Shown in pieces: positions 1 to 64,000 of a stretch of DNA of 64,000 bases. The stretch comes from Arthrobacter citreus. GTDB lineage: Bacteria; Actinomycetota; Actinomycetes; Actinomycetales; Micrococcaceae. Within the stretch, counting starts at the first letter, position 1. Every line of letters begins with the position of its first letter. The notes under the pieces are model-generated. The model was not told the origin of the DNA. It did not search any database and saw only the letters and a program-made list of their open reading frames with translations. Made by a program: the position numbers and the translations under genes. The stretch is taken from NCBI RefSeq assembly GCF_009192745.1, contig NZ_VTFV01000007.1, positions 62,001 to 126,000 on the forward strand. Direction: 5' to 3'.

Positions 1-543
1 CTTTGCGTTCTGCACGGCCTGGATTCCGTCGGCTTCCGCAGACACGCGCAGGACGATATCTTCCTGGGCGATGGTTCCGGTATAGCCGTGATCGGCTTCG
101 CACTGCGGATCGGCACAGCCGGCGGGGCCCATGTCCAGGCGCTGCCCGCCGGACCATGCGATTGCCAGGGTAAGTTCACGGGCCTGGTCGGACGGCTTGT
201 AGTTCTGCGGCTGGGAGTACATGTAGCCAAGCACCACGGAGCGGATCTGGGTCACCGGGACCGACTCGGTGGAAACCTGCGCCATCATTTGCTCACCGGC
301 TTCATCCAGCTGCTGGTCGTCCACATGGGTGATCACCAGCATGTCCTCGGTCAGCACCAGGACGGTTATGTGGCGGTGCACTTCGGTCCGGTCGAAATGC
401 GTTTCAAGATGGATCAGGTGGGAGAGGGGCTCACGCCCGTCCAGGGCGTCATGCACAACGTCTGCCAGCAGCGTGGGGTAGAAGCCAGCGCGCTCGATGG
501 AGGCGTCAAGGCTGCGGCGTTCAGCGGAAAGTAGCGGCGACAT
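1..543 (-). CDS. DUF5998 family protein, partial (C-terminus beyond left edge)
   Basis: The minus strand reads openly for 181 codons from an ATG at 543 to the window edge, so the C-terminus is missing. The protein begins MSPLLSAERRSLDASIERAG and continues with a soluble alpha/beta sequence rich in acidic residues. Near the visible end is a Cys/His cluster, GCADPQCEADHG. This matches what I recall of the actinobacterial DUF5998 family, usually about 190-200 residues, so only a short tail should be lost. A purine-rich GGGGGAA lies about 9 bases before the ATG and fits a ribosome binding site. It lies 80 bases downstream of the acetyltransferase gene on the same strand and may be cotranscribed with it. 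No biochemical function is known to me. Confidence 0.75.
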   Translation of the reverse strand, partial: MSPLLSAERRSLDASIERAGFYPTLLADVVHDALDGREPLSHLIHLETHFDRTEVHRHITVLVLTEDMLVITHVDDQQLDEAGEQMMAQVSTESVPVTQIRSVVLGYMYSQPQNYKPSDQARELTLAIAWSGGQRLDMGPAGCADPQCEADHGYTGTIAQEDIVLRVSAEADGIQAVQNAK

Positions 544-623
544 AAAACCAGTTTCCCCCAGATGCGCCCTGAGCACCTAAAAAGGCGCGCTGAGTGTGCA
601 CAACTGTCTGGTCTGCAGCCGGG

Positions 624-3356
624 TTAATCGCGGAGGGCGCGGCGGGCACTGTCGGTGCGCTGCTGCGGGTTGCCCAGCCGGATATCCGCGCTCAGGACCG
701 TGACGCCCTGTACCGAAACCAGCACCGGATTAATCTCCAGCAGTGCAATCTCGGGGTGTTCATCCTTCAGCAGCGCCACCCTGGCTATGAGGTCTTCAAG
801 GGCGGCGACGTCAACCTTGGGCAGCCCCTGGTAGCCGAAGAGCCGCCGGGAGGTTCGCGGCGTGCGCACAAGGTCCGCAACGTCCACGCTCGTCAGCGGC
901 GGAATGCCATGGGCCCAGTCATCGAGCAGGTTCACGGCGTCCCCGGCGATCCCGAAGGAGAGGACCGGACCAAGCAGCGGGTCCTCAATGGCCCGCAGCA
1001 CACATCCCTGGCCCGACGGCGCCATTGACTGCACCTCGAGTTCGAAGCGGCCGTACGGTTCCAGGGCGGAACGCATCTCGGAAATATTGCTCCGCAGTGA
1101 CTGCTCAGAGGAGATGTTCAGCCGCACTCCGCCCAGGTCCAGTCGGTGCCGCAGGTGCTCATCCATGGTTTTCAGCACTACCGGCCAGCCAAGCTGGTCG
1201 GCGGCCTGGACGGCCTCATCCTCCGTGCGGAAGGGCAGGGAAGGCAGGACGCTGATCCCGTAGAAGCCCAGCAGCCGGGACGTTTCGGCCGGGCCCAGGC
1301 GCAAGAGGTCGGTGTTGGCCACCCGCGCCATCTGTTCGTCGATGAAGGCCTGCGCGGCCTCGGTGTCCACACCGGCCGGCTCCGTGTAGTGGCCGTGTTC
1401 CCGCCCTGCCCATTCGCTGTAGCGGACCAGCGCCGAAAGTGCGCTGACCGCTGCGCCCGGGCTGGCGAAGCAGGGAAGGCCTGCCGGGAGTACTGCCGGC
1501 TCCGGGACCTGTGCATCATCCGTCGACGCGGCCGGCGGGACCTGTTCACGGGCGGCGAGTACGCCTTCGGTGAGCTGGCTGGGATCCATGATTCCGGTAA
1601 AGACCGCTACCACGGGCTTTCCGGCTTCGAGCGCACAGTCCAGCAGGGTTTCGGCAACCGCATCATTGTCCAGCCCCGGCGCCGGCAGCAGCGTCACCAC
1701 GGCGCTGTGCACGGCTTCATCCGCCAGGGCTTTCGCCACGGCCTCACGCAGTGCAGGCAGGGCAACGCTCTGGCCGCGGTCCAGGTCCAGGTCGGTGCGC
1801 AGGTGCACGGCGTCCAGGTCCAGCGGAACAGCGGCATCGGCGAGCACCCGTCCAAGTGCGGCGGAGTTGCTCAGCACTGCCAGCCCCCTGCCCTGGGGCA
1901 GCGGCTGGCTGCAGGCAATCTGGGCTACGTCCATGAGCTGCTCATTCGTGGCCACCCGGATCACGCCGGACTGGCGAAGCATTGCGTCCAGCGCTCCCTG
2001 CGGCGCCTGGGTAAGGCGTACCGAGTGCCCCGGTGGAAGCTGAAGCCCGGTGACATCCGATTTGGCTACGATGACCGGTTTGCCGGAGGCCAGGCGGCGG
2101 GCGATGCGTGAGAACTTGCGGGGGTTGCCCACTGACTCCAGGTACAGGCCCACCACCTTGGTGCCGGCGTCGTCTTCCCAGTACTGCATGACGTCGTTGC
2201 CGGAGACATCCGCCCGGTTGCCCGCGGAAATGGTGGAGGACAGTCCCAGTCGCCGGCGCTGGGCAGCAGCGTAAAGGAGGACGCCGATCGCAGCGGACTG
2301 GCTGAACAGGCCCAGTCCCCCGCGGCGCGGCAGGGCCGGGGCCATGGAGGCATTCAGCGAAACTTCGGGACGGGTGTTGATCAGGCCCAGCGACGCCGGT
2401 CCCACTACCCGCATGCCGTTGGCCCGGGCGTAGCGCACCAGGCGGCGCTGGCGCGCCAGTCCCGCTTCGCCGTCGTCGAATCCCGCACTGACCACCAGGA
2501 GGTGTTTCACTCCCGCGGCGGCGCATTCTTCGGCCACGCACTGGACCTGGTCATACGGGACGGCAATGACGGCCAGGGAGACCGGCTCGGGAATCTCGGA
2601 GATCTTGCCGTAGGAAACCATCCCGGCGAGTTCGAAGGCTTCCGGATTGACGGCATACACACTCCCGGTGAATCCGCCTTCGACGATGTGTTCCATCAGC
2701 TGGTAGCCAACGCTGCCCCATTCGCGGCTGGCACCGATTACGGCGATGGACGACGGCGCCAGGAGGTCCGCGACGCTGCGCGCCTCAGCGCGGTGTTCCC
2801 GGGCTTCCATGACGGCCCGGGACTTTTCCGTCGGGTCGATGTCGAAGTCCAGGGCGATCACGCCGTCGTCGAACGCCCGGCGGACCTCATAGCCGGCGTC
2901 CGCGAACACACTGAGCATCTTGCGGTTTTCCGGCAGCACCTCTGCGCTGAAGCGGCGGATCCCGTTCTCCCGCGCTGCGGCGGCCAGGTGTTCCAGGAGG
3001 ATGGAGCCGATGCCCCGTCCCTGGTGTTCATCGGAAATGTTGAAGGCCACTTCCGCCTCGGCGGGATCATCCAGACGGTCATAGCGGCCAATTCCCACGA
3101 TCTCGGATCCGAGTGTGATGACAAACGCAACCCTGTCCCGGTAATCCACGTTGGTAAAGCGCTTCAGCTCGCGGCCGCTCAGTTTAGCCTTGTAAGTGAA
3201 GAAACGCAGATAAATGGAGCTTTGGGACTGCCGCATGTGGAACGCCTGCAGCGCCTCGGCATCCGCCGGGGAAACAGGCCTCAGGTGTCCTGTACGCCCG
3301 TCCCGCAAAACGACATCAGCTTCCCAATATTCGGGGTATTGTCCCTGCTCCGCCAT
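624..3356 (-). CDS. GNAT / NDP-forming acyl-CoA-synthetase fusion, probable protein lysine acetyltransferase (Pat-like)
   Basis: A 910-residue fusion. Residues about 1-170 form a GNAT domain (acetyl-CoA-binding region HQGRGIGSILLEHL). A CoA-binding Rossmann domain follows at about 200-320 (SIAVIGASREWGSVGYQL), then a succinyl-CoA-ligase-like region (GLGLFSQSAAIGVLLY). The C-terminal 230 residues form an ATP-grasp-like domain (GWPVVLKTMDEHLRHRLDLG ... LLEINPV). This architecture is that of bacterial Pat protein acetyltransferases, which silence acetyl-CoA synthetase by lysine acetylation. Here the GNAT domain is N-terminal, as in actinomycete homologues, whereas Salmonella Pat has it at the C-terminus. 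A genuinely active acyl-CoA synthetase is the alternative. The gene is divergent from parC across about 100 bases. Confidence 0.85.
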   Translation of the reverse strand: MAEQGQYPEYWEADVVLRDGRTGHLRPVSPADAEALQAFHMRQSQSSIYLRFFTYKAKLSGRELKRFTNVDYRDRVAFVITLGSEIVGIGRYDRLDDPAEAEVAFNISDEHQGRGIGSILLEHLAAAARENGIRRFSAEVLPENRKMLSVFADAGYEVRRAFDDGVIALDFDIDPTEKSRAVMEAREHRAEARSVADLLAPSSIAVIGASREWGSVGYQLMEHIVEGGFTGSVYAVNPEAFELAGMVSYGKISEIPEPVSLAVIAVPYDQVQCVAEECAAAGVKHLLVVSAGFDDGEAGLARQRRLVRYARANGMRVVGPASLGLINTRPEVSLNASMAPALPRRGGLGLFSQSAAIGVLLYAAAQRRRLGLSSTISAGNRADVSGNDVMQYWEDDAGTKVVGLYLESVGNPRKFSRIARRLASGKPVIVAKSDVTGLQLPPGHSVRLTQAPQGALDAMLRQSGVIRVATNEQLMDVAQIACSQPLPQGRGLAVLSNSAALGRVLADAAVPLDLDAVHLRTDLDLDRGQSVALPALREAVAKALADEAVHSAVVTLLPAPGLDNDAVAETLLDCALEAGKPVVAVFTGIMDPSQLTEGVLAAREQVPPAASTDDAQVPEPAVLPAGLPCFASPGAAVSALSALVRYSEWAGREHGHYTEPAGVDTEAAQAFIDEQMARVANTDLLRLGPAETSRLLGFYGISVLPSLPFRTEDEAVQAADQLGWPVVLKTMDEHLRHRLDLGGVRLNISSEQSLRSNISEMRSALEPYGRFELEVQSMAPSGQGCVLRAIEDPLLGPVLSFGIAGDAVNLLDDWAHGIPPLTSVDVADLVRTPRTSRRLFGYQGLPKVDVAALEDLIARVALLKDEHPEIALLEINPVLVSVQGVTVLSADIRLGNPQQRTDSARRALRD

Positions 3357-3362
3357 AGACTC

Positions 3363-3368
3363 AGACTA
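3363..3368 (-). promoter_or_regulatory. -10 hexamer TAGTCT, probable leaderless start of the acetyltransferase gene
   Basis: On the minus strand TAGTCT is followed by six bases and then the ATG at 3356. No Shine-Dalgarno fits between them. A start of transcription at or next to the ATG is inferred. Confidence 0.5.
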
Positions 3369-3455
3369 GTGGGCATTTTTTAGAACCCGCCACTGAACCT
3401 CCACAACGCACCGAAACCGACCAGTCAACACCAACCTCAAGGACGCAAGAACTAC

Positions 3456-5948
3456 ATGGCCCGGCGCTCCGCCTCCGCACCCACTCCCGGCGAACCCATC
3501 GCTGAGAACATCATCGACATTGATGTCACCACCGAGATGGAGGGGTCCTTCCTCGAGTACGCCTACTCGGTGATTTACTCGCGTGCCCTGCCGGACGCAC
3601 GTGACGGCCTGAAGCCCGTGCAGCGGCGCATCCTGTACATGATGGCCGAGATGGGCCTGCGCCCTGACCGCGGACACGTCAAGAGCGCACGCGTGGTCGG
3701 CGAGGTGATGGGCAAGCTGCACCCGCACGGCGACTCGGCCATTTATGACGCCATGGTCCGCATGGCACAGGACTGGGCGCTGCGCCTGCCGCTGATCGAC
3801 GGCCACGGCAACTTCGGTTCGCTTGACGACGGCCCCGCCGCTTCGCGCTACACCGAAGCCCGGCTCGCTGCTGCCGCCCTGACCCTCACGGACCACCTCG
3901 ACGAAGACGTCGTGGACTTTGTCCCGAACTACGACAACCAGCTGATGCAGCCTGAGGTACTCCCGGCCGCGTTCCCCAACCTGCTGGTCAACGGTGCCTC
4001 CGGCATCGCCGTCGGCATGGCCACCAACATGGCACCGCACAACCTGGGCGAAGTCATCGCGGCCGCCCAGCACCTGATCCGTCATCCCGAGGCAACCCTG
4101 GATGACCTGATGCGCTTTGTACCGGGCCCGGACCTGCCCTCCGGCGGCCGCATCGTGGGCCTGGACGGCATCCGTGACGCCTACGCAACCGGGCGCGGCT
4201 CGTTCAAGACCCGCGCCAAGGTGGAGGTGGAGCAGCTCACTGCCCGCCGGACCGGACTGGTGGTCACCGAACTGCCGTACATGGTGGGCCCGGAAAAGGT
4301 GATCGAAAAGATCAAGGACGCGGTCACCTCCAAGAAACTGCAGGGCATCTCGGATGTCGTGGACCTCACGGACCGCCAAAACGGCCTCCGCCTGGTTATT
4401 GAGCTGAAGAACGGGTTCAACCCCAAAGCCGTCCTTGCCCAGCTCTACCGCTACACCCCGATGGAAGATTCCTTCGGCATCAACAACGTTTCCCTGGTGG
4501 ACGGCCAGCCGCGCACCCTTGGCCTGGTGGAACTGCTGCAGGTCTACGCGTCCCACCGCCTGGGAGTGGTGCGGCGGCGCACCGCCTACCGCCTGGGCCG
4601 CAAGAAGGACCGGCTCCACCTGGTTGAGGGCCTGCTGATCGCGATCGTGGACATTGACGAGGTCATCCAGGTCATCCGCTCCTCGGAAGAGACTGCAGAG
4701 GCGCGCACGCGCCTGATGTCCATCTACGACCTCACTGAGATCCAGGCCAACCACATTCTGGAACTACGGCTGCGCCAGCTCACCAAGTACTCACGGCTGG
4801 AACTCGAGAAGGAGCAGGAGGAACTGCGCGCCGCAATCGAGGAGCTGCAGGCCATCCTGGATTCCGAGGAACGGCTGCGCGAACTGGTATGCGAGGAGCT
4901 CGGCGACGTGGCGGCCAGGTATGCCACCCCGCGCCGCACAGTGCTCCTGGAGTCCGAGGCGGTGGCGCCGATGGCCTCCGAGGCAGTGGCGGTAAAGGCG
5001 GGCAAGGGAGCGAAAGCCGTTCTTCCGCTCCAGATCCCCGACGATCCCTGCTGGGTAGTCCTTTCGGCCTCCGGCCAGCTGGCACGGACCTCCAACCAGG
5101 AGCCGCTGGTGGAAGGCGGGCAACGGACCCGCCACGACGTTTTCCGCAGCGTGGTGGCCACCACCGCACGCGGTGAGATCGGAGCGGTCACGTCCTCCGG
5201 CCGAATGATCCGCGTCCAGGTGATGGACATGCCGGCGCTTCCCCCGACCAACGGCCTGCCCAACCTTGCCGGCGGGGTGGCTGCCAAGGACTTCATGACC
5301 CTGACGAAGGGCGAGAAGCTTATCGGCCTGGTGCCGCTGAACGCCGTGCTGGCCCTTGGCACCCGAAACGGCGTAGTGAAGCGCGTGAACCCGGAATACC
5401 CGCTGAACCGGGACGACTGGGAAGCGATCACGCTCAAGCCGCGCGACGAGGTCATCGGTGCCGCCGTGGCCGCGAAGGACGACGACGAACTCGTCTTCGC
5501 GACCAGGGGTGCCCAGCTGCTTCGCTTCCCGGCCTCCGCAGTGCGTCCGCAGGGGCGGACCGCCGGCGGTGTGGCAGGCATGAAGCTTGGCGAGGGTGAT
5601 GAAGCGATCTTCTTCGGTGTGGTCGCTGCGGGCGACCCGGACGCCGTCGTGGTCACCGTCGCTTCCGGCAGCGAGACGCTTCCCGGGACACCCGGCGGAT
5701 CCGTTAAGGTGACGGACTTTGCCGAATACCCGGCCAAGGGACGCGCCACTGCGGGCGTGCGGGCGCACCGGTTCCTGAAGGGCGAAGACGCACTGGTAGC
5801 CGCTTGGGCCGGGCACGGCCCCGCCAAGGCCGCAGCCGCGAACGGCGTGGCCCGGGCGTTGCCCACTGAACACGGCCGCCGGGACGGCTCCGGCGTTCCG
5901 CTAGCCAGCCCGGTGGAGCACATCGGCCCCAGCCTGACTGCTCCCTAG
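3456..5948 (+). CDS. parC: DNA topoisomerase IV subunit A
   Basis: An 830-residue type IIA topoisomerase A subunit that cuts and rejoins DNA during chromosome decatenation together with ParE. The N-terminal breakage-reunion domain contains the quinolone-region motif [10 protein letters not shown], with S94 and D98 at the GyrA S83/D87 positions. The catalytic tyrosine is Y132, in SRYTEA. A coiled coil lies at about 430-480 and a C-terminal beta-pinwheel begins near residue 520. I call it ParC rather than GyrA because the matching B subunit (18292-20418) has the ParE-type Toprim motif. That B subunit lies about 12 kb away on the opposite strand. A strong hairpin follows the stop codon. Confidence 0.93.
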
Positions 5949-5961
5949 AGCCGGCACCGTT

Positions 5962-6011
5962 AAACGGCACTGGGCCGAACCTGGTTTTCCAGGTCCGGCC
6001 CAGTGCCGTTT
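5962..6011 (+). terminator. Bidirectional hairpin terminator between parC and copA
   Basis: A 23-bp stem with one G/T mismatch and a TTTT loop, flanked by AAA on one side and TTTTT on the other. It can end transcription from the convergent parC and copper operon. Confidence 0.9.
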
Positions 6012-6023
6012 TTGTATGGGCTG

Positions 6024-8258
6024 TTACTTACCGAAGCTTCGCAGCCGCAGCGAGTTCGCCACCACCAGCACCGAGCTGGCGGCCATGGCCGCGCCGGCGA
6101 TCATCGGGTTCAGCAACCCAAGGGCGGCCACCGGGATCCCCACGGTGTTGTAGAAGAACGCCCAGAACAGGTTGACCTTGATGGTCCGCAGGGTCCGCCG
6201 GGAGAGCTCGATCGCGGTGGCGACCTGCCCCAGGGAACTGCCCATCACGGTCAGGTCTGCCGCGGCCATGGCCGCGTCCGTTCCTGAGCCCATCGCGATG
6301 CCAAGATCCGCCTGGGCCAGCGCGGCGGCGTCGTTCACGCCGTCCCCTGCCATGGCCACTGTGGCGCCCTGCTCTTGGAACCGGCGCACTGCCGCAACCT
6401 TGCCTTCCGGGCGGACGTCGGCCAGTACGTCCTCGGGGGCAATCCCGACTTCCCGCGCCACGGCTGCGGCCACGACGGCGTTGTCCCCGGTCAGCAGGAC
6501 AGGACGCAGCCCAAGTTCCAAGAGCCGTGCCACCGCCTCACGGGAACCGTCCTTGATGGTGTCCTGGAGGCTGATGATGCCTGCCGGGGCTCCGTCGAGG
6601 GCAACCACGACAGCGGTGGCACCGGTTTCCTGCTCCCGGCGAAGCACGCCCGCAGCCGACGGATCGAGCGCAATGCCGTTTTCCTCAAGCCAGCCGGGCC
6701 GGCCCGCCACGACGCTGCGTCCCTCAACCGTGCCGCGCACACCACCGCCGGGCGAGGACAGGAACCCGCTGACGGGTGCCAGGCCGGGGCCCTGCTCCGC
6801 AGCTGCGGCAATGGCGCGGGCAATCGGATGCTCGCCGGCGTTCTCGAGCGAACCGGCCAGGCGGAGCAGGGTATCCTCATCCCCCGCTCCTGAATTCGGA
6901 AGCAGCACCGTCCGGGCCACCGAAAGCTTGCCGCTGGTGACCGTCCCGGTCTTGTCCAGCAGGATGGTGTTCACCGTTCGGGTGTCCTCCAGTACCTGCG
7001 GACCCTTGATCAGGATGCCCAGCTGGGCGCCCCGTCCGGTTCCGGTCAGCAGCCCTACCGGAGTAGCCAGTCCCAGGGCACAGGGGCAGGCAATGACCAG
7101 GACCGCCACGGCAGCAGTGAATGCGCTTTGGAGGTCACCGGCCAGCAGGAGCCAGAGCAGGAAAGTCACGGCGGCGATCACCAGGACAACCGGCACGAAC
7201 ACCGCACTGATCCGGTCGGCGAGCCGCGCGATCGGAGCCTTGCCCGACTGGGCGGCGCTGACCAGCGCACCCATTTGCGCCAGGGTGGTTTCGCTGCCCA
7301 CCCGGGTTGCCCGGACCAGCAGCCTCCCGGAAGTGTTGACCGTGGCCCCGGTGACGGGATCGCCGGGATGGACCTCCACCGGCAGGGACTCACCGGTGAT
7401 CAAGGCTGCGTCAATGGCTGACTCGCCCTCCACCACAGTTCCGTCGGTGGCGACCTTCTCCCCCGGACGCACCACGAAGACATCCCCGGGCACCAGTTCG
7501 GCGGCCGGGATGAGCACCTCACGGCCGTTCCGCAGCACAACTGCGTCCTTGGCTCCCAGGCTCAGCAGGGAGGTCAGGGCATCGGCGGCACTGGTCTTTG
7601 CCCTGGCTTCGAGGTATCGGCCAAGCAGCAGGAACGTGGTGACCACGGCGGCTACCTCGAAGTAGAGGTGGGCCTCGCTCATGCCGGGGTCAGCTGTCAG
7701 TCCGGGATCGGCAATCAGCTGGCCCAGGGAGAACAGGTAGGCGGCACTGACTCCGATGGACACCAGCGTGTCCATGGTCGAGGCCAGGTGGCGCGCATTG
7801 ACCGCCGCGGCGCGGTGGAAAGGCCAGGCGGACCAGAGGACCACCGGCAGCGAAAGTGCCGCAGCGACCCAGCCCCAGTTCGGGAAGGCGAACGCCGGCA
7901 CCATTGAAACCAGCAGCACCGGAACGGTCAGGATCGCCGCGGTAATCAGGCGCGGGCGAAGCTGCGCTGCGGTGCCGCCGTGTGCCATGTGGTCCTCATG
8001 ACCGGCGTGGTCCGCCGGTACCGCCACCTTCGCCTGGTAGCCGGCCGCTTCGACAGTTGCCACCAGCTGGTCATCAGTGACACCGGCTGGAACCTTAACC
8101 GATGCCGAGTTCAGCGGCAGGTTGACGGTGGCCTGGACTCCCTCGATCTTGCCGAGCTTGCGTTCAACACGGTTGACGCAGGAAGCGCAGGTCATGCCCT
8201 GAATGTCCAGCGACACCTCGCGCTCTGCGGCCAGGTGCTGCTGTTCACGGGTTGCCAT
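6024..8258 (-). CDS. copA: Copper-exporting P1B-type ATPase
   Basis: A 744-residue heavy-metal P-type ATPase that pumps Cu(I) out of the cytoplasm. One N-terminal HMA domain carries GMTCASC. A short His-rich stretch (HAGHEDHMAHGG) precedes the membrane segments. The membrane metal site CPC is in IACPCALG, the phosphorylation site in DKTGT, the nucleotide-binding HP motif in GEHPIA and the hinge in GDGVND. I placed the start at the ATG at 8258 because AAAGGAG precedes it by a few bases. The frame stays open 36 codons further upstream, but that extension overlaps copZ and lacks homology-like features. The gene is the last of csoR-copZ-copA; 10 bases separate it from the copZ stop. Confidence 0.93.
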   Translation of the reverse strand: MATREQQHLAAEREVSLDIQGMTCASCVNRVERKLGKIEGVQATVNLPLNSASVKVPAGVTDDQLVATVEAAGYQAKVAVPADHAGHEDHMAHGGTAAQLRPRLITAAILTVPVLLVSMVPAFAFPNWGWVAAALSLPVVLWSAWPFHRAAAVNARHLASTMDTLVSIGVSAAYLFSLGQLIADPGLTADPGMSEAHLYFEVAAVVTTFLLLGRYLEARAKTSAADALTSLLSLGAKDAVVLRNGREVLIPAAELVPGDVFVVRPGEKVATDGTVVEGESAIDAALITGESLPVEVHPGDPVTGATVNTSGRLLVRATRVGSETTLAQMGALVSAAQSGKAPIARLADRISAVFVPVVLVIAAVTFLLWLLLAGDLQSAFTAAVAVLVIACPCALGLATPVGLLTGTGRGAQLGILIKGPQVLEDTRTVNTILLDKTGTVTSGKLSVARTVLLPNSGAGDEDTLLRLAGSLENAGEHPIARAIAAAAEQGPGLAPVSGFLSSPGGGVRGTVEGRSVVAGRPGWLEENGIALDPSAAGVLRREQETGATAVVVALDGAPAGIISLQDTIKDGSREAVARLLELGLRPVLLTGDNAVVAAAVAREVGIAPEDVLADVRPEGKVAAVRRFQEQGATVAMAGDGVNDAAALAQADLGIAMGSGTDAAMAAADLTVMGSSLGQVATAIELSRRTLRTIKVNLFWAFFYNTVGIPVAALGLLNPMIAGAAMAASSVLVVANSLRLRSFGK

Positions 8259-8268
8259 GATTCTCCTT

Positions 8269-8481
8269 TCAGCCCACCACTGTGTAGCCGGCTTCTGCCA
8301 CGGCTTCGCCGAGCAGTTCGGGTGCAAGGGGCTCGCTGGACACAACCACTGCGGTTGAAACCCCATCGGCCACCAGATCCACCCGGACGTCCTGGACGCC
8401 TTCGACGGCGTTGACCTCCTCGGTGACCGAAGCGACGCAGTGCCCGCAGGTCATACCTGAAATGCTGAGTTTGGTTTCCAT
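8269..8481 (-). CDS. copZ: Copper chaperone (HMA domain)
   Basis: A 70-residue single HMA domain with the Cu-binding motif GMTCGHC near the N-terminus. It is expected to bind Cu(I) through the two cysteines and hand it to CopA and CsoR. GGGGAGGAA precedes the ATG. It sits between csoR and copA on the same strand. Confidence 0.9.
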   Translation of the reverse strand: METKLSISGMTCGHCVASVTEEVNAVEGVQDVRVDLVADGVSTAVVVSSEPLAPELLGEAVAEAGYTVVG

Positions 8482-8535
8482 AGCTGTTCCTCCCCTGGCA
8501 GGGCCGCGCCCTGCCGGCTCTCCGGTTCCGCGCCG

Positions 8536-8871
8536 CTAGCGCAGGAGCCGGCCGATTGCGTCTGTTGCTTCCTGGACTTTCGTGTCCACGATTGACGGGT
8601 CCCCTGCTTCCTCAGCTTCCCTTGCGGCCGAGACGACGCAGTGGGAAATGTGGTCCTGGACCAGGCCGAGGCTCACGGCGTGCAGCGCCTTGGTGACGGC
8701 TGAGACCTGGGTGAGGACGTCGATGCAGTACTTGTCCTCATCAACCATCCGGGCTATCCCCCGGACCTGCCCTTCAATGCGCTTCAGCCGCCGCAGGTAC
8801 GCTTCCTTGTCGCTGGCGTAGCCGCGCTGTTCTTCGGCCACCTCCACTGCAGCACGTGCATTGGTGTCCAC
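8536..8871 (-). CDS. csoR: Copper-sensing repressor, CsoR family
   Basis: A 111-residue all-helical DUF156 repressor. The Cu(I) ligands C49, H74 and C78 have exactly the spacing (25 and 4 residues) of Mycobacterium tuberculosis CsoR C36/H61/C65, which separates it from the formaldehyde (FrmR) and Ni/Co (RcnR) branches. The start is a GTG at 8871 with GGGAGG seven bases upstream. It leads the copZ-copA operon and probably represses its own promoter through the palindromes at 8912-8953, with release by Cu(I). Confidence 0.92.
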   Translation of the reverse strand: MDTNARAAVEVAEEQRGYASDKEAYLRRLKRIEGQVRGIARMVDEDKYCIDVLTQVSAVTKALHAVSLGLVQDHISHCVVSAAREAEEAGDPSIVDTKVQEATDAIGRLLR

Positions 8872-8907
8872 GATCCGACCTCCCGGTAATATCTGGCAAC
8901 ACCTGCG

Positions 8908-8936
8908 AATCTATACCCCCCGTGGGTATCAGTCAA
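8908..8936 (-). promoter_or_regulatory. csoR-copZ-copA promoter
   Basis: On the minus strand TTGACT (8936-8931) and TAGATT (8913-8908) are separated by 17 bases, a good housekeeping promoter. Transcription would begin about 30 bases before the csoR GTG. Confidence 0.7.
8912..8929 (-). promoter_or_regulatory. CsoR operator 1 (in promoter spacer)
   Basis: An imperfect palindrome with ATACCC and GGGTAT arms and a C-rich centre. It fills the spacer between the -35 and -10 elements, as expected for a repressor site. Confidence 0.7.
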
Positions 8937-8953
8937 GTACCCCCTGGGGGTAC
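8937..8953. promoter_or_regulatory. CsoR operator 2 (perfect palindrome)
   Basis: GTACCCCC-T-GGGGGTAC, a perfect 17-base dyad just upstream of the csoR -35. It matches the G/C-tract, TAC/GTA-flanked CsoR operator type. Confidence 0.75.
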
Positions 8954-8992
8954 CTGGATGCCGGTCCCACCTTGTTCGCCGGGGCGCTGGCG

Positions 8993-8998
8993 TAAGGT
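8993..8998 (+). promoter_or_regulatory. -10 hexamer TAAGGT, probable leaderless start of the MntR-like gene
   Basis: TAAGGT is followed by six bases and the GTG at 9005. No Shine-Dalgarno is present between them. Confidence 0.5.
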
Positions 8999-9004
8999 GG
9001 ACGC

Positions 9005-9673
9005 GTGGGAAAGAAAGAACTGACCAGCGCCGCGGAGGACTACCTCAAAGTCATCTGGACGGCACAGGAATGGACGGACGCGCCGGTGACGGTGTCTGCC
9101 CTCTCGGCACACCTGGGCTTCTCTGCGTCCTCAGTTTCCGAGGCAGTGAAGAAGCTGGCCTCGCAGGGGTTCCTCACCCATGCACGCTACGGGTCGGTTG
9201 CTTTGACTCCCACCGGCGAGCAGGCCGCGGTGAATATGGTACGCAGGCACCGGCTCATCGAAACCTTCCTGGTTGAGTATCTCGGCTACGGCTGGGACGA
9301 GGTCCATGACGAGGCAGAAAACCTTGAGCATGCTGTCTCGGACAAGATGGTCGAGGCCCTGGCGGTGCGCTTGGGGAACCCGGTCCGTGATCCGCACGGA
9401 GACCCCATTCCCGCACCCGACGGCAGCCTGCCCGCGCTGGATGCCTCCCGGTTGAGCCACAGCGAACCTGGACAGCTCCTGCGCATTGCGAGGGTTTCGG
9501 ATAACAGTCCTGAGCTGCTGCGCTATCTTGGCGGCATGGGCCTGGGCCTGGATACAGAAATCAGCGTCCTGGAGCGGCAGGCTTACGCCGGCACACTCAC
9601 CCTGGAACGGGCCGGCGGACGCGTGGAGCTTGGACTGCCCGCCGCGGAAGCCATCTGGGTTGTGCAGGCCTAA
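9005..9673 (+). CDS. Metal-dependent DtxR/MntR-family repressor, probably manganese-responsive
   Basis: A 222-residue regulator. It has an N-terminal winged helix (residues 1-70), a dimerisation and metal domain (75-140) and a C-terminal FeoA/SH3-like domain (about 150-220). Metal ligands align as H82, E86, H101, E105, E108 and H109. The residue at the DtxR Cys102 position is Glu (E105), and the DtxR Met10 position is Asp (D12). This pair is typical of manganese-sensing MntR rather than iron-sensing DtxR/IdeR. The start is a GTG with no ribosome binding site and a -10 hexamer six bases upstream. Its stop overlaps the stop of the convergent GNAT gene. No Mn transporter gene lies nearby, so its targets are elsewhere. 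Confidence 0.85.
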   Translation: MGKKELTSAAEDYLKVIWTAQEWTDAPVTVSALSAHLGFSASSVSEAVKKLASQGFLTHARYGSVALTPTGEQAAVNMVRRHRLIETFLVEYLGYGWDEVHDEAENLEHAVSDKMVEALAVRLGNPVRDPHGDPIPAPDGSLPALDASRLSHSEPGQLLRIARVSDNSPELLRYLGGMGLGLDTEISVLERQAYAGTLTLERAGGRVELGLPAAEAIWVVQA

Positions 9674-10674
9674 GCGGATTCCCGCTCCAGCGGCAGGTCG
9701 AACACAACCTGGCGGCTGATGGGCCTGTAGCCCAGGTTTTCATAGATTTGAAGGGCGCCTGACGGATTCTCGGTGTCCACGCCCAAGCCCGCGTTCTGCA
9801 TCCCCGAGTCCCGGAAACGCCGCATTGCCTCGGTGAGCATGGCCGGAGCAATTCCCTTGCCACGCCAGGGCCGAAGCACTCCCAGCAGCTCGGTGTACCC
9901 CTCGGAATAGCCGAAAATTGCCGGAGACTCCGGGTCGTAGCTGGCCAGTTGGTAGGCGGCAATCTCTCCGGAGGTCCTATCCACCACCACAAAACTCCAG
10001 TCAGCGCGGAACTGCGGGTGGCCCACCGTGAACTTCCAGCTCTCGGTATCCCGGGGCTCACTCCCCCAGTGATCCCGGAAAGCTTCGTTGTGGGCCTGCC
10101 GCAGCCGCTCGGAAATCTCCTCGGAGAAGGTCCGGAACTCCAGGCCGCCGGCCAGCTGTGCATCGGGGATGTCCCCGTCCAGCGGACGTGTCATCTCGGT
10201 GAAGTACCGCACCACGCGCGCACCTGCTGATTCCAGCAATGCCAGGTGTGAAGGGTTGTTGGCTTCCGCATAGCTGCGCAGCACGGGGTTCTCACCATCC
10301 CGCTCGTTGACCCGCACCCGGGCCCGGGCGGCCTGCCAGTGGTACACAGCGGCACCTATCCCGCGCCTTCGCCACGCCGGGTCCACCCCGCCGAATCCGG
10401 TGGCACGCACTGATCCGGGATTGAGGCTGACCAGCCCGAACGCCCTCGGCACGCCGTCGGCGTCCACCCCCAGCAGGGAGTCCAATGCCGGGTCGTCGCC
10501 CCGCCGCTGCAGTGCGTGCTCCAGATCCGCACGGTCCTCGGCCCACCCCGGCTTGTCCACGTCCACCATCCGGCGGATCAGGGCATGCCAGTCATCAAGG
10601 TCGGCCTCGGTGATGGCACGCCAGGCCAGCTGGGTCTGCGGTCCGGGCAGCTGTACAGGATTCGTTGAAGCCAT
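9670..10674 (-). CDS. Tandem GNAT acetyltransferase
   Basis: 334 residues with two GNAT modules. The first (about 15-165) has the pyrophosphate-binding turn WRRRGIGAAVYHW. The second (about 180-325) has WRGKGIAPAMLTEAMRRF followed by GLGVDTENPSGALQIYENLG. Two-module GNATs include mycothiol synthase MshD, but the ending motif and context do not allow me to call MshD, and the substrate is unknown. AGGAG lies too close to the ATG to be a good ribosome site, while TACGCT stands seven bases upstream of the ATG, suggesting a leaderless mRNA. Confidence 0.8.
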   Translation of the reverse strand: MASTNPVQLPGPQTQLAWRAITEADLDDWHALIRRMVDVDKPGWAEDRADLEHALQRRGDDPALDSLLGVDADGVPRAFGLVSLNPGSVRATGFGGVDPAWRRRGIGAAVYHWQAARARVRVNERDGENPVLRSYAEANNPSHLALLESAGARVVRYFTEMTRPLDGDIPDAQLAGGLEFRTFSEEISERLRQAHNEAFRDHWGSEPRDTESWKFTVGHPQFRADWSFVVVDRTSGEIAAYQLASYDPESPAIFGYSEGYTELLGVLRPWRGKGIAPAMLTEAMRRFRDSGMQNAGLGVDTENPSGALQIYENLGYRPISRQVVFDLPLERESA

Positions 10675-10679
10675 GGCTC

Positions 10680-13600
10680 CTAGCGTAGGGCAAGGCTGCT
10701 TTGGGCCGCACCCAGCTCAAGACGGCGCGCGCACCAGGCGGCGTCGGCCGGGTTGTGGGTAACCACCACCACGGTCTTGCCAGCCAGACCGACGGAAAGG
10801 TCTGCCATCAGCTGGCGCCCCGCCGCCGGGTCCAGGTGCGCCGTGGGCTCATCCAGCAGCACGATTCCGGCTTCAGTCAGCAGGGCGCGGGCAACTGCCA
10901 GCCGCTGGCGCTGTCCGCCGGATAGCCGGTGGCCGCCGTTGCCGATCCGGGTGTCGATGCCGTCTTCCAGCTCCGCGACAAGTCCGCCCAGCCCCACAGC
11001 CTCCAGTGCAGCCAGCATTTCTGCCTCGCTTGGAGCGTTGGACCGGTCACGGGCGATGAGCAGGTTGCCGCGCAGGGTGGAGTCAAAGAGGTGCGCCTCC
11101 TGCGGACACCAGGCCATGCCGCGGGCTTCACGGCTGAAGTCCGACGCCGGGCGCCCGCCAATGCGGAACTCTCCAGCCTGGGGTTCCAGGAAGCCGAGCA
11201 GCACTCCCAGCAGGGTGGACTTGCCGCTGCCGGACGGGCCGGTGACAGCCAGCCAGTCGCCCGGTTCCAGGCTGAGGTCGACGCCGGAGAGCACCTCGCG
11301 TGATCCCCCGGGGTAGCGGTAGTGGATTCCGGACAGTTCGATGCTGCCCGGCCGCGGTGCAGCTGGAACGGCAGTGGACGAATCCCCTTCCGTGCCGGGG
11401 TCGACCGAATCCGACCCCAGGTCCGGAAGCACCTTGTCCCCAAGCACCCGCCAGGCGGTGAACTGCTGGACTGAACCGTTGACCGCCGCGAAGCACTCCA
11501 GCAGGGCCAGCTGCATCAGCACGATCACCGCTGCGACTGTTGCCGGGACGCCCTGCGCCAGGTGCAGGATCCAGAGCGCTGAGCCGGCGCAGGCCAGCGC
11601 CGTCATGGCGTTGGCCAGGCCCTGGGCCCAGGCGCTGCGCCGGGCTGCTCCGGCCGCGGCAGCATCCAGCAGCCGCTGCCGCGTCACCACGGGCGTGGCG
11701 GACGTGTTGGCTTCCAGGTCACGGGCCGCGCCGAGCAGCTTTGCCATGGAGGCCATGGCCTTCGACTGCAGCGTTACCGTGCGGGCGCGGGCAGCGGCGT
11801 CGGCCCAGAGGGCAACGGCCGGGGCTGCAACCAGCCCGATCAGGCACAGGCCAAGCTGCACCCAGATCGCTTCCGGAATCAGGATCGAGGTGGCAATGCA
11901 CGCTGCCACCGCTGTGACGAACGCCGTCAGCGGAGCGAAGACCACGCGCGGGGCAATGTCGCGCAGCTCGTCGACATCTCCCACCAGGCGTTCCAGCGCT
12001 CCCCCGCCGCGGGCCAGCCGGCGCCATCCTTCGGGGCGGTTCAGCAGGCCGTTCCAGAGCCGGATGCGGATGGAGTTGGTGGCGCGGAAGACGGCGTCGT
12101 GGAGGTGGAGCCGTTCACGGTAGCGCAGGACTGCGCGGCCGATGCCGAAGAACCGCACTCCCACGATGGCGGTGAGCAGGTACAGGATCGGAGGCTGCTC
12201 GGAAGCGCGGACAATCAGCCAGCCGGACAAGGCACTGAGCGCGACGGCGAAAATGGTTGCGCCGGTTCCGTAGGCCAGTGCCTTCAGGAACTGGGGGCTC
12301 CAGGGCCGCAGCACCAGCAGGTTCTTCCACAGGGGCTGATGCGCGTAGCCTGCCTGCGCAGTCGAACCGCTGAACTCAGGGAGGACCTCCTGGGACTCCT
12401 GATCAGCCGCAGGCTGGATGTCGGGCACCGGCGCGGACTCGGAGGCGCCTTCGCCTACCTTGACCACGGCCTGCGCAAGGGCCGCGGTCCGGCGGTCATG
12501 GGCGACCAGCAGGACAGTGCATTCGGGGCTGAGGCTGGCCAGTGCGGATCGAACCGCAGCGGCACTGGTTTCATCCAGGTGTGCGGTAGGTTCATCCGCG
12601 AGCAGGACGCTAACGCCGGGAACGTTGCGCACACGGGCGATGGCCCGCGCTACGGCCACGCGGCGCTGTTCGCCGGGGCTGAGGTCTGCGGTGTGGGCGT
12701 CCAGCAGGTGCACCGAGCGGATCTCCGCCAGCGCCTGCCCGGCTGCGGTGAGCTGGTCTCCGGGATCTGCCAGTCCGGAATACAGCCCGATTTCGGCAGC
12801 TACGGTGTCCTCCACCAGGACCGGATGCTGCGGGATCCAGGCGATCTTGGAACGGTCCACACCGGAGGCGCTCCCGCTGACCTCGATTCCGGCACCGTCC
12901 CGGCGCAGGCCGGCCAGCACTTCGAGAACGGTAGTCTTGCCGCTGCCGCTGGGGCCGGTAAGTGCCGCTATGGCTCCGGCAGGCACGGTGAAGGAGAGGT
13001 CCTCGATCACCGGTTCGGGCCGCCCGTCGTACTTGACGGTCAGGCCGCGTACGGTCACGCCGCCGTCGTTGGTTTCCGGTTCCCGGGCCAGCGGGCGGGC
13101 CGACGGCGCGTCAAGCACGGCATTGGTCCGCTTGAGGGCTTCCAGCCCGTCTTCGCTGGAGTGGTGCGCTGTGCCGAGATCCCGCAGCGGCTGGTAGCAC
13201 TCGGGAGCCAGGATCAGTGCCAGGAGGCCCAGTTCCAGTGACATGTCCCCGTGCACCAGGCGCACGCCAATGAACACGGCCACCACTGCCACGGAGATCG
13301 TGGCGATCAGTTCAAGCGCCAGGGAGGACATAAAGGCCACGCGCAGGGTTTCCAGGGTGGTGACGCGGTAGCGGTCGGCGACGTCGCGCAGCGCCCGGGT
13401 CTGGGCACGGGCACGGCCCAGGCCCACCAGCACCGGCAGGCCCTTGGCCAGTTCAAGCATGTTGTCCGAGAGCCGGTTCAGCGCTTCGATGGCCTTCGCC
13501 GTCTTGTCTCCGGTGTGCAGGCCGATCAGGATCATGAACACCGGCACCAGCGGAACGGTCAGGACAATCACGACGGCGCTGACCCAGTCGGCGGTGAGGA

Positions 13601-14033
13601 TGCGGACGCCGACCAGGAGCGGCAGGACCGCGCAGGTCACGAGCGCCGGAAGGTACTTGGCGTAGTAGTTGTCCAGTCCGTCCAGTCCGCGGGTCAGAAG
13701 GACGCTAAGTGCGCCCGGTCCCATGCCGGGGACGCTGCCGCCGTCGGCCAGGACCCTCTGCGTGAGCTGACCGCGCAGTTCGTCCTTGACCCCGGCCGCG
13801 GCCCGCTGCGCCACGGTTTCCTGGGCCCACATCGCCACTGACCGCAGCACCGCTCCGCTGATACCCGTGGCGGCGACGTATCCCCAGTCCGGGCTGCCGG
13901 CGGCGAGGCCGGCAATTCCGGCGGCAACACCGGTTGCCAGCAGCACCAGGGCCAGGGCCTTGACCGCGGCGACGAGTCCCAGCAGGTACAGCGCCCGGCG
14001 GCTGGTGGCGCTGACCGGAAGGACCGGCTTCAC
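10680..14033 (-). CDS. cydDC: Fused CydD-CydC thiol reductant ABC exporter
   Basis: A 1117-residue fusion of two ABC half-transporters that together export glutathione- or cysteine-type reductants needed to assemble cytochrome bd. The first half (about 1-540) has six membrane segments, Walker A GPSGSGKTTVL and signature LSPGEQRRVAVARA. The second half (about 570-1110) has Walker [13 protein letters not shown] and signature LSGGQRQRLAVARA. In E. coli CydD and CydC are separate; one-chain fusions occur in actinobacteria. The GTG start overlaps the cydB stop by four bases, so translation is coupled. Confidence 0.93.
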   Translation of the reverse strand: MKPVLPVSATSRRALYLLGLVAAVKALALVLLATGVAAGIAGLAAGSPDWGYVAATGISGAVLRSVAMWAQETVAQRAAAGVKDELRGQLTQRVLADGGSVPGMGPGALSVLLTRGLDGLDNYYAKYLPALVTCAVLPLLVGVRILTADWVSAVVIVLTVPLVPVFMILIGLHTGDKTAKAIEALNRLSDNMLELAKGLPVLVGLGRARAQTRALRDVADRYRVTTLETLRVAFMSSLALELIATISVAVVAVFIGVRLVHGDMSLELGLLALILAPECYQPLRDLGTAHHSSEDGLEALKRTNAVLDAPSARPLAREPETNDGGVTVRGLTVKYDGRPEPVIEDLSFTVPAGAIAALTGPSGSGKTTVLEVLAGLRRDGAGIEVSGSASGVDRSKIAWIPQHPVLVEDTVAAEIGLYSGLADPGDQLTAAGQALAEIRSVHLLDAHTADLSPGEQRRVAVARAIARVRNVPGVSVLLADEPTAHLDETSAAAVRSALASLSPECTVLLVAHDRRTAALAQAVVKVGEGASESAPVPDIQPAADQESQEVLPEFSGSTAQAGYAHQPLWKNLLVLRPWSPQFLKALAYGTGATIFAVALSALSGWLIVRASEQPPILYLLTAIVGVRFFGIGRAVLRYRERLHLHDAVFRATNSIRIRLWNGLLNRPEGWRRLARGGGALERLVGDVDELRDIAPRVVFAPLTAFVTAVAACIATSILIPEAIWVQLGLCLIGLVAAPAVALWADAAARARTVTLQSKAMASMAKLLGAARDLEANTSATPVVTRQRLLDAAAAGAARRSAWAQGLANAMTALACAGSALWILHLAQGVPATVAAVIVLMQLALLECFAAVNGSVQQFTAWRVLGDKVLPDLGSDSVDPGTEGDSSTAVPAAPRPGSIELSGIHYRYPGGSREVLSGVDLSLEPGDWLAVTGPSGSGKSTLLGVLLGFLEPQAGEFRIGGRPASDFSREARGMAWCPQEAHLFDSTLRGNLLIARDRSNAPSEAEMLAALEAVGLGGLVAELEDGIDTRIGNGGHRLSGGQRQRLAVARALLTEAGIVLLDEPTAHLDPAAGRQLMADLSVGLAGKTVVVVTHNPADAAWCARRLELGAAQSSLALR

Positions 14034-15046
14034 TGGACCTTCACCTTGTGCACAGCGGGGATGGACTCAGCCGTGACGCGCTTGCGGAAGACCCAGTAGG
14101 TCCAGCCCTGGTAGAGCAGCACGATCGGCAGGCCGAACACGGAGACCCAGGTCATGACCTTCAGCGTGTAGGGGCTGGAGGACGCATTCTCGATGGTCAG
14201 GTTCCAGGCTGCGTCGAGCGAGGACGGAAGGACCACCGGGTACATGGCCGCGAAGATGGATACCGCGCCAAAGAGAAGGAACGCGCCCAGGGACGCGAAG
14301 GACAGCGCTTCCCGGCCCCTGAATGCCATCACCCAGGCGACCACCAGGGCAACCACGGCAACGGCCAGCGGGATCAGGGACATCAGCTCGCCGCTGGTGA
14401 ACTGCACGCCGATGGCCCAGGCAGCCAGCGGCAGCACGCCCACGGGCAGCCAGCGCACGACGGCGCGGCGGGCCCGGGCGCGGATCTCGCCGTCGGTCTT
14501 GAGCATCAGGAAGGCGCACGCGTGAACCAGGGCAAAACCGACAACGGCCAGGCCGCCAAGGACTGCCCAGGGGGTGAGCCAGGCGAAGGCTCCGCCCACG
14601 CGGTCGCCGTTCTCATTCAGCGGCAGGCCCGTGGAGGTCAGCGCCAGAGCCGCACCTACACCGAACGCGCTGACGAAGGAACCCAGTGCCATTGCCCAGT
14701 CCCAGCGGTTGCGCCAGCGGTCGGAGTCCCGCTTGCCGCGGTATTCGATCGAAACAGCGCGGAAGATCAGGCCGAGCAACACCAGTGTCAGCGGCAGGTA
14801 GAGCGCGGAGAACAGCGCTGCGTACCAGAACGGGAAAGCTGCGAAGGTCATGGCGCCTGCGGTGATGAGCCAGACTTCGTTGCCGTCCCACACAGGACCG
14901 ATGGTGTTGAGCAGTACGCGCCGCTCGCGCTCATTGCGGGCGAAGAGCTTCATGAGCATGCCCACGCCCAGGTCGAACCCTTCCAGGAACAGGTACCCAA
15001 CCCAGAGGAAGGCAATAACAATGAACCAGAATGTTGGAAGCGTCAT
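14030..15046 (-). CDS. cydB: Cytochrome bd ubiquinol/menaquinol oxidase subunit II
   Basis: A 338-residue multi-spanning membrane protein beginning MTLPTFWFIVIAFLWVGYLF, typical of CydB, with about eight or nine hydrophobic segments. It pairs with CydA in the high-affinity terminal oxidase. GGAAGGGAAG precedes the ATG. It lies 15 bases after cydA and overlaps cydDC. Confidence 0.95.
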   Translation of the reverse strand: MTLPTFWFIVIAFLWVGYLFLEGFDLGVGMLMKLFARNERERRVLLNTIGPVWDGNEVWLITAGAMTFAAFPFWYAALFSALYLPLTLVLLGLIFRAVSIEYRGKRDSDRWRNRWDWAMALGSFVSAFGVGAALALTSTGLPLNENGDRVGGAFAWLTPWAVLGGLAVVGFALVHACAFLMLKTDGEIRARARRAVVRWLPVGVLPLAAWAIGVQFTSGELMSLIPLAVAVVALVVAWVMAFRGREALSFASLGAFLLFGAVSIFAAMYPVVLPSSLDAAWNLTIENASSSPYTLKVMTWVSVFGLPIVLLYQGWTYWVFRKRVTAESIPAVHKVKVQ

Positions 15047-15061
15047 GTTCTTCCCTTCCTG

Positions 15062-16681
15062 CTAGTAGGCGAAATCGAGGACGTCGTCGGACTTGCGTCC
15101 GCCGGGCTTGCCGTCACCGCTGTCTCCGGTACCGTCCGGCCCGTCAGAGCCGTCACCGTCGTGTCCGTTACCGGGCAGCAGTTCGGGCATGGCGGATGGC
15201 ACGCCTCCGCGGACGTACTTCGCCAGCAGGCCGACTTCCACCACCAGCAGCGCCAGGTAGATGACCGTGAAGGAGATGACGGAGAACAGCAGTTCCGCCT
15301 TGCTTACCCCCGGGGACACCGCCGCTGCGGTGAACATAAAGACGTTGTCTATTCCGGTGAAGCTTGGGTTGGGCACCACAACGAAGGGCTGGCGGCCCAT
15401 CTCGGTGAAGATCCAGCCGGCGCTGTTGGCGCCGAACGGAGCGAGGATGCCGAACACGGCCAGGCGCATAAGCCCCTTGGACTGCGGCACGGTGCCCTTG
15501 CGGGTAACCCAGAGGGCCACCGCGGCAGCCACCGCAGCGATACCGCCGAAGCCGATCATGATGCGGAAGCCCCAGTAGGTCACAGCCATAACCGGCAGGT
15601 AGTCGATCTCCTGGCCGGCCTGCTCGCCATACATCGGGTCATCAGGCAGGTGGGTGCCGTAGTTTTCCTGGTACTCCGGGATCAGCGTGTTCACGCCGTC
15701 CACAGGCGTGTTGAAGTCGCCGTTTGCCAGGAAGGACAGGACGCCGGGAACCTCGATCAGTGTCTTGACGTCGTCGCAGTCACGGGCACCCACGTCCCCA
15801 ACGGAGAGGATGGAGAACGAGGTGCCGTTGTGGCAGGCAGCTTCCGCGGCAGCCATCTTCATTGGCTGCTGCTCGAACATCAGCTTGCCCTGCAGGTCAC
15901 CCGTGATGGCGGTGCCGGCGAACGCTACAACTGCGACGGCTGCACCAATACGGAGCGCCTTGATCCAGACCGCATGGTCGGTCTTGTCCCGCCCAATCGC
16001 GGCGTCTTCGCCCACGATCACGCGGCCGTTCTCGTCCACCGTGTCGATGCCGTCGCGGCGCCGCTTCCACAGGTGGTACCAGGAAATACCCAGGAGGAAG
16101 CCGCCGGCAACGGCGAATGCACCGGTGATGGTGTGGGGGAAGGCAACCAGCAGGGTGTTGTTTGTGAGCACGGCCCAGATGTCCGTCATGACGGCCCGGC
16201 CGTCCACGAGCTCAACGCCAACCGGATGCTGCATCCAGGAGTTCGCTGCGAGGATGAAGTACGCCGAGAGCGCCGAGGCCCCCGTTGCCAGCCAGATGGT
16301 GGCTAGGTGAAGCTTCTTGGGGAGGCGGTTCCAGCCGAAGATCCAGAGGCCCAGGAACACGGACTCGGTAAAGAAGGCGAGCAGCGATTCAAGTGCCAGC
16401 GGGGCCCCGAAGACGTCGCCGACAAACCGGCTGTACTCGCTCCAGGCCATCCCAAACTGGAATTCCTGGACCAGGCCGGTAGCCACGCCCATGATGAAGT
16501 TGATCAGGAACAGCTTGCCCCAGAACTTGGTCAGGCGCAGGTACTCTTCCTTGCCGGTGCGGACCCATGCGGTCTGCAGGGCGGCCACAACCAGCCCCAG
16601 GCCAATGGTCAGCGGGACCATCAGGAAGTGATACACCGTCGTAATGCCGAATTGCCAGCGGGCAATGTCCAATGCTTCCAC
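15062..16681 (-). CDS. cydA: Cytochrome bd oxidase subunit I
   Basis: 539 residues with nine predicted membrane segments. It carries the haem and quinol sites of cytochrome bd, which reduces oxygen to water at low oxygen tension. The N-terminus VEALDIARWQFGITTVYHFL includes the conserved haem-ligand histidine region. The conserved GRQPx motif reads GRQPF rather than the common GRQPW. The hydrophilic C-terminal tail is rich in Gly and Asp. The start is a GTG with AAGGA eight bases upstream. It is the first gene of cydA-cydB-cydDC and is transcribed away from the BlaI-type regulator across an intergenic region with three dyads. Confidence 0.95.
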   Translation of the reverse strand: MEALDIARWQFGITTVYHFLMVPLTIGLGLVVAALQTAWVRTGKEEYLRLTKFWGKLFLINFIMGVATGLVQEFQFGMAWSEYSRFVGDVFGAPLALESLLAFFTESVFLGLWIFGWNRLPKKLHLATIWLATGASALSAYFILAANSWMQHPVGVELVDGRAVMTDIWAVLTNNTLLVAFPHTITGAFAVAGGFLLGISWYHLWKRRRDGIDTVDENGRVIVGEDAAIGRDKTDHAVWIKALRIGAAVAVVAFAGTAITGDLQGKLMFEQQPMKMAAAEAACHNGTSFSILSVGDVGARDCDDVKTLIEVPGVLSFLANGDFNTPVDGVNTLIPEYQENYGTHLPDDPMYGEQAGQEIDYLPVMAVTYWGFRIMIGFGGIAAVAAAVALWVTRKGTVPQSKGLMRLAVFGILAPFGANSAGWIFTEMGRQPFVVVPNPSFTGIDNVFMFTAAAVSPGVSKAELLFSVISFTVIYLALLVVEVGLLAKYVRGGVPSAMPELLPGNGHDGDGSDGPDGTGDSGDGKPGGRKSDDVLDFAY

Positions 16682-16705
16682 GTGCAGGTCCTTAGTTATG
16701 TCATG

Positions 16706-16779
16706 TTCTACAAGCGGTAGAAAACCCTTCTTCTACGAATCGTAGAACACTAGGCGACACATTTCTACGTGACGTAGAG
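16706..16779. promoter_or_regulatory. Three repeated dyads TTCTAC-N5-GTAGAA between cydA and blaI
   Basis: Site 1 at 16706-16722, site 2 at 16731-16747 and site 3 at 16763-16779 (last arm GTAGAG). All have six-base arms and a five-base centre. Starts are 25 and 32 bases apart. A candidate cyd -10 (TAGTGT on the minus strand, 16750-16745) lies between sites 2 and 3. A candidate blaI -10 (TATTGT, 16798-16803) lies just after site 3. The likely ligand is the BlaI-family protein encoded at 16897; this is inference from position and dyad form. Confidence 0.7.
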
Positions 16780-16896
16780 AACTTCCGAAAAAGTCGGTAT
16801 TGTTAAGCTCCTCGGCAGGACCCGGCAGGGTCCGCCGTGAGGGACAACCTGCCCGGGGCGAACTCCCGGACCAGGAACCAGAAGAGATAAAGGAAG

Positions 16897-17277
16897 ATGC
16901 GGACTATGGCGACTCTTGGAGAGCTCGAGCGTGCGATGATGGACCTCCTCTGGGAGTCCGCCGAGGCGTTGACCGCCAATGAACTCCGCGAACGCCTGGC
17001 GCAGAATGACGCGGGACGCGCCGAGGCAAAGGGCCTGGCCGTGACCACGGTCCTCACAGTTCTCTCCCGGCTCGAGAAAAAGGCCCTGGTGGCGCGTGAA
17101 CGCGACATCCGCCCCCACCGCTACCGTGCAGTGACGACCCGCGCCGAACACACCGCCGAGCTTATGCACGAGGTCCTCGGCTCAGCCAACGACCGCGAAG
17201 CGGTCCTGGCCCGCTTCGTCGGTTCCGTCTCGGCAACCGAAGCGCAAACCCTGCGCAGGCTGCTCGACGGCGCCTAG
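16897..17277 (+). CDS. BlaI/MecI-family transcriptional repressor
   Basis: A winged-helix repressor of 126 residues, or 123 if it starts at the second ATG (16906). The later start is favoured, because AAAGGA ends only two bases before the first ATG and about 11 bases before the second. The N-terminus ATLGELERAMMDLLWESAEA and the recognition-helix region TVLTVLSRLEKKALVARERD are characteristic. Family members bind dyads as dimers and are inactivated by proteolysis through a partner M56 peptidase, here the next gene. Because the other side of the intergenic region is cydA, I infer it controls cytochrome bd synthesis as well as itself. Confidence 0.88.
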   Translation: MRTMATLGELERAMMDLLWESAEALTANELRERLAQNDAGRAEAKGLAVTTVLTVLSRLEKKALVARERDIRPHRYRAVTTRAEHTAELMHEVLGSANDREAVLARFVGSVSATEAQTLRRLLDGA

Positions 17278-17297
17278 GCCCCCGGTCTGCGCCCCGC

Positions 17298-18272
17298 ATG
17301 TTCTGGGCCTCCTATTTTCTCGCTGCACTTGCGGTAATTCTCGCCTGGCCGGTTCCAGTCCTGCTTTCACGCGCCAAGTGGCCGGCCCGGTCGCCGTTCA
17401 CCGCAATGGTGCTGTGGCAGTCGATCGCCCTTGCCGGCGGGCTGTCGATGATCGGTGCCATGCTGACCTGGGGCCTGGAGCCGATAGCGGACAACCTTGC
17501 CCAGGGCCTCCGGGGTCTCTGGAATATCCTCCTGCAGCGGCAATCCGTTGAAGCACTGGGCCTGGTCCATGTGTTCGCCATCAGCGCAGCCGTGCTGCTG
17601 AGCGTGCATCTTGTCTTCACCCTGCTGCTCACCTACTACCGCATCGTCTCCGGCCGGCGCCGCCACCGGGACATGCTGAACCTCCTCAGTTCCCCCTCGC
17701 AGAACACGCCGGCGACCCTCGTTATCCCCCATCCCTCCCCCGTGGCCTACTGCCTTCCGGGCGGGGCGCAGTCCGTCACCGTCCTCTCGGACGGGCTGAT
17801 GGATATTCTCTCCGAGGAAGAGCTTTCCGGGGTCCTCACCCATGAGAAGGCGCACCTGAGCCAGCACCACCATCTGCTGCTGTGGGCCTTCGCGGCCTGG
17901 CGGGCGGCACTGCCGTGGCTGCCCACCTCGCAGCTCGCCCAGCGGTCCGTGAACGAGCTGATCGAAATGCTGGCCGACGACGAGGCGCTGAAGAAGGTCG
18001 ACCGGCCAACCTTGATCCGCGCGGTGGCAATCGTCGCCTCCGCCTCAGGGGCAGGCGCTGATACCGCCGCCAGCCTGCCCGGCTCCTCGGTCCCTGCGGT
18101 CGCCGGCGGAGGGCTGGACGGCGAAAACGGCATGGCTGCCCGGCTCAGCCGCCTGCTCACGCCTCAGCCGCCGCTGCACCGCTGGGTCAGCGTTCTCATC
18201 CAGGCCGCTGCAGTACTGCTGCTCGCCGTCCCCACTGCGCTGCTGTTCGCCCCCGGCCTGATCCACGGCTGA
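17298..18272 (+). CDS. M56-family membrane metallopeptidase (BlaR1-like, no penicillin-sensor domain)
   Basis: 324 residues. Membrane segments lie near residues 1-22, 38-58, 92-115 and 295-320. The zinc-protease motif HEKAH is at 182-186, in VLTHEKAHLSQHH. BlaR1 proper is nearly 600 residues and ends in an extracytoplasmic penicillin-binding domain. That domain is missing here, so beta-lactam sensing is unlikely and the inducing signal is unknown. It starts 20 bases after the BlaI gene stop and is surely its partner, cleaving the repressor or triggering its loss. Confidence 0.85.
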   Translation: MFWASYFLAALAVILAWPVPVLLSRAKWPARSPFTAMVLWQSIALAGGLSMIGAMLTWGLEPIADNLAQGLRGLWNILLQRQSVEALGLVHVFAISAAVLLSVHLVFTLLLTYYRIVSGRRRHRDMLNLLSSPSQNTPATLVIPHPSPVAYCLPGGAQSVTVLSDGLMDILSEEELSGVLTHEKAHLSQHHHLLLWAFAAWRAALPWLPTSQLAQRSVNELIEMLADDEALKKVDRPTLIRAVAIVASASGAGADTAASLPGSSVPAVAGGGLDGENGMAARLSRLLTPQPPLHRWVSVLIQAAAVLLLAVPTALLFAPGLIHG

Positions 18273-18291
18273 CCGGCCGGAAACAGGGCTG

Positions 18292-20418
18292 CTAGGCGTC
18301 GATCCGGTCGCGGTCCAGCATTGCCGCACCGGCGATGATGAACTCCTTGCGCGGCGCGACGTCGCTGCCCATCAGCAGTTCGAACGTAGCCTCATCCACG
18401 TGGCGCTCGGCTTCCTCTGCTTCACTGAGGCGGATCCGGCGCAGCGTGCGGTGGCGGGGGTCCATGGTGGTTTCGGCCAGCTGGTCCGCGTCCATCTCAC
18501 CCAGGCCCTTGTAGCGCTGGATCGGTTCCTTGTAGCGCTTGCCTTCCTTCTCCAGCCGGTCCAGCAGCTGGTGGAGTTCCTTCTCGCTGTACGTGTAAAC
18601 CATCTCATTGGCCTTGGAGCCATGGTTGATGACCTCCACTCGGTGCAGCGGCGGTACGGCCGCGTAGACCCGGCCGGCTTCCACGAGCGGGCGCATGTAC
18701 CTGAAGAACAGGGTGAGCAGCAGCGTGCGGATGTGGGCGCCGTCAACGTCGGCATCGGTCATGAAGATCACCTTGCCGTAGCGTGCGGCTTCAAGCTGGA
18801 AGCTGCGGCCTGAACCGGCACCCACCACCTGGATCAGGGCTGCGCACTCTGCGTTGGAGAGCATGTCGGAAACGGAGGCCTTCTGCACATTGAGGATCTT
18901 GCCCCGGATGGGCAGCAGCGCCTGGAAATCCGAGGACCGTGCCAGCTTGGCTGTGCCCAGGGCGGAATCGCCCTCGACGATGAAGAGCTCGGAACGTTCG
19001 TTGTCATCAATCCGGCAGTCGGCCAGCTTCACGGGCATCGACGAGGTTTCCAGCGCATTCTTCCGGCGCTGGGTTTCCTTGTGCACCCGGGCGGAGATAC
19101 GGGATTTCATCTCCGACACGACTTTTTCCAAAAGCAGTGCGGTCTGGGCCTTGTCGCCTCGGGCTGTTGAGTTGAGCCTGGCCGTGATCTCCTTTTCGAC
19201 AACCTTGGCCACGATGGACCGCACGGCGGACGTACCAAGGATCTCCTTGGTCTGCCCTTCGAACTGCGGTTCGGCGAGCCGGACAGTCAGCACGGCGGTG
19301 AGGCCCGCAAACACGTCGTCCTTCTCGATCTTGTCGTTGCCGGCCTTCAGCTTGCGGGCGTTGCTTTCAATGACTTTGCGGAAGGTTTTCAGCAGAGCCT
19401 GCTCGAATCCTGCCTGGTGCGTACCGCCCTTGGGCGTGGCGATGATGTTGACGAAGCTGCGGATGCTGGTCTCGTAGCCAATCCCCCATCGAAGGGCGAT
19501 GTCCACCTCGCATTCACGCTCCACCTCAGTGATCTTGCTGTGCCCGCGCTCGTCCAGGACCGGGACGGACTCCTTGAACTTCCCTGCTCCGTGCAGGCGC
19601 CAGATGTCGGTAACCGGAGCGTCAGCTGCGAGGAACTCAACGAATTCGGAGATGCCGCCGTCGTGGTGGAAGACCTCCTCCACCGGACCGTCTTCCCCGG
19701 GGGTTCCGGGAAGGCGGCGTTCGTCGCGCAGGGTGATCCGCAGGCCCGGCACCAGGAAGGAGGTCTGGCGGGCCCGGGCCTCCAGCTCTGTGTAGGAGAA
19801 CTTGGCGTCCGGGGTGAAGATCTGCCGGTCGGCCCAGTACCGGATGCGGGTGCCGGTGACGCCGCGCTTGGCCTTGCCGACTACCTCGAGCTTGCTGCTC
19901 TCCAGGAACGGGGTGAACTTTGCGTCGGGGGACGGCTTGGAACCGGTGTCCGCGAAGACCCCCGGCTCGCCGCGGCGGAAGGTCATCTGGTAGGTCTTCC
20001 CGGCGCGGTCAACCTGCACGTCCAAACGGGAGGAGAGTGCGTTGACAACGGAGGCGCCCACACCGTGCAGGCCACCGGAAGCCGCGTAGGACCCGCCGCC
20101 AAACTTGCCGCCGGCATGGAGTTTGGTGAAGACCACCTCGACGCCGGAGAGCCCGGTCTTAGGCTCGATATCCACGGGAATGCCGCGCCCGTCGTCATGG
20201 ATTTCCACGGAGTTGTCCGCGTGCAGGATGATCCGGATGCTCTGCCCGTAGCCGGCCAGCGCCTCGTCCACGGAGTTGTCGATAATCTCCCAGAGGCAGT
20301 GCATCAGGCCGCGGGAATCGGTGGACCCGATGTACATGCCAGGGCGCTTCCGGACAGCCTCAAGGCCCTCGAGGACGGAAAGGTGCCGGGCGTTGTACTC
20401 AGTATCCAGGGGGACCAC
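18292..20418 (-). CDS. parE: DNA topoisomerase IV subunit B
   Basis: A 708-residue type IIA ATPase subunit. The GHKL domain contains EIIDNSVDEALAG and the ATP lid DGRGIPVDIEPKTG; the Toprim domain contains EGDSALGTAKLAR and DADVDGAHIRTLL. The EGDSALGTAK form, rather than the EGDSAGGSAK form of GyrB, supports ParE, which pairs with ParC at 3456. The start is a GTG at 20418 with AGGAG about nine bases upstream. Confidence 0.92.
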   Translation of the reverse strand: MVPLDTEYNARHLSVLEGLEAVRKRPGMYIGSTDSRGLMHCLWEIIDNSVDEALAGYGQSIRIILHADNSVEIHDDGRGIPVDIEPKTGLSGVEVVFTKLHAGGKFGGGSYAASGGLHGVGASVVNALSSRLDVQVDRAGKTYQMTFRRGEPGVFADTGSKPSPDAKFTPFLESSKLEVVGKAKRGVTGTRIRYWADRQIFTPDAKFSYTELEARARQTSFLVPGLRITLRDERRLPGTPGEDGPVEEVFHHDGGISEFVEFLAADAPVTDIWRLHGAGKFKESVPVLDERGHSKITEVERECEVDIALRWGIGYETSIRSFVNIIATPKGGTHQAGFEQALLKTFRKVIESNARKLKAGNDKIEKDDVFAGLTAVLTVRLAEPQFEGQTKEILGTSAVRSIVAKVVEKEITARLNSTARGDKAQTALLLEKVVSEMKSRISARVHKETQRRKNALETSSMPVKLADCRIDDNERSELFIVEGDSALGTAKLARSSDFQALLPIRGKILNVQKASVSDMLSNAECAALIQVVGAGSGRSFQLEAARYGKVIFMTDADVDGAHIRTLLLTLFFRYMRPLVEAGRVYAAVPPLHRVEVINHGSKANEMVYTYSEKELHQLLDRLEKEGKRYKEPIQRYKGLGEMDADQLAETTMDPRHRTLRRIRLSEAEEAERHVDEATFELLMGSDVAPRKEFIIAGAAMLDRDRIDA

Positions 20419-20720
20419 GGTGCTGAACTCCTAGGGCCGGGAAACGGCCTTGTTATGCGTCGGAAAGCCTTGCGGCTGGGCAGCCGGCGGAAACCGGCCT
20501 TCTATAAGGTTAATGCCCGCCGGTGACAGTCTCCGGCAGCGACTCAGCAGCACCGGCCGATCCGGGCCCGCCGGAGAGGCGAAAGTGAACATTGCCACTG
20601 CCTGCCGGCTCGGATGTGACCTACTCATTGGTACGCGCAGAGCGAAAGGCTGGCCTTAATGGAAAGGGCGGGCGGGGAAAGGTGGTTATATGAAGTATCA
20701 ACACCCTTAAGGAGGCACTC
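20419..20720. other. Divergent intergenic region parE / small Zn-ribbon gene, no gene seen
   Basis: About 300 bases without a credible ORF. It holds short GC-rich inverted repeats around 20480-20500 and a TATA-like stretch near 20499-20510 that could serve parE. Next to the right-hand gene, a TTATAT hexamer and AAGGAGG five bases before the ATG are visible. Nothing else was recognised. Confidence 0.5.
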
Positions 20721-20942
20721 ATGACAGCAGCAGTTGCTACACGTCAACTAAATGCGCTGGACCGCTGTGACCGCTGCGGCGCTCAGGCTTACGTGCGCGC
20801 GGTACTGGAATCCTCCGGTGGGGAACTGCTTTTCTGCGCTCACCATGCACGGACGGTGGAGGCCAACCTTCGGCCCCTGACGTCTGAGTGGCAGGACGAA
20901 AGTGCTCGTCTGCACCAGAAGGCCGCTTCTCCGGAAGACTAA
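20721..20942 (+). CDS. Small Zn-ribbon-like protein (DUF7455 type)
   Basis: 73 residues. CDRCGAQAYV and LLFCAHHA supply two Cys, a third Cys and two His, enough for one zinc site. The C-terminal third is acidic and helical. A strong AAGGAGG precedes the ATG. Similar short proteins are found beside principal or group-2 sigma factor genes in other actinobacteria, as here next to sigA. The function is unknown to me. Confidence 0.8.
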   Translation: MTAAVATRQLNALDRCDRCGAQAYVRAVLESSGGELLFCAHHARTVEANLRPLTSEWQDESARLHQKAASPED

Positions 20943-20970
20943 TTCCGAAGACCAGCAGTCCAAGACTTGG

Positions 20971-21001
20971 CGAAGGCCCCTCCGGTTCGGAGGGGCCTTC
21001 G
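20971..21001 (+). terminator. Hairpin terminator after the small Zn-ribbon gene
   Basis: Perfect 14-bp GC-rich stem with a three-base loop, 28 bases after the stop codon, followed by TTCT. Confidence 0.8.
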
Positions 21002-21090
21002 TTCTGTCCATGGGCAGGGCCCCCGCGCACCGGATCAGACGTTGGCATCCAAGGTCCGGGTCCGGGGTCTGATTCGAAGCGTCCGGGAGA

Positions 21091-21131
21091 AACGGCAGTG
21101 CCCCCGCGGTGAACGCGGGGGCACTGCCGTT
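21091..21131 (-). terminator. Hairpin terminator after sigA
   Basis: Perfect 17-bp stem with a seven-base loop, 25 bases past the sigA stop on the minus strand, followed there by TTTCTCCC. Confidence 0.85.
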
Positions 21132-21156
21132 TACATGCTGCGGATACTGCGGCGTC

Positions 21157-22413
21157 TTAGTCGAGGTAGTCCCGCAGGACCTGCGACCGCGACGGGTGGC
21201 GCAGTTTCGACATGGTCTTGGATTCGATCTGGCGGATCCGCTCGCGGGTCACGCCGTAGACCTTGCCGATCTCATCGAGGGTCTTGGGCTGGCCGTCAGT
21301 GAGGCCGAAGCGCATGGCAACAACGCCAGCTTCACGTTCGGACAGGGTGTCCAGGACGGAGTGAAGCTGTTCCTGCAGGAGGGTGAAGCTCACTGCGTCG
21401 GCAGGAACAACGGCTTCGGAGTCCTCAATAAGGTCACCGAACTCGGAGTCGCCGTCCTCACCAAGGGGGGTGTGCAGGGAGATGGGCTCACGGCCGTACT
21501 TCTGCACCTCGACGACCTTTTCAGGGGTCATGTCCAGTTCAAGGGCCAGCTCTTCCGGGGCCGGCTCGCGGCCCAGGTCCTGAAGCATCTGGCGCTGGAC
21601 ACGGGCCAGCTTGTTGATGACTTCCACCATGTGCACGGGAATGCGGATGGTGCGGGCCTGGTCGGCCATGGCACGCGTGATGGCCTGGCGGATCCACCAG
21701 GTGGCGTAGGTCGAGAACTTGAAGCCCTTGGTGTAGTCGAACTTCTCCACCGCACGGATCAGGCCCAGGTTGCCTTCCTGGATCAGGTCCAGGAACAGCA
21801 TGCCGCGGCCGGTGTAACGCTTGGCGAGCGACACAACCAGCCTGAGGTTGGCTTCCAGCAGGTGGTTCTTGGCGCGCTTGCCGTCGTGGATGATCTGCTG
21901 CAGATCCCGCTTGAGCTTGGGATCCATGTCCGGGTCGGCAGCGATTTTCTCTTCGGCGTAGAGGCCTGCTTCGATCCGCAGGGCCAGGTCGACTTCCTGC
22001 TCAGCGTTCAGCAGGGCAACCTTACCGATCTGCTTCAGGTAATCCTTAACGGGATCCGCGGTGGCGCCTGCGGAGACGACCTGCTGGGCAGGGGCATCGT
22101 CATCGTCGGCGTCGGAGTAAACAAAACCGGAACCGGTCGGGGCTGCCTCAGGAGCATCAGCCTCAACGACCTCCACGTCCACGTCCGTGGGCTCTGCTTC
22201 GGCCTCATCGGTATGGACGTCGGCGTCCTCGGCGGGGGCGGCTGCCTTCTTGGCGGTGGTCTTTGCCGCGGAGGCCTTTGCCGGAGCCTTCCGGGTGGAA
22301 GGCTTGCGGGCGGATTTGGCAGCCGTCTTGGTGGCTGCGGCGGGTGCCGCCTCAGCAACCTCGGCAGTCACAGTGTCAGTCTCTTTGACAGCAGTTGTCT
22401 TTCTCGCGGACAC
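21157..22413 (-). CDS. sigA: Principal RNA polymerase sigma factor (RpoD/HrdB/SigA)
   Basis: 418 residues. Residues 1-110 are a Lys/Ala/Pro-rich, then acidic extension typical of actinobacterial SigA. Region 1.2 starts at [16 protein letters not shown]. Region 2 contains [20 protein letters not shown] and [15 protein letters not shown]. Region 4.2 contains [20 protein letters not shown]. The start is a GTG with AAAGG seven bases upstream. It recognises housekeeping -35/-10 promoters. A SigR/SigH-like promoter stands about 110 bases upstream. Confidence 0.96.
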
Positions 22414-22526
22414 AGAAAACCTTTCAATACGGCGGGCTGCGGCGCCGCCATGGGGGCAACACCACTATGACCCTGTCAAGTCCGTGCCATAACCAGTGGT
22501 TTGTACGCGGTGTGGTTCTTGACGAA

Positions 22527-22552
22527 AACACACCGCGTCCGGTTCCTATTCC
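22527..22552 (-). promoter_or_regulatory. Candidate SigR/SigH-type promoter of sigA
   Basis: On the minus strand GGAAT (22552-22548) is followed by exactly 18 bases and GTT (22529-22527). This is the consensus spacing of the thiol-stress sigma factor SigR/SigH. The base before GGAAT is also G. Known in Streptomyces: the hrdB gene has such a promoter. That it works here is inference. Confidence 0.5.
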
Positions 22553-22689
22553 CCGCGTGAGCGGGAAGCTTGGAACGACACTAGGTACACGAACCCAACC
22601 GGGTCTCGGTTCCCATTGTCGCATGCTTTCCCACAGTGCCACCACCGGACACGAGACTTGAGGCTCCTCCGCCAGCGGCGGCGGGTTGT

Positions 22690-24033
22690 TCAGGCCGGCG
22701 GCCCGCCACGCCAGGCGGTCCGCGGGTACAGCGCCCACTGGGGCAGCTCTCCCCTGCGCAGCAGTTCACGAAGCAGCGCTGCGAGCCGGTATCCGGGTTC
22801 CTCGCGAAGCGCCGCGGACAGGCACAGCTCGGCCCGGGAGCTGCGCCCGCGTGCCCACTCAATCCAACCCAGCAAAGTCAGCAGGGCAGCGGCCGGCTCA
22901 CCTGACGTGAACTGCAGGAGGTCACTGAATACTGCATGCGTGCGGTCCAGCCGCTCCCAGTCCGGGGCGCTCCGGCTGCGTCCAATGAGCATGGATCTGA
23001 ACTGCTGGCCGGCCCGCGCAGAAGCTGCCGGTGCGGTGCTTCCCTGTGCCTGCGGCTCCGCTGCCGGATCCAGCCACTGCCGTGCACCGTTTACGGCGGC
23101 CGTCAGTCCCGAGGCGGCAAGGACCAGGACGGTGTCCCGTATGGGCTTGCAGTGAAGGCTGGCCAGCAGCAGCGCGTCCCCCTGAACCCCTTCTTGCGTG
23201 GGATGCGGCGCCCCGGCTGCGGACGGCGGCGGCACCGTCCCGGGGGCTGATCCGATCCTGCGGTCCCAGGCCCCAAGCACTTCATCGAAGACTTCCGGGT
23301 TGCCCCACATGCCGTCCAGACGCCAACGGATTTCCTCAACGCGTTCATCCAGGGCGGCGGTCCGGAACGTTCCTGCCGTGCGCAGTGATCCATCCAGCGA
23401 GGCGGAGTAGGCGCTCCCCCGGTAGACCAGTTCTGCACTAAGCCTGCTCTCGGCAATCTTGTCCTCCGGGTGTCCGGGCCAGGGGCAGCAGGCAGCGTCC
23501 GTGCAGAAGTAGGACCGCCATGTTCCGTTACCCGACAGCCAGGCGTCGCGGAGGCTCAGCCCATTGTCTTCGAGTTCCCCGCTCAGGAGCTCCATGAGGG
23601 CGCTGTACGGCGGAGGGCCGCCTTCAACCAGGCGCAGGCCGGTGTACATCACGGCCAGCACTCCATCGGTGTCTTCATCGTTGGACAGCAGGGACGAGAT
23701 TCGGGATACATAGCCGGAGATCAGTTCAAGACTGTCGGGTTCGGGCCTGTTTCCGGCGCAGGAGGCACCCGGCAGGTCCAGCCGGAGCGTGGCCCCGAGC
23801 CGGGAACCGCGGAGCCCGAGCAGAACCAGCGATTCCTGCGGCTGGAAGCCGAGGCAGTGGGGAACAAACGCCAGAATGTCCTGCGGCGTCCCTGCGCACA
23901 GCACCTCCGGGGTGCCGGAATCGGCGGCACCAGAACCGGGGCCAGCGCTTCCTGTAGTGTCCGCCCGAACGGATTTGCGGTGTTCGGGCTGGCGACCGCC
24001 GGCAGGGTGTCCCGCTTCCTGGAATTCGTTCAT
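22690..24033 (-). CDS. DUF4192 family protein
   Basis: 447 residues from the ATG at 24033. The frame is open further upstream to 24333, but that part overlaps the MFS gene. The diagnostic start of the domain is AGTPQDILAFVPHCLGFQPQ followed by SLVLLGLRG. The family is actinobacterial and uncharacterised. The C-terminal 120 residues are Arg/Ala-rich and resemble a helical repeat. No convincing Shine-Dalgarno is seen at this start, so it could be a little further upstream. It is separated by 276 bases from sigA on the same strand. Confidence 0.75.
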   Translation of the reverse strand: MNEFQEAGHPAGGRQPEHRKSVRADTTGSAGPGSGAADSGTPEVLCAGTPQDILAFVPHCLGFQPQESLVLLGLRGSRLGATLRLDLPGASCAGNRPEPDSLELISGYVSRISSLLSNDEDTDGVLAVMYTGLRLVEGGPPPYSALMELLSGELEDNGLSLRDAWLSGNGTWRSYFCTDAACCPWPGHPEDKIAESRLSAELVYRGSAYSASLDGSLRTAGTFRTAALDERVEEIRWRLDGMWGNPEVFDEVLGAWDRRIGSAPGTVPPPSAAGAPHPTQEGVQGDALLLASLHCKPIRDTVLVLAASGLTAAVNGARQWLDPAAEPQAQGSTAPAASARAGQQFRSMLIGRSRSAPDWERLDRTHAVFSDLLQFTSGEPAAALLTLLGWIEWARGRSSRAELCLSAALREEPGYRLAALLRELLRRGELPQWALYPRTAWRGGPPA

Positions 24034-24205
24034 ACGGCCAGCCTGCCTGCACAGGACGGTCACCGGCCCTTTGGACTCATCACCTGCGGACAACGGCCCG
24101 GCGGCGCAGGCTATTGGCTCCGCTGGGGAGGGAAAGACGCGGAAGAGGGCCGGCAACGGCGCATCCCCGGAAATCCTCATCCCGGCAGGGACCGGCGCAA
24201 AGACG

Positions 24206-25573
24206 TTAGTCGCCTGCCGGTTTCTGCACTCCCCGTCCGTCGTGGTCCGGCCCGGCACCGCGGCGTTCCTCGCGGCGGCGGCGGCGTTCCCGGGCCAGCG
24301 CTTCCCGAAGCGGCGGCAGGCGCAGTCCGTCATCAGCCATGGCAGAGCGCACCCTGCGGCGGCTCCTCAGGATGCCGGCCACTCCAACGCCCATGACCAG
24401 GAACTGCACGGCCAAGGCGATGCGGAATGCCGCCAGATCATAAAGGTTTCCGCCGGAGAAGCCGGTATTGAGCAGCACATCGAGGACCAGGCCTACGAGG
24501 TACATCGAGACAAGTGAGGCAACAAACCCGCCGATGTTCACTATTCCGGTGGCCGTACCCAGACGGGTGCTGGGGTTGTACGTCCTGGCGAAATCGAAAC
24601 CGATCATGGAGCCAGGGCCGCCAATGGCAAGCACGGCAACAAGACCGGCAAGGACCCATACGGGAGCCGGGCCCGGCCAGAACATCACGACCAGCCAGGC
24701 GCAGGCCATAGCGGCAGCGATCAGCAGAACCATGGTGGACCGGCGCAGCGGGTGCCGGCCCACCCACGACCCAAGCCACGGTCCGCACACGATGGCGACC
24801 GCAACAAAGAATGTCATCAGCAGGGAGGCTTCAGCGGGGGAAACCTGTTCGGCGCTGACCAGGTACGGGTATCCCCACATCAGCACAAACACCGTCCCCG
24901 GGAACTGGATGGTGAAGTGTGTCCACAGCCCCAGCCGGGTGCCGGGCTGGCGCCAGGCAGCTGCGAGGGAACCGCCGTCGTGCGTTGAGCGGGGGACACG
25001 CACGGCATTGCCGGGCTGATTGCGGACGAAAGCCAGCGCCAGCACGAAGGCGAGGACAGAGAGTGCCGCCGCGGAGATGAACGCCGTATTCCATCCCAGG
25101 GCATGCAGCGCAAACGCGAACGGAATGGCACTGGCAATCTGGCCCAGCTGGCCAATAATCCCGGTCCACTGGGTCAGGACGGGAATCCTTGGCGCCGGGA
25201 ACCAGGCCGGCAGCAGCCGCAGAACGGAAATAAAGGTCAGCGCGTCACCGGCCCCAACCAGGGAACGTCCGGCAATGCCGGCACCTACTGACTCCGCAAC
25301 GGCAAGCTGGAACTGTCCGGCGAACATCAGCACCGCTCCGGCGGCGATGAGGAGCCGGGGACCGAACCGGTCCACCAGCATGCCTACCGGAATCTGCAGG
25401 CCGGCATAAACGACCAGCTGCACGACGGTAAAGATGGAAAGGACGGATGCAGTCGCCGAGAACCGTTCAGTGGCCTCCACACCTGCAACACCAAAAGCGG
25501 TCCGCTGGGTGACGGCCACCATGTAGGCAAAGACTCCGGCACCCCAGACCAGCCATGCGCCTCGGGTTTTCAT
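24206..25573 (-). CDS. MFS transporter
   Basis: 455 residues with about 12 membrane segments. It starts MKTRGAWLVWGAGVFAYMVA. The loop 2-3 MFS signature is visible as GMLVDRFGPRLL. The last 60 residues are a charged cytoplasmic tail rich in Arg. Substrate cannot be told from sequence. It is 42 bases downstream of the PAC2 gene on the same strand and may be cotranscribed with it. Confidence 0.85.
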   Translation of the reverse strand: MKTRGAWLVWGAGVFAYMVAVTQRTAFGVAGVEATERFSATASVLSIFTVVQLVVYAGLQIPVGMLVDRFGPRLLIAAGAVLMFAGQFQLAVAESVGAGIAGRSLVGAGDALTFISVLRLLPAWFPAPRIPVLTQWTGIIGQLGQIASAIPFAFALHALGWNTAFISAAALSVLAFVLALAFVRNQPGNAVRVPRSTHDGGSLAAAWRQPGTRLGLWTHFTIQFPGTVFVLMWGYPYLVSAEQVSPAEASLLMTFFVAVAIVCGPWLGSWVGRHPLRRSTMVLLIAAAMACAWLVVMFWPGPAPVWVLAGLVAVLAIGGPGSMIGFDFARTYNPSTRLGTATGIVNIGGFVASLVSMYLVGLVLDVLLNTGFSGGNLYDLAAFRIALAVQFLVMGVGVAGILRSRRRVRSAMADDGLRLPPLREALARERRRRREERRGAGPDHDGRGVQKPAGD

Positions 25574-25615
25574 GCGGCACCGCCGGCACAGACGGCGGCC
25601 AACACAGGAACAGGC

Positions 25616-26692
25616 TTATGCGTTGCCGTTGTCTCCGGGTGTTCCGGGCCGGTCTTCGCCGCCGGGAAGGCGCTCGGGGCCGTTCGGTTCAACGCTTTCC
25701 TCATCCTCGTCTGACGCAGGGCCTTTGCCGTCCTGGCCGGGTTCCTGCTCGTTCTGTCCAACAAGCAGTGCCTCAGTCTCTTCTTCGGCCTGCGGGCTGG
25801 CCAGGTACGCTTCGACTGCGGCGCCGAGCTCTTCGGCGTCGGGCAGCTCATCGTTGTTCTTGACCAGCAGGGAACGCCGGACGGTGCTGCCGTTGTACTC
25901 GTCGTACCGGCTCTCCAGCGTGGCCACGACACCGCGGACTTCGGCTGAGGCATCGACCTGCTGCGCAATCTGCTTTTCAACCTCGCGGCCGGCTTCGCGC
26001 AGCCGGTCGGTCGGCAGGACCAGATTAGCCGCCGCACCGAGGTATTCCAGCGCCGCCACGGCGGCAGGCGGGAATTCGGCATCCGAAAGGTAGTGCGGGA
26101 CGTGAACCACATGGCCCACGACGTCGACACCGGCCTCGGAGAGGCGCAGCTCAAGCAGGTGACCCACGGCAGCCTGGATCTGCGCCGTCGGCTTCCACGA
26201 GCTGATTCCCTCGATCAGGTCCGGCCGGTTGCCGTGCGCAGTGACGCCGATGGGGCGCGTGTGCGGCACGGGCATCGGGATGGAATGGACCCATGCGACG
26301 AGCGATACGTCCAGTGCCTGAACCAGGCTCAGCACCGCTGCGGTGAAGCGTTCCCACTGGAAATCGGGTTCGAACCCGGTCAGGAACAGGAAGGGTTCAC
26401 CCAGTCCGTCGTAAAAGCGGTGCAGTTCGATGCGCGGAGCCTCGTAGCCCGTGAAATGGTCTTCCACGAAAGTCAGCTGCGGACGGCGGGCACGGTAGTC
26501 GATGAGCTGGTCGGCGTCGAAGGTGGCCACCAGATCGTGTTCCAGGTTTTCGAAAAGTTCGTCACGGACCTGGGACACCACATGGCCTGCCTCACCGAAA
26601 CCCGTGAATCCGGCAATCAGCCGCAGCCCGCGCACTTCGGCGGAGGCGGCCAGTTCCGGATCCAGGTTGAACAGGGTCAGCGGATCAAGCAT
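25616..26692 (-). CDS. PAC2 family protein (proteasome assembly chaperone-like)
   Basis: 358 residues from the ATG at 26692, chosen because AGGAAGG lies six bases upstream; the frame could run six codons further to a GTG. The PAC2 fold region spans about residues 20-260 (LRLIAGFTGFGEAGHVVSQV; HSIPMPVPHTRP). The C-terminal 70 residues are acidic, low-complexity and probably disordered. Bacterial PAC2 proteins have no settled role. Pup-proteasome genes are not in this window. Confidence 0.8.
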   Translation of the reverse strand: MLDPLTLFNLDPELAASAEVRGLRLIAGFTGFGEAGHVVSQVRDELFENLEHDLVATFDADQLIDYRARRPQLTFVEDHFTGYEAPRIELHRFYDGLGEPFLFLTGFEPDFQWERFTAAVLSLVQALDVSLVAWVHSIPMPVPHTRPIGVTAHGNRPDLIEGISSWKPTAQIQAAVGHLLELRLSEAGVDVVGHVVHVPHYLSDAEFPPAAVAALEYLGAAANLVLPTDRLREAGREVEKQIAQQVDASAEVRGVVATLESRYDEYNGSTVRRSLLVKNNDELPDAEELGAAVEAYLASPQAEEETEALLVGQNEQEPGQDGKGPASDEDEESVEPNGPERLPGGEDRPGTPGDNGNA

Positions 26693-26905
26693 GTTGTACC
26701 TTCCTGCCACTCGTCCCGTTGGTTTGCGGGGGCGCTTTAGAAACCAAGCGCGTGGTTGTCAATCCCTTACTCAAGGGTAAACGCCAGGCGATAGCCGATT
26801 CATTCCACACCGCCGGGAACCCCTGCCGCATGGGCAGCGGCGGAAGAGACTACGATCGGAAGAGCAAAGCACAAGGAACACACACAAACGTGAGGATGAA
26901 GCTTC

Positions 26906-28432
26906 GTGAGCAAAGCCAGTGAGCCAGACCTGCAGGTAATTTCCCGGGACGTTCGCAAGGTCCAGACGCAGGCACTGGTAGTCGGCGTCGGGCAGACCCC
27001 TGACGGACCCGTACTGGTGGACAGCCCGCTCTCACAAAAGTCTTCCTCGGCAGTGGCCGGTTCCTTCGCCCTGCTGGGCGTCACCGGTGCCGCCGACCAG
27101 GTGGTCCGCCTTCCAGGCCTGCCGGAGCTGGACGCAGAGATGCTGGTCCTGGCAGGCCTCGGCCCGGTTTCGGCAGGTGAGCAGCTGAGCACCGAATCAC
27201 TCCGCCGGGCAGCCGGCTCCGCAGTCCGGCAGCTCGCGGGCACGGCCACGGTGGCCCTGGCCCTTCCCGCCTCCACCGTGGAGGACGCAGCCGCGGTTGC
27301 TGAAGGTGCCCTCCTTGGCGCGTACAGCTTCACGGAACACCGCAGCGCCCACTCTGCCAAGGTTCCCGCGCCCGTCTCATCAATCACTGTGGTTACCTCC
27401 ACCGCCTCGGATGCCGCGCTGAAGCCGGCCCTCGAGCGCGCCCGGATCGTGGCCCGCGCCGTGAATGCCACCCGCACACTGGTCAACCAGCCGCCCAGCC
27501 ACCTTTACCCCGAAACTTTCGCCGCGGCCGCCCGCGACGCCGCCCGGCCGCTGCCCGTCAAGGTCACTGTCTGGGACGAGAAGAAACTGGAGCGCGACGG
27601 CTTCGGCGGCATCCTGGGCGTCGGCAAGGGCTCGGCCCGTCCGCCGCGCCTGGTAAAGGTGGAGTACTCCCCCGCCCGGGCCAAGGCCAAGCTCGCCCTG
27701 GTAGGCAAGGGAATCACCTTCGACTCGGGCGGACTGTCCCTGAAGCCGGCCGCGGGCATGCAGGCAATGAAGTCGGACATGGGCGGTGCCGCCGTCGTCC
27801 TCAATGCACTGCTTGCCATTGCTGAACTGGGCCTGCCGCTCAAGGTCACGGCATGGCTCTGCCTGGCCGAGAACATGCCCTCCGGCACCGCCCAGCGCCC
27901 GTCGGACGTCCTCACCACCTACGGCGGACGCACCGTGGAGGTCCTGAACACCGACGCCGAGGGCCGCCTGGTGATGGCCGACGGCCTGGCGATCGCCAGC
28001 GAGGAACACCCGGACGCCATCATCGACGTCGCCACCCTGACCGGCGCACAGATGGTAGCGCTGGGCAACCGCGTGTCCGCCGTCATGGGCGAGGACGGCG
28101 TCCGCGACGCCGTCAAGGCCGCCGCGGACCGCGCCGGAGAATTGTTCTGGCCCATGCCGCTGCCCGAAGAACTGCGTGCCAGCCTGGATTCGCCCACCGC
28201 TGACCTCGCCAACATCGGTGAGCGTTTCGGCGGCATGATGACCGCCGCTGTCTTCCTGCGCGAGTTCGTCGGCGAAGTCGACGGTGTAAAGATCCCCTGG
28301 GCCCACCTGGACATCGCCGGACCTGCCTTCAACGAAGGCGCACCCTACGGCTACACCCCGAAGGAAGGCACCGGGGTTGCTGTGCGCACGCTGGTTTCCT
28401 ACGCGGAGGACGTCCTGGCCCGCGCGGTATAA
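26906..28432 (+). CDS. pepA: Leucyl aminopeptidase (M17)
   Basis: 508 residues. It has an N-terminal macro-like domain (1-175) and a C-terminal two-metal peptidase domain. The catalytic region is visible as GKGITFDSGGLSLKP (metal-binding Lys/Asp) and NTDAEGRLVMAD (Asp, Glu and Arg of the active site). It releases N-terminal residues from peptides in the cytoplasm. The start is a GTG at 26906 with GAGGATGAAG about nine bases upstream. lpdA follows on the same strand. Confidence 0.93.
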   Translation: MSKASEPDLQVISRDVRKVQTQALVVGVGQTPDGPVLVDSPLSQKSSSAVAGSFALLGVTGAADQVVRLPGLPELDAEMLVLAGLGPVSAGEQLSTESLRRAAGSAVRQLAGTATVALALPASTVEDAAAVAEGALLGAYSFTEHRSAHSAKVPAPVSSITVVTSTASDAALKPALERARIVARAVNATRTLVNQPPSHLYPETFAAAARDAARPLPVKVTVWDEKKLERDGFGGILGVGKGSARPPRLVKVEYSPARAKAKLALVGKGITFDSGGLSLKPAAGMQAMKSDMGGAAVVLNALLAIAELGLPLKVTAWLCLAENMPSGTAQRPSDVLTTYGGRTVEVLNTDAEGRLVMADGLAIASEEHPDAIIDVATLTGAQMVALGNRVSAVMGEDGVRDAVKAAADRAGELFWPMPLPEELRASLDSPTADLANIGERFGGMMTAAVFLREFVGEVDGVKIPWAHLDIAGPAFNEGAPYGYTPKEGTGVAVRTLVSYAEDVLARAV

Positions 28433-28626
28433 CACCCACAGCTGTTCCGCGTGCAACTTAGACGGGCAAATGTTGCGCGTGTTTCTGGTTACATTCGCCT
28501 TCCGGCCCACTTAACCGAGTGGATGCCGGGGAAACTGGGCGATAGTGTGAAACCTATTCACAACCGCCCGAATCACTAACCGACGCGCCATCAGTGCGTC
28601 AACAGATTACGCGAGGGAGCGTCCAC

Positions 28627-30009
28627 GTGGCCGAAGAGGCAACTGCGCAAGAGTTCGACATCCTGATCCTCGGTGGAGGCAGCGGCGGCTACGCCGCAGC
28701 ACTCCGCTCCGTGGAGCTGGGCTTTTCCGTCGGGCTGATCGAAAAGGGGAAGCTGGGCGGCACCTGCCTGCACAACGGCTGCATCCCCACCAAGGCACTG
28801 CTGCACTCAGCCGAAATCGCTGAAAACGCCAAGACTGCGGAGAAGTACGGCATCAAGGCCACCTTCGACTCCGTGGACATGAACGCCGTCAACACCTACA
28901 AGGACAACATCATTGCGGGCAAGTTCCGCGGCCTGCAGGGCCTGATCAAGTCCAAGGGCATCACCGTCATTGAGGGTGAAGGCCGGCTGACCAGCGAAAA
29001 GACCATCGAGGTCAACGGCCGGACCTACACCGGTTCCAACATCATCCTGGCCACCGGCTCCTACTCCCGGTCACTTCCGGGCCTGGAAATCGGCGGACGC
29101 GTCATCACCTCCGACCAGGCACTGACCCTGGACTACGTCCCCAAGAGTGCAGTGATCCTGGGCGGCGGCGTGATCGGCGTCGAATTCGCCTCCGTGTGGA
29201 ACTCCTTCGGTGTTGACGTCACGATCGTTGAAGGACTGCCGTCGCTGGTCCCCAACGAAGACGCCGCCATCATCAAGAACCTGGAGCGCGCCTACAAGAA
29301 GCGCGGCATCAAGTTCAGCACGGGAATCTTCTTCGAAAAGGTGGAGCAGAACGACGACGGCGTCGTCGTCACCCTGGCTGACGGCAAGACCTTCGAAGCC
29401 GAGCTGCTGCTCGTCGCCGTCGGCCGCGGACCGGTTACGGCCAACCTCGGCTACGAAGAAGCCGGCCTGACCATGGACCGCGGCTTCGTCATCACCAACG
29501 AGCGCCTGCACACCGGCGTCGGCAACGTCTACGCCGTGGGCGACATCGTCCCCGGCCTGCAGCTGGCCCACCGCGGCTTCCAGCAGGGCATCTTCGTCGC
29601 CGAGGAAATCGCCGGCCTGAAGCCGGTAGTGGTCGAAGACGTCAACATCCCGAAGGTCACCTACTGCGAACCGGAAATCGCTTCCGTTGGCCTGACCGAG
29701 GCTAAGGCCAAGGAAAAGCTGGGTGCCGACAACGTCCAGGTCCAGGAATACAACCTGGCCGGCAACGGCAAGACCTCCATCCTGGGCAGTTCCGGCCTGA
29801 TCAAGATGGTACGCGAGAAGGATGGCCCCATCATCGGTGTCCACATGATCGGCGGCCGTATCGGCGAGCAGATCGGTGAAGCCCAGCTCATCGTCAACTG
29901 GGAAGCCTACCCGGAAGACCTGGCCGGCCTGCTGCATGCCCACCCCACCCAGAACGAAGCCATTGGCGAGGCTGCCATGGCCCTCGCGGGCAAGCCGCTG
30001 CACGGCTAA
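28627..30009 (+). CDS. lpdA: Dihydrolipoyl dehydrogenase (E3)
   Basis: 460 residues from the GTG at 28627, which has GAGGGAG seven bases upstream; an earlier GTG at 28594 has no such site. The FAD-binding GGGSGG lies near the N-terminus, the redox disulfide is C47/C52 in GGTCLHNGCIPTK, and an NAD-binding GGGVIGVEFA is central. The C-terminal catalytic His-Glu pair is in HAHPTQNEAIGEA. It reoxidises the lipoyl groups of 2-oxoacid dehydrogenase E2. sucB follows 128 bases later. Confidence 0.94.
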   Translation: MAEEATAQEFDILILGGGSGGYAAALRSVELGFSVGLIEKGKLGGTCLHNGCIPTKALLHSAEIAENAKTAEKYGIKATFDSVDMNAVNTYKDNIIAGKFRGLQGLIKSKGITVIEGEGRLTSEKTIEVNGRTYTGSNIILATGSYSRSLPGLEIGGRVITSDQALTLDYVPKSAVILGGGVIGVEFASVWNSFGVDVTIVEGLPSLVPNEDAAIIKNLERAYKKRGIKFSTGIFFEKVEQNDDGVVVTLADGKTFEAELLLVAVGRGPVTANLGYEEAGLTMDRGFVITNERLHTGVGNVYAVGDIVPGLQLAHRGFQQGIFVAEEIAGLKPVVVEDVNIPKVTYCEPEIASVGLTEAKAKEKLGADNVQVQEYNLAGNGKTSILGSSGLIKMVREKDGPIIGVHMIGGRIGEQIGEAQLIVNWEAYPEDLAGLLHAHPTQNEAIGEAAMALAGKPLHG

Positions 30010-30137
30010 GAGGCCTTGCAGCACCAGTTTTTCCCTGGTGCACCCGGTGCCGTAGCCGCCGGGTGCACTAGGCTTCAAACCAACCAGCACCAGCGGTACG
30101 GCTGGTCAGAGAACTAACAAGGAGAAACGGGGACAAT

Positions 30138-31889
30138 ATGTCTGAAACCGTGAACTTACCCGCTCTTGGTGAGAGCGTCACCGAAGGCACCGTTACCCGC
30201 TGGCTGAAGCAGGTAGGCGATACCGTCGCCGTTGACGAGCCCCTGCTCGAAGTGTCCACCGACAAGGTCGACACCGAAATCCCTTCACCGGTGGCAGGCG
30301 TCATCGAGGAGATCCTCGTAGCCGAAGACGAGACCGCTGAGGTTGGCGAAGCGCTGGTGCGCATCGGCGACGGCTCCGGCTCCTCCTCCGACTCCGATTC
30401 CTCGGCACCGGCGCAGGAGGAAGCACCTGCCCAAGAGGCTCCCGAGCCCGAGGCCAAGGAAGAAGCACCCGCCCAGGAAGCCCCCGCTGAGGACTCCGGC
30501 TCCGCCGACTCCGGCGACAGCACCGATGTCACGCTGCCGGCCCTGGGCGAGAGCGTTACCGAAGGCACCGTCACCCGGTGGCTGAAGGCCGTCGGCGACG
30601 ACGTGGCAGTAGATGAGCCCCTCCTGGAGGTCTCCACCGACAAGGTCGACACCGAGATCCCCTCCCCCGTGGCCGGCAAGCTGCTGGAGATCAAGGTCAA
30701 CGAGGACGAGACCGCTGAGGTCGGTTCCGTCCTGGCCGTCATCGGTTCCGGCTCTGCGGCTCCGGCCAAGGCCGAGCCGAAGGAAGCTGAGCCGGTAGCC
30801 GCCGCGCCGTCGACCGAGCGCGAAGAGCCCGTAGCCGAGCCCAAGCAGGAAGCCGCTCCCAAGCAGGAGGCTCCCAAGCAGGAGGCCCCCAAGCAGGAGG
30901 CCCCGAAGGAAGAGGCTCCCAAGCAGGCAGCCGACACGGAAGAATCCGGCTCGGGTACCTACGTCACGCCGCTGGTCCGCAAGCTGGCCAACGAGCACGG
31001 CGTGGACCTCTCCACTGTGAAGGGCTCCGGCGTAGCCGGACGCATCCGCAAGCAGGATGTCCTGGATGCTGCCGAAGCGGCCAAGGCAAAGGAACCGGCA
31101 TCCGCTGCGGCGCCGTCGTCCTCTGACAAGGTTGCTCCCGCGAAGATCAGCGAAGAGAGCGCAAAGCTGCGCGGCACCACGGTCAAGGCACCGCGCATCC
31201 GCCAGACCATTGCCCGCCGCATGAAGGAGTCCCTGGACACCTCTGCACAGCTGACGCAGGTCCAGGAAGTCGACATGACCCGCATCGCCACGATGCGGCA
31301 GAAGGCCAAGGCCGGCTTCAAGGAGCAGAACGGTGCAAACCTGACGTTCCTGCCGTTCATCGCCAAGGCCGTGGTGGAGGCGCTCAAGGCGCACCCGAAG
31401 CTGAACGCTTCCTACGACTCCGAGACGCAGGAAATCACCTACCACGACGCCGAGCACCTGGCGATCGCCGTTGATACCGAAAAGGGCCTGCTGGTTCCGG
31501 TCATCAACGACGCAGGCGACCTGAACCTCGCCGGCCTCGCCAAGCGGATTGCCGACGTCGGGGCACGCACCCGCAACGGCAAGATCGGTCCGGATGAGCT
31601 CTCCGGCGGCACCTTCACGATCACCAACATCGGCAGCGTCGGAGCACTCTTCGACACCCCGATCATCAACCAGCCCCAGGTTGGAATCCTGGGCACCGGT
31701 GCGATCGTGAAGCGCCCGGTTGTCCGCACGGACGAAGACGGCAATGACACCATTGCCATCCGGTCCATGATGTACCTGTCACTGACGTACGACCACCGCC
31801 TGGTGGACGGCGCCGACGCCGGTCGGTTCCTTCAGACGCTGAAGGCACGGCTGGAAGAAGGCAGCTTCGAAGCCGATCTGGGCCTCTAA
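30138..31889 (+). CDS. sucB: 2-oxoacid dehydrogenase E2 (dihydrolipoamide acyltransferase)
   Basis: 583 residues. Two lipoyl domains carry the lipoylated lysines K43 and K169 in STDKVDTE. A long Pro/Ala/Glu/Lys linker follows. Then comes the peripheral subunit-binding domain (about 272-310, [20 protein letters not shown]). The catalytic domain ends with [15 protein letters not shown], which contains the active-site His and Asp. It is usually annotated as the succinyltransferase of 2-oxoglutarate dehydrogenase, but actinobacterial proteins of this type can also serve as the E2 of a mixed pyruvate/2-oxoglutarate complex. The lipoyl groups come from the LipB/LipA route at 47.6-49.3 kb. Confidence 0.92.
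30840..30929 (+). repeat. In-frame 15-base tandem repeats in the sucB linker
   Basis: About five near-identical units of 15 bases encode PKQEA-type pentapeptides in the linker between the second lipoyl domain and the subunit-binding domain. Copy number may vary between strains. Confidence 0.85.
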
Positions 31890-31904
31890 GCGCTAGACCA
31901 CGCA

Positions 31905-31939
31905 GACAGGCGGGCGTCCCCTCGGGGCGCCCGCCTGTC
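31905..31939 (+). terminator. Hairpin terminator after sucB
   Basis: A roughly 16-bp GC-rich stem with a minimal loop and one internal mismatch, starting 16 bases after the sucB stop. Confidence 0.8.
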
Positions 31940-32022
31940 GCGTTAAGTGCTGCCCGGCAGGGGAAGTTCTACCCGTTGTAGAATAGTTACCGGAATAATT
32001 ACGCACCCTGACACTCTGTCGG

Positions 32023-32028
32023 TAAGAT
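32023..32028 (+). promoter_or_regulatory. -10 hexamer TAAGAT, probable leaderless start
   Basis: Seven bases separate it from the ATG at 32036, and no Shine-Dalgarno is present. TTACGC about 18 bases upstream may be the -35. Confidence 0.55.
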
Positions 32029-32035
32029 CGAATCC

Positions 32036-32383
32036 ATGGACTTCCTTCACAACTTCCTTGTCTTCCTCCACATCCTCGGAGCCGGCATCATCGTCGGCAT
32101 CTGGGTTGCCAAGATCAAGAACCCCACCGTGATGCCCGGCCAGTTCCACGCCGCACTGCTGCAGCTGGTGACCGGCATCCTGCTGGTCGGCGTCAATGAG
32201 ATGGGCGACGGCGACGTCAACCACATCAAGGTTGCGGCCAAGCTCACCATCGCACTGGTGATCGCAATCATGGCCTTCATCGGCCAGCGCAAGTACAAGA
32301 AGGACCAGCCGGTCTCCGGCGTACTGGCCAACGGCGTGGGCATCCTGACTGTGGTCAACGTGGCCCTGGCCACCATGTGGTGA
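32036..32383 (+). CDS. Small integral membrane protein, unknown function
   Basis: 115 residues with four likely membrane segments (about 5-27, 40-58, 68-86 and 95-113) and a short cationic loop (GQRKYKKDQ) before the last one. I do not recognise a characterised family. Codon use matches the neighbours. It lies alone between two terminators, so it has its own promoter. Confidence 0.75.
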   Translation: MDFLHNFLVFLHILGAGIIVGIWVAKIKNPTVMPGQFHAALLQLVTGILLVGVNEMGDGDVNHIKVAAKLTIALVIAIMAFIGQRKYKKDQPVSGVLANGVGILTVVNVALATMW

Positions 32384-32420
32384 TCAACCCCTAAACGCAT
32401 TACGCGGTGTATCCGCCCGG

Positions 32421-32457
32421 GTTCCTCCCCTCCGCTTCGGAGGGGAGGAACTTTTTT
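32421..32457 (+). terminator. Strong rho-independent terminator
   Basis: Perfect 14-bp stem, three-base loop and six T's immediately after. Confidence 0.95.
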
Positions 32458-32586
32458 GTGCCCTCTGCCCGGACGGCGTGGACGGACTGCGGCCCAGGGG
32501 TCTGGCAGTTGCCTTCCCTGCCTGCAAGGATGGGCGCCAGCGCCTTACGGCAGTCCCGCCCGGCGCCCTGCCCCGAAGGAGCTTCC

Positions 32587-33015
32587 ATGGCTACTGTCCG
32601 TAAAGCACACACCATTTGGAACGGGGACCTGTTCCACGGCAAGGGTGAAGTAACCCTCGATTCGTCCCAGCTTGGGACTTTCGACGTCACCTGGAAAGCC
32701 CGCGCGGAGGAGGCCGAGGGGCGGACCAGCCCCGAGGAACTAATAGCGGCCGCACACTCCGCCTGCTTCTCCATGGCCTTCAGCAACGCCCTGGCAGAAG
32801 CAGGCAAGACAGCAGAACGCATCGAAACCTCCGCCGAGGTCACCTTCGTTCCGGGAACCGGAATCACAGGCAGCCATCTGCGCGTCAACGCCGCGGTTCC
32901 GGATCTGACCGCCGAGGAGTTCACCGACATTGCCGAGTCCGCCAAGACCGGCTGTCCCGTGTCCCAGGCGCTTTCCGGCATCACCATCACCATGGATGCG
33001 ACGCTGGAAACCTAG
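32587..33015 (+). CDS. OsmC-family peroxiredoxin-like protein
   Basis: 142 residues from the ATG at 32587, with AAGGAG five bases upstream; the open frame further upstream runs through a terminator. The two conserved cysteines are present: one in AHSACFSMAFSNAL and the other in TGCPVSQAL. OsmC/Ohr proteins reduce organic hydroperoxides with dihydrolipoyl-type thiols, which would fit the neighbouring lpdA and sucB. The sequence is closer to OsmC than to Ohr. Confidence 0.9.
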   Translation: MATVRKAHTIWNGDLFHGKGEVTLDSSQLGTFDVTWKARAEEAEGRTSPEELIAAAHSACFSMAFSNALAEAGKTAERIETSAEVTFVPGTGITGSHLRVNAAVPDLTAEEFTDIAESAKTGCPVSQALSGITITMDATLET

Positions 33016-33040
33016 GCTCCACCTCGCCCTCCCGGACTAA

Positions 33041-33072
33041 AAAGGACCTCTCCCCGCCGGGAGAGGTCCTTT
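33041..33072 (+). terminator. Hairpin terminator after osmC-like gene
   Basis: Perfect 14-bp stem with a CGCC loop; AAA and TTT at the ends allow action in both directions. Confidence 0.85.
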
Positions 33073-33180
33073 GGGGTATTGCCCGCCAACCCGTACGCGT
33101 ACTCTCCCTTACAAGCGAGCTTGGCCGGGGGCCAAGGGAGCGGTTTCGATACGACCGCAACTGCGTCTGAAGGTGAAGAT

Positions 33181-33486
33181 ATGAACCTCACGCCAAAGGA
33201 AATCGACAAACTTTACGTCTACCAGGTGGCCGAGCTGGCCCGAAGGCGCCGGGACCGGGGAACCAAACTCAACGTCAGCGAGGCCATTGCCCTGATCTGC
33301 GAGGCAATCCTGGAAGGTGCCCGGGACGGCAAAACCGTCGCTGAAGTGATGGAGCTCGGAAAGCACATAGTTTCCGAGGGCCAGTGCATGGACGGCGTCC
33401 GCGAACGGCTGCCCCTTCTGCAGGTCGAAGCGACCTTCGTCGACGGCAGCAAGCTGGTCTCCTGCCACGATCCGATCGGGGTGTGA
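33181..33486 (+). CDS. ureA: Urease subunit gamma
   Basis: 101 residues starting MNLTPKEIDKLYVYQVAELA, the expected length for UreA. GAAGGTGAAG precedes the ATG. The frame is open further upstream but passes through non-homologous sequence. Conserved features include LNVSEAIALICEAILEGARD and the end VSCHDPI. It is the first gene of a nine-gene urea operon and forms the urease apoenzyme with UreB and UreC. Confidence 0.95.
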   Translation: MNLTPKEIDKLYVYQVAELARRRRDRGTKLNVSEAIALICEAILEGARDGKTVAEVMELGKHIVSEGQCMDGVRERLPLLQVEATFVDGSKLVSCHDPIGV

Positions 33487-33487
33487 C

Positions 33488-34381
33488 TTGACCCGGCCCA
33501 CGGAGCCGGATGCGACGGTAGTACTGGTCGGAGGACATGAAAGCGGCAACGGTGCTGATCTGGCCTTCGTGCCGGATCTTGTGCCCGGCGCACTTATCAC
33601 TCCCGCCGGCCGGCCCCTGCACAACCTGCTCACGCGCCTCCTGGCCCGCAGCAGGGAAGCAGCTTCCGACCCGCGGCCCGTAGTGGTGCTGCCCATGACA
33701 TTCGGCCGCAACCCCACCCTCGTTGCCGATACGGCGAAGACACTTCGCTGGCTGGGTGCCGCCGCAGGTCAGCCCGCAGCTCCACTCTCCCTGGCCGATC
33801 CCTTCGGAACGAGCGACCACCTCACGGCCTGGCTCAGGACTGCGGCGGTCGAAGTGCGCAGGCGGTCACCGAAAGCGGCAATGCTGATCACTGCCGACGC
33901 CGCGAACCCTTTCGACGATGCCGACCTTTACCGCGTCACCCATTTGGTGCGGACGCACGGAGCAGGCATCCCCGTCGAAACGGCAACTGTGGGCAGCGTC
34001 GGCGGGCTCCTGGAAGCGGTCCAGCGGCTCCGGCGGCTTGGCAGCGTGCACACCGTTGTGGTTCCCGCCGGGTTCCGGCGTGCGGGAACCGTCCACTCGG
34101 AGGCGGTGCCGTTCCGCGCCGGCGAGTTCTCCGACGTCGAATTCTACGGCGCGCTGCTGAGCGAGCAGGCAGTGCTGCGTGTCATTCGTGATCGGGTCCG
34201 GGACGCCCTGCATGCCCTCAGCCACGGCCGTTCCGGCGTGGAAGCCGGGCTGCAGGCCGACCACGGCCACGGCTACGCCCATTCACACGCCTTCGAGGAG
34301 GCGTCCGGCGGGCACTCACACACCCACGGCGTAGCTGCCGGCCATACGCACAGCTACCCCGCCCCGACTGGCAGGAACTGA
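33488..34381 (+). CDS. CbiX/SirB-like chelatase-fold protein with His-rich tail inside the urease operon
   Basis: 297 residues starting at a TTG one base after the ureA stop, with only a weak ribosome site. Two repeated halves look like the CbiX/sirohydrochlorin-chelatase fold. Half 1 has VVLVGGHESGNG at the N-terminus and VVVLPMTFGRNPTLV. Half 2 has AMLITADAANPFDDADLYR and HTVVVPAGFRRAG. The His of the first half is retained (H17), but the second chelatase His position appears replaced. Residues 257-291 form a tail with nine His, as HGHG, HSHA, HSHTHG and HTH. No cobalamin or sirohaem genes are near, and the operon lacks ureE. I infer a nickel-binding chaperone or store for urease; no experiment is known to me. 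Confidence 0.65.
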   Translation: MTRPTEPDATVVLVGGHESGNGADLAFVPDLVPGALITPAGRPLHNLLTRLLARSREAASDPRPVVVLPMTFGRNPTLVADTAKTLRWLGAAAGQPAAPLSLADPFGTSDHLTAWLRTAAVEVRRRSPKAAMLITADAANPFDDADLYRVTHLVRTHGAGIPVETATVGSVGGLLEAVQRLRRLGSVHTVVVPAGFRRAGTVHSEAVPFRAGEFSDVEFYGALLSEQAVLRVIRDRVRDALHALSHGRSGVEAGLQADHGHGYAHSHAFEEASGGHSHTHGVAAGHTHSYPAPTGRN

Positions 34382-34438
34382 CGGGCCTCCACCCACAACC
34401 AGATACAGCGACCCTGCACCGCTAGGGAAGGACAGATC

Positions 34439-34885
34439 ATGCTGGGCACCCCAAGTTATGACCATAAGCAAGAGGACATTGAGATAAACGCCGGCCGGCC
34501 AAGCGTCACCCTGCTGGTAAGCAACACCGGAGACCGGGCGGTGCAGATAGGCTCGCACTTCCACTTCTTCGAAACCAACAAGGCCCTCCTGTTCGAACGT
34601 GAGCGGGCCTACGGAATGCATCTGGACCTTCCAGCAGGCACCGGCGTCCGGATTGAGGCCGGGGATACCCGGGAGGTAACCCTCACCGCCTACGCGGGAA
34701 ACCGGCGGGTGATCGGCTTCAACAACCTTGTTGACGGCGGACTCGACGCTGCGGACACCAAGATCCGCGCGATGGAGCGGATGAGGGAACTCGGGTTCCA
34801 GGACGGCAAGCCGACCGCCAAACCAACTGCCGGCAAAAAAGACGGCACGGGCAAAACCCCTGCCGCAAAAGAGGGGAAGAAGTGA
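34439..34885 (+). CDS. ureB: Urease subunit beta
   Basis: 148 residues. The beta-subunit core spans about 10-105, with VGSHFHFFE-like sequence ([16 protein letters not shown]) and [14 protein letters not shown]. The C-terminal 35 residues are a Lys/Thr/Ala/Pro-rich extension not found in the shortest UreB proteins. GGGAAGGACAG precedes the ATG. The stop overlaps the ureC ATG by one base (TGATG). Confidence 0.93.
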
Positions 34886-36609
34886 TGGCCAGGATCCCGC
34901 GCAAACAGTACACCGACCTCTTTGGCCCGACTACCGGAGACCGGGTGCGCCTGGCAGACACCAATCTGGTGATCGAGATTGAGAAGGACTTCAACGAGGG
35001 CCACTACGGCGACGAAGTTGTCTACGGCGGCGGCAAGACAGCCCGCGACGGCATGGCCGCAGACCCCCAGGCGACTTCCGCTGAAGGCGTCCTGGACCTG
35101 GTCATCACGAATGCCATTATCCTGGACCCCATCCTCGGAGTCGTTAAGGGCGACATCGGCATTCGCGACGGAAAGATCGCCGGGGTCGGCAAATCCGGGA
35201 ACCCGCATACCCAGAGCGGAGTTGACCCCCGTCTTGTCGTTGGACCAGGCACCGAACTGCTCGCCGGCGAACACTTCATCGCCACAGCCGGTGGCATCGA
35301 CTCCCACGTCCACTACATCTCCCCCGAGCAGGCGCTGGCGGCGCTCTCCAACGGCATCACCACCCTTTTTGGGGGCGGCACGGGGCCAACGGACGGTACT
35401 AACGGCGTCACTACAACCCCCGGCGTCTGGAACATAGCCACGATGCTCCGGTCCATCGAGGGGATGCCCGTCAACATGGGCATTCTTGGAAAAGGCAACG
35501 GATCGCTGCCGGACGCACTGATCGAGCAGATCGAGGGCGGAGCAGCGGGCCTCAAGGTTCATGAGGACTTCGGAGCGACACCGGCCGCGCTCAGCATGGC
35601 ACTTTCAGTCGCGGACGATTACGACGTCCAGATCTCGGTGCACACCGACAGCCTCAACGAGGCCGGATATGTAGAGAACACGCTGGACGCCATCGATGGC
35701 CGCACCATCCACACCTTCCACACCGAGGGCGCCGGCGGCGGGCACGCCCCGGACATCATCAAGGTGGCCGGCTACCCCAACGTGCTTCCGTCGTCAACGA
35801 ACCCCACATTGCCTTATACGGCCAACTCCGTGGACGAGCTGCTGGACATGGTGATGGTCTGCCACCACCTCTCCCACGACATCCCCGAGGACGTCGCCTT
35901 TGCGGACTCGCGCGTTCGTGCCGAGACCATCTCCGCTGAGACGGTTTTCCACGACGAGGGCATCATCTCGATGGTGTCCTCCGATTCCCAGGCCATGGGG
36001 CGCATCGGTGAATCCTTTATGCGCACCTTCCAAATTGCGCACCACTGCAAGGACCAGCGCGGCAAGCTGCCGGAAGACAGCGCGGACAATGACAACTTCC
36101 GCGTGCTGCGGTTCCTTGCCAAGATCACCATCAACCCGGCCATCACCCAGGGTGTCTCCGATTACATCGGGTCACTGGAAGAGGGCAAAATGGCGGACAT
36201 CGTGCTCTGGCCGATTCAGTCCTTCGCCGCCAAGCCGAGGCTGATCGTTAAGGGCGGCCTGATCAACTGGGCGCTGATGGGAGACCCGAACGCTTCACTG
36301 CCCACCCCGCAGCCGGTGTTCTACCGGCCTATGTTCGGCGCGCAGGGCAAGGCGCTGCAGAGCACCCGGGCGACCTTTATGTCCAAGGCTGCCATTGACA
36401 AGGGCGTGCCGGAAACGCTTGGCCTGGAGAGCCAGATCCTGCCGGTGCACCGCTGCCGCGGCATCGGGAAGGAACATATGGTCCGCAACAATGCCACGCC
36501 GGATATCACGGTGGATCCGGAGACCTATGACGTGACCTATAACGGCACGCTGGCGAAGATACCCCCGGCGCAGTCCCTGCCGCTGACCCAGCTGTTCTTC
36601 CTGGCGTAG
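34885..36609 (+). CDS. ureC: Urease subunit alpha (catalytic)
   Basis: 574 residues, a normal length. All active-site residues are present at a constant +7 offset from Klebsiella urease: nickel ligands H141, H143, H253, H279 and D367; carbamylated K224 in GLKVHEDFG; flap residues C326 and H327 in MVCHHLSHD. It hydrolyses urea to ammonia and carbamate. The ATG at 34885 is preferred over the GTG one codon earlier because of the TGATG coupling with ureB and the family N-terminus [19 protein letters not shown]. Confidence 0.97.
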
Positions 36610-36618
36610 GAACACAGG

Positions 36619-37308
36619 ATGTCGGACGTAAGGCAGCTGCTCACCAGCCTGCAGTTCGCGGATTCGGCCTTTCCCAGCGGGTTCTACACAATGTCGCACG
36701 GACTCGAGGGCTTCAGCCAGGCCAGGCTCGTCTCGCGCGGCGATGTGCAGCCGCTGCTGGCGGATCTGCTGCTGCACTCCGTTGGACCCGGGGATGCAAC
36801 GGCACTCGCCGCGGCACACCGCGCGGCGTCCGACGGCGACATCGAACTCGTTCAGGAAATCGACCAGCTTCTCTTCGCCTCCAAGCTGAACGCGGAGATG
36901 CGTACGGCCTCCGTGCGCAGCGGACACCAGCTGATCGATCTCGGTGCCGAGTTGATTGAGCAGCCGCTGCTCGCTGAATACGGTGCCAGGGTGCGCAGCC
37001 GGGCCACCCCCGGCTGCCAGCCTGTTGCCTCGGCCGTGATTTATGCGGCTAATGGCGTCCAGACCCGGCAGGCCGTGGCCTCGGACCTGTTCGCCTTTTC
37101 GGCAAGCTTCGTTGGTGCCGCGCTCCGCCTGCGGCTTACCGACCACCGGCATGCCCAGGCCGTCCTGCTGGAAACGGCTGGAGTAATGGAGCAGGCCACG
37201 GACGCCGCGCTTGAGCGCGACCTCGCCGACCTCGGCGGCTGCGTGCCGCTGGCCGATGTCATGTCCGCCCAGCACGAAAAAGCCGAGGCACGGCTCTTCG
37301 CCAGCTGA
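36619..37308 (+). CDS. ureF: Urease accessory protein UreF
   Basis: 229 all-helical residues with the family opening LLTSLQFADSAFPSGFYTMS. UreF bridges UreD and UreG on the apo-urease during nickel insertion. Nine bases separate it from ureC. The gap to ureG is 78 bases and contains a perfect dyad. Confidence 0.92.
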   Translation: MSDVRQLLTSLQFADSAFPSGFYTMSHGLEGFSQARLVSRGDVQPLLADLLLHSVGPGDATALAAAHRAASDGDIELVQEIDQLLFASKLNAEMRTASVRSGHQLIDLGAELIEQPLLAEYGARVRSRATPGCQPVASAVIYAANGVQTRQAVASDLFAFSASFVGAALRLRLTDHRHAQAVLLETAGVMEQATDAALERDLADLGGCVPLADVMSAQHEKAEARLFAS

Positions 37309-37330
37309 CCCGGCACACGAAGGAAGGTCG

Positions 37331-37354
37331 GACGGGCACCGTACGGTGCCCGTC
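37331..37354 (+). repeat. 24-base perfect dyad between ureF and ureG
   Basis: GACGGGCACC and GGTGCCCGTC flank a central GTAC; the whole element is self-complementary. No T-run follows, so it is not an ordinary terminator. It lies about 30 bases before ureG. Confidence 0.7.
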
Positions 37355-37386
37355 ACGAAAGATGCAGAACACGAAATGAGGAAGTT

Positions 37387-38022
37387 ATGAGCGAGAACGT
37401 GTTGAGGATCGGCATCGGCGGACCCGTGGGCAGCGGCAAGACTGCCCTGACGGAGGCCCTCGTTCCCCGGCTCATCGCGGCCGGCCGAACCCCGGGCGTC
37501 ATCACCAACGACATCTATACCCAGGAGGACGCCCACCACGTCCGCCGGGAATTGGACGGCATCCTGGACCCGGAGCGCGTCATTGGGGTCGAGACCGGTT
37601 CCTGCCCGCATACGGCCGTGCGGGATGATCCAACCATGAACCTGGCAGTCGGCGCCGAAATGCTGGAGCGGTTCCCGGATGTCGATACGCTCATCTACGA
37701 ATCGGGCGGGGACAACCTGACGCTGACATTTTCGCCCGCCCTGGCGGATGTGTTCGTGTTCGTGCTGGACACAGCGGAGGGCGAGAAAATGCCCCGCAAA
37801 CGGGGACCTGGCATTACGGACAGCGACATCCTGGTGATCAACAAGATCGATATCGCCCAGTACGTCCGTACGGACCTGGGCGTCATGGAGGCCGATGCGC
37901 ACCGGGTGCGCGAAGACAGGCCGGTGGTGCTGACCAACTCACTCACCGGGCAGGGAGTCGATGAGCTGCACCAGCAGATCATGACGCAGTGGAACGGCGC
38001 CAGAACCGAGCTCATCGGATGA
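37387..38022 (+). CDS. ureG: Urease accessory GTPase UreG
   Basis: 211 residues of the SIMIBI GTPase class. The P-loop GPVGSGKT is at 12-19, the nickel-binding CPH motif is in GSCPHTAVRDD, and the G-domain motif NKID is present. GTP hydrolysis drives nickel delivery. Unlike some actinobacterial UreG proteins it has no His-rich N-terminal extension, so nickel storage must lie elsewhere. GAGGAAG precedes the ATG; the stop overlaps ureD by four bases. Confidence 0.95.
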   Translation: MSENVLRIGIGGPVGSGKTALTEALVPRLIAAGRTPGVITNDIYTQEDAHHVRRELDGILDPERVIGVETGSCPHTAVRDDPTMNLAVGAEMLERFPDVDTLIYESGGDNLTLTFSPALADVFVFVLDTAEGEKMPRKRGPGITDSDILVINKIDIAQYVRTDLGVMEADAHRVREDRPVVLTNSLTGQGVDELHQQIMTQWNGARTELIG

Positions 38023-39068
38023 CGGTCAAAGCCGCGGAACCGGAAAGCACTTCCCCTCCCCAGCTGGATGGGGTCCCCCAGCCACAGGTTCCGCAGACCG
38101 GAGGCCGGCCTCCGAGCACGGGCGGCTACCGGCTCGAGCCGGCTTACTTTGAACCGGACCGGGTGCCGGAGGAAGTCCTGCGCCACTCGGGGGCGCCGCG
38201 CAGCCTGCCGGTCGGCAGCCCGGGCAAGGTGGGTGTGCTGCAGCTCGGTTTCGACCGCAACCGCGGCCGGACCGAGCTGGTAGAGCATTACCAGAAGTCT
38301 CCGCTGCAGATCATGCATCCGCTGTACTTCAACCTGCTGCGCCCCGACATGCCTTACACCTACCTCATGTCATCGGGCGGAGGCATCCTGCAGGGCGACC
38401 GGCAGCGCACCGACCTGCGGTTCGGTGCCGGGACATCGGCCCACGTGACCACCCAGGCGCATACCCGGATCTACCGCATGGACTACGGTTACGCGACCGC
38501 CGTCGTTAACCTCGCGGCTGAAGAAGATGCGTACGTTGAGTACCTGCCGGACCCGGTTGTCCCTTTCGCGGATTCGCGTTTCTACCAGCAGACTTCAGTG
38601 GTGCTGGACGAGTCCGCGACGCTGCTGCTGGGCGAGACCGTCTACGCCGGACGGCTGGCCCGCGGCGAGCGGCACGCCTATGACGTGTATGCCTCCGACC
38701 TTGAGGTGCGGCGTCCCGACGGCCAGCTGGTCGCCCTGGACAGGGTGCGGCTCTGTCCAGGGGACGGGGAAGAGGGAAGCGGCGTAAACGGATTGGGTGT
38801 GCTTGCGGGCCACGATGTGCTCGCGATGCTCTACGTCTTCACTCCCCTCGCTCCCCCGGCGCAGCTGGCAGACACACTGTTCCGGGCGGTTGGCGAAAGC
38901 GGGGGCGACCTGATCTACGGGGTGAGTACCCTGCCCGGCAATACCGGGGTTTGGATGCGCCTGGTTGGCAACGACACCGTGGCAGTGGCGGCCGCGAACA
39001 CGGCAGCTGCTTCCGCCGTGCATGAGCTGCTGACCGGGAAGCAGGCGCCCCACATTCGGAAAAACTAG
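38019..39068 (+). CDS. ureD: Urease accessory protein UreD
   Basis: 349 residues from an ATG that overlaps the ureG stop (ATGA). Family blocks include MHPLYFNLLRPDMPYTYLMS, GGILQGDRQRTDL and THAHTRIY-type sequence (TQAHTRIYRMDYGYA). UreD binds apo-urease and carries nickel through its tunnel from UreG/UreF. The N-terminal 60 residues are Pro-rich and poorly conserved. Confidence 0.92.
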   Translation: MTVKAAEPESTSPPQLDGVPQPQVPQTGGRPPSTGGYRLEPAYFEPDRVPEEVLRHSGAPRSLPVGSPGKVGVLQLGFDRNRGRTELVEHYQKSPLQIMHPLYFNLLRPDMPYTYLMSSGGGILQGDRQRTDLRFGAGTSAHVTTQAHTRIYRMDYGYATAVVNLAAEEDAYVEYLPDPVVPFADSRFYQQTSVVLDESATLLLGETVYAGRLARGERHAYDVYASDLEVRRPDGQLVALDRVRLCPGDGEEGSGVNGLGVLAGHDVLAMLYVFTPLAPPAQLADTLFRAVGESGGDLIYGVSTLPGNTGVWMRLVGNDTVAVAAANTAAASAVHELLTGKQAPHIRKN

Positions 39069-39081
39069 GAAGGGTCTGACC

Positions 39082-40272
39082 GTGCGTGGACAAAGCGGTA
39101 CGCAGACGGCGACGGCAGGGCCGCAGCATTCCTTCCGGGCGCAGGTCATTCTGGCCTTCATACCCGTTGTGCTCCTGCACATCGCGGGGTTCGGACTGTT
39201 CTTTTTCCTGGTGGAACCGCTGCACCTGCAGCTTGGATCCTCCGTCTTTGGAGTCGGTATTGCCGTGGTGGCCTATGTGCTCGGCGTGAGGCACGCCTTC
39301 GACGCCGACCACATTGCCGCCATTGACAACACGACCCGCAAGCTCGTTGACCTGCGCCGGCCCGCCGCCGGCGTCGGCCTGTTCTTCTCACTGGGGCACT
39401 CCACCATCGTCTTCCTGATGGCGGCGCTGCTGGCACTCGGAGTGAGCTGGGCCGTGGGGCTGAGCGACGACGGCAACGAGGTCCGCAACGGCCTGGGCGT
39501 TTTCGGCACGCTCGTGTCCGGCGTCTTCCTGCTGCTGATCGGGCTCATCAACGCCGTCGCCTTTATGGGAATCCTGAAGGTCTGGCGGGCTTCACGCAAC
39601 GGCGAGCTGGACCAGGTGGAGCTGGAACGCCACCTTCAGGGACGCGGCTTCATCACCCGGATTCTCCGGCCGCTGCTGAAGACGATCGACCGGCCGGGGA
39701 AGATGTACGCTGTCGGGTTCCTGTTCGGGCTTGGTTTTGACACCGCCAGTGAGATCGCGCTGCTGGTGCTTGCCGGAACCGGAGCGGCCACAGGCCTGCC
39801 CTGGTATGCCATCCTCTGCCTGCCGCTCATCTTCGCAGCCGGCATGAGCCTGTTCGACACCCTCGACTCGGCCGTTATGGTCCGCGCCTACGGCTGGGCA
39901 AGCGTCAACGCGATCCGCAAGGTTTACTACAACCTGACCATCACCGGGCTCTCCGTGATGATTGCCGTCATCATTGGCGGCATAGAGCTGGTTGGCCTGC
40001 TGAACGAGAAGCTTGGGCTTCGGGATCCGCTCACCGGGTGGGTTGCCGGGATCGATCTGGAGAACGTGGGATACATCATCGCGGGCACCCTGGTCCTGGT
40101 CTGGCTCATCTCCACCGCCTACTGGAAGTTCGGGAGGGTGGAAGAGCGGTGGGCTCAACCAGGCCCCGGGAGCGTTCTCCCCGGTGAGGGCCCGCAACGG
40201 GGCCGCAGGCCTGGCAAAACACCCGAGCCGGGCCGGCCGCCAGGCACCCCTGCCGGAGAGGAAACAGCATGA
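39082..40272 (+). CDS. NixA/HoxN-family nickel permease
   Basis: 396 residues with eight or so membrane segments. The signature RHAFDADHIAAIDN lies in the second segment (nickel or cobalt selectivity site), and LFFSLGHSTIVF and GFDTASEIALL are also family motifs. The C-terminal 45 residues are Pro/Gly-rich and cytoplasmic. The start is a GTG with GGAAGGG eight bases upstream. Being in the urease operon, it imports Ni(II) for UreC. Confidence 0.92.
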   Translation: MRGQSGTQTATAGPQHSFRAQVILAFIPVVLLHIAGFGLFFFLVEPLHLQLGSSVFGVGIAVVAYVLGVRHAFDADHIAAIDNTTRKLVDLRRPAAGVGLFFSLGHSTIVFLMAALLALGVSWAVGLSDDGNEVRNGLGVFGTLVSGVFLLLIGLINAVAFMGILKVWRASRNGELDQVELERHLQGRGFITRILRPLLKTIDRPGKMYAVGFLFGLGFDTASEIALLVLAGTGAATGLPWYAILCLPLIFAAGMSLFDTLDSAVMVRAYGWASVNAIRKVYYNLTITGLSVMIAVIIGGIELVGLLNEKLGLRDPLTGWVAGIDLENVGYIIAGTLVLVWLISTAYWKFGRVEERWAQPGPGSVLPGEGPQRGRRPGKTPEPGRPPGTPAGEETA

Positions 40273-41198
40273 GCAGCACAGGGGCAACCGCTCCGCACCC
40301 TGCCATCCCGGCCGCAGGCTGGCTAAAAGGCTGGGGCCAGGGGCTCTCGCAGATCTTCTTCCAGAGCAACGTCTTCACAGCGCTGCTGATACTGGCTGCC
40401 TTTGCCGTCGCAGACTGGCGCATGGCCCTGCTGGTCCTCATCGGTGCCGCGGGCAACACGGTGGCCGGGCGCCTGATCGGAGCCGACTCGTCCTCGGTCA
40501 TGGCGGGGATGCAGGGCTTCTGCGGCGCCCTGGTCGGAGCAGCGACCTATGCGGCTATCGGCGCCCCATGGGAGGCGTATCCAATCGCACTGGCCGGGGG
40601 CATACTCTGCGCCCCGGTAATTTGGCTGGTGAACGCACTGTTCACAAAGACGCCGCTGAGGATCTACGGGCTGCCCTCGACCACGGCTCCGTTCTGCATC
40701 GTGGCGACGATCATCCTGTTCAGCACTGAGCCGCTGCATGTGAGCGCGGCATCATCGGACACCATCGATTCGGCACCGCTGGCCTTCGTACGTTCCCTGC
40801 TGACGAACGTGTCCGAGGTAGTACTCATCAACAACGAATGGTCCGGAGCGCTCATCCTGCTGGGTCTGTTCGTGGCGAGCTGGAAGGTTGGCCTGGCCGG
40901 CCTGCTCGGCAGCGTGGTGGGCAGCCTGTGCGCCCTGGCTCTCGGTGAAGCCCTTACCGAGACGGCCAACGGCCTGGCCGGCTACTCCGGCGTGCTGACT
41001 GCGATCGCGCTGGCCGTCGTGTTCCTGCGCAGCAGTACCGTCTCATGGGTGCTCGCGGTCATTGGAACCGCGGTGACAGCGTTGGTCACACTGCTGATGC
41101 ACGACATAGCCGCGCCCACCTACACCTGGCCCTACATCCTCACTACCTGGGTGTTCCTGGTCATCGCCCACTACATTCCCGCGGCAAAGCGTCCCTAG
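40269..41198 (+). CDS. Urea transporter (UT family)
   Basis: 309 residues, about ten membrane segments in two homologous halves. The opening GLSQIFFQSNVFTALLILAA and the central GLPSTTAPFCIVATI are typical of bacterial urea channels. The ATG overlaps the nickel permease stop by four bases. It is the last gene of the urea operon and brings the substrate to urease. Confidence 0.88.
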   Translation: MSSTGATAPHPAIPAAGWLKGWGQGLSQIFFQSNVFTALLILAAFAVADWRMALLVLIGAAGNTVAGRLIGADSSSVMAGMQGFCGALVGAATYAAIGAPWEAYPIALAGGILCAPVIWLVNALFTKTPLRIYGLPSTTAPFCIVATIILFSTEPLHVSAASSDTIDSAPLAFVRSLLTNVSEVVLINNEWSGALILLGLFVASWKVGLAGLLGSVVGSLCALALGEALTETANGLAGYSGVLTAIALAVVFLRSSTVSWVLAVIGTAVTALVTLLMHDIAAPTYTWPYILTTWVFLVIAHYIPAAKRP

Positions 41199-41238
41199 CG
41201 GCGGGTCGTCCGGATGCATCCAGGCTGGTGGAATTCAG

Positions 41239-41616
41239 CTACAGCGAAGCACCGATCCAAAGGCCGGCCGCGGCAGCGGCGACGGAGAGCAGAAGCATGA
41301 CGATTCCGCTGATGAAAGACGCGCCGTAGCGGCCCTTTTTGATGAGCTGCACGGTCTCGTAGCTTGCCGTGCTGAAGGTCGTATAGCCGCCAAGGAATCC
41401 GGTACCAATGACGATGCTGACGTCGGTGGATACAAAATGCTCCACGGTGAGGCCGGTAAGAAAGCCAAGCACGAGCGAACCCGAGACGTTGATGATCGTC
41501 GTCGCCCAGGCGAACCGCGTCTTGGAGTGGGCACGGATGAACCCGTCCAGCATAAAGCGCACAGTGGCCCCCACACCGCCTGCCAGGGCCAGCAATAGGA
41601 AGATTCCGGGGGTCAT
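41239..41616 (-). CDS. crcB: Fluoride channel subunit
   Basis: 125 residues, four membrane segments, with the Fluc motif GTGFLGGYTTFST containing the polar track and Phe box. It pairs with the upstream copy, which it overlaps by four bases; two-gene Fluc systems form heterodimers with antiparallel subunits. It converges on the urea transporter with a 40-base gap. Confidence 0.9.
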   Translation of the reverse strand: MTPGIFLLLALAGGVGATVRFMLDGFIRAHSKTRFAWATTIINVSGSLVLGFLTGLTVEHFVSTDVSIVIGTGFLGGYTTFSTASYETVQLIKKGRYGASFISGIVMLLLSVAAAAAGLWIGASL

Positions 41617-42068
41617 GTCGCATCCTCCTGTTCATCCCTGCGCGGGCCAGGGGCACGGTTGTTGACGGCGGTCGCGATCGCGATGCCCGCCCAGGTGGCG
41701 CAGGCGCCCACAATCACCGTGGCCAGCGCGTAAATCACTGCGGATCCCGGGAGCCCGTCGCGGAAAAGCACGGCGGTGTCGGTGGCCAGCGAGCTGTAGG
41801 TGGTGAAGCCGCCGCAGAACCCGGTGCCCAGCAGGAGCTTGAGGTTCGCGCCGGTCGGACGCGCCTTGTCCAGGCGGGTGACGGCTTCGTAAAGGTAGCC
41901 GAGCAGGAAGGCACCGATCACGTTGATGATCGGGATCGCAATCGGGACTTCGCCGAGGTTGGGGATGACGAGCGACAGGCCCTCGCGGCTTGCTGCGCCG
42001 GCAGCCCCGCCGAGGGCAACCAGTCCGATCGGGCCCCAGCGCAGGTACGCCGCGCGGGTGCCGCTCAT
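41613..42068 (-). CDS. crcB: Fluoride channel subunit, second copy
   Basis: 151 residues, four membrane segments, with the Fluc motif GTGFCGGFTTYSS. The N- and C-termini are longer and more polar than in the partner. It is the first gene of the pair. I looked for a fluoride riboswitch in the leader and did not find one. Confidence 0.9.
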   Translation of the reverse strand: MSGTRAAYLRWGPIGLVALGGAAGAASREGLSLVIPNLGEVPIAIPIINVIGAFLLGYLYEAVTRLDKARPTGANLKLLLGTGFCGGFTTYSSLATDTAVLFRDGLPGSAVIYALATVIVGACATWAGIAIATAVNNRAPGPRRDEQEDAT

Positions 42069-42199
42069 TGTGCCGTCCGATCATCACCCGGCCCGCGGGG
42101 ACCGTCGGTGACGGGCCGCAGCCAACTGGAATTAGTGTCCATTTTTGAACGGTACGCCTGCGTCCCGTCTCGCTCAATCAAGCAGACCGCCGGAAAGGT

Positions 42200-42244
42200 C
42201 CGGACGGAGGATTCCCTCCCGCCAGGGAGGAATCCACCGTCCGG
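42200..42244 (-). terminator. Hairpin terminator after the tricorn-protease gene
   Basis: Outer arms CCGGACGG/CCGTCCGG with inner GGATTCC/GGAATCC and CCTCCC/GGGAGG segments, a long stem with small bulges. It lies just past the stop codon at 42251 on the minus strand. Confidence 0.7.
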
Positions 42245-42250
42245 CTCCGA

Positions 42251-45200
42251 CTAGCTTTCCTTGCTTGTCCGGTCCTGCGGCCGGGGAGGCAGCGGGGCTG
42301 GACGGAGGCTGGGATAGCCTTCCCTGGCCGGCGGGACATCCGTGGGGATCTCTGCCAGCATTTCCTTCAGGATCGCTACGCCCTGTTCCAGCTGGGGGTC
42401 TTCTCCAGCGGCATAGGAATGCGGCGGGTACGGAACCTCGATGTCCGGCTCGACTCCCCTGTTCTCCACGCCGAAGCCCACTCCCTTGGTAAACCAGAAG
42501 GCGTAGCGCGGCTGGGTCACGGACGTTCCGTCGGCCAGGTCGAAGCGGCCGTCAACGCCGACGACACCGCCCCATGTCCGGGTGCCGACTACGGGTCCGA
42601 TTCCCCGCAGCTTGGCCACTTGGGTCACGATATCCCCGTCAGAACCGGCGAACTCGTCGGTCAGGATCACAACCGGACCGCGCGGCGCCTGGTCAGGGTA
42701 GGTCCCCGCCTGCTCGCCGCGCGGGAGCATCCATGCCGTGACCTTTCGGCCGATCAGTTCTGCGACCAGCTGGGAGGTGTGGCCGCCGCGGTTGTGGCGG
42801 ACGTCGATGATCAGACCGTTCTTGGCTGCCTCGCTGTCCAGGTCCCGGTGAAGCTGCGCCCATCCGCTGGCAACCATGTCCGGAATATGGAGGTACCCGA
42901 AGGCGCCCTCGGATGCCGCGCGGACGGCCCGGCGGTTCGCATTCACCCAGTTTTGGTAGCGCAGCCGTTCTTCGCTGCGCAGGGGAACGACGGCGATGCG
43001 CCGCTGCTGCGGGCCATCCTCCCCCGCCCCGCGGACAACGGTCAGTTCCACCACGCGGCCGCCGGCGCCAACCAGCAGCGCCGCGGGCCCCTTGTCGGCC
43101 GGGACCGGCAGTCCGTCCACGGCAGTGATGACATCACCGGGACGAACATCCGCTCCCGGTGCGCTCAGCGGGGAAATGGCCTTGGGATCGGACGATTCAG
43201 GGTCGAGGATGCGGACGACTTCCCAGCCGCCTGCACCCGGCCGAAGATCAGCGCCAAGGAATCCCTGTGCCCCTCCCCCCGCTTCCGCTGCGCCGGGGGC
43301 TGTAACGTACGCGTGGGAGGTTCCCAATTCACCGTGCAGTTCCCAGAGCAGGTCCACAAGGTCGTCGTGGGAGCCCAGGTTCTGCACCAGGGGACGGTAA
43401 CGGGCATGTACCTCGTCCCAGTCCAGCCCTCCCATGTCCGGGGTCCAGAAAAATTCTCGCTGCAGCCGCCACGCTTCATCGAAGGCCTGTCCCCACACCT
43501 TCAGCGGCTCCAGCAGGACCCGGATCCTGGACAGGTCCACGCTCACGTTCTCCGGCGAATCCTCGTCTGTCCGGGCACCGGCAGGAACGGCCCGCACCCG
43601 GTGCTCGTGGCGCAGAACCACCGTGCCGGCATCTTGCGAGAGTTCGTAGTCCTCCAACGCGGGCACGAGTACGGAAACTTCCCTGGCCGCCACATCGAAA
43701 CGCTCAAGCCTCTTGCCCGGCGCGCGGTCCGAGGAACTGGCCCGCCCGTCGCCGGTGACGCCGTACACGTCTTCGGCCAGCCACAGCAGGGCTCCTTCCG
43801 CAGCGCGCAGTTTTGTATAGCTGCCCTGGGGAACCGGAACCGCGATGATCCTCTCAGCCAGCCGTTCCAGATCCACGGCGGTCGCGGGAGCGTCCTCCGG
43901 CACGTCCTGCGGATCGTCGGATTCGGCGCTCCCGGCTGCAGGTGCTTCCACCACGTGGGCGGAAGGCCCGAACGGCGAGTTGGTTCCTGCGGCAAGGGCA
44001 ATGAGGAACGGCTTCGTGGAGGTTGGGAAACCGAGGTCGAATCCGTGGGTGTCGTAGACGGGGTCGAAACTGCGTTCGGACAGAAACGCGAGGAATTTTC
44101 CGTCCGGAGTAAAGGAAGGGCTGTGGTCGTGGAACCTGCCGTCCGTTACGTCCGTGATCGCGGCTCCGCTCCCTGATGTCTCCCTGAGCCGGATCCTGCT
44201 GCGCGCACCGTGGACTGTGACGGGCTCCGCCCAGGCCAACCAGCGGGAGTCGGGGCTGAACGCCAGGTCCGTCACCGCTCCGTGGCCGCTGTCTGCTATC
44301 TCGCTAAGCTCGGCGGTGCCTGCATCGAGGAGGTAGACCTTGCCGAACTCGGTGGCAGCGGCCACGAGTTTGCCGTCAGGGCTTGGCACCAGCTGCGATG
44401 TGCGGGCCGGCGATGGGAACGGGATCCGCACCAGGCCGGTTTCTGCCGCCTTTTCCTGCGAGGCGAGTACTGCCTCGGAGGCACCCTGGGCAGACTGTTC
44501 GGGGCCGTCAGCCTCCCCGGCACGGGTATCGGATTGAACCGCCGTCTCCGGGCTCCCTGCCGTTGGACGACCGAGGGCAGAGACCGGGCGCGGCAGCTCC
44601 GCGGCCTCCGATTCACCGGAGGACTGGGCGGCGGCCGGCGCAGGGGCGGGCACGGGGGCCGGGCGCAGGTCACCGGCGGCGGGCAGGGAGGCGAAAACGT
44701 CCTTGATGAACAGGGCCTCTTCATTGCCCGGGTCCGCGGCGTACACGGCGCGGCCTCCCGGCAGCGGACGGCCAAGCCGGGCACGTACGCCCGGCGTCGC
44801 CTCAATGACGCGGGAGGGTCCGTCCTTGTGCGTGAGCCAGTGCAGGGTGCCGTGGGTTTCCACGACACTGGACTTCCCGGCGGCGTCCGGAAAAGCCGCG
44901 CGAAGGTGCTGTGCCGCATTGAGCGGACGCGGCCTCCGGTTGGTTCCGGCGGACCCGAGACTAATGTCCAGGCGTTGCGGCTCGGCATCCAGCGACGGCA
45001 AAATCCACAGGGACCCAGCCGATTCGAAGATGATCCGCCTGCCGTCCGTTGAAGGATGCCGGACGTAGAAGTCCTGGAAATCGGTGTGCCGGCGCAGGTC
45101 GGTGCCTGCAGGGGTTACGGAGTAGATATTGCCGTGGCCCTCATGGTCTGAGAAGAAGGCGATCCTGCCATCGATCCACATGGGGTAGGCAAGATTGCCG

Positions 45201-45775
45201 TCCAGCTCCGGAACAAGGCGGACGAACTCGCCGTTGCCGTCCGCGTCGATCCAGAGTTTCCCTGCGGTGCCCCCACGGTACCTCTTCCAGCGGGCCGGCT
45301 CGCGGCTGAGCACCGAACCGATGACCAGGGGCCGTTCGTCACCCAGCACGGGCCCGTGGGCCAACGTATCCACCGGGCCGTAAGGAAGCCGCTGGGGTGC
45401 GGACCCGTCCAGGGGCACCTCGTAGGCCCAGCGCAGCCGGAAGTCTTCGAATTCGAAAGGACTGGTTGCAATCACCGCACCCCCGGGGGTGAAGCCGCGG
45501 ACGGTGGTGCTCTGGTTGCCCCAGAAGGTGAGCTGGCGGAAGTCTCCGCCGTCGGTATCAGCGGTCACGACTTCAGGGGCGGAGCCCTGCGTGACGCTCC
45601 AGGCGATCCTCGAACCATCCGGTGAGAACTTCGGGTTCCGGGCCGGCAGCTGCAGGGAGGACACCCGCCAGGCCCGGCCCCCGGAGACCGGTGCCACCCA
45701 CACATCGTCCTCAGCCACAAAGGTCACCCGGTCGCCGTGCAGGTCGGGATAGCGAAGATACGGAGTTGAACTCAT
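42251..45775 (-). CDS. Tricorn-type protease (S41 family)
   Basis: 1174 residues. Two beta-propellers make up the first part (about 1-680), followed by a helical lid region, a PDZ domain (about 900-990) and the S41 core. Catalytic residues match tricorn: the Ser-His pair is in ELGTSHAYV, the nucleophile S1045 in EFAGSDGDIV, and the late Glu E1104 in GVENRGVEPD. A Pro/Ala/Ser/Glu-rich segment of about 90 residues is inserted between the propellers. In archaea tricorn trims proteasome products to short peptides; here the peptide source is unknown. The start is the ATG at 45775, with AGGA eight bases before it, only ten bases after the kinase stop, so the two are probably one operon. Confidence 0.88.
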   Translation of the reverse strand: MSSTPYLRYPDLHGDRVTFVAEDDVWVAPVSGGRAWRVSSLQLPARNPKFSPDGSRIAWSVTQGSAPEVVTADTDGGDFRQLTFWGNQSTTVRGFTPGGAVIATSPFEFEDFRLRWAYEVPLDGSAPQRLPYGPVDTLAHGPVLGDERPLVIGSVLSREPARWKRYRGGTAGKLWIDADGNGEFVRLVPELDGNLAYPMWIDGRIAFFSDHEGHGNIYSVTPAGTDLRRHTDFQDFYVRHPSTDGRRIIFESAGSLWILPSLDAEPQRLDISLGSAGTNRRPRPLNAAQHLRAAFPDAAGKSSVVETHGTLHWLTHKDGPSRVIEATPGVRARLGRPLPGGRAVYAADPGNEEALFIKDVFASLPAAGDLRPAPVPAPAPAAAQSSGESEAAELPRPVSALGRPTAGSPETAVQSDTRAGEADGPEQSAQGASEAVLASQEKAAETGLVRIPFPSPARTSQLVPSPDGKLVAAATEFGKVYLLDAGTAELSEIADSGHGAVTDLAFSPDSRWLAWAEPVTVHGARSRIRLRETSGSGAAITDVTDGRFHDHSPSFTPDGKFLAFLSERSFDPVYDTHGFDLGFPTSTKPFLIALAAGTNSPFGPSAHVVEAPAAGSAESDDPQDVPEDAPATAVDLERLAERIIAVPVPQGSYTKLRAAEGALLWLAEDVYGVTGDGRASSSDRAPGKRLERFDVAAREVSVLVPALEDYELSQDAGTVVLRHEHRVRAVPAGARTDEDSPENVSVDLSRIRVLLEPLKVWGQAFDEAWRLQREFFWTPDMGGLDWDEVHARYRPLVQNLGSHDDLVDLLWELHGELGTSHAYVTAPGAAEAGGGAQGFLGADLRPGAGGWEVVRILDPESSDPKAISPLSAPGADVRPGDVITAVDGLPVPADKGPAALLVGAGGRVVELTVVRGAGEDGPQQRRIAVVPLRSEERLRYQNWVNANRRAVRAASEGAFGYLHIPDMVASGWAQLHRDLDSEAAKNGLIIDVRHNRGGHTSQLVAELIGRKVTAWMLPRGEQAGTYPDQAPRGPVVILTDEFAGSDGDIVTQVAKLRGIGPVVGTRTWGGVVGVDGRFDLADGTSVTQPRYAFWFTKGVGFGVENRGVEPDIEVPYPPHSYAAGEDPQLEQGVAILKEMLAEIPTDVPPAREGYPSLRPAPLPPRPQDRTSKES

Positions 45776-45785
45776 ACCTTCGATC

Positions 45786-47498
45786 CTATCTTTTTGCGGC
45801 TGCGGGCTCCTGAAGGCTTGCCGCCGGGGGCAGCACCGCAGCGATCCGCCAGTTCTTTCCGGTGCGCTGCAGTTCAAGGAGCACATCCTGACGCTGCGCC
45901 GTGCCGGGCTCCGCAGCCTCGGTCCCGTCGCTGCGAACCTGTTTCCACGCCGACAGTTCGGCAGAGACTGCTATTCGGACGAGCTCTCCGGAAGGAGGAC
46001 CCGCTGCGGAAGCTCCCAGGACTGCCACTGTCAGTCCTTCAAGCCGCTCACCGCGCTCCTGCAGTGCCTGTACTGCTTCCAGGTCGGCGGCTTCCGCCGC
46101 CGTGCCGGGTTGGTTGACCCAGGCAAGAAGCGCCGGGTTCCCCTGTTCGAAGGCACGGGTCCGGAGCACGGGGAGCACCTTGGCCGCCGCCAGCGGATCG
46201 TCCCCGGCAAGTACCGCCAGCTCCTCCGGTGCCGGTTCGGATACGGCCCGTTCGGCTTCCGGGTTGCCCGCAGAGGGTTCGGCGGAAGACGGGCCTGCGG
46301 CGGTGTTTCCTGCCCCAGCCGGGCCGGGATCCTGTCCTGCTGCGGGGACCGCGCTGCCCGCATCGGGGCGGAGCAGCTCCGGCGCCCAAACCGCAATGGC
46401 TCCGAGCACCGCGGTTGCACTCACCAGGACGGCGGCGGCAATCAACCACCCGCTCACCAGGCCCGCACTGCTGCGGCGTTTCCGTGTCCCGGGCCGCGGA
46501 GCCCGCGTCCGGGGATCCACTTGCCGCCGCGGCTCTTCCCAAGGAGCCTGCCCGGAACGGCGGGCCTCCCGCAGCCGGGGTTTGCGGACCCTCCGGGACC
46601 GGACGGAAGGGGAGGTGCGGCGGGTGCGCAGTTCTGCAACCACGCTCTGGTGGACAGCCGGAAGCAGGTCCAGCGGCTCTGCCGGGCAGGCCCGCAGCAC
46701 GCGTGCCGCAAAGTCGCCGGCCCCGGGCCTGGAGTCCGGGTCCTCCTCCAGCGCAGAGTCCACCAGGTCCCGCAGTGCGGCCGGAAGCTCCGGGAGCAGG
46801 ACGCTGAGCGGAAGGCGAAGGCCCGGAACCAATGGCCTGCCGGTCAGCATGAACCAGCCCAGCGCACCGAGCGCGAACACGTCTCCTGCAGGAGGGGAAC
46901 CTTGCTTTACCGTCGGAGCCGCGATCTCCGGTGCCATGAACCCGGGCGTCCCTGTGCCGCCCGCTTCCGGTTCGGCCAGGAGCCTGCCGGTTCCGAAATC
47001 AGCCAGCAGCGGCTTTCCGTTGGCCGTGAACAGGACGTTGCCCGGGGACACATCGCCGTGGACGGCGCCGTCAGCGTGCAGGCACTCCAGTGCACGCCCC
47101 ACGGCGACGAGCACAGTGACCGTTTCCCCGGGGCTGAGGGCACCGCGGGCAGCCACGAGCTGAGAAAGGCTGTCCCCGGGGGCGTACTCCAGAAGCAGCC
47201 CGTTACCGTGGGCAGTGGCCAGGATGCCTTCGACGCCCAGCAGGTTCTCATGCCGGTACCTGGCCAGGATGGCGAGCTCCCTGCGCAGCTCGTAGCCTTC
47301 AGCCAGTGCGTCCTGGCCATGCGGCATCTTCAGTGCGTACCGCTTCCGTTCCCCAAGCCGTTCCACCAGCCACACGGATGAGCTGCTGCCCTGCCCCAGG
47401 CAGCGTCCGACGCGCCATTGCGGATCCGGCAGTGCCGGCCTGCGCGGAGAATCCAGTTCGTCCGCGCCGGGTGTCTCCGGGTCATGGGCCATCTGCAT
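45786..47498 (-). CDS. Transmembrane Ser/Thr protein kinase with atypical catalytic loop
   Basis: 570 residues. The kinase domain is at about 28-275: glycine loop GQGSSSSV (35-42), ATP-binding K57, helix-C E74, catalytic loop HGDVSPGN (147-154) and DFG (167-169). The usual HRDxKxxN reads HGDxSxxN, so the Arg before the catalytic Asp and the loop Lys are missing. A basic juxtamembrane stretch (290-343) precedes one membrane helix (about 347-371). An extracytoplasmic domain of about 200 residues follows, Pro/Ala-rich then globular. It shows no PASTA repeats. The catalytic Asp and metal Asn remain, so activity is possible. It is upstream of the tricorn gene. Confidence 0.85.
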   Translation of the reverse strand: MQMAHDPETPGADELDSPRRPALPDPQWRVGRCLGQGSSSSVWLVERLGERKRYALKMPHGQDALAEGYELRRELAILARYRHENLLGVEGILATAHGNGLLLEYAPGDSLSQLVAARGALSPGETVTVLVAVGRALECLHADGAVHGDVSPGNVLFTANGKPLLADFGTGRLLAEPEAGGTGTPGFMAPEIAAPTVKQGSPPAGDVFALGALGWFMLTGRPLVPGLRLPLSVLLPELPAALRDLVDSALEEDPDSRPGAGDFAARVLRACPAEPLDLLPAVHQSVVAELRTRRTSPSVRSRRVRKPRLREARRSGQAPWEEPRRQVDPRTRAPRPGTRKRRSSAGLVSGWLIAAAVLVSATAVLGAIAVWAPELLRPDAGSAVPAAGQDPGPAGAGNTAAGPSSAEPSAGNPEAERAVSEPAPEELAVLAGDDPLAAAKVLPVLRTRAFEQGNPALLAWVNQPGTAAEAADLEAVQALQERGERLEGLTVAVLGASAAGPPSGELVRIAVSAELSAWKQVRSDGTEAAEPGTAQRQDVLLELQRTGKNWRIAAVLPPAASLQEPAAAKR

Positions 47499-47598
47499 GC
47501 CGACAGTTCTAGCTTGTTCGGCGCAGTCTTGCAGAAGTTATCCACAGGGCCGGCACAACGTGACGGGGATCATGTCTGCTTTCCGTCACATTCCCGGC

Positions 47599-47604
47599 TA
47601 GGGT
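47599..47604 (+). promoter_or_regulatory. -10 hexamer TAGGGT, probable leaderless start of lipB
   Basis: Seven bases before the ATG at 47612. The AGGG within it could instead act as a weak ribosome site. Confidence 0.4.
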
Positions 47605-47611
47605 GTCCCCT

Positions 47612-48328
47612 ATGGATTTGCAGTTTCTGCGCGTGGGCCTCGCCCCGGATTACCTGGATTACCGGGAAGGATGGGACCTCCAGCGCAGGGCCCATGAGGA
47701 CGTCAGGGACGGCAGCCGGCCGAACACGGTTTTCCTGCTCGAACACACCCCCGTGTACACCGCCGGGCGCCGCACCGAACCCCACGAACGTCCTTTCGAC
47801 GGCACGGAAGTAGTCAGCGTTGACCGCGGGGGGAAACTCACCTGGCACGGCCCGGGACAGCTGGTGGGGTATCCGATCCTCAGGCTGCCTGATCCGGTCC
47901 TGGTGGTGGACTACGTGGCCGCCCTCGAAGAAGCACTGATCGCAGTGCTGGCCGGCTACGGCGTCGCAGGCAGGCGCGTCGAGGGCCGCTCCGGCGTATG
48001 GATTTCCGGAGCGGACGGCGGACAGGACCGCAAGATAGCCGCCGTAGGAATCCGTGTGGACCATGGCGTCACCATGCACGGCTTTTCGCTGAACTGCAGC
48101 AATGACCTGGCACCGTACGCCCAGATCATTGCCTGCGGCATTACAGACGCCGGAACCACCTCCCTCAGCCAGGAGACAGGCACCCTGGTGACGCCCGCCG
48201 CCGTCGTGCAGCGGGTCGAAGAGGAACTCATGCGTACCCTCGGGAGGCTTGCCAGCCGCCCGGGAGCCGCCGCTTCCGCACCAGCGGCAGCCGGCACAGT
48301 CGAAGACACACTAGGAGCCGTGACGTGA
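47612..48328 (+). CDS. lipB: Octanoyl-ACP:protein octanoyltransferase
   Basis: 238 residues from the ATG at 47612; a GTG three codons earlier is also possible. Family motifs [18 protein letters not shown] and [17 protein letters not shown] are present, the latter with the acyl-carrying Cys. It moves octanoate from ACP to lipoyl domains such as those of SucB. The stop overlaps the lipA GTG by four bases. Confidence 0.95.
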
Positions 48329-49329
48329 CACTTGCCCCCGAAGGCCGCCGCCTGCTGCGCATTGAGCAGCGAAACGTCGCCGTTCCGGTGGAACGCAAGC
48401 CCGACTGGATCAAGGCCAAGGTAAATATTGGCCCTGAGTACGTCCACCTCAAGGGCCAGGTCAAGAAGGAAGGCCTCCATACGGTTTGTGAGGAAGCCGG
48501 GTGCCCCAACATCTTTGAATGCTGGGAAGACAAGGAGGCCACCTTCCTCATCGGCGGCTCGGAGTGCACCCGGCGCTGCGACTTCTGCCAGATCGATACC
48601 GGCAAGCCTTCGCCCCTGGACCGCATGGAACCGATGAAGGTGGCCCGCTCAGTCCAGTCAATGAACCTGCGCTACGCCACCGTCACCGGAGTAGCACGCG
48701 ATGACCTGGCCGATGAGGGTACCTGGCTCTATGCCGAAACGATCCGGCAGATCCATGCCCTGAACCCGGGCACCGGCGTCGAAATCCTGATTCCGGACTT
48801 CTCCGGCAAGCCCGAGCACATCCAGGCGATCTGCGACGCCGCCCCGGAAGTCTTTGCGCACAACGTGGAGACTGTGCCGCGGCTCTTCAAGCGGATCCGC
48901 CCGGCGTTCCGCTACGAACGCTCCCTGGACGTCATTACCCAGGGACAGGCACTGGGTATGGTCACCAAGTCCAACCTCATCCTGGGCATGGGCGAAACCC
49001 GGGAGGAGATTTCCGGCGCGCTGCGCGACCTCCGCGAGGCAGGCTGCGATCTGCTGACCATCACCCAGTACCTGCGCCCCAGCGAACGCCACCTGCCGGT
49101 GGACCGCTGGGTCAAGCCCGAGGAGTTCGTGGAACTCAGCGCCGAAGCCGAAGAACTTGGGTTCCTGGGGGTCATGAGCGGACCATTGGTCCGTTCCTCC
49201 TACCGCGCCGGTCGCCTGTGGGCCGGAGCGATGCGGAAAAAGGGCCGGGTCCTGCCGCCCAACCTGGCGCACATTGCGGATTCCGGCACCGCTGCCCAGG
49301 AAGCTTCTGCCGTACTGGCCCGGCAGTAA
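48325..49329 (+). CDS. lipA: Lipoyl synthase
   Basis: 334 residues, radical-SAM enzyme. The radical cluster cysteines are C81, C85 and C88 (CTRRCDFC). The auxiliary cluster cysteines are C55, C60 and C66 ([12 protein letters not shown]). It inserts two sulfurs into the octanoyl chain made by LipB. The GTG start is coupled to the lipB stop. Confidence 0.97.
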
Positions 49330-49352
49330 ACCGGGGTTCCCGCCACTGTTCA

Positions 49353-49399
49353 ACGGCCCGGCGCCTTCCTCTTGTCACAGGGAGAAAGCGCCGGGCCGT
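49353..49399 (+). terminator. Hairpin terminator after lipA
   Basis: Perfect 12-bp GC-rich outer arms with a 23-base partly paired interior, 23 bases after the lipA stop. No T-run. Confidence 0.6.
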
Positions 49400-49406
49400 C
49401 ATCACG

Positions 49407-49412
49407 TAGAAT
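49407..49412 (+). promoter_or_regulatory. -10 hexamer TAGAAT upstream of the DUF4191 gene
   Basis: Nine bases before the ATG at 49422, with no Shine-Dalgarno; a leader of 0-2 bases is inferred. Confidence 0.45.
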
Positions 49413-49421
49413 TGACGCATT

Positions 49422-50174
49422 ATGGCCAACAGCACTGATTCCGACGCATCCAAGGGCGCCCGCCGCGGCCTCTTCTCCCGCAAGCCGAAGGCGGAAAAGA
49501 AGAACAAGCAGCCCGGCCGCATGAAACAGATCGCCGATGTCTTCAAGATGACCCGGCGCAACGACCCCAGCGTTATCTGGCGGATGGTTGGTGCCTTCTT
49601 CGGCATCATCGCCATCGGCCTGATCATCGGGTTCCTGATCGACAACTGGGTGACGATGCTCATCATCGCGATCCCGCTTGGCCTGCTGGCCGCCATGTTC
49701 ATCCTCTCCCGCCGCGCCGAGCGCGCCGCTTTCGCGCAGATCGAAGGGCAGCCCGGTGCCTCGGGCGCTGCGCTCTCCGTGCTGCGCCGGGGCTGGATCC
49801 TCGAAGAGCAGCCGGTGGCAGTCAGCCCCCGCACCCAGGACGCTGTCTTCCGCGCGATCGGCCGTCCCGGCATCGTGCTGGTGACTGAAGGACCTTCCAA
49901 CCGCGTCAAGGCCCTGGTCGACGGCGAACGCCGCAAGATGAACCGCATCGTTCCTAACGTTCCGGTCCACGTCATCCAGACCGGCCGCGGCGAGGGGCAG
50001 GTCCCGCTGCAGCAGGTGGCCAAGAAGGTCAAGAAGCTCAAGAAGTCGCTCACCAAGCAGGAGGTCCAGGCGGTCAACAAGCGCCTCTCCGCCATTGGCC
50101 AGCGCCTGCCCATCCCCAAGGGAATCGACCCGTACAAGGCACGTCCGGACCGCAAGGCCGCACGCGGCCGCTAA
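49422..50174 (+). CDS. DUF4191 family membrane protein
   Basis: 250 residues. A basic N-terminus (1-45, many Lys/Arg) is followed by two adjacent membrane helices (about 52-95) and a soluble basic C-terminal domain rich in Lys and Val. The family is actinobacterial and commonly sits after lipA and before an RDD gene and glnA, as here. The function is unknown. Confidence 0.88.
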   Translation: MANSTDSDASKGARRGLFSRKPKAEKKNKQPGRMKQIADVFKMTRRNDPSVIWRMVGAFFGIIAIGLIIGFLIDNWVTMLIIAIPLGLLAAMFILSRRAERAAFAQIEGQPGASGAALSVLRRGWILEEQPVAVSPRTQDAVFRAIGRPGIVLVTEGPSNRVKALVDGERRKMNRIVPNVPVHVIQTGRGEGQVPLQQVAKKVKKLKKSLTKQEVQAVNKRLSAIGQRLPIPKGIDPYKARPDRKAARGR

Positions 50175-50184
50175 GCCCAGCCAA

Positions 50185-50223
50185 AAAGGAACGCCCCCGG
50201 CAATCTGCCGGGGGCGTTCCTTT
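50185..50223. terminator. Bidirectional hairpin between the DUF4191 and RDD genes
   Basis: Perfect 18-bp stem with a three-base loop, AAAAA on the left and TTT on the right; it serves both convergent genes. Confidence 0.93.
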
Positions 50224-50239
50224 GCGTTGAGGGGGACGT

Positions 50240-50686
50240 TCAGCGTCCGTGCTTGACCTTCACGAGGACGGTTTTCATGGCACGGTCGTGTAGGCCGCGC
50301 TGGTCGGCGTCGAAAATCAGGGCAGGGATAACCAGGCACAGCAGGACAGTGCGGACGACGCCGGCAAGGAGGCCCGCTGCCCCGCCGTCCAGTTTCTGGA
50401 CCTGCAGGCTGAAGACGCGGTGGCCGATGCTGTAGCCGAGCAGGCCAACGAGCAGGATCTGCTCTGCGGCGAACACCAGGAGGATCGAGTTTCCGGTGCC
50501 TCCGAAAAAGGCGTAGGCAATGACCGAGGCAATCGCCCAGTCGATGACCAGGGCTCCCAGCCGCGGCCCTACGCGCGCAATGGAACCGGGGCCGGTGCGG
50601 GGCCTTCCCAGCCTGCGGCCCGGCCAGTTACCTTCGTCGGACGGGGGGCCTTCGAGCCATGAACCTAAGCTTCTTCTGTCAACCAC
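50240..50686 (-). CDS. RDD family membrane protein
   Basis: 148 residues with three membrane helices. The RDD core begins VGPRLGALVIDWAIASV (the Arg-Asp pair is in GPRLGALVID) and ends with DQRGLHDRAMKT. The N-terminal 40 residues are soluble and Gly/Arg-rich. The function is unknown; some RDD proteins are ion antiporters. The start is a GTG with TAGTCT six bases upstream and no ribosome site. Confidence 0.88.
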   Translation of the reverse strand: MVDRRSLGSWLEGPPSDEGNWPGRRLGRPRTGPGSIARVGPRLGALVIDWAIASVIAYAFFGGTGNSILLVFAAEQILLVGLLGYSIGHRVFSLQVQKLDGGAAGLLAGVVRTVLLCLVIPALIFDADQRGLHDRAMKTVLVKVKHGR

Positions 50687-50692
50687 CGTTTA

Positions 50693-50698
50693 AGACTA
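50693..50698 (-). promoter_or_regulatory. -10 hexamer TAGTCT, probable leaderless start of the RDD gene
   Basis: Six bases before the GTG at 50686 on the minus strand. It has the same hexamer and spacing as at 3363 and 60621. Confidence 0.55.
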
Positions 50699-50794
50699 CC
50701 GGGTAGCCCAGAGCACCGCCGACGGACTGTGAAGCGCCCAATTATGCCTGTGGCGGCGCGCACAGGCTAGGGTGGAGACAGGAGCATGGTGCAC

Positions 50795-50810
50795 GTAACG
50801 TTGCCGAAAC
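50795..50810 (+). promoter_or_regulatory. GlnR-like box upstream of glnA
   Basis: GTAAC-N6-GAAAC, an exact match to the actinobacterial GlnR half-pair GTnAC-N6-GAAAC. A second GTGAC begins at 50815. A candidate -10, TAGACT, is at 50843-50848, placing the box near -50 as for an activator. That GlnR exists in this genome is inference. Confidence 0.55.
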
Positions 50811-50948
50811 ATTGGTGACACGGGCGGGTAATGGGGTGCTCCTAGACTATTTTCTGTTGCCGGATCCTGCGGGAATCACCGACTGGCGCAAGGACAGGCC
50901 CACCGCCCGAGGCCTTCCAACCAAACATGTATAAGGAGCATAGACACG

Positions 50949-52373
50949 ATGTTCAAGAATGCGGACGAGGTCCTCAAGTTCATCGCTGACGAAGATGTGA
51001 AGTTCGTTGACATCCGGTTCACCGACCTTCCCGGCGTGCAGCAGCACTTCAACGTTCCGGCGAAGTCCGTGGACGCCGATTTCTTCATCAACGGCCAGCT
51101 CTTCGATGGTTCCTCGATCCGCGGTTTCCAGGGAATCGCCGAGTCGGACATGCAGCTGATCCCCGACGTCACCACCGCGTTCCTGGACCCGTTCCGCATC
51201 GAGAAGACGCTCGCACTGAACTTCTCCATCGTGAACCCCCGCACCGGCGAGCCCTACCACCGCGATCCCCGCGGCGTGGCCGAGCGTGCCGAGGCCTACC
51301 TGGCTTCCACGGGCATCGCCGACACCGCATTCTTCGCTCCCGAAGCCGAGTTCTTCATCTTCGACAACGTGCAGTACGAATCCGCCCCGCAGGGCAGCTT
51401 CTACAAGGTTGACTCCATCGAAGCTCCCTGGAACAGCGGCCGCGAGGAAGAGGGCGGCAACCTGGGCAACAAGACCCCGTTCAAGGGCGGTTACTTCCCC
51501 GTTGCCCCCGTGGACAAGCAGGCCGACCTCCGCGACGCCATCTGCGTCGAGCTGGACAACGCCGGCCTTGAGGTGGAGCGCTCCCACCACGAGGTTGGCG
51601 GCGCCGGCCAGGCCGAGATCAACTACAAGTTCACCACGCTGACCCACGCGGCTGATGACCTGATGAAGTTCAAGTACATCGTCAAGAACGTCGCCGACGC
51701 CTGGGGCAAGTCCGCCACATTCATGCCGAAGCCGATCTTCAACGACAACGGTTCAGGCATGCACTGCCACCAGTCGCTCTGGAACGGCAGCGAGCCGCTC
51801 TTCTACGACGAGAAGGGTTACGCAGGCCTCTCCGACGTTGCACGCTGGTACATCGGCGGCCTGCTGAAGCACGCTTCCGCCGTCCTGGCCTTCACTAACC
51901 CGACGGTCAACTCCTACCGCCGACTGGTCAAGGGCTTCGAAGCGCCGGTGAACATGGTGTACTCGCAGGGCAACCGCTCCGCCGGTATCCGCATCCCGAT
52001 CACCGGATCCAACCCGAAGGCCAAGCGCATCGAGTTCCGCGCACCGGACCCCTCGTCCAACCCGTACCTGGCGTTCGCTGCCCAGCTGATGGCTGGCCTG
52101 GACGGAATCAAGAACCGCATCGAGCCGGCAGACCCGATCGACAAGGACCTCTACGAGCTCCCCGCCGAGGAAGCCAAGGACATCCAGAAGGCACCGGGTT
52201 CCCTCGAGGAAGCACTGGATGCCCTCGAGGCCGACAACGAGTTCCTGCAGGCAGGCGGCGTGTTCACCCAGGACATGATTGAGGCCTGGATCGCCTACAA
52301 GCGCGAGAACGAAATCCTGCCGCTGGCGATGCGCCCGAACCCGTACGAGTTCGAGCTCTACTACGGCGTCTAG
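50949..52373 (+). CDS. glnA: Glutamine synthetase, type I (main, adenylylated)
   Basis: 474 residues, normal for GSI-beta. Metal and ATP motifs are present ([51 protein letters not shown]). The adenylylation site is Y402 in [11 protein letters not shown], the target of GlnE at 56-59 kb. It makes glutamine from glutamate, ATP and ammonia, including ammonia from the urease operon. AAGGAG lies about 11 bases before the ATG. Confidence 0.97.
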
Positions 52374-52406
52374 GATTTCCTGCGGCTGAACCGAGCCGCC
52401 GTTCCG

Positions 52407-52444
52407 AAGGCCCGCTCCGCTGCTCCGGCAGCGGAGCGGGCCTT
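52407..52444 (+). terminator. Hairpin terminator after glnA
   Basis: Perfect 17-bp stem with a TCCG loop, followed by TCATTTTT. Confidence 0.9.
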
Positions 52445-52503
52445 TCATTTTTCGCCGGCACGCGGGCATTGACCTCCAGCGAAATCCGGTGGACGGTGGA
52501 CGC

Positions 52504-53640
52504 ATGCCCGGATCAACGCAGCCGCTGTGGGACGCCCTCTCCGCCCAGGTTTCTTCGGGGTGGTGCCCCGGACTTGTTGCGGGCGTTCGGATCGCCGGAG
52601 AAACCGAAGTCCGTGCCTTTGGCGCCCTGGACACGGCACGAACGGCACCGGTCTTGCCCAGCACACCGTTCCGGATCTCCTCTTTGAGCAAGCTCTTCGG
52701 CGGCGCCCTGGCACTGGATCTGGTAGCCGAGGGCAGATTGAGGCTGGACGACGACGTCTCCCGCTGGCTCCCCGGCCTGGGCGGACTGCGTGTGCTGGCC
52801 TCCCCTGACGCACCGCTTTCTGTCACTGTTCCCGTCCGCGGGCCCGTGACGCTGCGGCATCTGCTGACCTTCACTGCGGGCTTCGGCATCGACTTCGGTG
52901 AGACCCCGTACTCCGCTGCCACTCGCGGGCTGCTCTGGGGCCCCAATCCCCCGGACATGGACCCGGACACCTACCTCGCCCGTCTCACGGAGCTCCCCCT
53001 GGCTGCCCAGCCGGGCCAGCGCTGGATGTATCACTCGGCCGCAGACCTGCTCTCGGTCCTGCTCTGGAAAGTTGCCGGCAAGCCGGTTTCAGAGCTTGTC
53101 GCTGAGCGCATCACCGGACCGTTTGGCCTGGCCGGGACCGGCTTCCCCACCGGCTCGGAAGCGTTCCCCGCCGTGTACCAGGCGGAGGACGGCGAGCTGG
53201 TCGAGGCGGAGGACTACCGGGACGCTTTCAGCGCGCCGCCGCGGTTCGAATCCCTCGCCGGAGGCATGGTCTCCACCGTTCCGGATTACCTGGCTTTCCT
53301 CGCGGCACTGGCGGACGACGTCCTGCTTCCCGCCGGGGTTGCCGCGGAGCTGGCTTCCGACCAGCTGGTGGGCAGCCAGCGCGCGGGGTTTGCCGAGATG
53401 GCCGGTCCGGTCCAGAGCTGGGGCTATATGACGGCGGTGCAGACTGAGCCCGGTGACCCGTGGTCCGAGCCCGGCATGTGGGGCTGGGCAGGTGGGTCCG
53501 GGACCAGCGCGGCGGTATATCCGAACGGGGACATCGGGGTGGTTTTCACCCAGCGCTTTATGTCCGGTCCGCAGGATAGTTTCGATTGGTTCTGGGAACC
53601 CTTCGGCCGGGTGCGCGCCGAACTCCATTCCAGGGACTAG
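52504..53640 (+). CDS. Serine hydrolase of the beta-lactamase class C / PBP4* family
   Basis: 378 residues from the ATG at 52504, preceded by GGTGGAC; a GTG five codons earlier lacks a ribosome site. SxxK is S60-K63 in SSLSK, and the YxN-equivalent is YHS in WMYHSAADLLS. No signal peptide is seen, so it is probably cytoplasmic. Such proteins include esterases and D-amino peptidases; beta-lactam resistance cannot be inferred. Confidence 0.82.
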   Translation: MPGSTQPLWDALSAQVSSGWCPGLVAGVRIAGETEVRAFGALDTARTAPVLPSTPFRISSLSKLFGGALALDLVAEGRLRLDDDVSRWLPGLGGLRVLASPDAPLSVTVPVRGPVTLRHLLTFTAGFGIDFGETPYSAATRGLLWGPNPPDMDPDTYLARLTELPLAAQPGQRWMYHSAADLLSVLLWKVAGKPVSELVAERITGPFGLAGTGFPTGSEAFPAVYQAEDGELVEAEDYRDAFSAPPRFESLAGGMVSTVPDYLAFLAALADDVLLPAGVAAELASDQLVGSQRAGFAEMAGPVQSWGYMTAVQTEPGDPWSEPGMWGWAGGSGTSAAVYPNGDIGVVFTQRFMSGPQDSFDWFWEPFGRVRAELHSRD

Positions 53641-53650
53641 GAGTTAACGC

Positions 53651-53694
53651 ACGACGGCGGCGGGGCACCCAGCCGGGCACCGCACCGCCGTCGT
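53651..53694. terminator. Weak hairpin between convergent genes
   Basis: Ten-base arms ACGACGGCGG/CCGCCGTCGT with a long GC-rich loop; possible terminator for the serine hydrolase and the ABC operon. Confidence 0.4.
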
Positions 53695-53708
53695 TACCGG
53701 TGAGGGCG

Positions 53709-54437
53709 TTAGAGCACCTTCGCCAGGAAGTCCTGCAGCCGCGGGGACTGCGGATTGCCGAAGAGTTCCTCGGGCACGTTTTCCTCCACAATGTGTCCGT
53801 CCGCCATAAAGACGACCCGGTCGGCCACTTCGCGGGCGAAGCCCATCTCGTGGGTGACCACGACCATGGTCATGCCTTCCTTGGCCAGGTCACGGATTAC
53901 CTGGAGCACCTCGCCGACCATTTCCGGGTCAAGGGCGGAAGTAGCCTCGTCGAAGAGCATGACGTCGGGCTTCATGGCCAGCGCACGGGCAATGGCCACA
54001 CGCTGCTTCTGGCCGCCGGAGAGCTGTGCGGGGCGTGCGTCGGCCTTGTCTGCCAGGCCCACCCGGTCCAGCAGCGCCAAAGCGTTCTTGCGTACCTCGG
54101 CCTTGGAACCCTTCTTCAGCTCAACCGGCGCCAGCATAATGTTTTCCAGCACGGACATGTGCGGGAAGAGGTTGAAGTGCTGGAAGACCATGCCAATGTG
54201 CTGGCGGACCTTGTTCAGGTCAACCTTGGGGTCGGTGAGGTCGAAGCCGTCGATGACGACCTTGCCCGCGGTGATGTCTTCGAGCTTGTTCAGGCACCGC
54301 AGGAAAGTCGACTTGCCGGAACCCGACGGTCCAATCACGCAGACCACTTCGCCCTCGGCTACGGCAACGTCGAGCCCCTTCAGGACCTCGACCGGACCGT
54401 AGGACTTGCGCAGGCCGATGGTTTGGATCTTGCTCAC
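53709..54437 (-). CDS. glnQ: Polar amino acid ABC transporter, ATP-binding protein
   Basis: 242 residues. Walker [12 protein letters not shown], signature [15 protein letters not shown] and Walker [15 protein letters not shown]. The closest family is the glutamine/glutamate importer ATPases. The GTG start overlaps the permease gene stop by four bases. The symbol marks the family, not a proven substrate. Confidence 0.88.
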
Positions 54438-55918
54438 TTGTTGAACCTCTTATCCAGGACGTCCGCCAGCTTGGTCAGCAGCGTGATGACGATGAAGTAC
54501 AGGGCGGCGACGATGATGAGGACCTCGGCGGTCCGGAAGTTCACCGCGTAGACCTGCTGCGCCTGGTACGTCAGTTCCGCGAAGCCGATAACGGCCAGCA
54601 GTGAAGTGTCCTTCAGCGTAATGACGAACTGGTTGATGAAGGACGGCGTCATGATCTTCACGGCCTGCGGAATGATGATCTTCTGCATAGTCTTGCCGTA
54701 GCCGAGGCCCAGGCTGCGCGCAGCTTCCATCTGGCCAGGGTCCACGGACTGAATACCTCCGCGCACGATTTCGGTCATGTAGGCACCGGCGTTGAGGCTC
54801 AGCGTCAGCACGCCTGCGGTCAGCACGTCCACCGGCTGGCCAATGATCTGGGGAAGGCCGAAGTAGAAGAAGAAGGCCTGCACCAGCACCGGGGTGCCGC
54901 GGAAGATGGAGACATACGTGGTGGCGATTCCTCGCAGGACCACCTTTGAGCTGACCTTGAAGAAACCGAAGATCACACCCAGAATCAGTGCGAAGAACAG
55001 GGACAGCGCAGTGGCCAGAAGCGTCAGGCCAAGGCCCTTGGCGAAGGCGGGCGCGTTGTCGGTGACCAGGGACCAGAAGCTTGAATCGGCTGCGCCTGCG
55101 TCAAGGTAGCGGTCCAGGATCTCGTCGTATTCGCCAGATTCCTGCAGGTTTGCCAGTCCGGCGTTGAACGCCTCAAGCAGTTCGGGGTTGGTGTCTGCGT
55201 TGACGGCGAAGCCGTAGGAGGAACCAACCTCCTTGTCGGTGACGGTCTTCAGGCCGTTGCCCGACTTGATGCCGTATGCCAGGACGGGGTAGTCGTCGAA
55301 GACGGCAACGGAGGAGCCGGCCTTGACGTCGTCGTACATCTGCGCCGACTGGGCGAAGGCGATGACGTCGAAGCCGTACTGATCCTTGATGGACTCGGCG
55401 AAGGCCTGGCCTTCGGTGCCGGTCTTGACGGCGACCCGCTTGCCCTCGAGGTCCTCGTACCCGGAGACATCGTTGTTGTTCTCTGCCACGGCCATCTGGA
55501 TGCCGGACTCGAAGTACGGATCGGAGAAGTCGAAGACCTTCTGACGTTCTTCGGTGATGGACATACCGGCGATCACGCCGTCCACCTGGTTGGACTGCAG
55601 TGCCTGAAGGGCAGCGTCGAAGCCGAGGGAACGGATTTCCACCGAGAAGCCCTGGTCTTCGGCAATTGCGTTCATCAGGTCGATATCGATACCGACCAGT
55701 TCGCCGTTCTCACGGAACTCGAAAGGCGCGAAGGTGGTGTCCGTACCGATGGTGTAAGTCTTGCCGGCCGCCCCACCGTCGTCCGGAGTGGTGGCCGCGA
55801 AGGCCCCGGATGCGGGAATACCCAGCAGCAGCGCTAGCGCTGCCAGCAGGGAGGTGAGGGGAACCGCGAGTGAGGCGGGGCCCTTAGGCACCCGTTTGCC
55901 ACTGTGCAAAGTAAACAT
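54434..55918 (-). CDS. Fused substrate-binding protein and permease of a polar amino acid ABC transporter
   Basis: 494 residues. A signal-like N-terminal helix (about 17-42, ending SGAFAAT) leads to a periplasmic-binding-protein domain (about 50-275: [33 protein letters not shown]). A permease domain of about 200 residues follows, with four or five helices and the ATPase-contact loop [20 protein letters not shown]. Such fusions are known from lactic acid bacteria (GlnP) and put the receptor on the translocator. With GlnQ it makes a two-gene importer, likely for glutamine or glutamate given glnA and glnE on either side. Confidence 0.88.
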
Positions 55919-56016
55919 CTCCTAGCTAATGGTTCGCGGCGATGCGCAGCAAACGCCATCAAAAAGCCTACTAGGAATGCGGGCACTGAAATTACCGTTG
56001 GGGGTCCGGGAGGCCC

Positions 56017-59000
56017 TCAGCCGACCCCGTAGCCGTAGAACCAGCGTTCAAAAACTCCCCGCGCCCGCCGGGTGACCCGCAGGTAGTCTTCCTCCAAAAC
56101 TGCGCCCTGACCTGCGGCGTAACCGCACCAGCGGGCCACCGCTTCCAGTTCCCGGCGGGAGGAGGGCAGCACATCCGGGTTCCTCCCGCCCCGAATCACA
56201 TTTGCACAACGGATCCGGCTGGCCAGCAGCCAGCTCTCCCGCAGGACGGCCGTGTCCTGCTCCGGGAGGAACCCGGCGTCGGACAGCGCGTCCAGGGCCG
56301 GAAGGGTGGCTGTGGTGCGCAGCGCGGGGTATTCACGCGCATGCTGGAGCTGGAGCAGCTGGACAAGCCATTCAACATCGCTGAGCCCGCCCCGCCCCAG
56401 CTTGAGCTGCCTGGACGGATCGGCGCCGCGCGGCAGCCTTTCGGCTTCCACCCGGGCCTTGATTCGGCGGATCTCCCGCACGTCGGACTCCGCAAGCCGC
56501 TCCGGATACCGGAGTGGATCGATCAGGGAGATGAAGTCCTCACCCAGCCGGTCATCTCCGGCCATGGGACGGGCACGCAGCAGTGCCTGTGCTTCCCAGG
56601 CAAGGGACCAGCGTTCGTAGTAGCCGGCATAGGAGTCCAGGCTGCGCACCAGCGGTCCCTGGCGGCCTTCCGGACGCAGCGCGGCGTCGAGCTCCAAGAC
56701 CCGTTCAGCCTGGACTGCAGGACGGGAGGGCTGCTGCAGCAGCGAAGAGACCAGCTGCACGATCTTCTCGGCCTGCCCCTGCGCGGCCTGGGCGTCGACG
56801 CCTGGCAGCGGACGGTGCACGTACAGCACGTCGGCGTCGGACCCGTAGCCGATTTCACGGCCGCCCTGGCGTCCCATGGCGACCACCAGGACATCAGTGA
56901 GCTGCTCCTCCCCCGCGTAGACCTCGTTCTCGGCCACGTGCAGGGCACCAAGGACCGCAGCACGGTCGTTGTCGGACAGTGCCCGGCCCACTTCCTCCTG
57001 GGAAAGCAGTCCGGCGCTGTCTGCCAGCGCAATGCGCAGCATCTCCCGGCGGCGGATCAGCCGGATCAGCCGGACGGCTTCGGCCGGCCGCGGATGGCGT
57101 GACATTTTGGCCCGCATTTCCTGCCAGAGCGAATCGAAGCTGGAGGGCTGCAGGTCCTTGTCCGTTCCCAGCCAGGCGGTGGATTCGGGCGAAACCTCCA
57201 GCAGTTCGCTGATGAACCGTGAGGAGGAGAGGATCTGGCAGAGCCGCTCCCCTGCCGCGGAAGAGTCTCGGATCATGCCGAGGAACCAGTGGCTGTCACC
57301 CAGCGATTCGCTGAGCCGCCGGAAGCCCAGCAGCCCGGCGTCGGGATCCACGCCGTCCCCCAGCCAGCCCAGCAGCACCGGAAGCAGCTGGCGCTGCAGG
57401 GCCGCCCGGCGGCTGATGCCGTTGGTGAGGGCTTCGATGTGCTTCATCGCGCCGCGCGGGTCGGCGTAGCCGAGGGCTGCGAGGCGGGCCTGGGCGGCCT
57501 CCGGGCTGAGCCGCACCTCGGCCTCGGATAGGTTCGCTGCGGTGGCCAGCAGCGGACGGTAGAAGATGGCCTCGTGCAGCCGCCGCACCAGCCGCTTGGT
57601 CCGCTGCCAGGTCTCCAGCAGCCGCTCGGCGCTTGGACGCACCAGCGCCAGCGCTCCCGCAGAAGACTTTGAAAGCGCACGCAGGGCAGGCTCGGATTCG
57701 GGCATCAGGTGGGTCCGCCGCATATGCACCATCTGGATCCGGTGCTCCAGAACCCGCAGGTAGCGGTACGCTGCGTCGAGGTCCGCCGCGTCGCCGCGGC
57801 CAATGTAGCCGCCCTCGCTCAGCGCGGCGATGGCGGCAGTGGTGGTGCGGACCCGGAGCGTCTCGTCGATCCTGCCGTGCACCAGCTGCAGCAGCTGCAC
57901 CGTGAACTCCACGTCCCGCAACCCGCCCTTGCCCAGCTTGATCTGCCGGGTTTCCTCATGGGAGGGGATGTGGTCGGTGACCCGCCGCCGCATTGCCTGC
58001 ACGGACTCCACAAATCCGTCTCGCTCCGAACTGGACCAGATCAGCGGGGCCACGGCATCCTCGTAGCGCCTGCCCAGCTCCGGATCCCCAGCCACGGCAC
58101 GGGCCTTGAGCAGCGCCTGGAACTCCCAGGTCTGCGCCCAGCGCTGATAGTAGGACAGGTGTGAGTCAAGTGTGCGGACCAGCGGACCGTCCTTGCCCTC
58201 GGGCCGCAGGTTGGCGTCCACCTCCCACAAGCCCGGTTCCGGGGCGGAGGCGTTGATGACCCGGGATATCCCCGCCGCCATGGCTGTGCCGATCCGTCCG
58301 GCGAGTGTCTCGTCCAGATCCGGGGCGTCCATCACATAGATGACGTCGACGTCGGAAATGTAGTTAAGCTCGCTGGCACCGCACTTGCCCATGCCGATCA
58401 CAGCCAGGCGCACCGCAGCGACGTCGGCTGCGTCGAACGCACCCTCCGCCAGCTCCGCGCGGGACACCGCCAGCGCTGCCTCCAGTGCTGCCCCGGCCAG
58501 GTCTGCGAGTTCGCGTCCGACGGCGGGCATGGTGTCTTCCGGGGAAGCGGCTCCCAGGTCCCGGATGGCCAGGTCCAGGAGATGGCGCCGGTACCTTGTG
58601 CGCAGCTGCACGTACGCTTCCGGACCAGTCAGGCGTGCCACGGGATTCGGACCGGAGCCGGCCTGCACGGACTCCAGGAGCGAGGCACGCAGGGTGCGGG
58701 CCGGAACCTGGCCCGGCTCGGCCCGCAGTCCGGTATGGAAGAGGTCCGCGTTCTCCGGATGCCGCATGACGAACTCCGCCAGCGCTTCGGAGGCCCCGAG
58801 CACCCGGAACAACGCTTCGCCTTCTTCCTCCTCCCCGCCCACCAGTTCGGCGAGCGGGGGAATGCGGGAGAGCAGCCTGACCAGGGACTGCAGCGCCATG
58901 TCAGGATTCGCAGACCGGACGAACCCGGAGAAGAGCCGTTCCTGGTCGAGTCCGGCGAGTTCCGGAGCGGCCAGGAACCGTTCGCTTTTCTCCAGGTCCG

Positions 59001-59037
59001 TAAATCCGGCGGCGATCAGGCGTCTGGTCAGGCTCAT
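56017..59037 (-). CDS. glnE: Bifunctional glutamine synthetase adenylyltransferase / deadenylylase
   Basis: 1006 residues from the ATG at 59037; a TTG two codons earlier is less likely because GGAAG is better placed for the ATG. Two nucleotidyltransferase domains are visible. The N-terminal one (adenylyl-removing) has ELNYISDVDVIYV; the C-terminal one (adenylylating) has GYGSDADVLYV. Each is followed by a helical GlnD/GlnE linker region with KLGKGGLRDVEFTVQLLQL or KLGRGGLSDVEWLVQLLQL. It modifies Y402 of GlnA. It lies 10-16 bases after glnA2. Confidence 0.95.
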   Translation of the reverse strand: MSLTRRLIAAGFTDLEKSERFLAAPELAGLDQERLFSGFVRSANPDMALQSLVRLLSRIPPLAELVGGEEEEGEALFRVLGASEALAEFVMRHPENADLFHTGLRAEPGQVPARTLRASLLESVQAGSGPNPVARLTGPEAYVQLRTRYRRHLLDLAIRDLGAASPEDTMPAVGRELADLAGAALEAALAVSRAELAEGAFDAADVAAVRLAVIGMGKCGASELNYISDVDVIYVMDAPDLDETLAGRIGTAMAAGISRVINASAPEPGLWEVDANLRPEGKDGPLVRTLDSHLSYYQRWAQTWEFQALLKARAVAGDPELGRRYEDAVAPLIWSSSERDGFVESVQAMRRRVTDHIPSHEETRQIKLGKGGLRDVEFTVQLLQLVHGRIDETLRVRTTTAAIAALSEGGYIGRGDAADLDAAYRYLRVLEHRIQMVHMRRTHLMPESEPALRALSKSSAGALALVRPSAERLLETWQRTKRLVRRLHEAIFYRPLLATAANLSEAEVRLSPEAAQARLAALGYADPRGAMKHIEALTNGISRRAALQRQLLPVLLGWLGDGVDPDAGLLGFRRLSESLGDSHWFLGMIRDSSAAGERLCQILSSSRFISELLEVSPESTAWLGTDKDLQPSSFDSLWQEMRAKMSRHPRPAEAVRLIRLIRRREMLRIALADSAGLLSQEEVGRALSDNDRAAVLGALHVAENEVYAGEEQLTDVLVVAMGRQGGREIGYGSDADVLYVHRPLPGVDAQAAQGQAEKIVQLVSSLLQQPSRPAVQAERVLELDAALRPEGRQGPLVRSLDSYAGYYERWSLAWEAQALLRARPMAGDDRLGEDFISLIDPLRYPERLAESDVREIRRIKARVEAERLPRGADPSRQLKLGRGGLSDVEWLVQLLQLQHAREYPALRTTATLPALDALSDAGFLPEQDTAVLRESWLLASRIRCANVIRGGRNPDVLPSSRRELEAVARWCGYAAGQGAVLEEDYLRVTRRARGVFERWFYGYGVG

Positions 59038-59053
59038 CGGCAATCGGCTTCCG

Positions 59054-60394
59054 CTAGAGGATGCTCAGGTTCTTCTTCAGCTCGAAGGCCGTGACCTGCT
59101 GGCGGTATTCGTTCCAGTCGGCCTGCTTGTTGCGCAGGAAGTTCTCGAAGACCTGTTCGCCCAGGATCTCCGCGACCAGCTCGGAGTCCTCCATGACGCG
59201 GATGGCGTCATGCAGGCTCGAGGGAAGCGGTGCATGCCCCATGGCACGGCGCTCGGCGGCGCTCAGCGACTCGATGTCGTCCTCCGCTCCCGGCGGGAGC
59301 TCGTAGCCTTCCTCGATGCCCTTCAGCCCGGCACCCAGGAGGACGGCGTAGGACAGGTAGGGGTTCGCCGCTGAGTCAATGCCGCGGTATTCGATGCGCG
59401 CGGACTGGCCCTTGCCCGGCTTGTACAGCGGTACGCGCAGCAGGGCAGAGCGGTTGTTGTGGCCCCAGGACAGGTAGCTGGGGGCTTCCCCTCCACCCCA
59501 GAGCCGCTTGTAGGAATTCACGAACTGGTTGGTCACAGCGGTGAATTCCGGCGCGTGGCGCAGGATCCCGGCCATGAACTGGCGGGCAGTGGTGGAGAGC
59601 TGGAATTCCGCTCCGGCCTCAAAGAACGCGTTGGTGTCGCCTTCGAACAGGGAGAAGTGCGTGTGCATGCCCGAACCGGGGTGGTCGGAGAAGGGCTTCG
59701 GCATGAAGGTCGCGTAGCAGTCGGTCATCAGCGCGACTTCCTTGACCACCGTGCGGAACGTCATGATGTTGTCCGCAGTCTGCAGGGCGTCCGCGTAGCG
59801 CAGGTCGATTTCGTTCTGGCCGGGACCGGCCTCATGGTGGCTGAACTCAACGGAGATGCCAACGGCTTCCAGCATTGAGACCGCAGTGCGGCGGAAGTCC
59901 TGGGCCACACCGCCGGGGACGTGGTCGAAGTAGCCGGCACGGTCCACCGGCACCGGTTCGCCGTCGGGACCGGGCTGGTCCGACTTCAGCAGGTAGAACT
60001 CGATCTCCGGGTGGGTGTAGCAGGTGAAGCCCATGTCTGCCGCCTTGGCCAGCTGCCGCTTGAGCACGTAGCGGGGATCGGCGGCTGAGGGCTGGCCGTC
60101 CGGGGTAAGGATGTCGCAGAACATCCGGGAAGTCTGCTCCTCGTCACCGCGCCACGGCAGAATCTGGAACGTGGAGGGATCCGGCTGCGCCAGCATGTCC
60201 GACTCGAAGATCCGGGCCAGTCCCTCGATCGAAGAACCGTCAAAGCCGAGACCTTCATCAAAGGCGCCTTCGACTTCCGCCGGTGCCAGGGCCACCGACT
60301 TCATGGAACCCACAACATCCGTAAACCACAGCCGCACGAACCGCACGTCGCGTTCTTCGATCGTTCGCAGAACGAATTCCTGCTGGCGGTTCAT
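59054..60394 (-). CDS. glnA2: Second glutamine synthetase, type I (GlnA2-like)
   Basis: 446 residues from the ATG at 60394 with AGAGG six bases upstream. GSI motifs are present (GFDGSSIEGLARIFESDM, HPEIEFYLL, SGMHTHFSLF, YRGIDSAANPYLSYA). The segment matching the adenylylation loop is shorter (KGIEEGYELPPGAEDD) and not the DLYxLP form of GlnA, so control by GlnE is doubtful despite the adjacent gene. The glnA-glnE-glnA2 grouping is also seen in mycobacteria. Confidence 0.93.
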   Translation of the reverse strand: MNRQQEFVLRTIEERDVRFVRLWFTDVVGSMKSVALAPAEVEGAFDEGLGFDGSSIEGLARIFESDMLAQPDPSTFQILPWRGDEEQTSRMFCDILTPDGQPSAADPRYVLKRQLAKAADMGFTCYTHPEIEFYLLKSDQPGPDGEPVPVDRAGYFDHVPGGVAQDFRRTAVSMLEAVGISVEFSHHEAGPGQNEIDLRYADALQTADNIMTFRTVVKEVALMTDCYATFMPKPFSDHPGSGMHTHFSLFEGDTNAFFEAGAEFQLSTTARQFMAGILRHAPEFTAVTNQFVNSYKRLWGGGEAPSYLSWGHNNRSALLRVPLYKPGKGQSARIEYRGIDSAANPYLSYAVLLGAGLKGIEEGYELPPGAEDDIESLSAAERRAMGHAPLPSSLHDAIRVMEDSELVAEILGEQVFENFLRNKQADWNEYRQQVTAFELKKNLSIL

Positions 60395-60620
60395 GCTTAA
60401 CCTCTTTCGCTGTACTTCGCTTGGCGGTTCCGTATCCGGGCTCCCGACTGCAGCATCCGGCCACTGCGGCCGTGCTGCGGGGCAGGCTCGCTCGGCGGTG
60501 CGCGCAGCCTGCAATTACTCTACCCAGCCAAGGGCGCTTTTTCGGCTCACGAGCGGGCGTGGCCCCGCACATTACGCGCAGGACATAAACCCGCCAGGCG
60601 CCCGCGGGCCCAACGTTTAG

Positions 60621-60626
60621 TAGTCT
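60621..60626 (+). promoter_or_regulatory. -10 hexamer TAGTCT, probable leaderless start of panB
   Basis: Six bases before the ATG at 60633; no Shine-Dalgarno. Confidence 0.55.
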
Positions 60627-60632
60627 CGAAGA

Positions 60633-61487
60633 ATGACCAGCGCTGAACAGCCCAAACCGTACGGCACCGAGAAGAGCGCGGCACCGGTGCCGCCGCGGCG
60701 GGTACGTACCTCCTACCTCCAGCAGCTCAAGGACACCGGCGGCAAATTCGCCATGCTGACTGCCTACGACCAGTACACCGCGCAGATCTTTGACGAGGCG
60801 GGCATCGAGACCCTGCTGATCGGCGACTCTGCCGCCAACAACGTCATGGGACACGAGACAACGCTGCCCATCACGCTGGACGAAATGATTGTTTTTGCCA
60901 AGTCGGTTTCCGCCGGGGCAAAGCGCGCGCTGATCGTCTGCGACCTCCCCTTCGGTTCCTACGAAGTCTCCCCCGCCCAGGCCATCGAATCCTCGGTGCG
61001 GCTGATGAAGGAGGCCGGGGTGCAGGCAGTGAAGATGGAGGGCGGCGCGCCCTACGCCGGCCATGTGCGGGCGATGACGGCAGCCGGCATTCCCGTCATG
61101 GCACACGTTGGCTTCACTCCGCAGAGCGAACACGCCCTGGGCGGCTACAAGGTCCAGGGACGAGGCGACGCAGCGCAGGCAGTCATCGACGACGCAGCGG
61201 CCCTTGCCGAAGCGGGCGCGTTCTGTGTGCTGATGGAAATGGTTCCCGCCGACGTCGCAGCAGCAGTCGACGCCGCCGTCCGCGTCCCGACCATCGGAAT
61301 CGGGGCAGGAAACGCCACCACCGGCCAGGTGCTGGTGTGGCAGGACATGGCGGGCATGCGCGGCGGCAAGGCCCCGAAGTTCGTCAAGGCCTTCGCCGAT
61401 GTCCGGTCAGTACTCTCAAATGCTGCCCGCGAATACGCTGCCGAGGTTCGCAGCGGCACGTTCCCGGGCCCGGAGCACAGCTTCTAG
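60633..61487 (+). CDS. panB: 3-methyl-2-oxobutanoate hydroxymethyltransferase
   Basis: 284 residues, (beta/alpha)8 enzyme of pantothenate synthesis that adds a hydroxymethyl group from methylene-THF to ketoisovalerate. Conserved blocks include MLTAYDQYTAQIFDEAGIE, GDSAANNVMGHETT, VKMEGG and GIGAGNATTGQVLVWQDMAG. The N-terminal 30 residues are a non-conserved extension. Other pan genes are not in the window. Confidence 0.96.
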   Translation: MTSAEQPKPYGTEKSAAPVPPRRVRTSYLQQLKDTGGKFAMLTAYDQYTAQIFDEAGIETLLIGDSAANNVMGHETTLPITLDEMIVFAKSVSAGAKRALIVCDLPFGSYEVSPAQAIESSVRLMKEAGVQAVKMEGGAPYAGHVRAMTAAGIPVMAHVGFTPQSEHALGGYKVQGRGDAAQAVIDDAAALAEAGAFCVLMEMVPADVAAAVDAAVRVPTIGIGAGNATTGQVLVWQDMAGMRGGKAPKFVKAFADVRSVLSNAAREYAAEVRSGTFPGPEHSF

Positions 61488-61494
61488 GCGCTTC

Positions 61495-61528
61495 TCCTGG
61501 ACGGGCGGCCGCAGCAGCCCGTCCAGGA
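61495..61528. terminator. Hairpin between panB and the convergent small gene
   Basis: Perfect 12-bp arms with a ten-base loop, 8 bases after the panB stop; no T-run. Confidence 0.65.
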
Positions 61529-61533
61529 AGTCA

Positions 61534-61698
61534 CTAGTCGTCGTCCTGCTTGTCCCAGGCCTCGTTGCGCGCCTGTACCTTCTGCAGCGCGGCGGCGGCC
61601 TCCTCGCGGGTCTGGTACGGCCCCAGCAGCTTCGTCCAGTCCGACTGCGGGCCCACCTCGACTTCATGGGTCTGTACGTTGAACCAGTACTCGGCCAT
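61534..61698 (-). CDS. 54-residue SPOR-like small protein
   Basis: Starts at the ATG at 61698 with GAGGAGG a few bases upstream and ends at the TAG at 61534. The sequence [16 protein letters not shown] ... [17 protein letters not shown] ends in acidic residues (DKQDDD). The pattern of an aromatic beta-strand, a GPYxTREEA turn and a helix resembles half of a SPOR peptidoglycan-binding domain, but there is no signal or membrane segment. Good ribosome site, typical codon use and convergent placement between panB and map make it a real gene. The function is unknown. Confidence 0.75.
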
Positions 61699-61785
61699 TG
61701 GCCCTCCTCAGTCTCGCCCCGGAGACCGTTGGGCCACCGGGGATACTCAGCCGCCGTCCCATGCGGCAGCACGGGACGCTGGCGA

Positions 61786-61791
61786 TAAGAT
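61786..61791 (+). promoter_or_regulatory. -10 hexamer TAAGAT, probable leaderless start of map
   Basis: Seven bases before the ATG at 61799; no Shine-Dalgarno. It has the same TAAGATCGA context as at 32023. Confidence 0.55.
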
Positions 61792-61798
61792 CGATACT

Positions 61799-62677
61799 AT
61801 GCCCCAGAATATTGCCACCGCACCCCTTGGCCGCCTGCAGCCGGGAACGGTCTCTCCCCGCCGGCACGTGCCGTCGTCGATTGCCCGTCCTGAATACGTG
61901 GACAGGGATGCGCCTGCGAAATTCACCGGCTCAGAGGTTAAGTCAGCGGAAACGATCGAGAAGATCCGCATCGCCAGCCGGATCGCAGCGCAGGCAATCG
62001 TCGAGGTGGGGAGCCGGATCGAACCCGGCGTCACCACTGATGAGCTGGACCGCGTGGCCCATGAGTTCCTGCTGGACCACCAGGCCTACCCCTCCACCCT
62101 GGGCTACCGGCACTTCCCCAAATCGATCTGCACCTCCATCAATGAGGTCATCTGCCACGGCATCCCGGACACAACCGTCATCCAGGACGGCGACATCGTC
62201 AACGTGGACATCACCGCCTACATCAACGGCGTGCACGGCGATACCAACTACACCTTCCTGGCCGGCAACGTTGACGAAGAATCCCGGCTGCTGGTTGAAC
62301 GCACCGCCGAATCGCTGCGGCGCGCCATCAAGGCAGTGATGCCCGGACGCGAAATCAACGTTATCGGCCGCGCCATCGAGTCATATGCCAAGCGCTTCGG
62401 CTACGGTGTGGTCCGTGACTTCACCGGGCACGGCGTGGGCGAGGCATTCCACACCGGACTGATAATCCCGCATTACGACGCCGCACCGGCGTACAGCCGC
62501 CTCATCGAAACCGGAATGGTGTTTACCATTGAGCCTATGCTCACTCTGGGGACCATTGAGTGGGACATGTGGGAAGACAACTGGACCGTGGTCACCAAGG
62601 ACCGCAAACGCACCGCCCAGTTTGAACACACCCTGCTCGTCACCGATGACGGCGCCGAAATCCTGACCCTGCCCTAG
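61799..62677 (+). CDS. map: Methionine aminopeptidase, type I
   Basis: 292 residues from the ATG at 61799. The N-terminal 45 residues are an extension with a PxxP-like segment ([14 protein letters not shown]), as in actinobacterial MetAP1c. The metal ligands are in [20 protein letters not shown] (two Asp), [12 protein letters not shown] (His), FTIEPML (Glu) and QFEHTLLV (Glu). It removes initiator methionine. Confidence 0.95.
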
Positions 62678-62701
62678 GGCAACGCCTAGCACTGGAGAAC
62701 C

Positions 62702-63499
62702 ATGGCCAAGAAGCATAAGAACAAGCACGACGCCGTCATTGGAATCGACATCGGCGGCACGGGGATCAAGGGCGGCATCGTCGACCTCGCCAAGGGCAAG
62801 CTCATCGGTGACCGCTTCCGCATCCCGACGCCGCAGCCGGCCACCCCGGAGGCAGTCGCCGGCGTCGTCGGGCAGATTGTCGCGGAGCTCTCCTCCCGTC
62901 CGGACGGACCCGGCACCGAGGTTCCCGTTGGCGTGACCTTCCCGGCCATCATCCAGCACGGCGTTGCCCGCTCCGCGGCCAACGTGGACAAGAGCTGGGT
63001 GGACACCGACGTCGATGCCCTGCTTACCAAGGCCCTGAACCGCGAAGTGCAGGTCATGAACGACGCCGATGCCGCAGGCCTGGCCGAAGCCCGCTACGGC
63101 GCGGGACGCGGCGTGGACGGCACGGTGCTGGTCATCACCCTGGGCACCGGAATCGGATCGGCGCTGATCTACAACGGTTCACTGGTACCCAACGCTGAAC
63201 TTGGCCACCTGGAGATCGACGGCGTGGACGCTGAAAGCAAGGCTTCGGCCTCAGCCCGCGAACGCGACGACATCAGCTGGGAAGAATACGCCAAGCGCCT
63301 GCAGCGCTACTTCTCCCACGTCGAGTTCCTCTTCTCCCCCGACCTGTTCGTCATTGGCGGCGGCATCTCCAAGCGCAGCGAGGACTTCCTCCCCATGCTG
63401 GACCTGCGCACCCCCATGGTCACGGCCAACTTGAAGAACAACGCGGGAATCGTCGGCGCGGCGCTGCAGGCAGCCCTGCACTTCAACTACATCAAGTAG
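62702..63499 (+). CDS. ppgK: Polyphosphate glucokinase
   Basis: 265 residues of the ROK family. The phosphate-binding loop is GIDIGGTGIKGG; the catalytic region has FPAIIQHG and NDADAAGLAEARYGAG; GTGIGSALIYNG follows. Actinobacterial enzymes use polyphosphate or ATP to phosphorylate glucose. CTGGAGAA precedes the ATG. It ends beside a long palindrome. Confidence 0.93.
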   Translation: MAKKHKNKHDAVIGIDIGGTGIKGGIVDLAKGKLIGDRFRIPTPQPATPEAVAGVVGQIVAELSSRPDGPGTEVPVGVTFPAIIQHGVARSAANVDKSWVDTDVDALLTKALNREVQVMNDADAAGLAEARYGAGRGVDGTVLVITLGTGIGSALIYNGSLVPNAELGHLEIDGVDAESKASASARERDDISWEEYAKRLQRYFSHVEFLFSPDLFVIGGGISKRSEDFLPMLDLRTPMVTANLKNNAGIVGAALQAALHFNYIK

Positions 63500-63507
63500 C
63501 CTCAACC

Positions 63508-63571
63508 TCATCGAGATCGCAGAAAGTGCCCGTTAGAACGCTCTAACGGGCACTTTCTGCGATCTCGATGA
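63508..63571. repeat. 30-base perfect inverted repeat with four-base loop
   Basis: Arms 63508-63537 and 63542-63571 are exactly complementary around ACGC. It lies between the convergent ppgK and nrdR. Without flanking T-runs and with an unusually long perfect stem, it could be a terminator, a dispersed palindromic element, or both. Confidence 0.9.
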
Positions 63572-63582
63572 AGTGTGGAATC

Positions 63583-64000
63583 CTACTGGGCCGTCAGGGG
63601 ACGCTGGGCTCCGGCCGGGACTCCCCCGGCGCGGGCGGACTCAGCGCGCAGCGCGGCTATCGCCGTTTCAAAGTCCTCCAGCGAATCGAAGGACTGGTAG
63701 ACACTGGCGAAGCGCAGGTACGCCACCTGGTCCAGCTTCTGCAGCGGCTGCAGGATAGCCAGCCCCACCTCGTGGGCCTGGATCTCGGCGACCCCGGAGG
63801 CCCGGATGGTCTCTTCCACCTCCTGCGCAAGCAGCGCCAGGTCGTCCTCGCTGACCGGACGGCCCTGGCACGCTTTCCGCGCGCCGTTGATGACCTTGCT
63901 GCGGCTGAAAGGTTCGGCCACGCCCGAGCGCTTGATAACGCTCAGGCTGGTTGTCTCCACGGTGCTGAAACGGCGTCCGCATTCGGGACACTGGCGACGG
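63583..64000 (-). CDS. nrdR: Transcriptional repressor NrdR, partial (N-terminus beyond right edge)
   Basis: 139 codons are visible, ending at 63583; the start lies past the window edge. The visible part begins [20 protein letters not shown], the second half of the NrdR zinc ribbon, followed by an ATP-cone domain ([19 protein letters not shown] ... [15 protein letters not shown]). NrdR represses ribonucleotide reductase genes in response to dATP/ATP. About 20 residues are missing compared with the usual length. Confidence 0.93.

Follow-up and report, generated by a model that had tools for sequence, protein, structure and literature searches.

The urease operon and the gene between ureA and ureB

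We examined a 64,000-nucleotide stretch of the Arthrobacter citreus genome, hereafter the window, in which a urease operon runs along a single strand in the order ureA-X-ureB-ureC-ureF-ureG-ureD-NicT-urea transporter (Table 1), X being our label for the protein under study. An earlier note on this DNA had described X as a His-rich, CbiX-like protein that replaces UreE in an otherwise complete urease operon. The open reading frame is as it was described: it encodes 297 amino acids between ureA and ureB and opens with a TTG start, one base past the ureA stop (33486). Pfam and TIGR matches also confirmed that the rest of the operon is complete, with UreA, UreB, UreC, UreF, UreG, UreD, a NicT nickel transporter and a urea transporter. 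UreC contains all six motifs of what we take to be the active-site set. UreG (211 amino acids) has 10 bare residues at its N-terminus and ends without a His tail, and its lack of a His-rich extension agrees with the note.

Two further features were recorded at the locus. The sole Rfam match in the window was 5_ureB_sRNA (70 bits, 35058-35340, minus strand), antisense within ureC, which probably reflects conserved coding sequence and not an sRNA gene. In addition, two adjoining, overlapping genes of the CrcB family, presumably the fluoride channel family, lie 3' of the urea transporter (41239-42068, minus strand).

Table 1. Genes and residues of the urease operon in the window, with the matches that identify them.
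Feature	Position	Strand	Basis
ureA (urease gamma)	33181..33486	+	Pfam PF00547, E 5.8e-40
X (between ureA and ureB; chelatase fold, His tail)	33488..34381	+	
X, H17 codon, first chelatase His position (GGHES)	33536..33538	+	alignment to CbiX
X, N75 codon, near second chelatase His position of CbiX proteins	33710..33712	+	alignment to CbiX
X, H111 codon, (D/E)HL motif	33818..33820	+	alignment of X members
X, His-rich C-terminal tail, residues 258-297	34259..34378	+	
ureB (urease beta)	34439..34885	+	PF00699, E 4.2e-39
ureC (urease alpha)	34882..36609	+	TIGR01792
ureF	36619..37308	+	PF01730, E 1.5e-33
ureG, without His extension	37387..38022	+	TIGR00101, 242.8 bits; ends read
ureD (longest ORF; true start may be further in)	37989..39068	+	PF01774, E 1.9e-51
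NicT-type nickel transporter	39082..40272	+	PF03824, E 3.1e-87
Urea transporter	40269..41198	+	PF03253, E 1.7e-59

Chelatase homology, altered site and His-rich tail of X

X from the window had no Pfam match on its own. Among 22 X homologues, 11 matched PF01903 (CbiX) at E<=1 (best E 1.7e-5), and 4 out of 10 members scanned singly passed its curated cut-off (L044, L056, L057 and L058). Profile-profile comparison with hhalign aligned X to PF01903 across the two-lobed domain (98.3%, E 1.6e-14, 250 columns). The structure check against chelatases that the note had proposed gave the same answer: the predicted model of X, which is of low confidence from about residue 261 onward, shares the chelatase fold. 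The two-half, CbiX/SirB-like nature claimed for X was thus found by profile and by structure, and profile homology over the two-lobed domain together with the fold places X in the class II chelatase superfamily. Searching PDB sequences with X alone or with the X profile returned no meaningful relative; a de novo TIM-barrel match of the profile looks like a repeat artefact, and NCBIfam matches to short-chain dehydrogenases were taken as chance. The UreE family was absent from the Pfam matches of the 22 X members, and X of the window matched neither the UreE_N nor the UreE_C domain. One X member matched the NCBIfam UreE model PRK13262 (E 5.3e-4), most likely because of its His tail.

We aligned 35 of the 36 X proteins, 34 of them from ureA-X-ureB loci and one a remnant found in genome G818. 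The second chelatase His, which the note had reported as lost, is replaced by N in 20 members and by D in 15. At the first (H17), 34 out of 35 members have H and the remaining one (L229) has R, while E18 and H111 are invariant (35/35). X therefore lacks the catalytic His pair in one lobe that functional CbiX, SirB and CfbA proteins have. Several CbiX proteins carry an LGxHP motif in the stretch aligned with H111, so this residue is probably a feature of the family and not a new ligand. Conserved motifs of the X core include (D/E)HL..(W/L)LR and PFDDA-L. The member with R at the first position (L229:8153-9013) reads GRES instead of GHES and has a very long His tail.

The C-terminal tail is the other distinctive part of the protein. 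The nine His counted by the note in the last 40 residues are there, and X of the window has 18 His and no Cys overall. Tails contained 7–32 His (median 11) in 40 rows, the G818 remnant apart; 6 of these rows duplicate others, which leaves 34 distinct copies, or 35 with L229 added. All 35 distinct copies from ureA-X-ureB loci have a His-rich tail, and the tails differ widely in length and residue order while their His richness is constant.

The note had compared X with small chelatases that insert nickel. The kinship with chelatases holds, but CfbA is not the closest parallel. CfbA is described in the available text of PMC7689651 as a small enzyme to which each of two subunits contributes two His, whereas X, set against this SirB/CfbA/CbiK class II group, is a fused form without the His pair; CfbA was not among the structure matches listed for X, which excludes nothing. 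Closer is CbiX^L, the large sirohydrochlorin cobaltochelatase of, for example, Bacillus megaterium, for which the same text reports a His-rich C-terminal tail. CbiX^L shares with X the two-lobed class II chelatase fold, the N-terminal catalytic-His position and the His-rich tail (PMC7689651; L178 and L061 in our set). X differs from it in lacking the second catalytic His, in its urease-operon location and in having no MNCDxC motif before the tail, X of the window having no Cys at all. This Cys motif (4Fe-4S) is present before the His tail in L178 and L061, but none of the five X proteins in the same alignment has it. X would then derive from a CbiX^L-type sirohydrochlorin chelatase whose active site was abandoned, while the two-lobed fold and a disordered His-rich tail would have been kept.

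We also considered that X might still be a tetrapyrrole chelatase, loading sirohydrochlorin with cobalt, iron or nickel, and lie in the urease operon by chance. Apart from the shared fold and superfamily, the invariant E18 and the nearly invariant H17 speak for it, as does the absence of PF01903 matches (E<=0.01) from the window genome and five X-bearing genus mates, so that no second chelatase of the PF01903 family is seen there, although the model misses X itself in these six genomes. Outside the genus, however, 9 out of 11 X genomes own a separate PF01903 gene (best E 5.8e-16 or lower); of the other two, G426 has no such gene, and the weak match of G431 is the X locus itself. Moreover, the second catalytic His is absent from all 35 members and the first from one, and X sits in urease loci. 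In keeping with the note, no tetrapyrrole gene was found among the eight flanking genes scanned with Pfam, which include an OsmC-like gene and of which one had no match. We therefore consider that X is very unlikely to be a working tetrapyrrole chelatase.

Distribution of X and the urease clade that it marks

X is encoded in 15 out of 29 Arthrobacter genomes (70–100% identity), and the gene order is ureA-X-ureB-ureC in all 15. A scan of genome contigs found 21 named X loci in 12 actinobacterial genera: Arthrobacter, Oerskovia, Rhodococcus, Microterricola, Sanguibacter, Humibacter, Mumia, Nocardioides, Cellulomonas, Streptomyces, Antrihabitans and Catenulispora; 5 of the 21 are in genomes that also belong to the genus set. 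X is flanked by ureA and ureB in all 21, and ureC, ureF, ureG, ureD and a urea transporter match are close by. The scan relied on two peptide patterns and thus undercounts distant X members, so its finding no X outside actinobacteria is not evidence of absence. Arthrobacter sp. Edens01 (L038) is the closest relative with a name, its UreC being 99% identical. A nickel permease is also present in some X operons.

In wider draws, where at most the best six candidates per genome were scored, X was present in 2 out of 396 genomes of the phylum (the window genome included) and in 6 out of 396 of the order (the window genome and G818 included). One further weak match in the phylum draw (G168) proved to be a CbiX, and two in the order draw were not X. 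Among the weak X-profile matches that we rejected, those of G168 (L061) and G577 (L193) encode CbiX-like proteins and that of G647 (L194) contains stops.

Two plasmid records, of Streptomyces sp. NBC_01237 and Embleya sp. NBC_00896, also carry X, with no gene annotation under the match. The Streptomyces plasmid has a full X operon with a bare UreG. On the Embleya plasmid (L231:5662-7219), a His-tailed X has a urea-transporter fragment on one side and a UreB-like piece on the other, and neither UreA nor UreC was found within the 12.7 kb read. In G818 (L225:9347-10963), X is followed by ureG, with no other urease gene within the 11 kb read, a piece that stops about 200 bases past ureG at the contig end; no UreC at E<=1e-50 is listed for the genome. 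Only 3 His follow the core of this X, and the UreG beside it has ETGASPH where 26 X operons have ETG(S/A)CPH, so that both metal features, the X tail and the Cys of the CPH motif, are lost together, as if the operon were decaying. The two partial loci disagree on whether the tail goes when the urease goes: the Embleya X keeps its His tail, which weakens the argument from tail loss in G818.

The same loci bear on the possibility that X helps to assemble the UreA-UreB-UreC apoenzyme as a structural factor, with the His tail secondary. Its position between ureA and ureB, the conserved core motifs and the retention of X beside a UreB-like piece on the Embleya plasmid would suit such a factor. Against this, 35 distinct ureA-X-ureB copies keep the tail, whereas the G818 copy, which lacks a urease, has lost it, and we regard this role as highly improbable.

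We then compared the ureases themselves. In the genus, urease alpha is found in 24 out of 29 genomes as 35 copies, 15 of the X type and 20 of a second, X-less type; both types occur together in 11 of the 29 genomes. In the order draw, 107 out of 396 genomes have UreC at E<=1e-50. X is present in all five whose UreC is at least 75% identical to that of the window (its own genome, G701, which is the same genome as L043, G691, G498 and G493); below them comes an identity of 61%, found in genomes without an X match. Among the sets compared, UreC identity to the window is 70–99% for X loci and 43–62% for X-less loci. In L046 and L050, the UreC motif count is five out of six because HTD reads HSD.

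X rows formed one clade both in a quick UreC tree (26 out of 82 rows) and in a more careful one without 18 near-copies (21 out of 64 rows, support 100/100). The trees took 7 of the 20 X-less genus loci and five UreE operons; L114 and L138 (short UreC) and L100, L137, L139 and L143 (no UreC on the piece) were left out. X thus marks a single urease clade, all of whose members in the samples searched have X. X rows and UreE rows cluster together in the careful tree (support 96/93), with the UreE rows L136 and L148 nearest the X clade at a support of just 93/51. If the root lies outside the group of X and UreE rows, the simplest reading of the tree would be that X replaced UreE. X looks like a single origin, and its link with bare UreG and missing UreE therefore counts as one evolutionary event.

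UreE, UreG and the putative role of X in nickel supply

We searched for UreE with two Pfam models, UreE_N and UreE_C. In the 29 genus genomes, UreE_C had no match at E<=0.01 and UreE_N none over cut-off, with two sub-cut-off fragments, both in X-less genomes other than that of the window; the claim that the window genome has no ureE stands at these thresholds. A ureE is reported for Arthrobacter woluwensis in the part of PMC8068144 available to us; this species is not necessarily among the 29. In the other X genomes, neither model matched over cut-off: UreE_C gave one sub-cut-off match in 18 genomes (one of which, G168, is without X) and UreE_N one in 21 (one of which, G818, has the remnant). 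G493, G498 and G691 were covered by UreE_N alone, and the search comprised the X genomes other than those of the two plasmid-bearing organisms.

The survey of mutual exclusivity between X and ureE suggested by the note thus gave a divided answer. No X genome searched has a ureE over cut-off, but UreE is rare in the phylum anyway (over cut-off in 5 out of 53 ureG-bearing genomes of the phylum draw), so exclusivity alone is weak. We also rejected the rule that X must be present where UreE is absent, because of this rarity and because the X-less genus urease, also without UreE, has a His-tailed UreG. Stronger than exclusivity are the grouping of the X clade with UreE-type ureases and the location of the His stretch in each urease type.

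For the latter, a His stretch on UreG was defined in all groups as at least three His before the P-loop (nearest start) or at least four after the core. In the phylum draw, 57 UreG loci passed the cut-off; 56 were read (all but that of the window), among them one X operon. Of the remaining 55, which lack X, 5 lay within 2 kb of a UreE match and 3 had a cut UreG, leaving 47. With the nearest start, the stretch was found in none of 26 X operons and none of 5 UreE operons, against 30 out of 47 other phylum loci and all 19 readable X-less genus loci. When the farthest start within 60 codons was used instead, these figures became 2 out of 26 (L045 and L046), 0 out of 5, 34 out of 47 and 19 out of 19. 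These are counts of related sequences and not of independent events, and L099, L100, L138 and L160, with a cut or frameshifted UreG, were left out. Taking the more generous of the two starts, UreG is bare in 9 of the 47 loci without X or UreE and has only two His in another 4, so that such ureases may do without a dedicated carrier or have one encoded elsewhere.

The X-less genus ureases (L149-L168) have a His-rich UreG C-terminal tail with 8–9 His in 19 out of 20 loci. UreG is in two pieces in L160 and L040, possibly through sequencing error or decay.

According to the available text of PMC2770081, UreG bears a His stretch in most UreE-less genomes, the two exceptions being Bradyrhizobium japonicum and Frankia CcI3, and this stretch was proposed as the nickel carrier in such genomes. 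Our counts extend that finding. In X operons, unlike in the case of the His-rich extensions of UreG or HypB, a bare UreG is accompanied by a distinct protein of chelatase fold that carries the His stretch. UreE itself, of which a His-rich carboxyl terminus is named for Klebsiella in a reference title in PMC7055735, resembles X in the proposed role, and the five UreE operons read also have a bare UreG; X differs in its chelatase fold and in having no UreE domain that we could find. Among the matches listed in open PMC titles and abstract openings, no chelatase-like protein of a urease operon was recognisable.

We consider it likely that X is a repurposed CbiX-type chelatase serving urease as a nickel carrier or buffer in place of UreE. 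The claim that X stands in for UreE is supported by the fold, by the lack of a ureE over cut-off and by the strict tie to ureA and ureB across genera, and the role in nickel supply is predicted. The fold, the homology, the loss of the catalytic pair, the conserved tail, the ureA-X-ureB order, the absence of a recognisable UreE, the bare UreG and the single urease clade are observed here; that the metal is nickel, that it passes to UreG and that an ancestral UreE was replaced we infer. His-rich tails can also bind other metals. In the proposed mechanism, the tail would bind and concentrate Ni(II), and X would hand it to bare UreG or to the UreD-UreF-UreG complex for insertion into UreC, thereby doing the work of UreE, or of the UreG His stretch, in other ureases.

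The main rival is that X binds nickel as a store or detoxifying sink, as Hpn does, and it differs mainly in involving no direct contact between X and UreG. For it speak the disordered tail, which stays rich in His although its length and sequence vary, the nickel permease of some X operons and the tail kept in the partial Embleya locus. X adjoins ureA, is co-inherited with one urease clade and has a conserved globular domain, which suggests a partner-specific role instead, and we consider a store without hand-over unlikely.

A more specific form of the carrier reading, which we put forward tentatively and at close to even chances, is that X is a third kind of urease nickel-delivery protein. 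A retired chelatase of the B12 pathway would gather nickel with its tail and pass it to UreG from the fold with the H17/E18 site, and UreE would have given way to it in a single lineage of actinobacterial ureases. Since the X operon is compact and many soil actinobacteria have it, the idea can be tested directly. If true, it would explain the nickel supply of a group of ureases that have neither UreE nor a His stretch on UreG, a gap in the published rule as given in the available text of PMC2770081. It would also mean that the chelatase fold has moved from small-molecule to protein metalation, from a tetrapyrrole chelatase to a protein metallochaperone.
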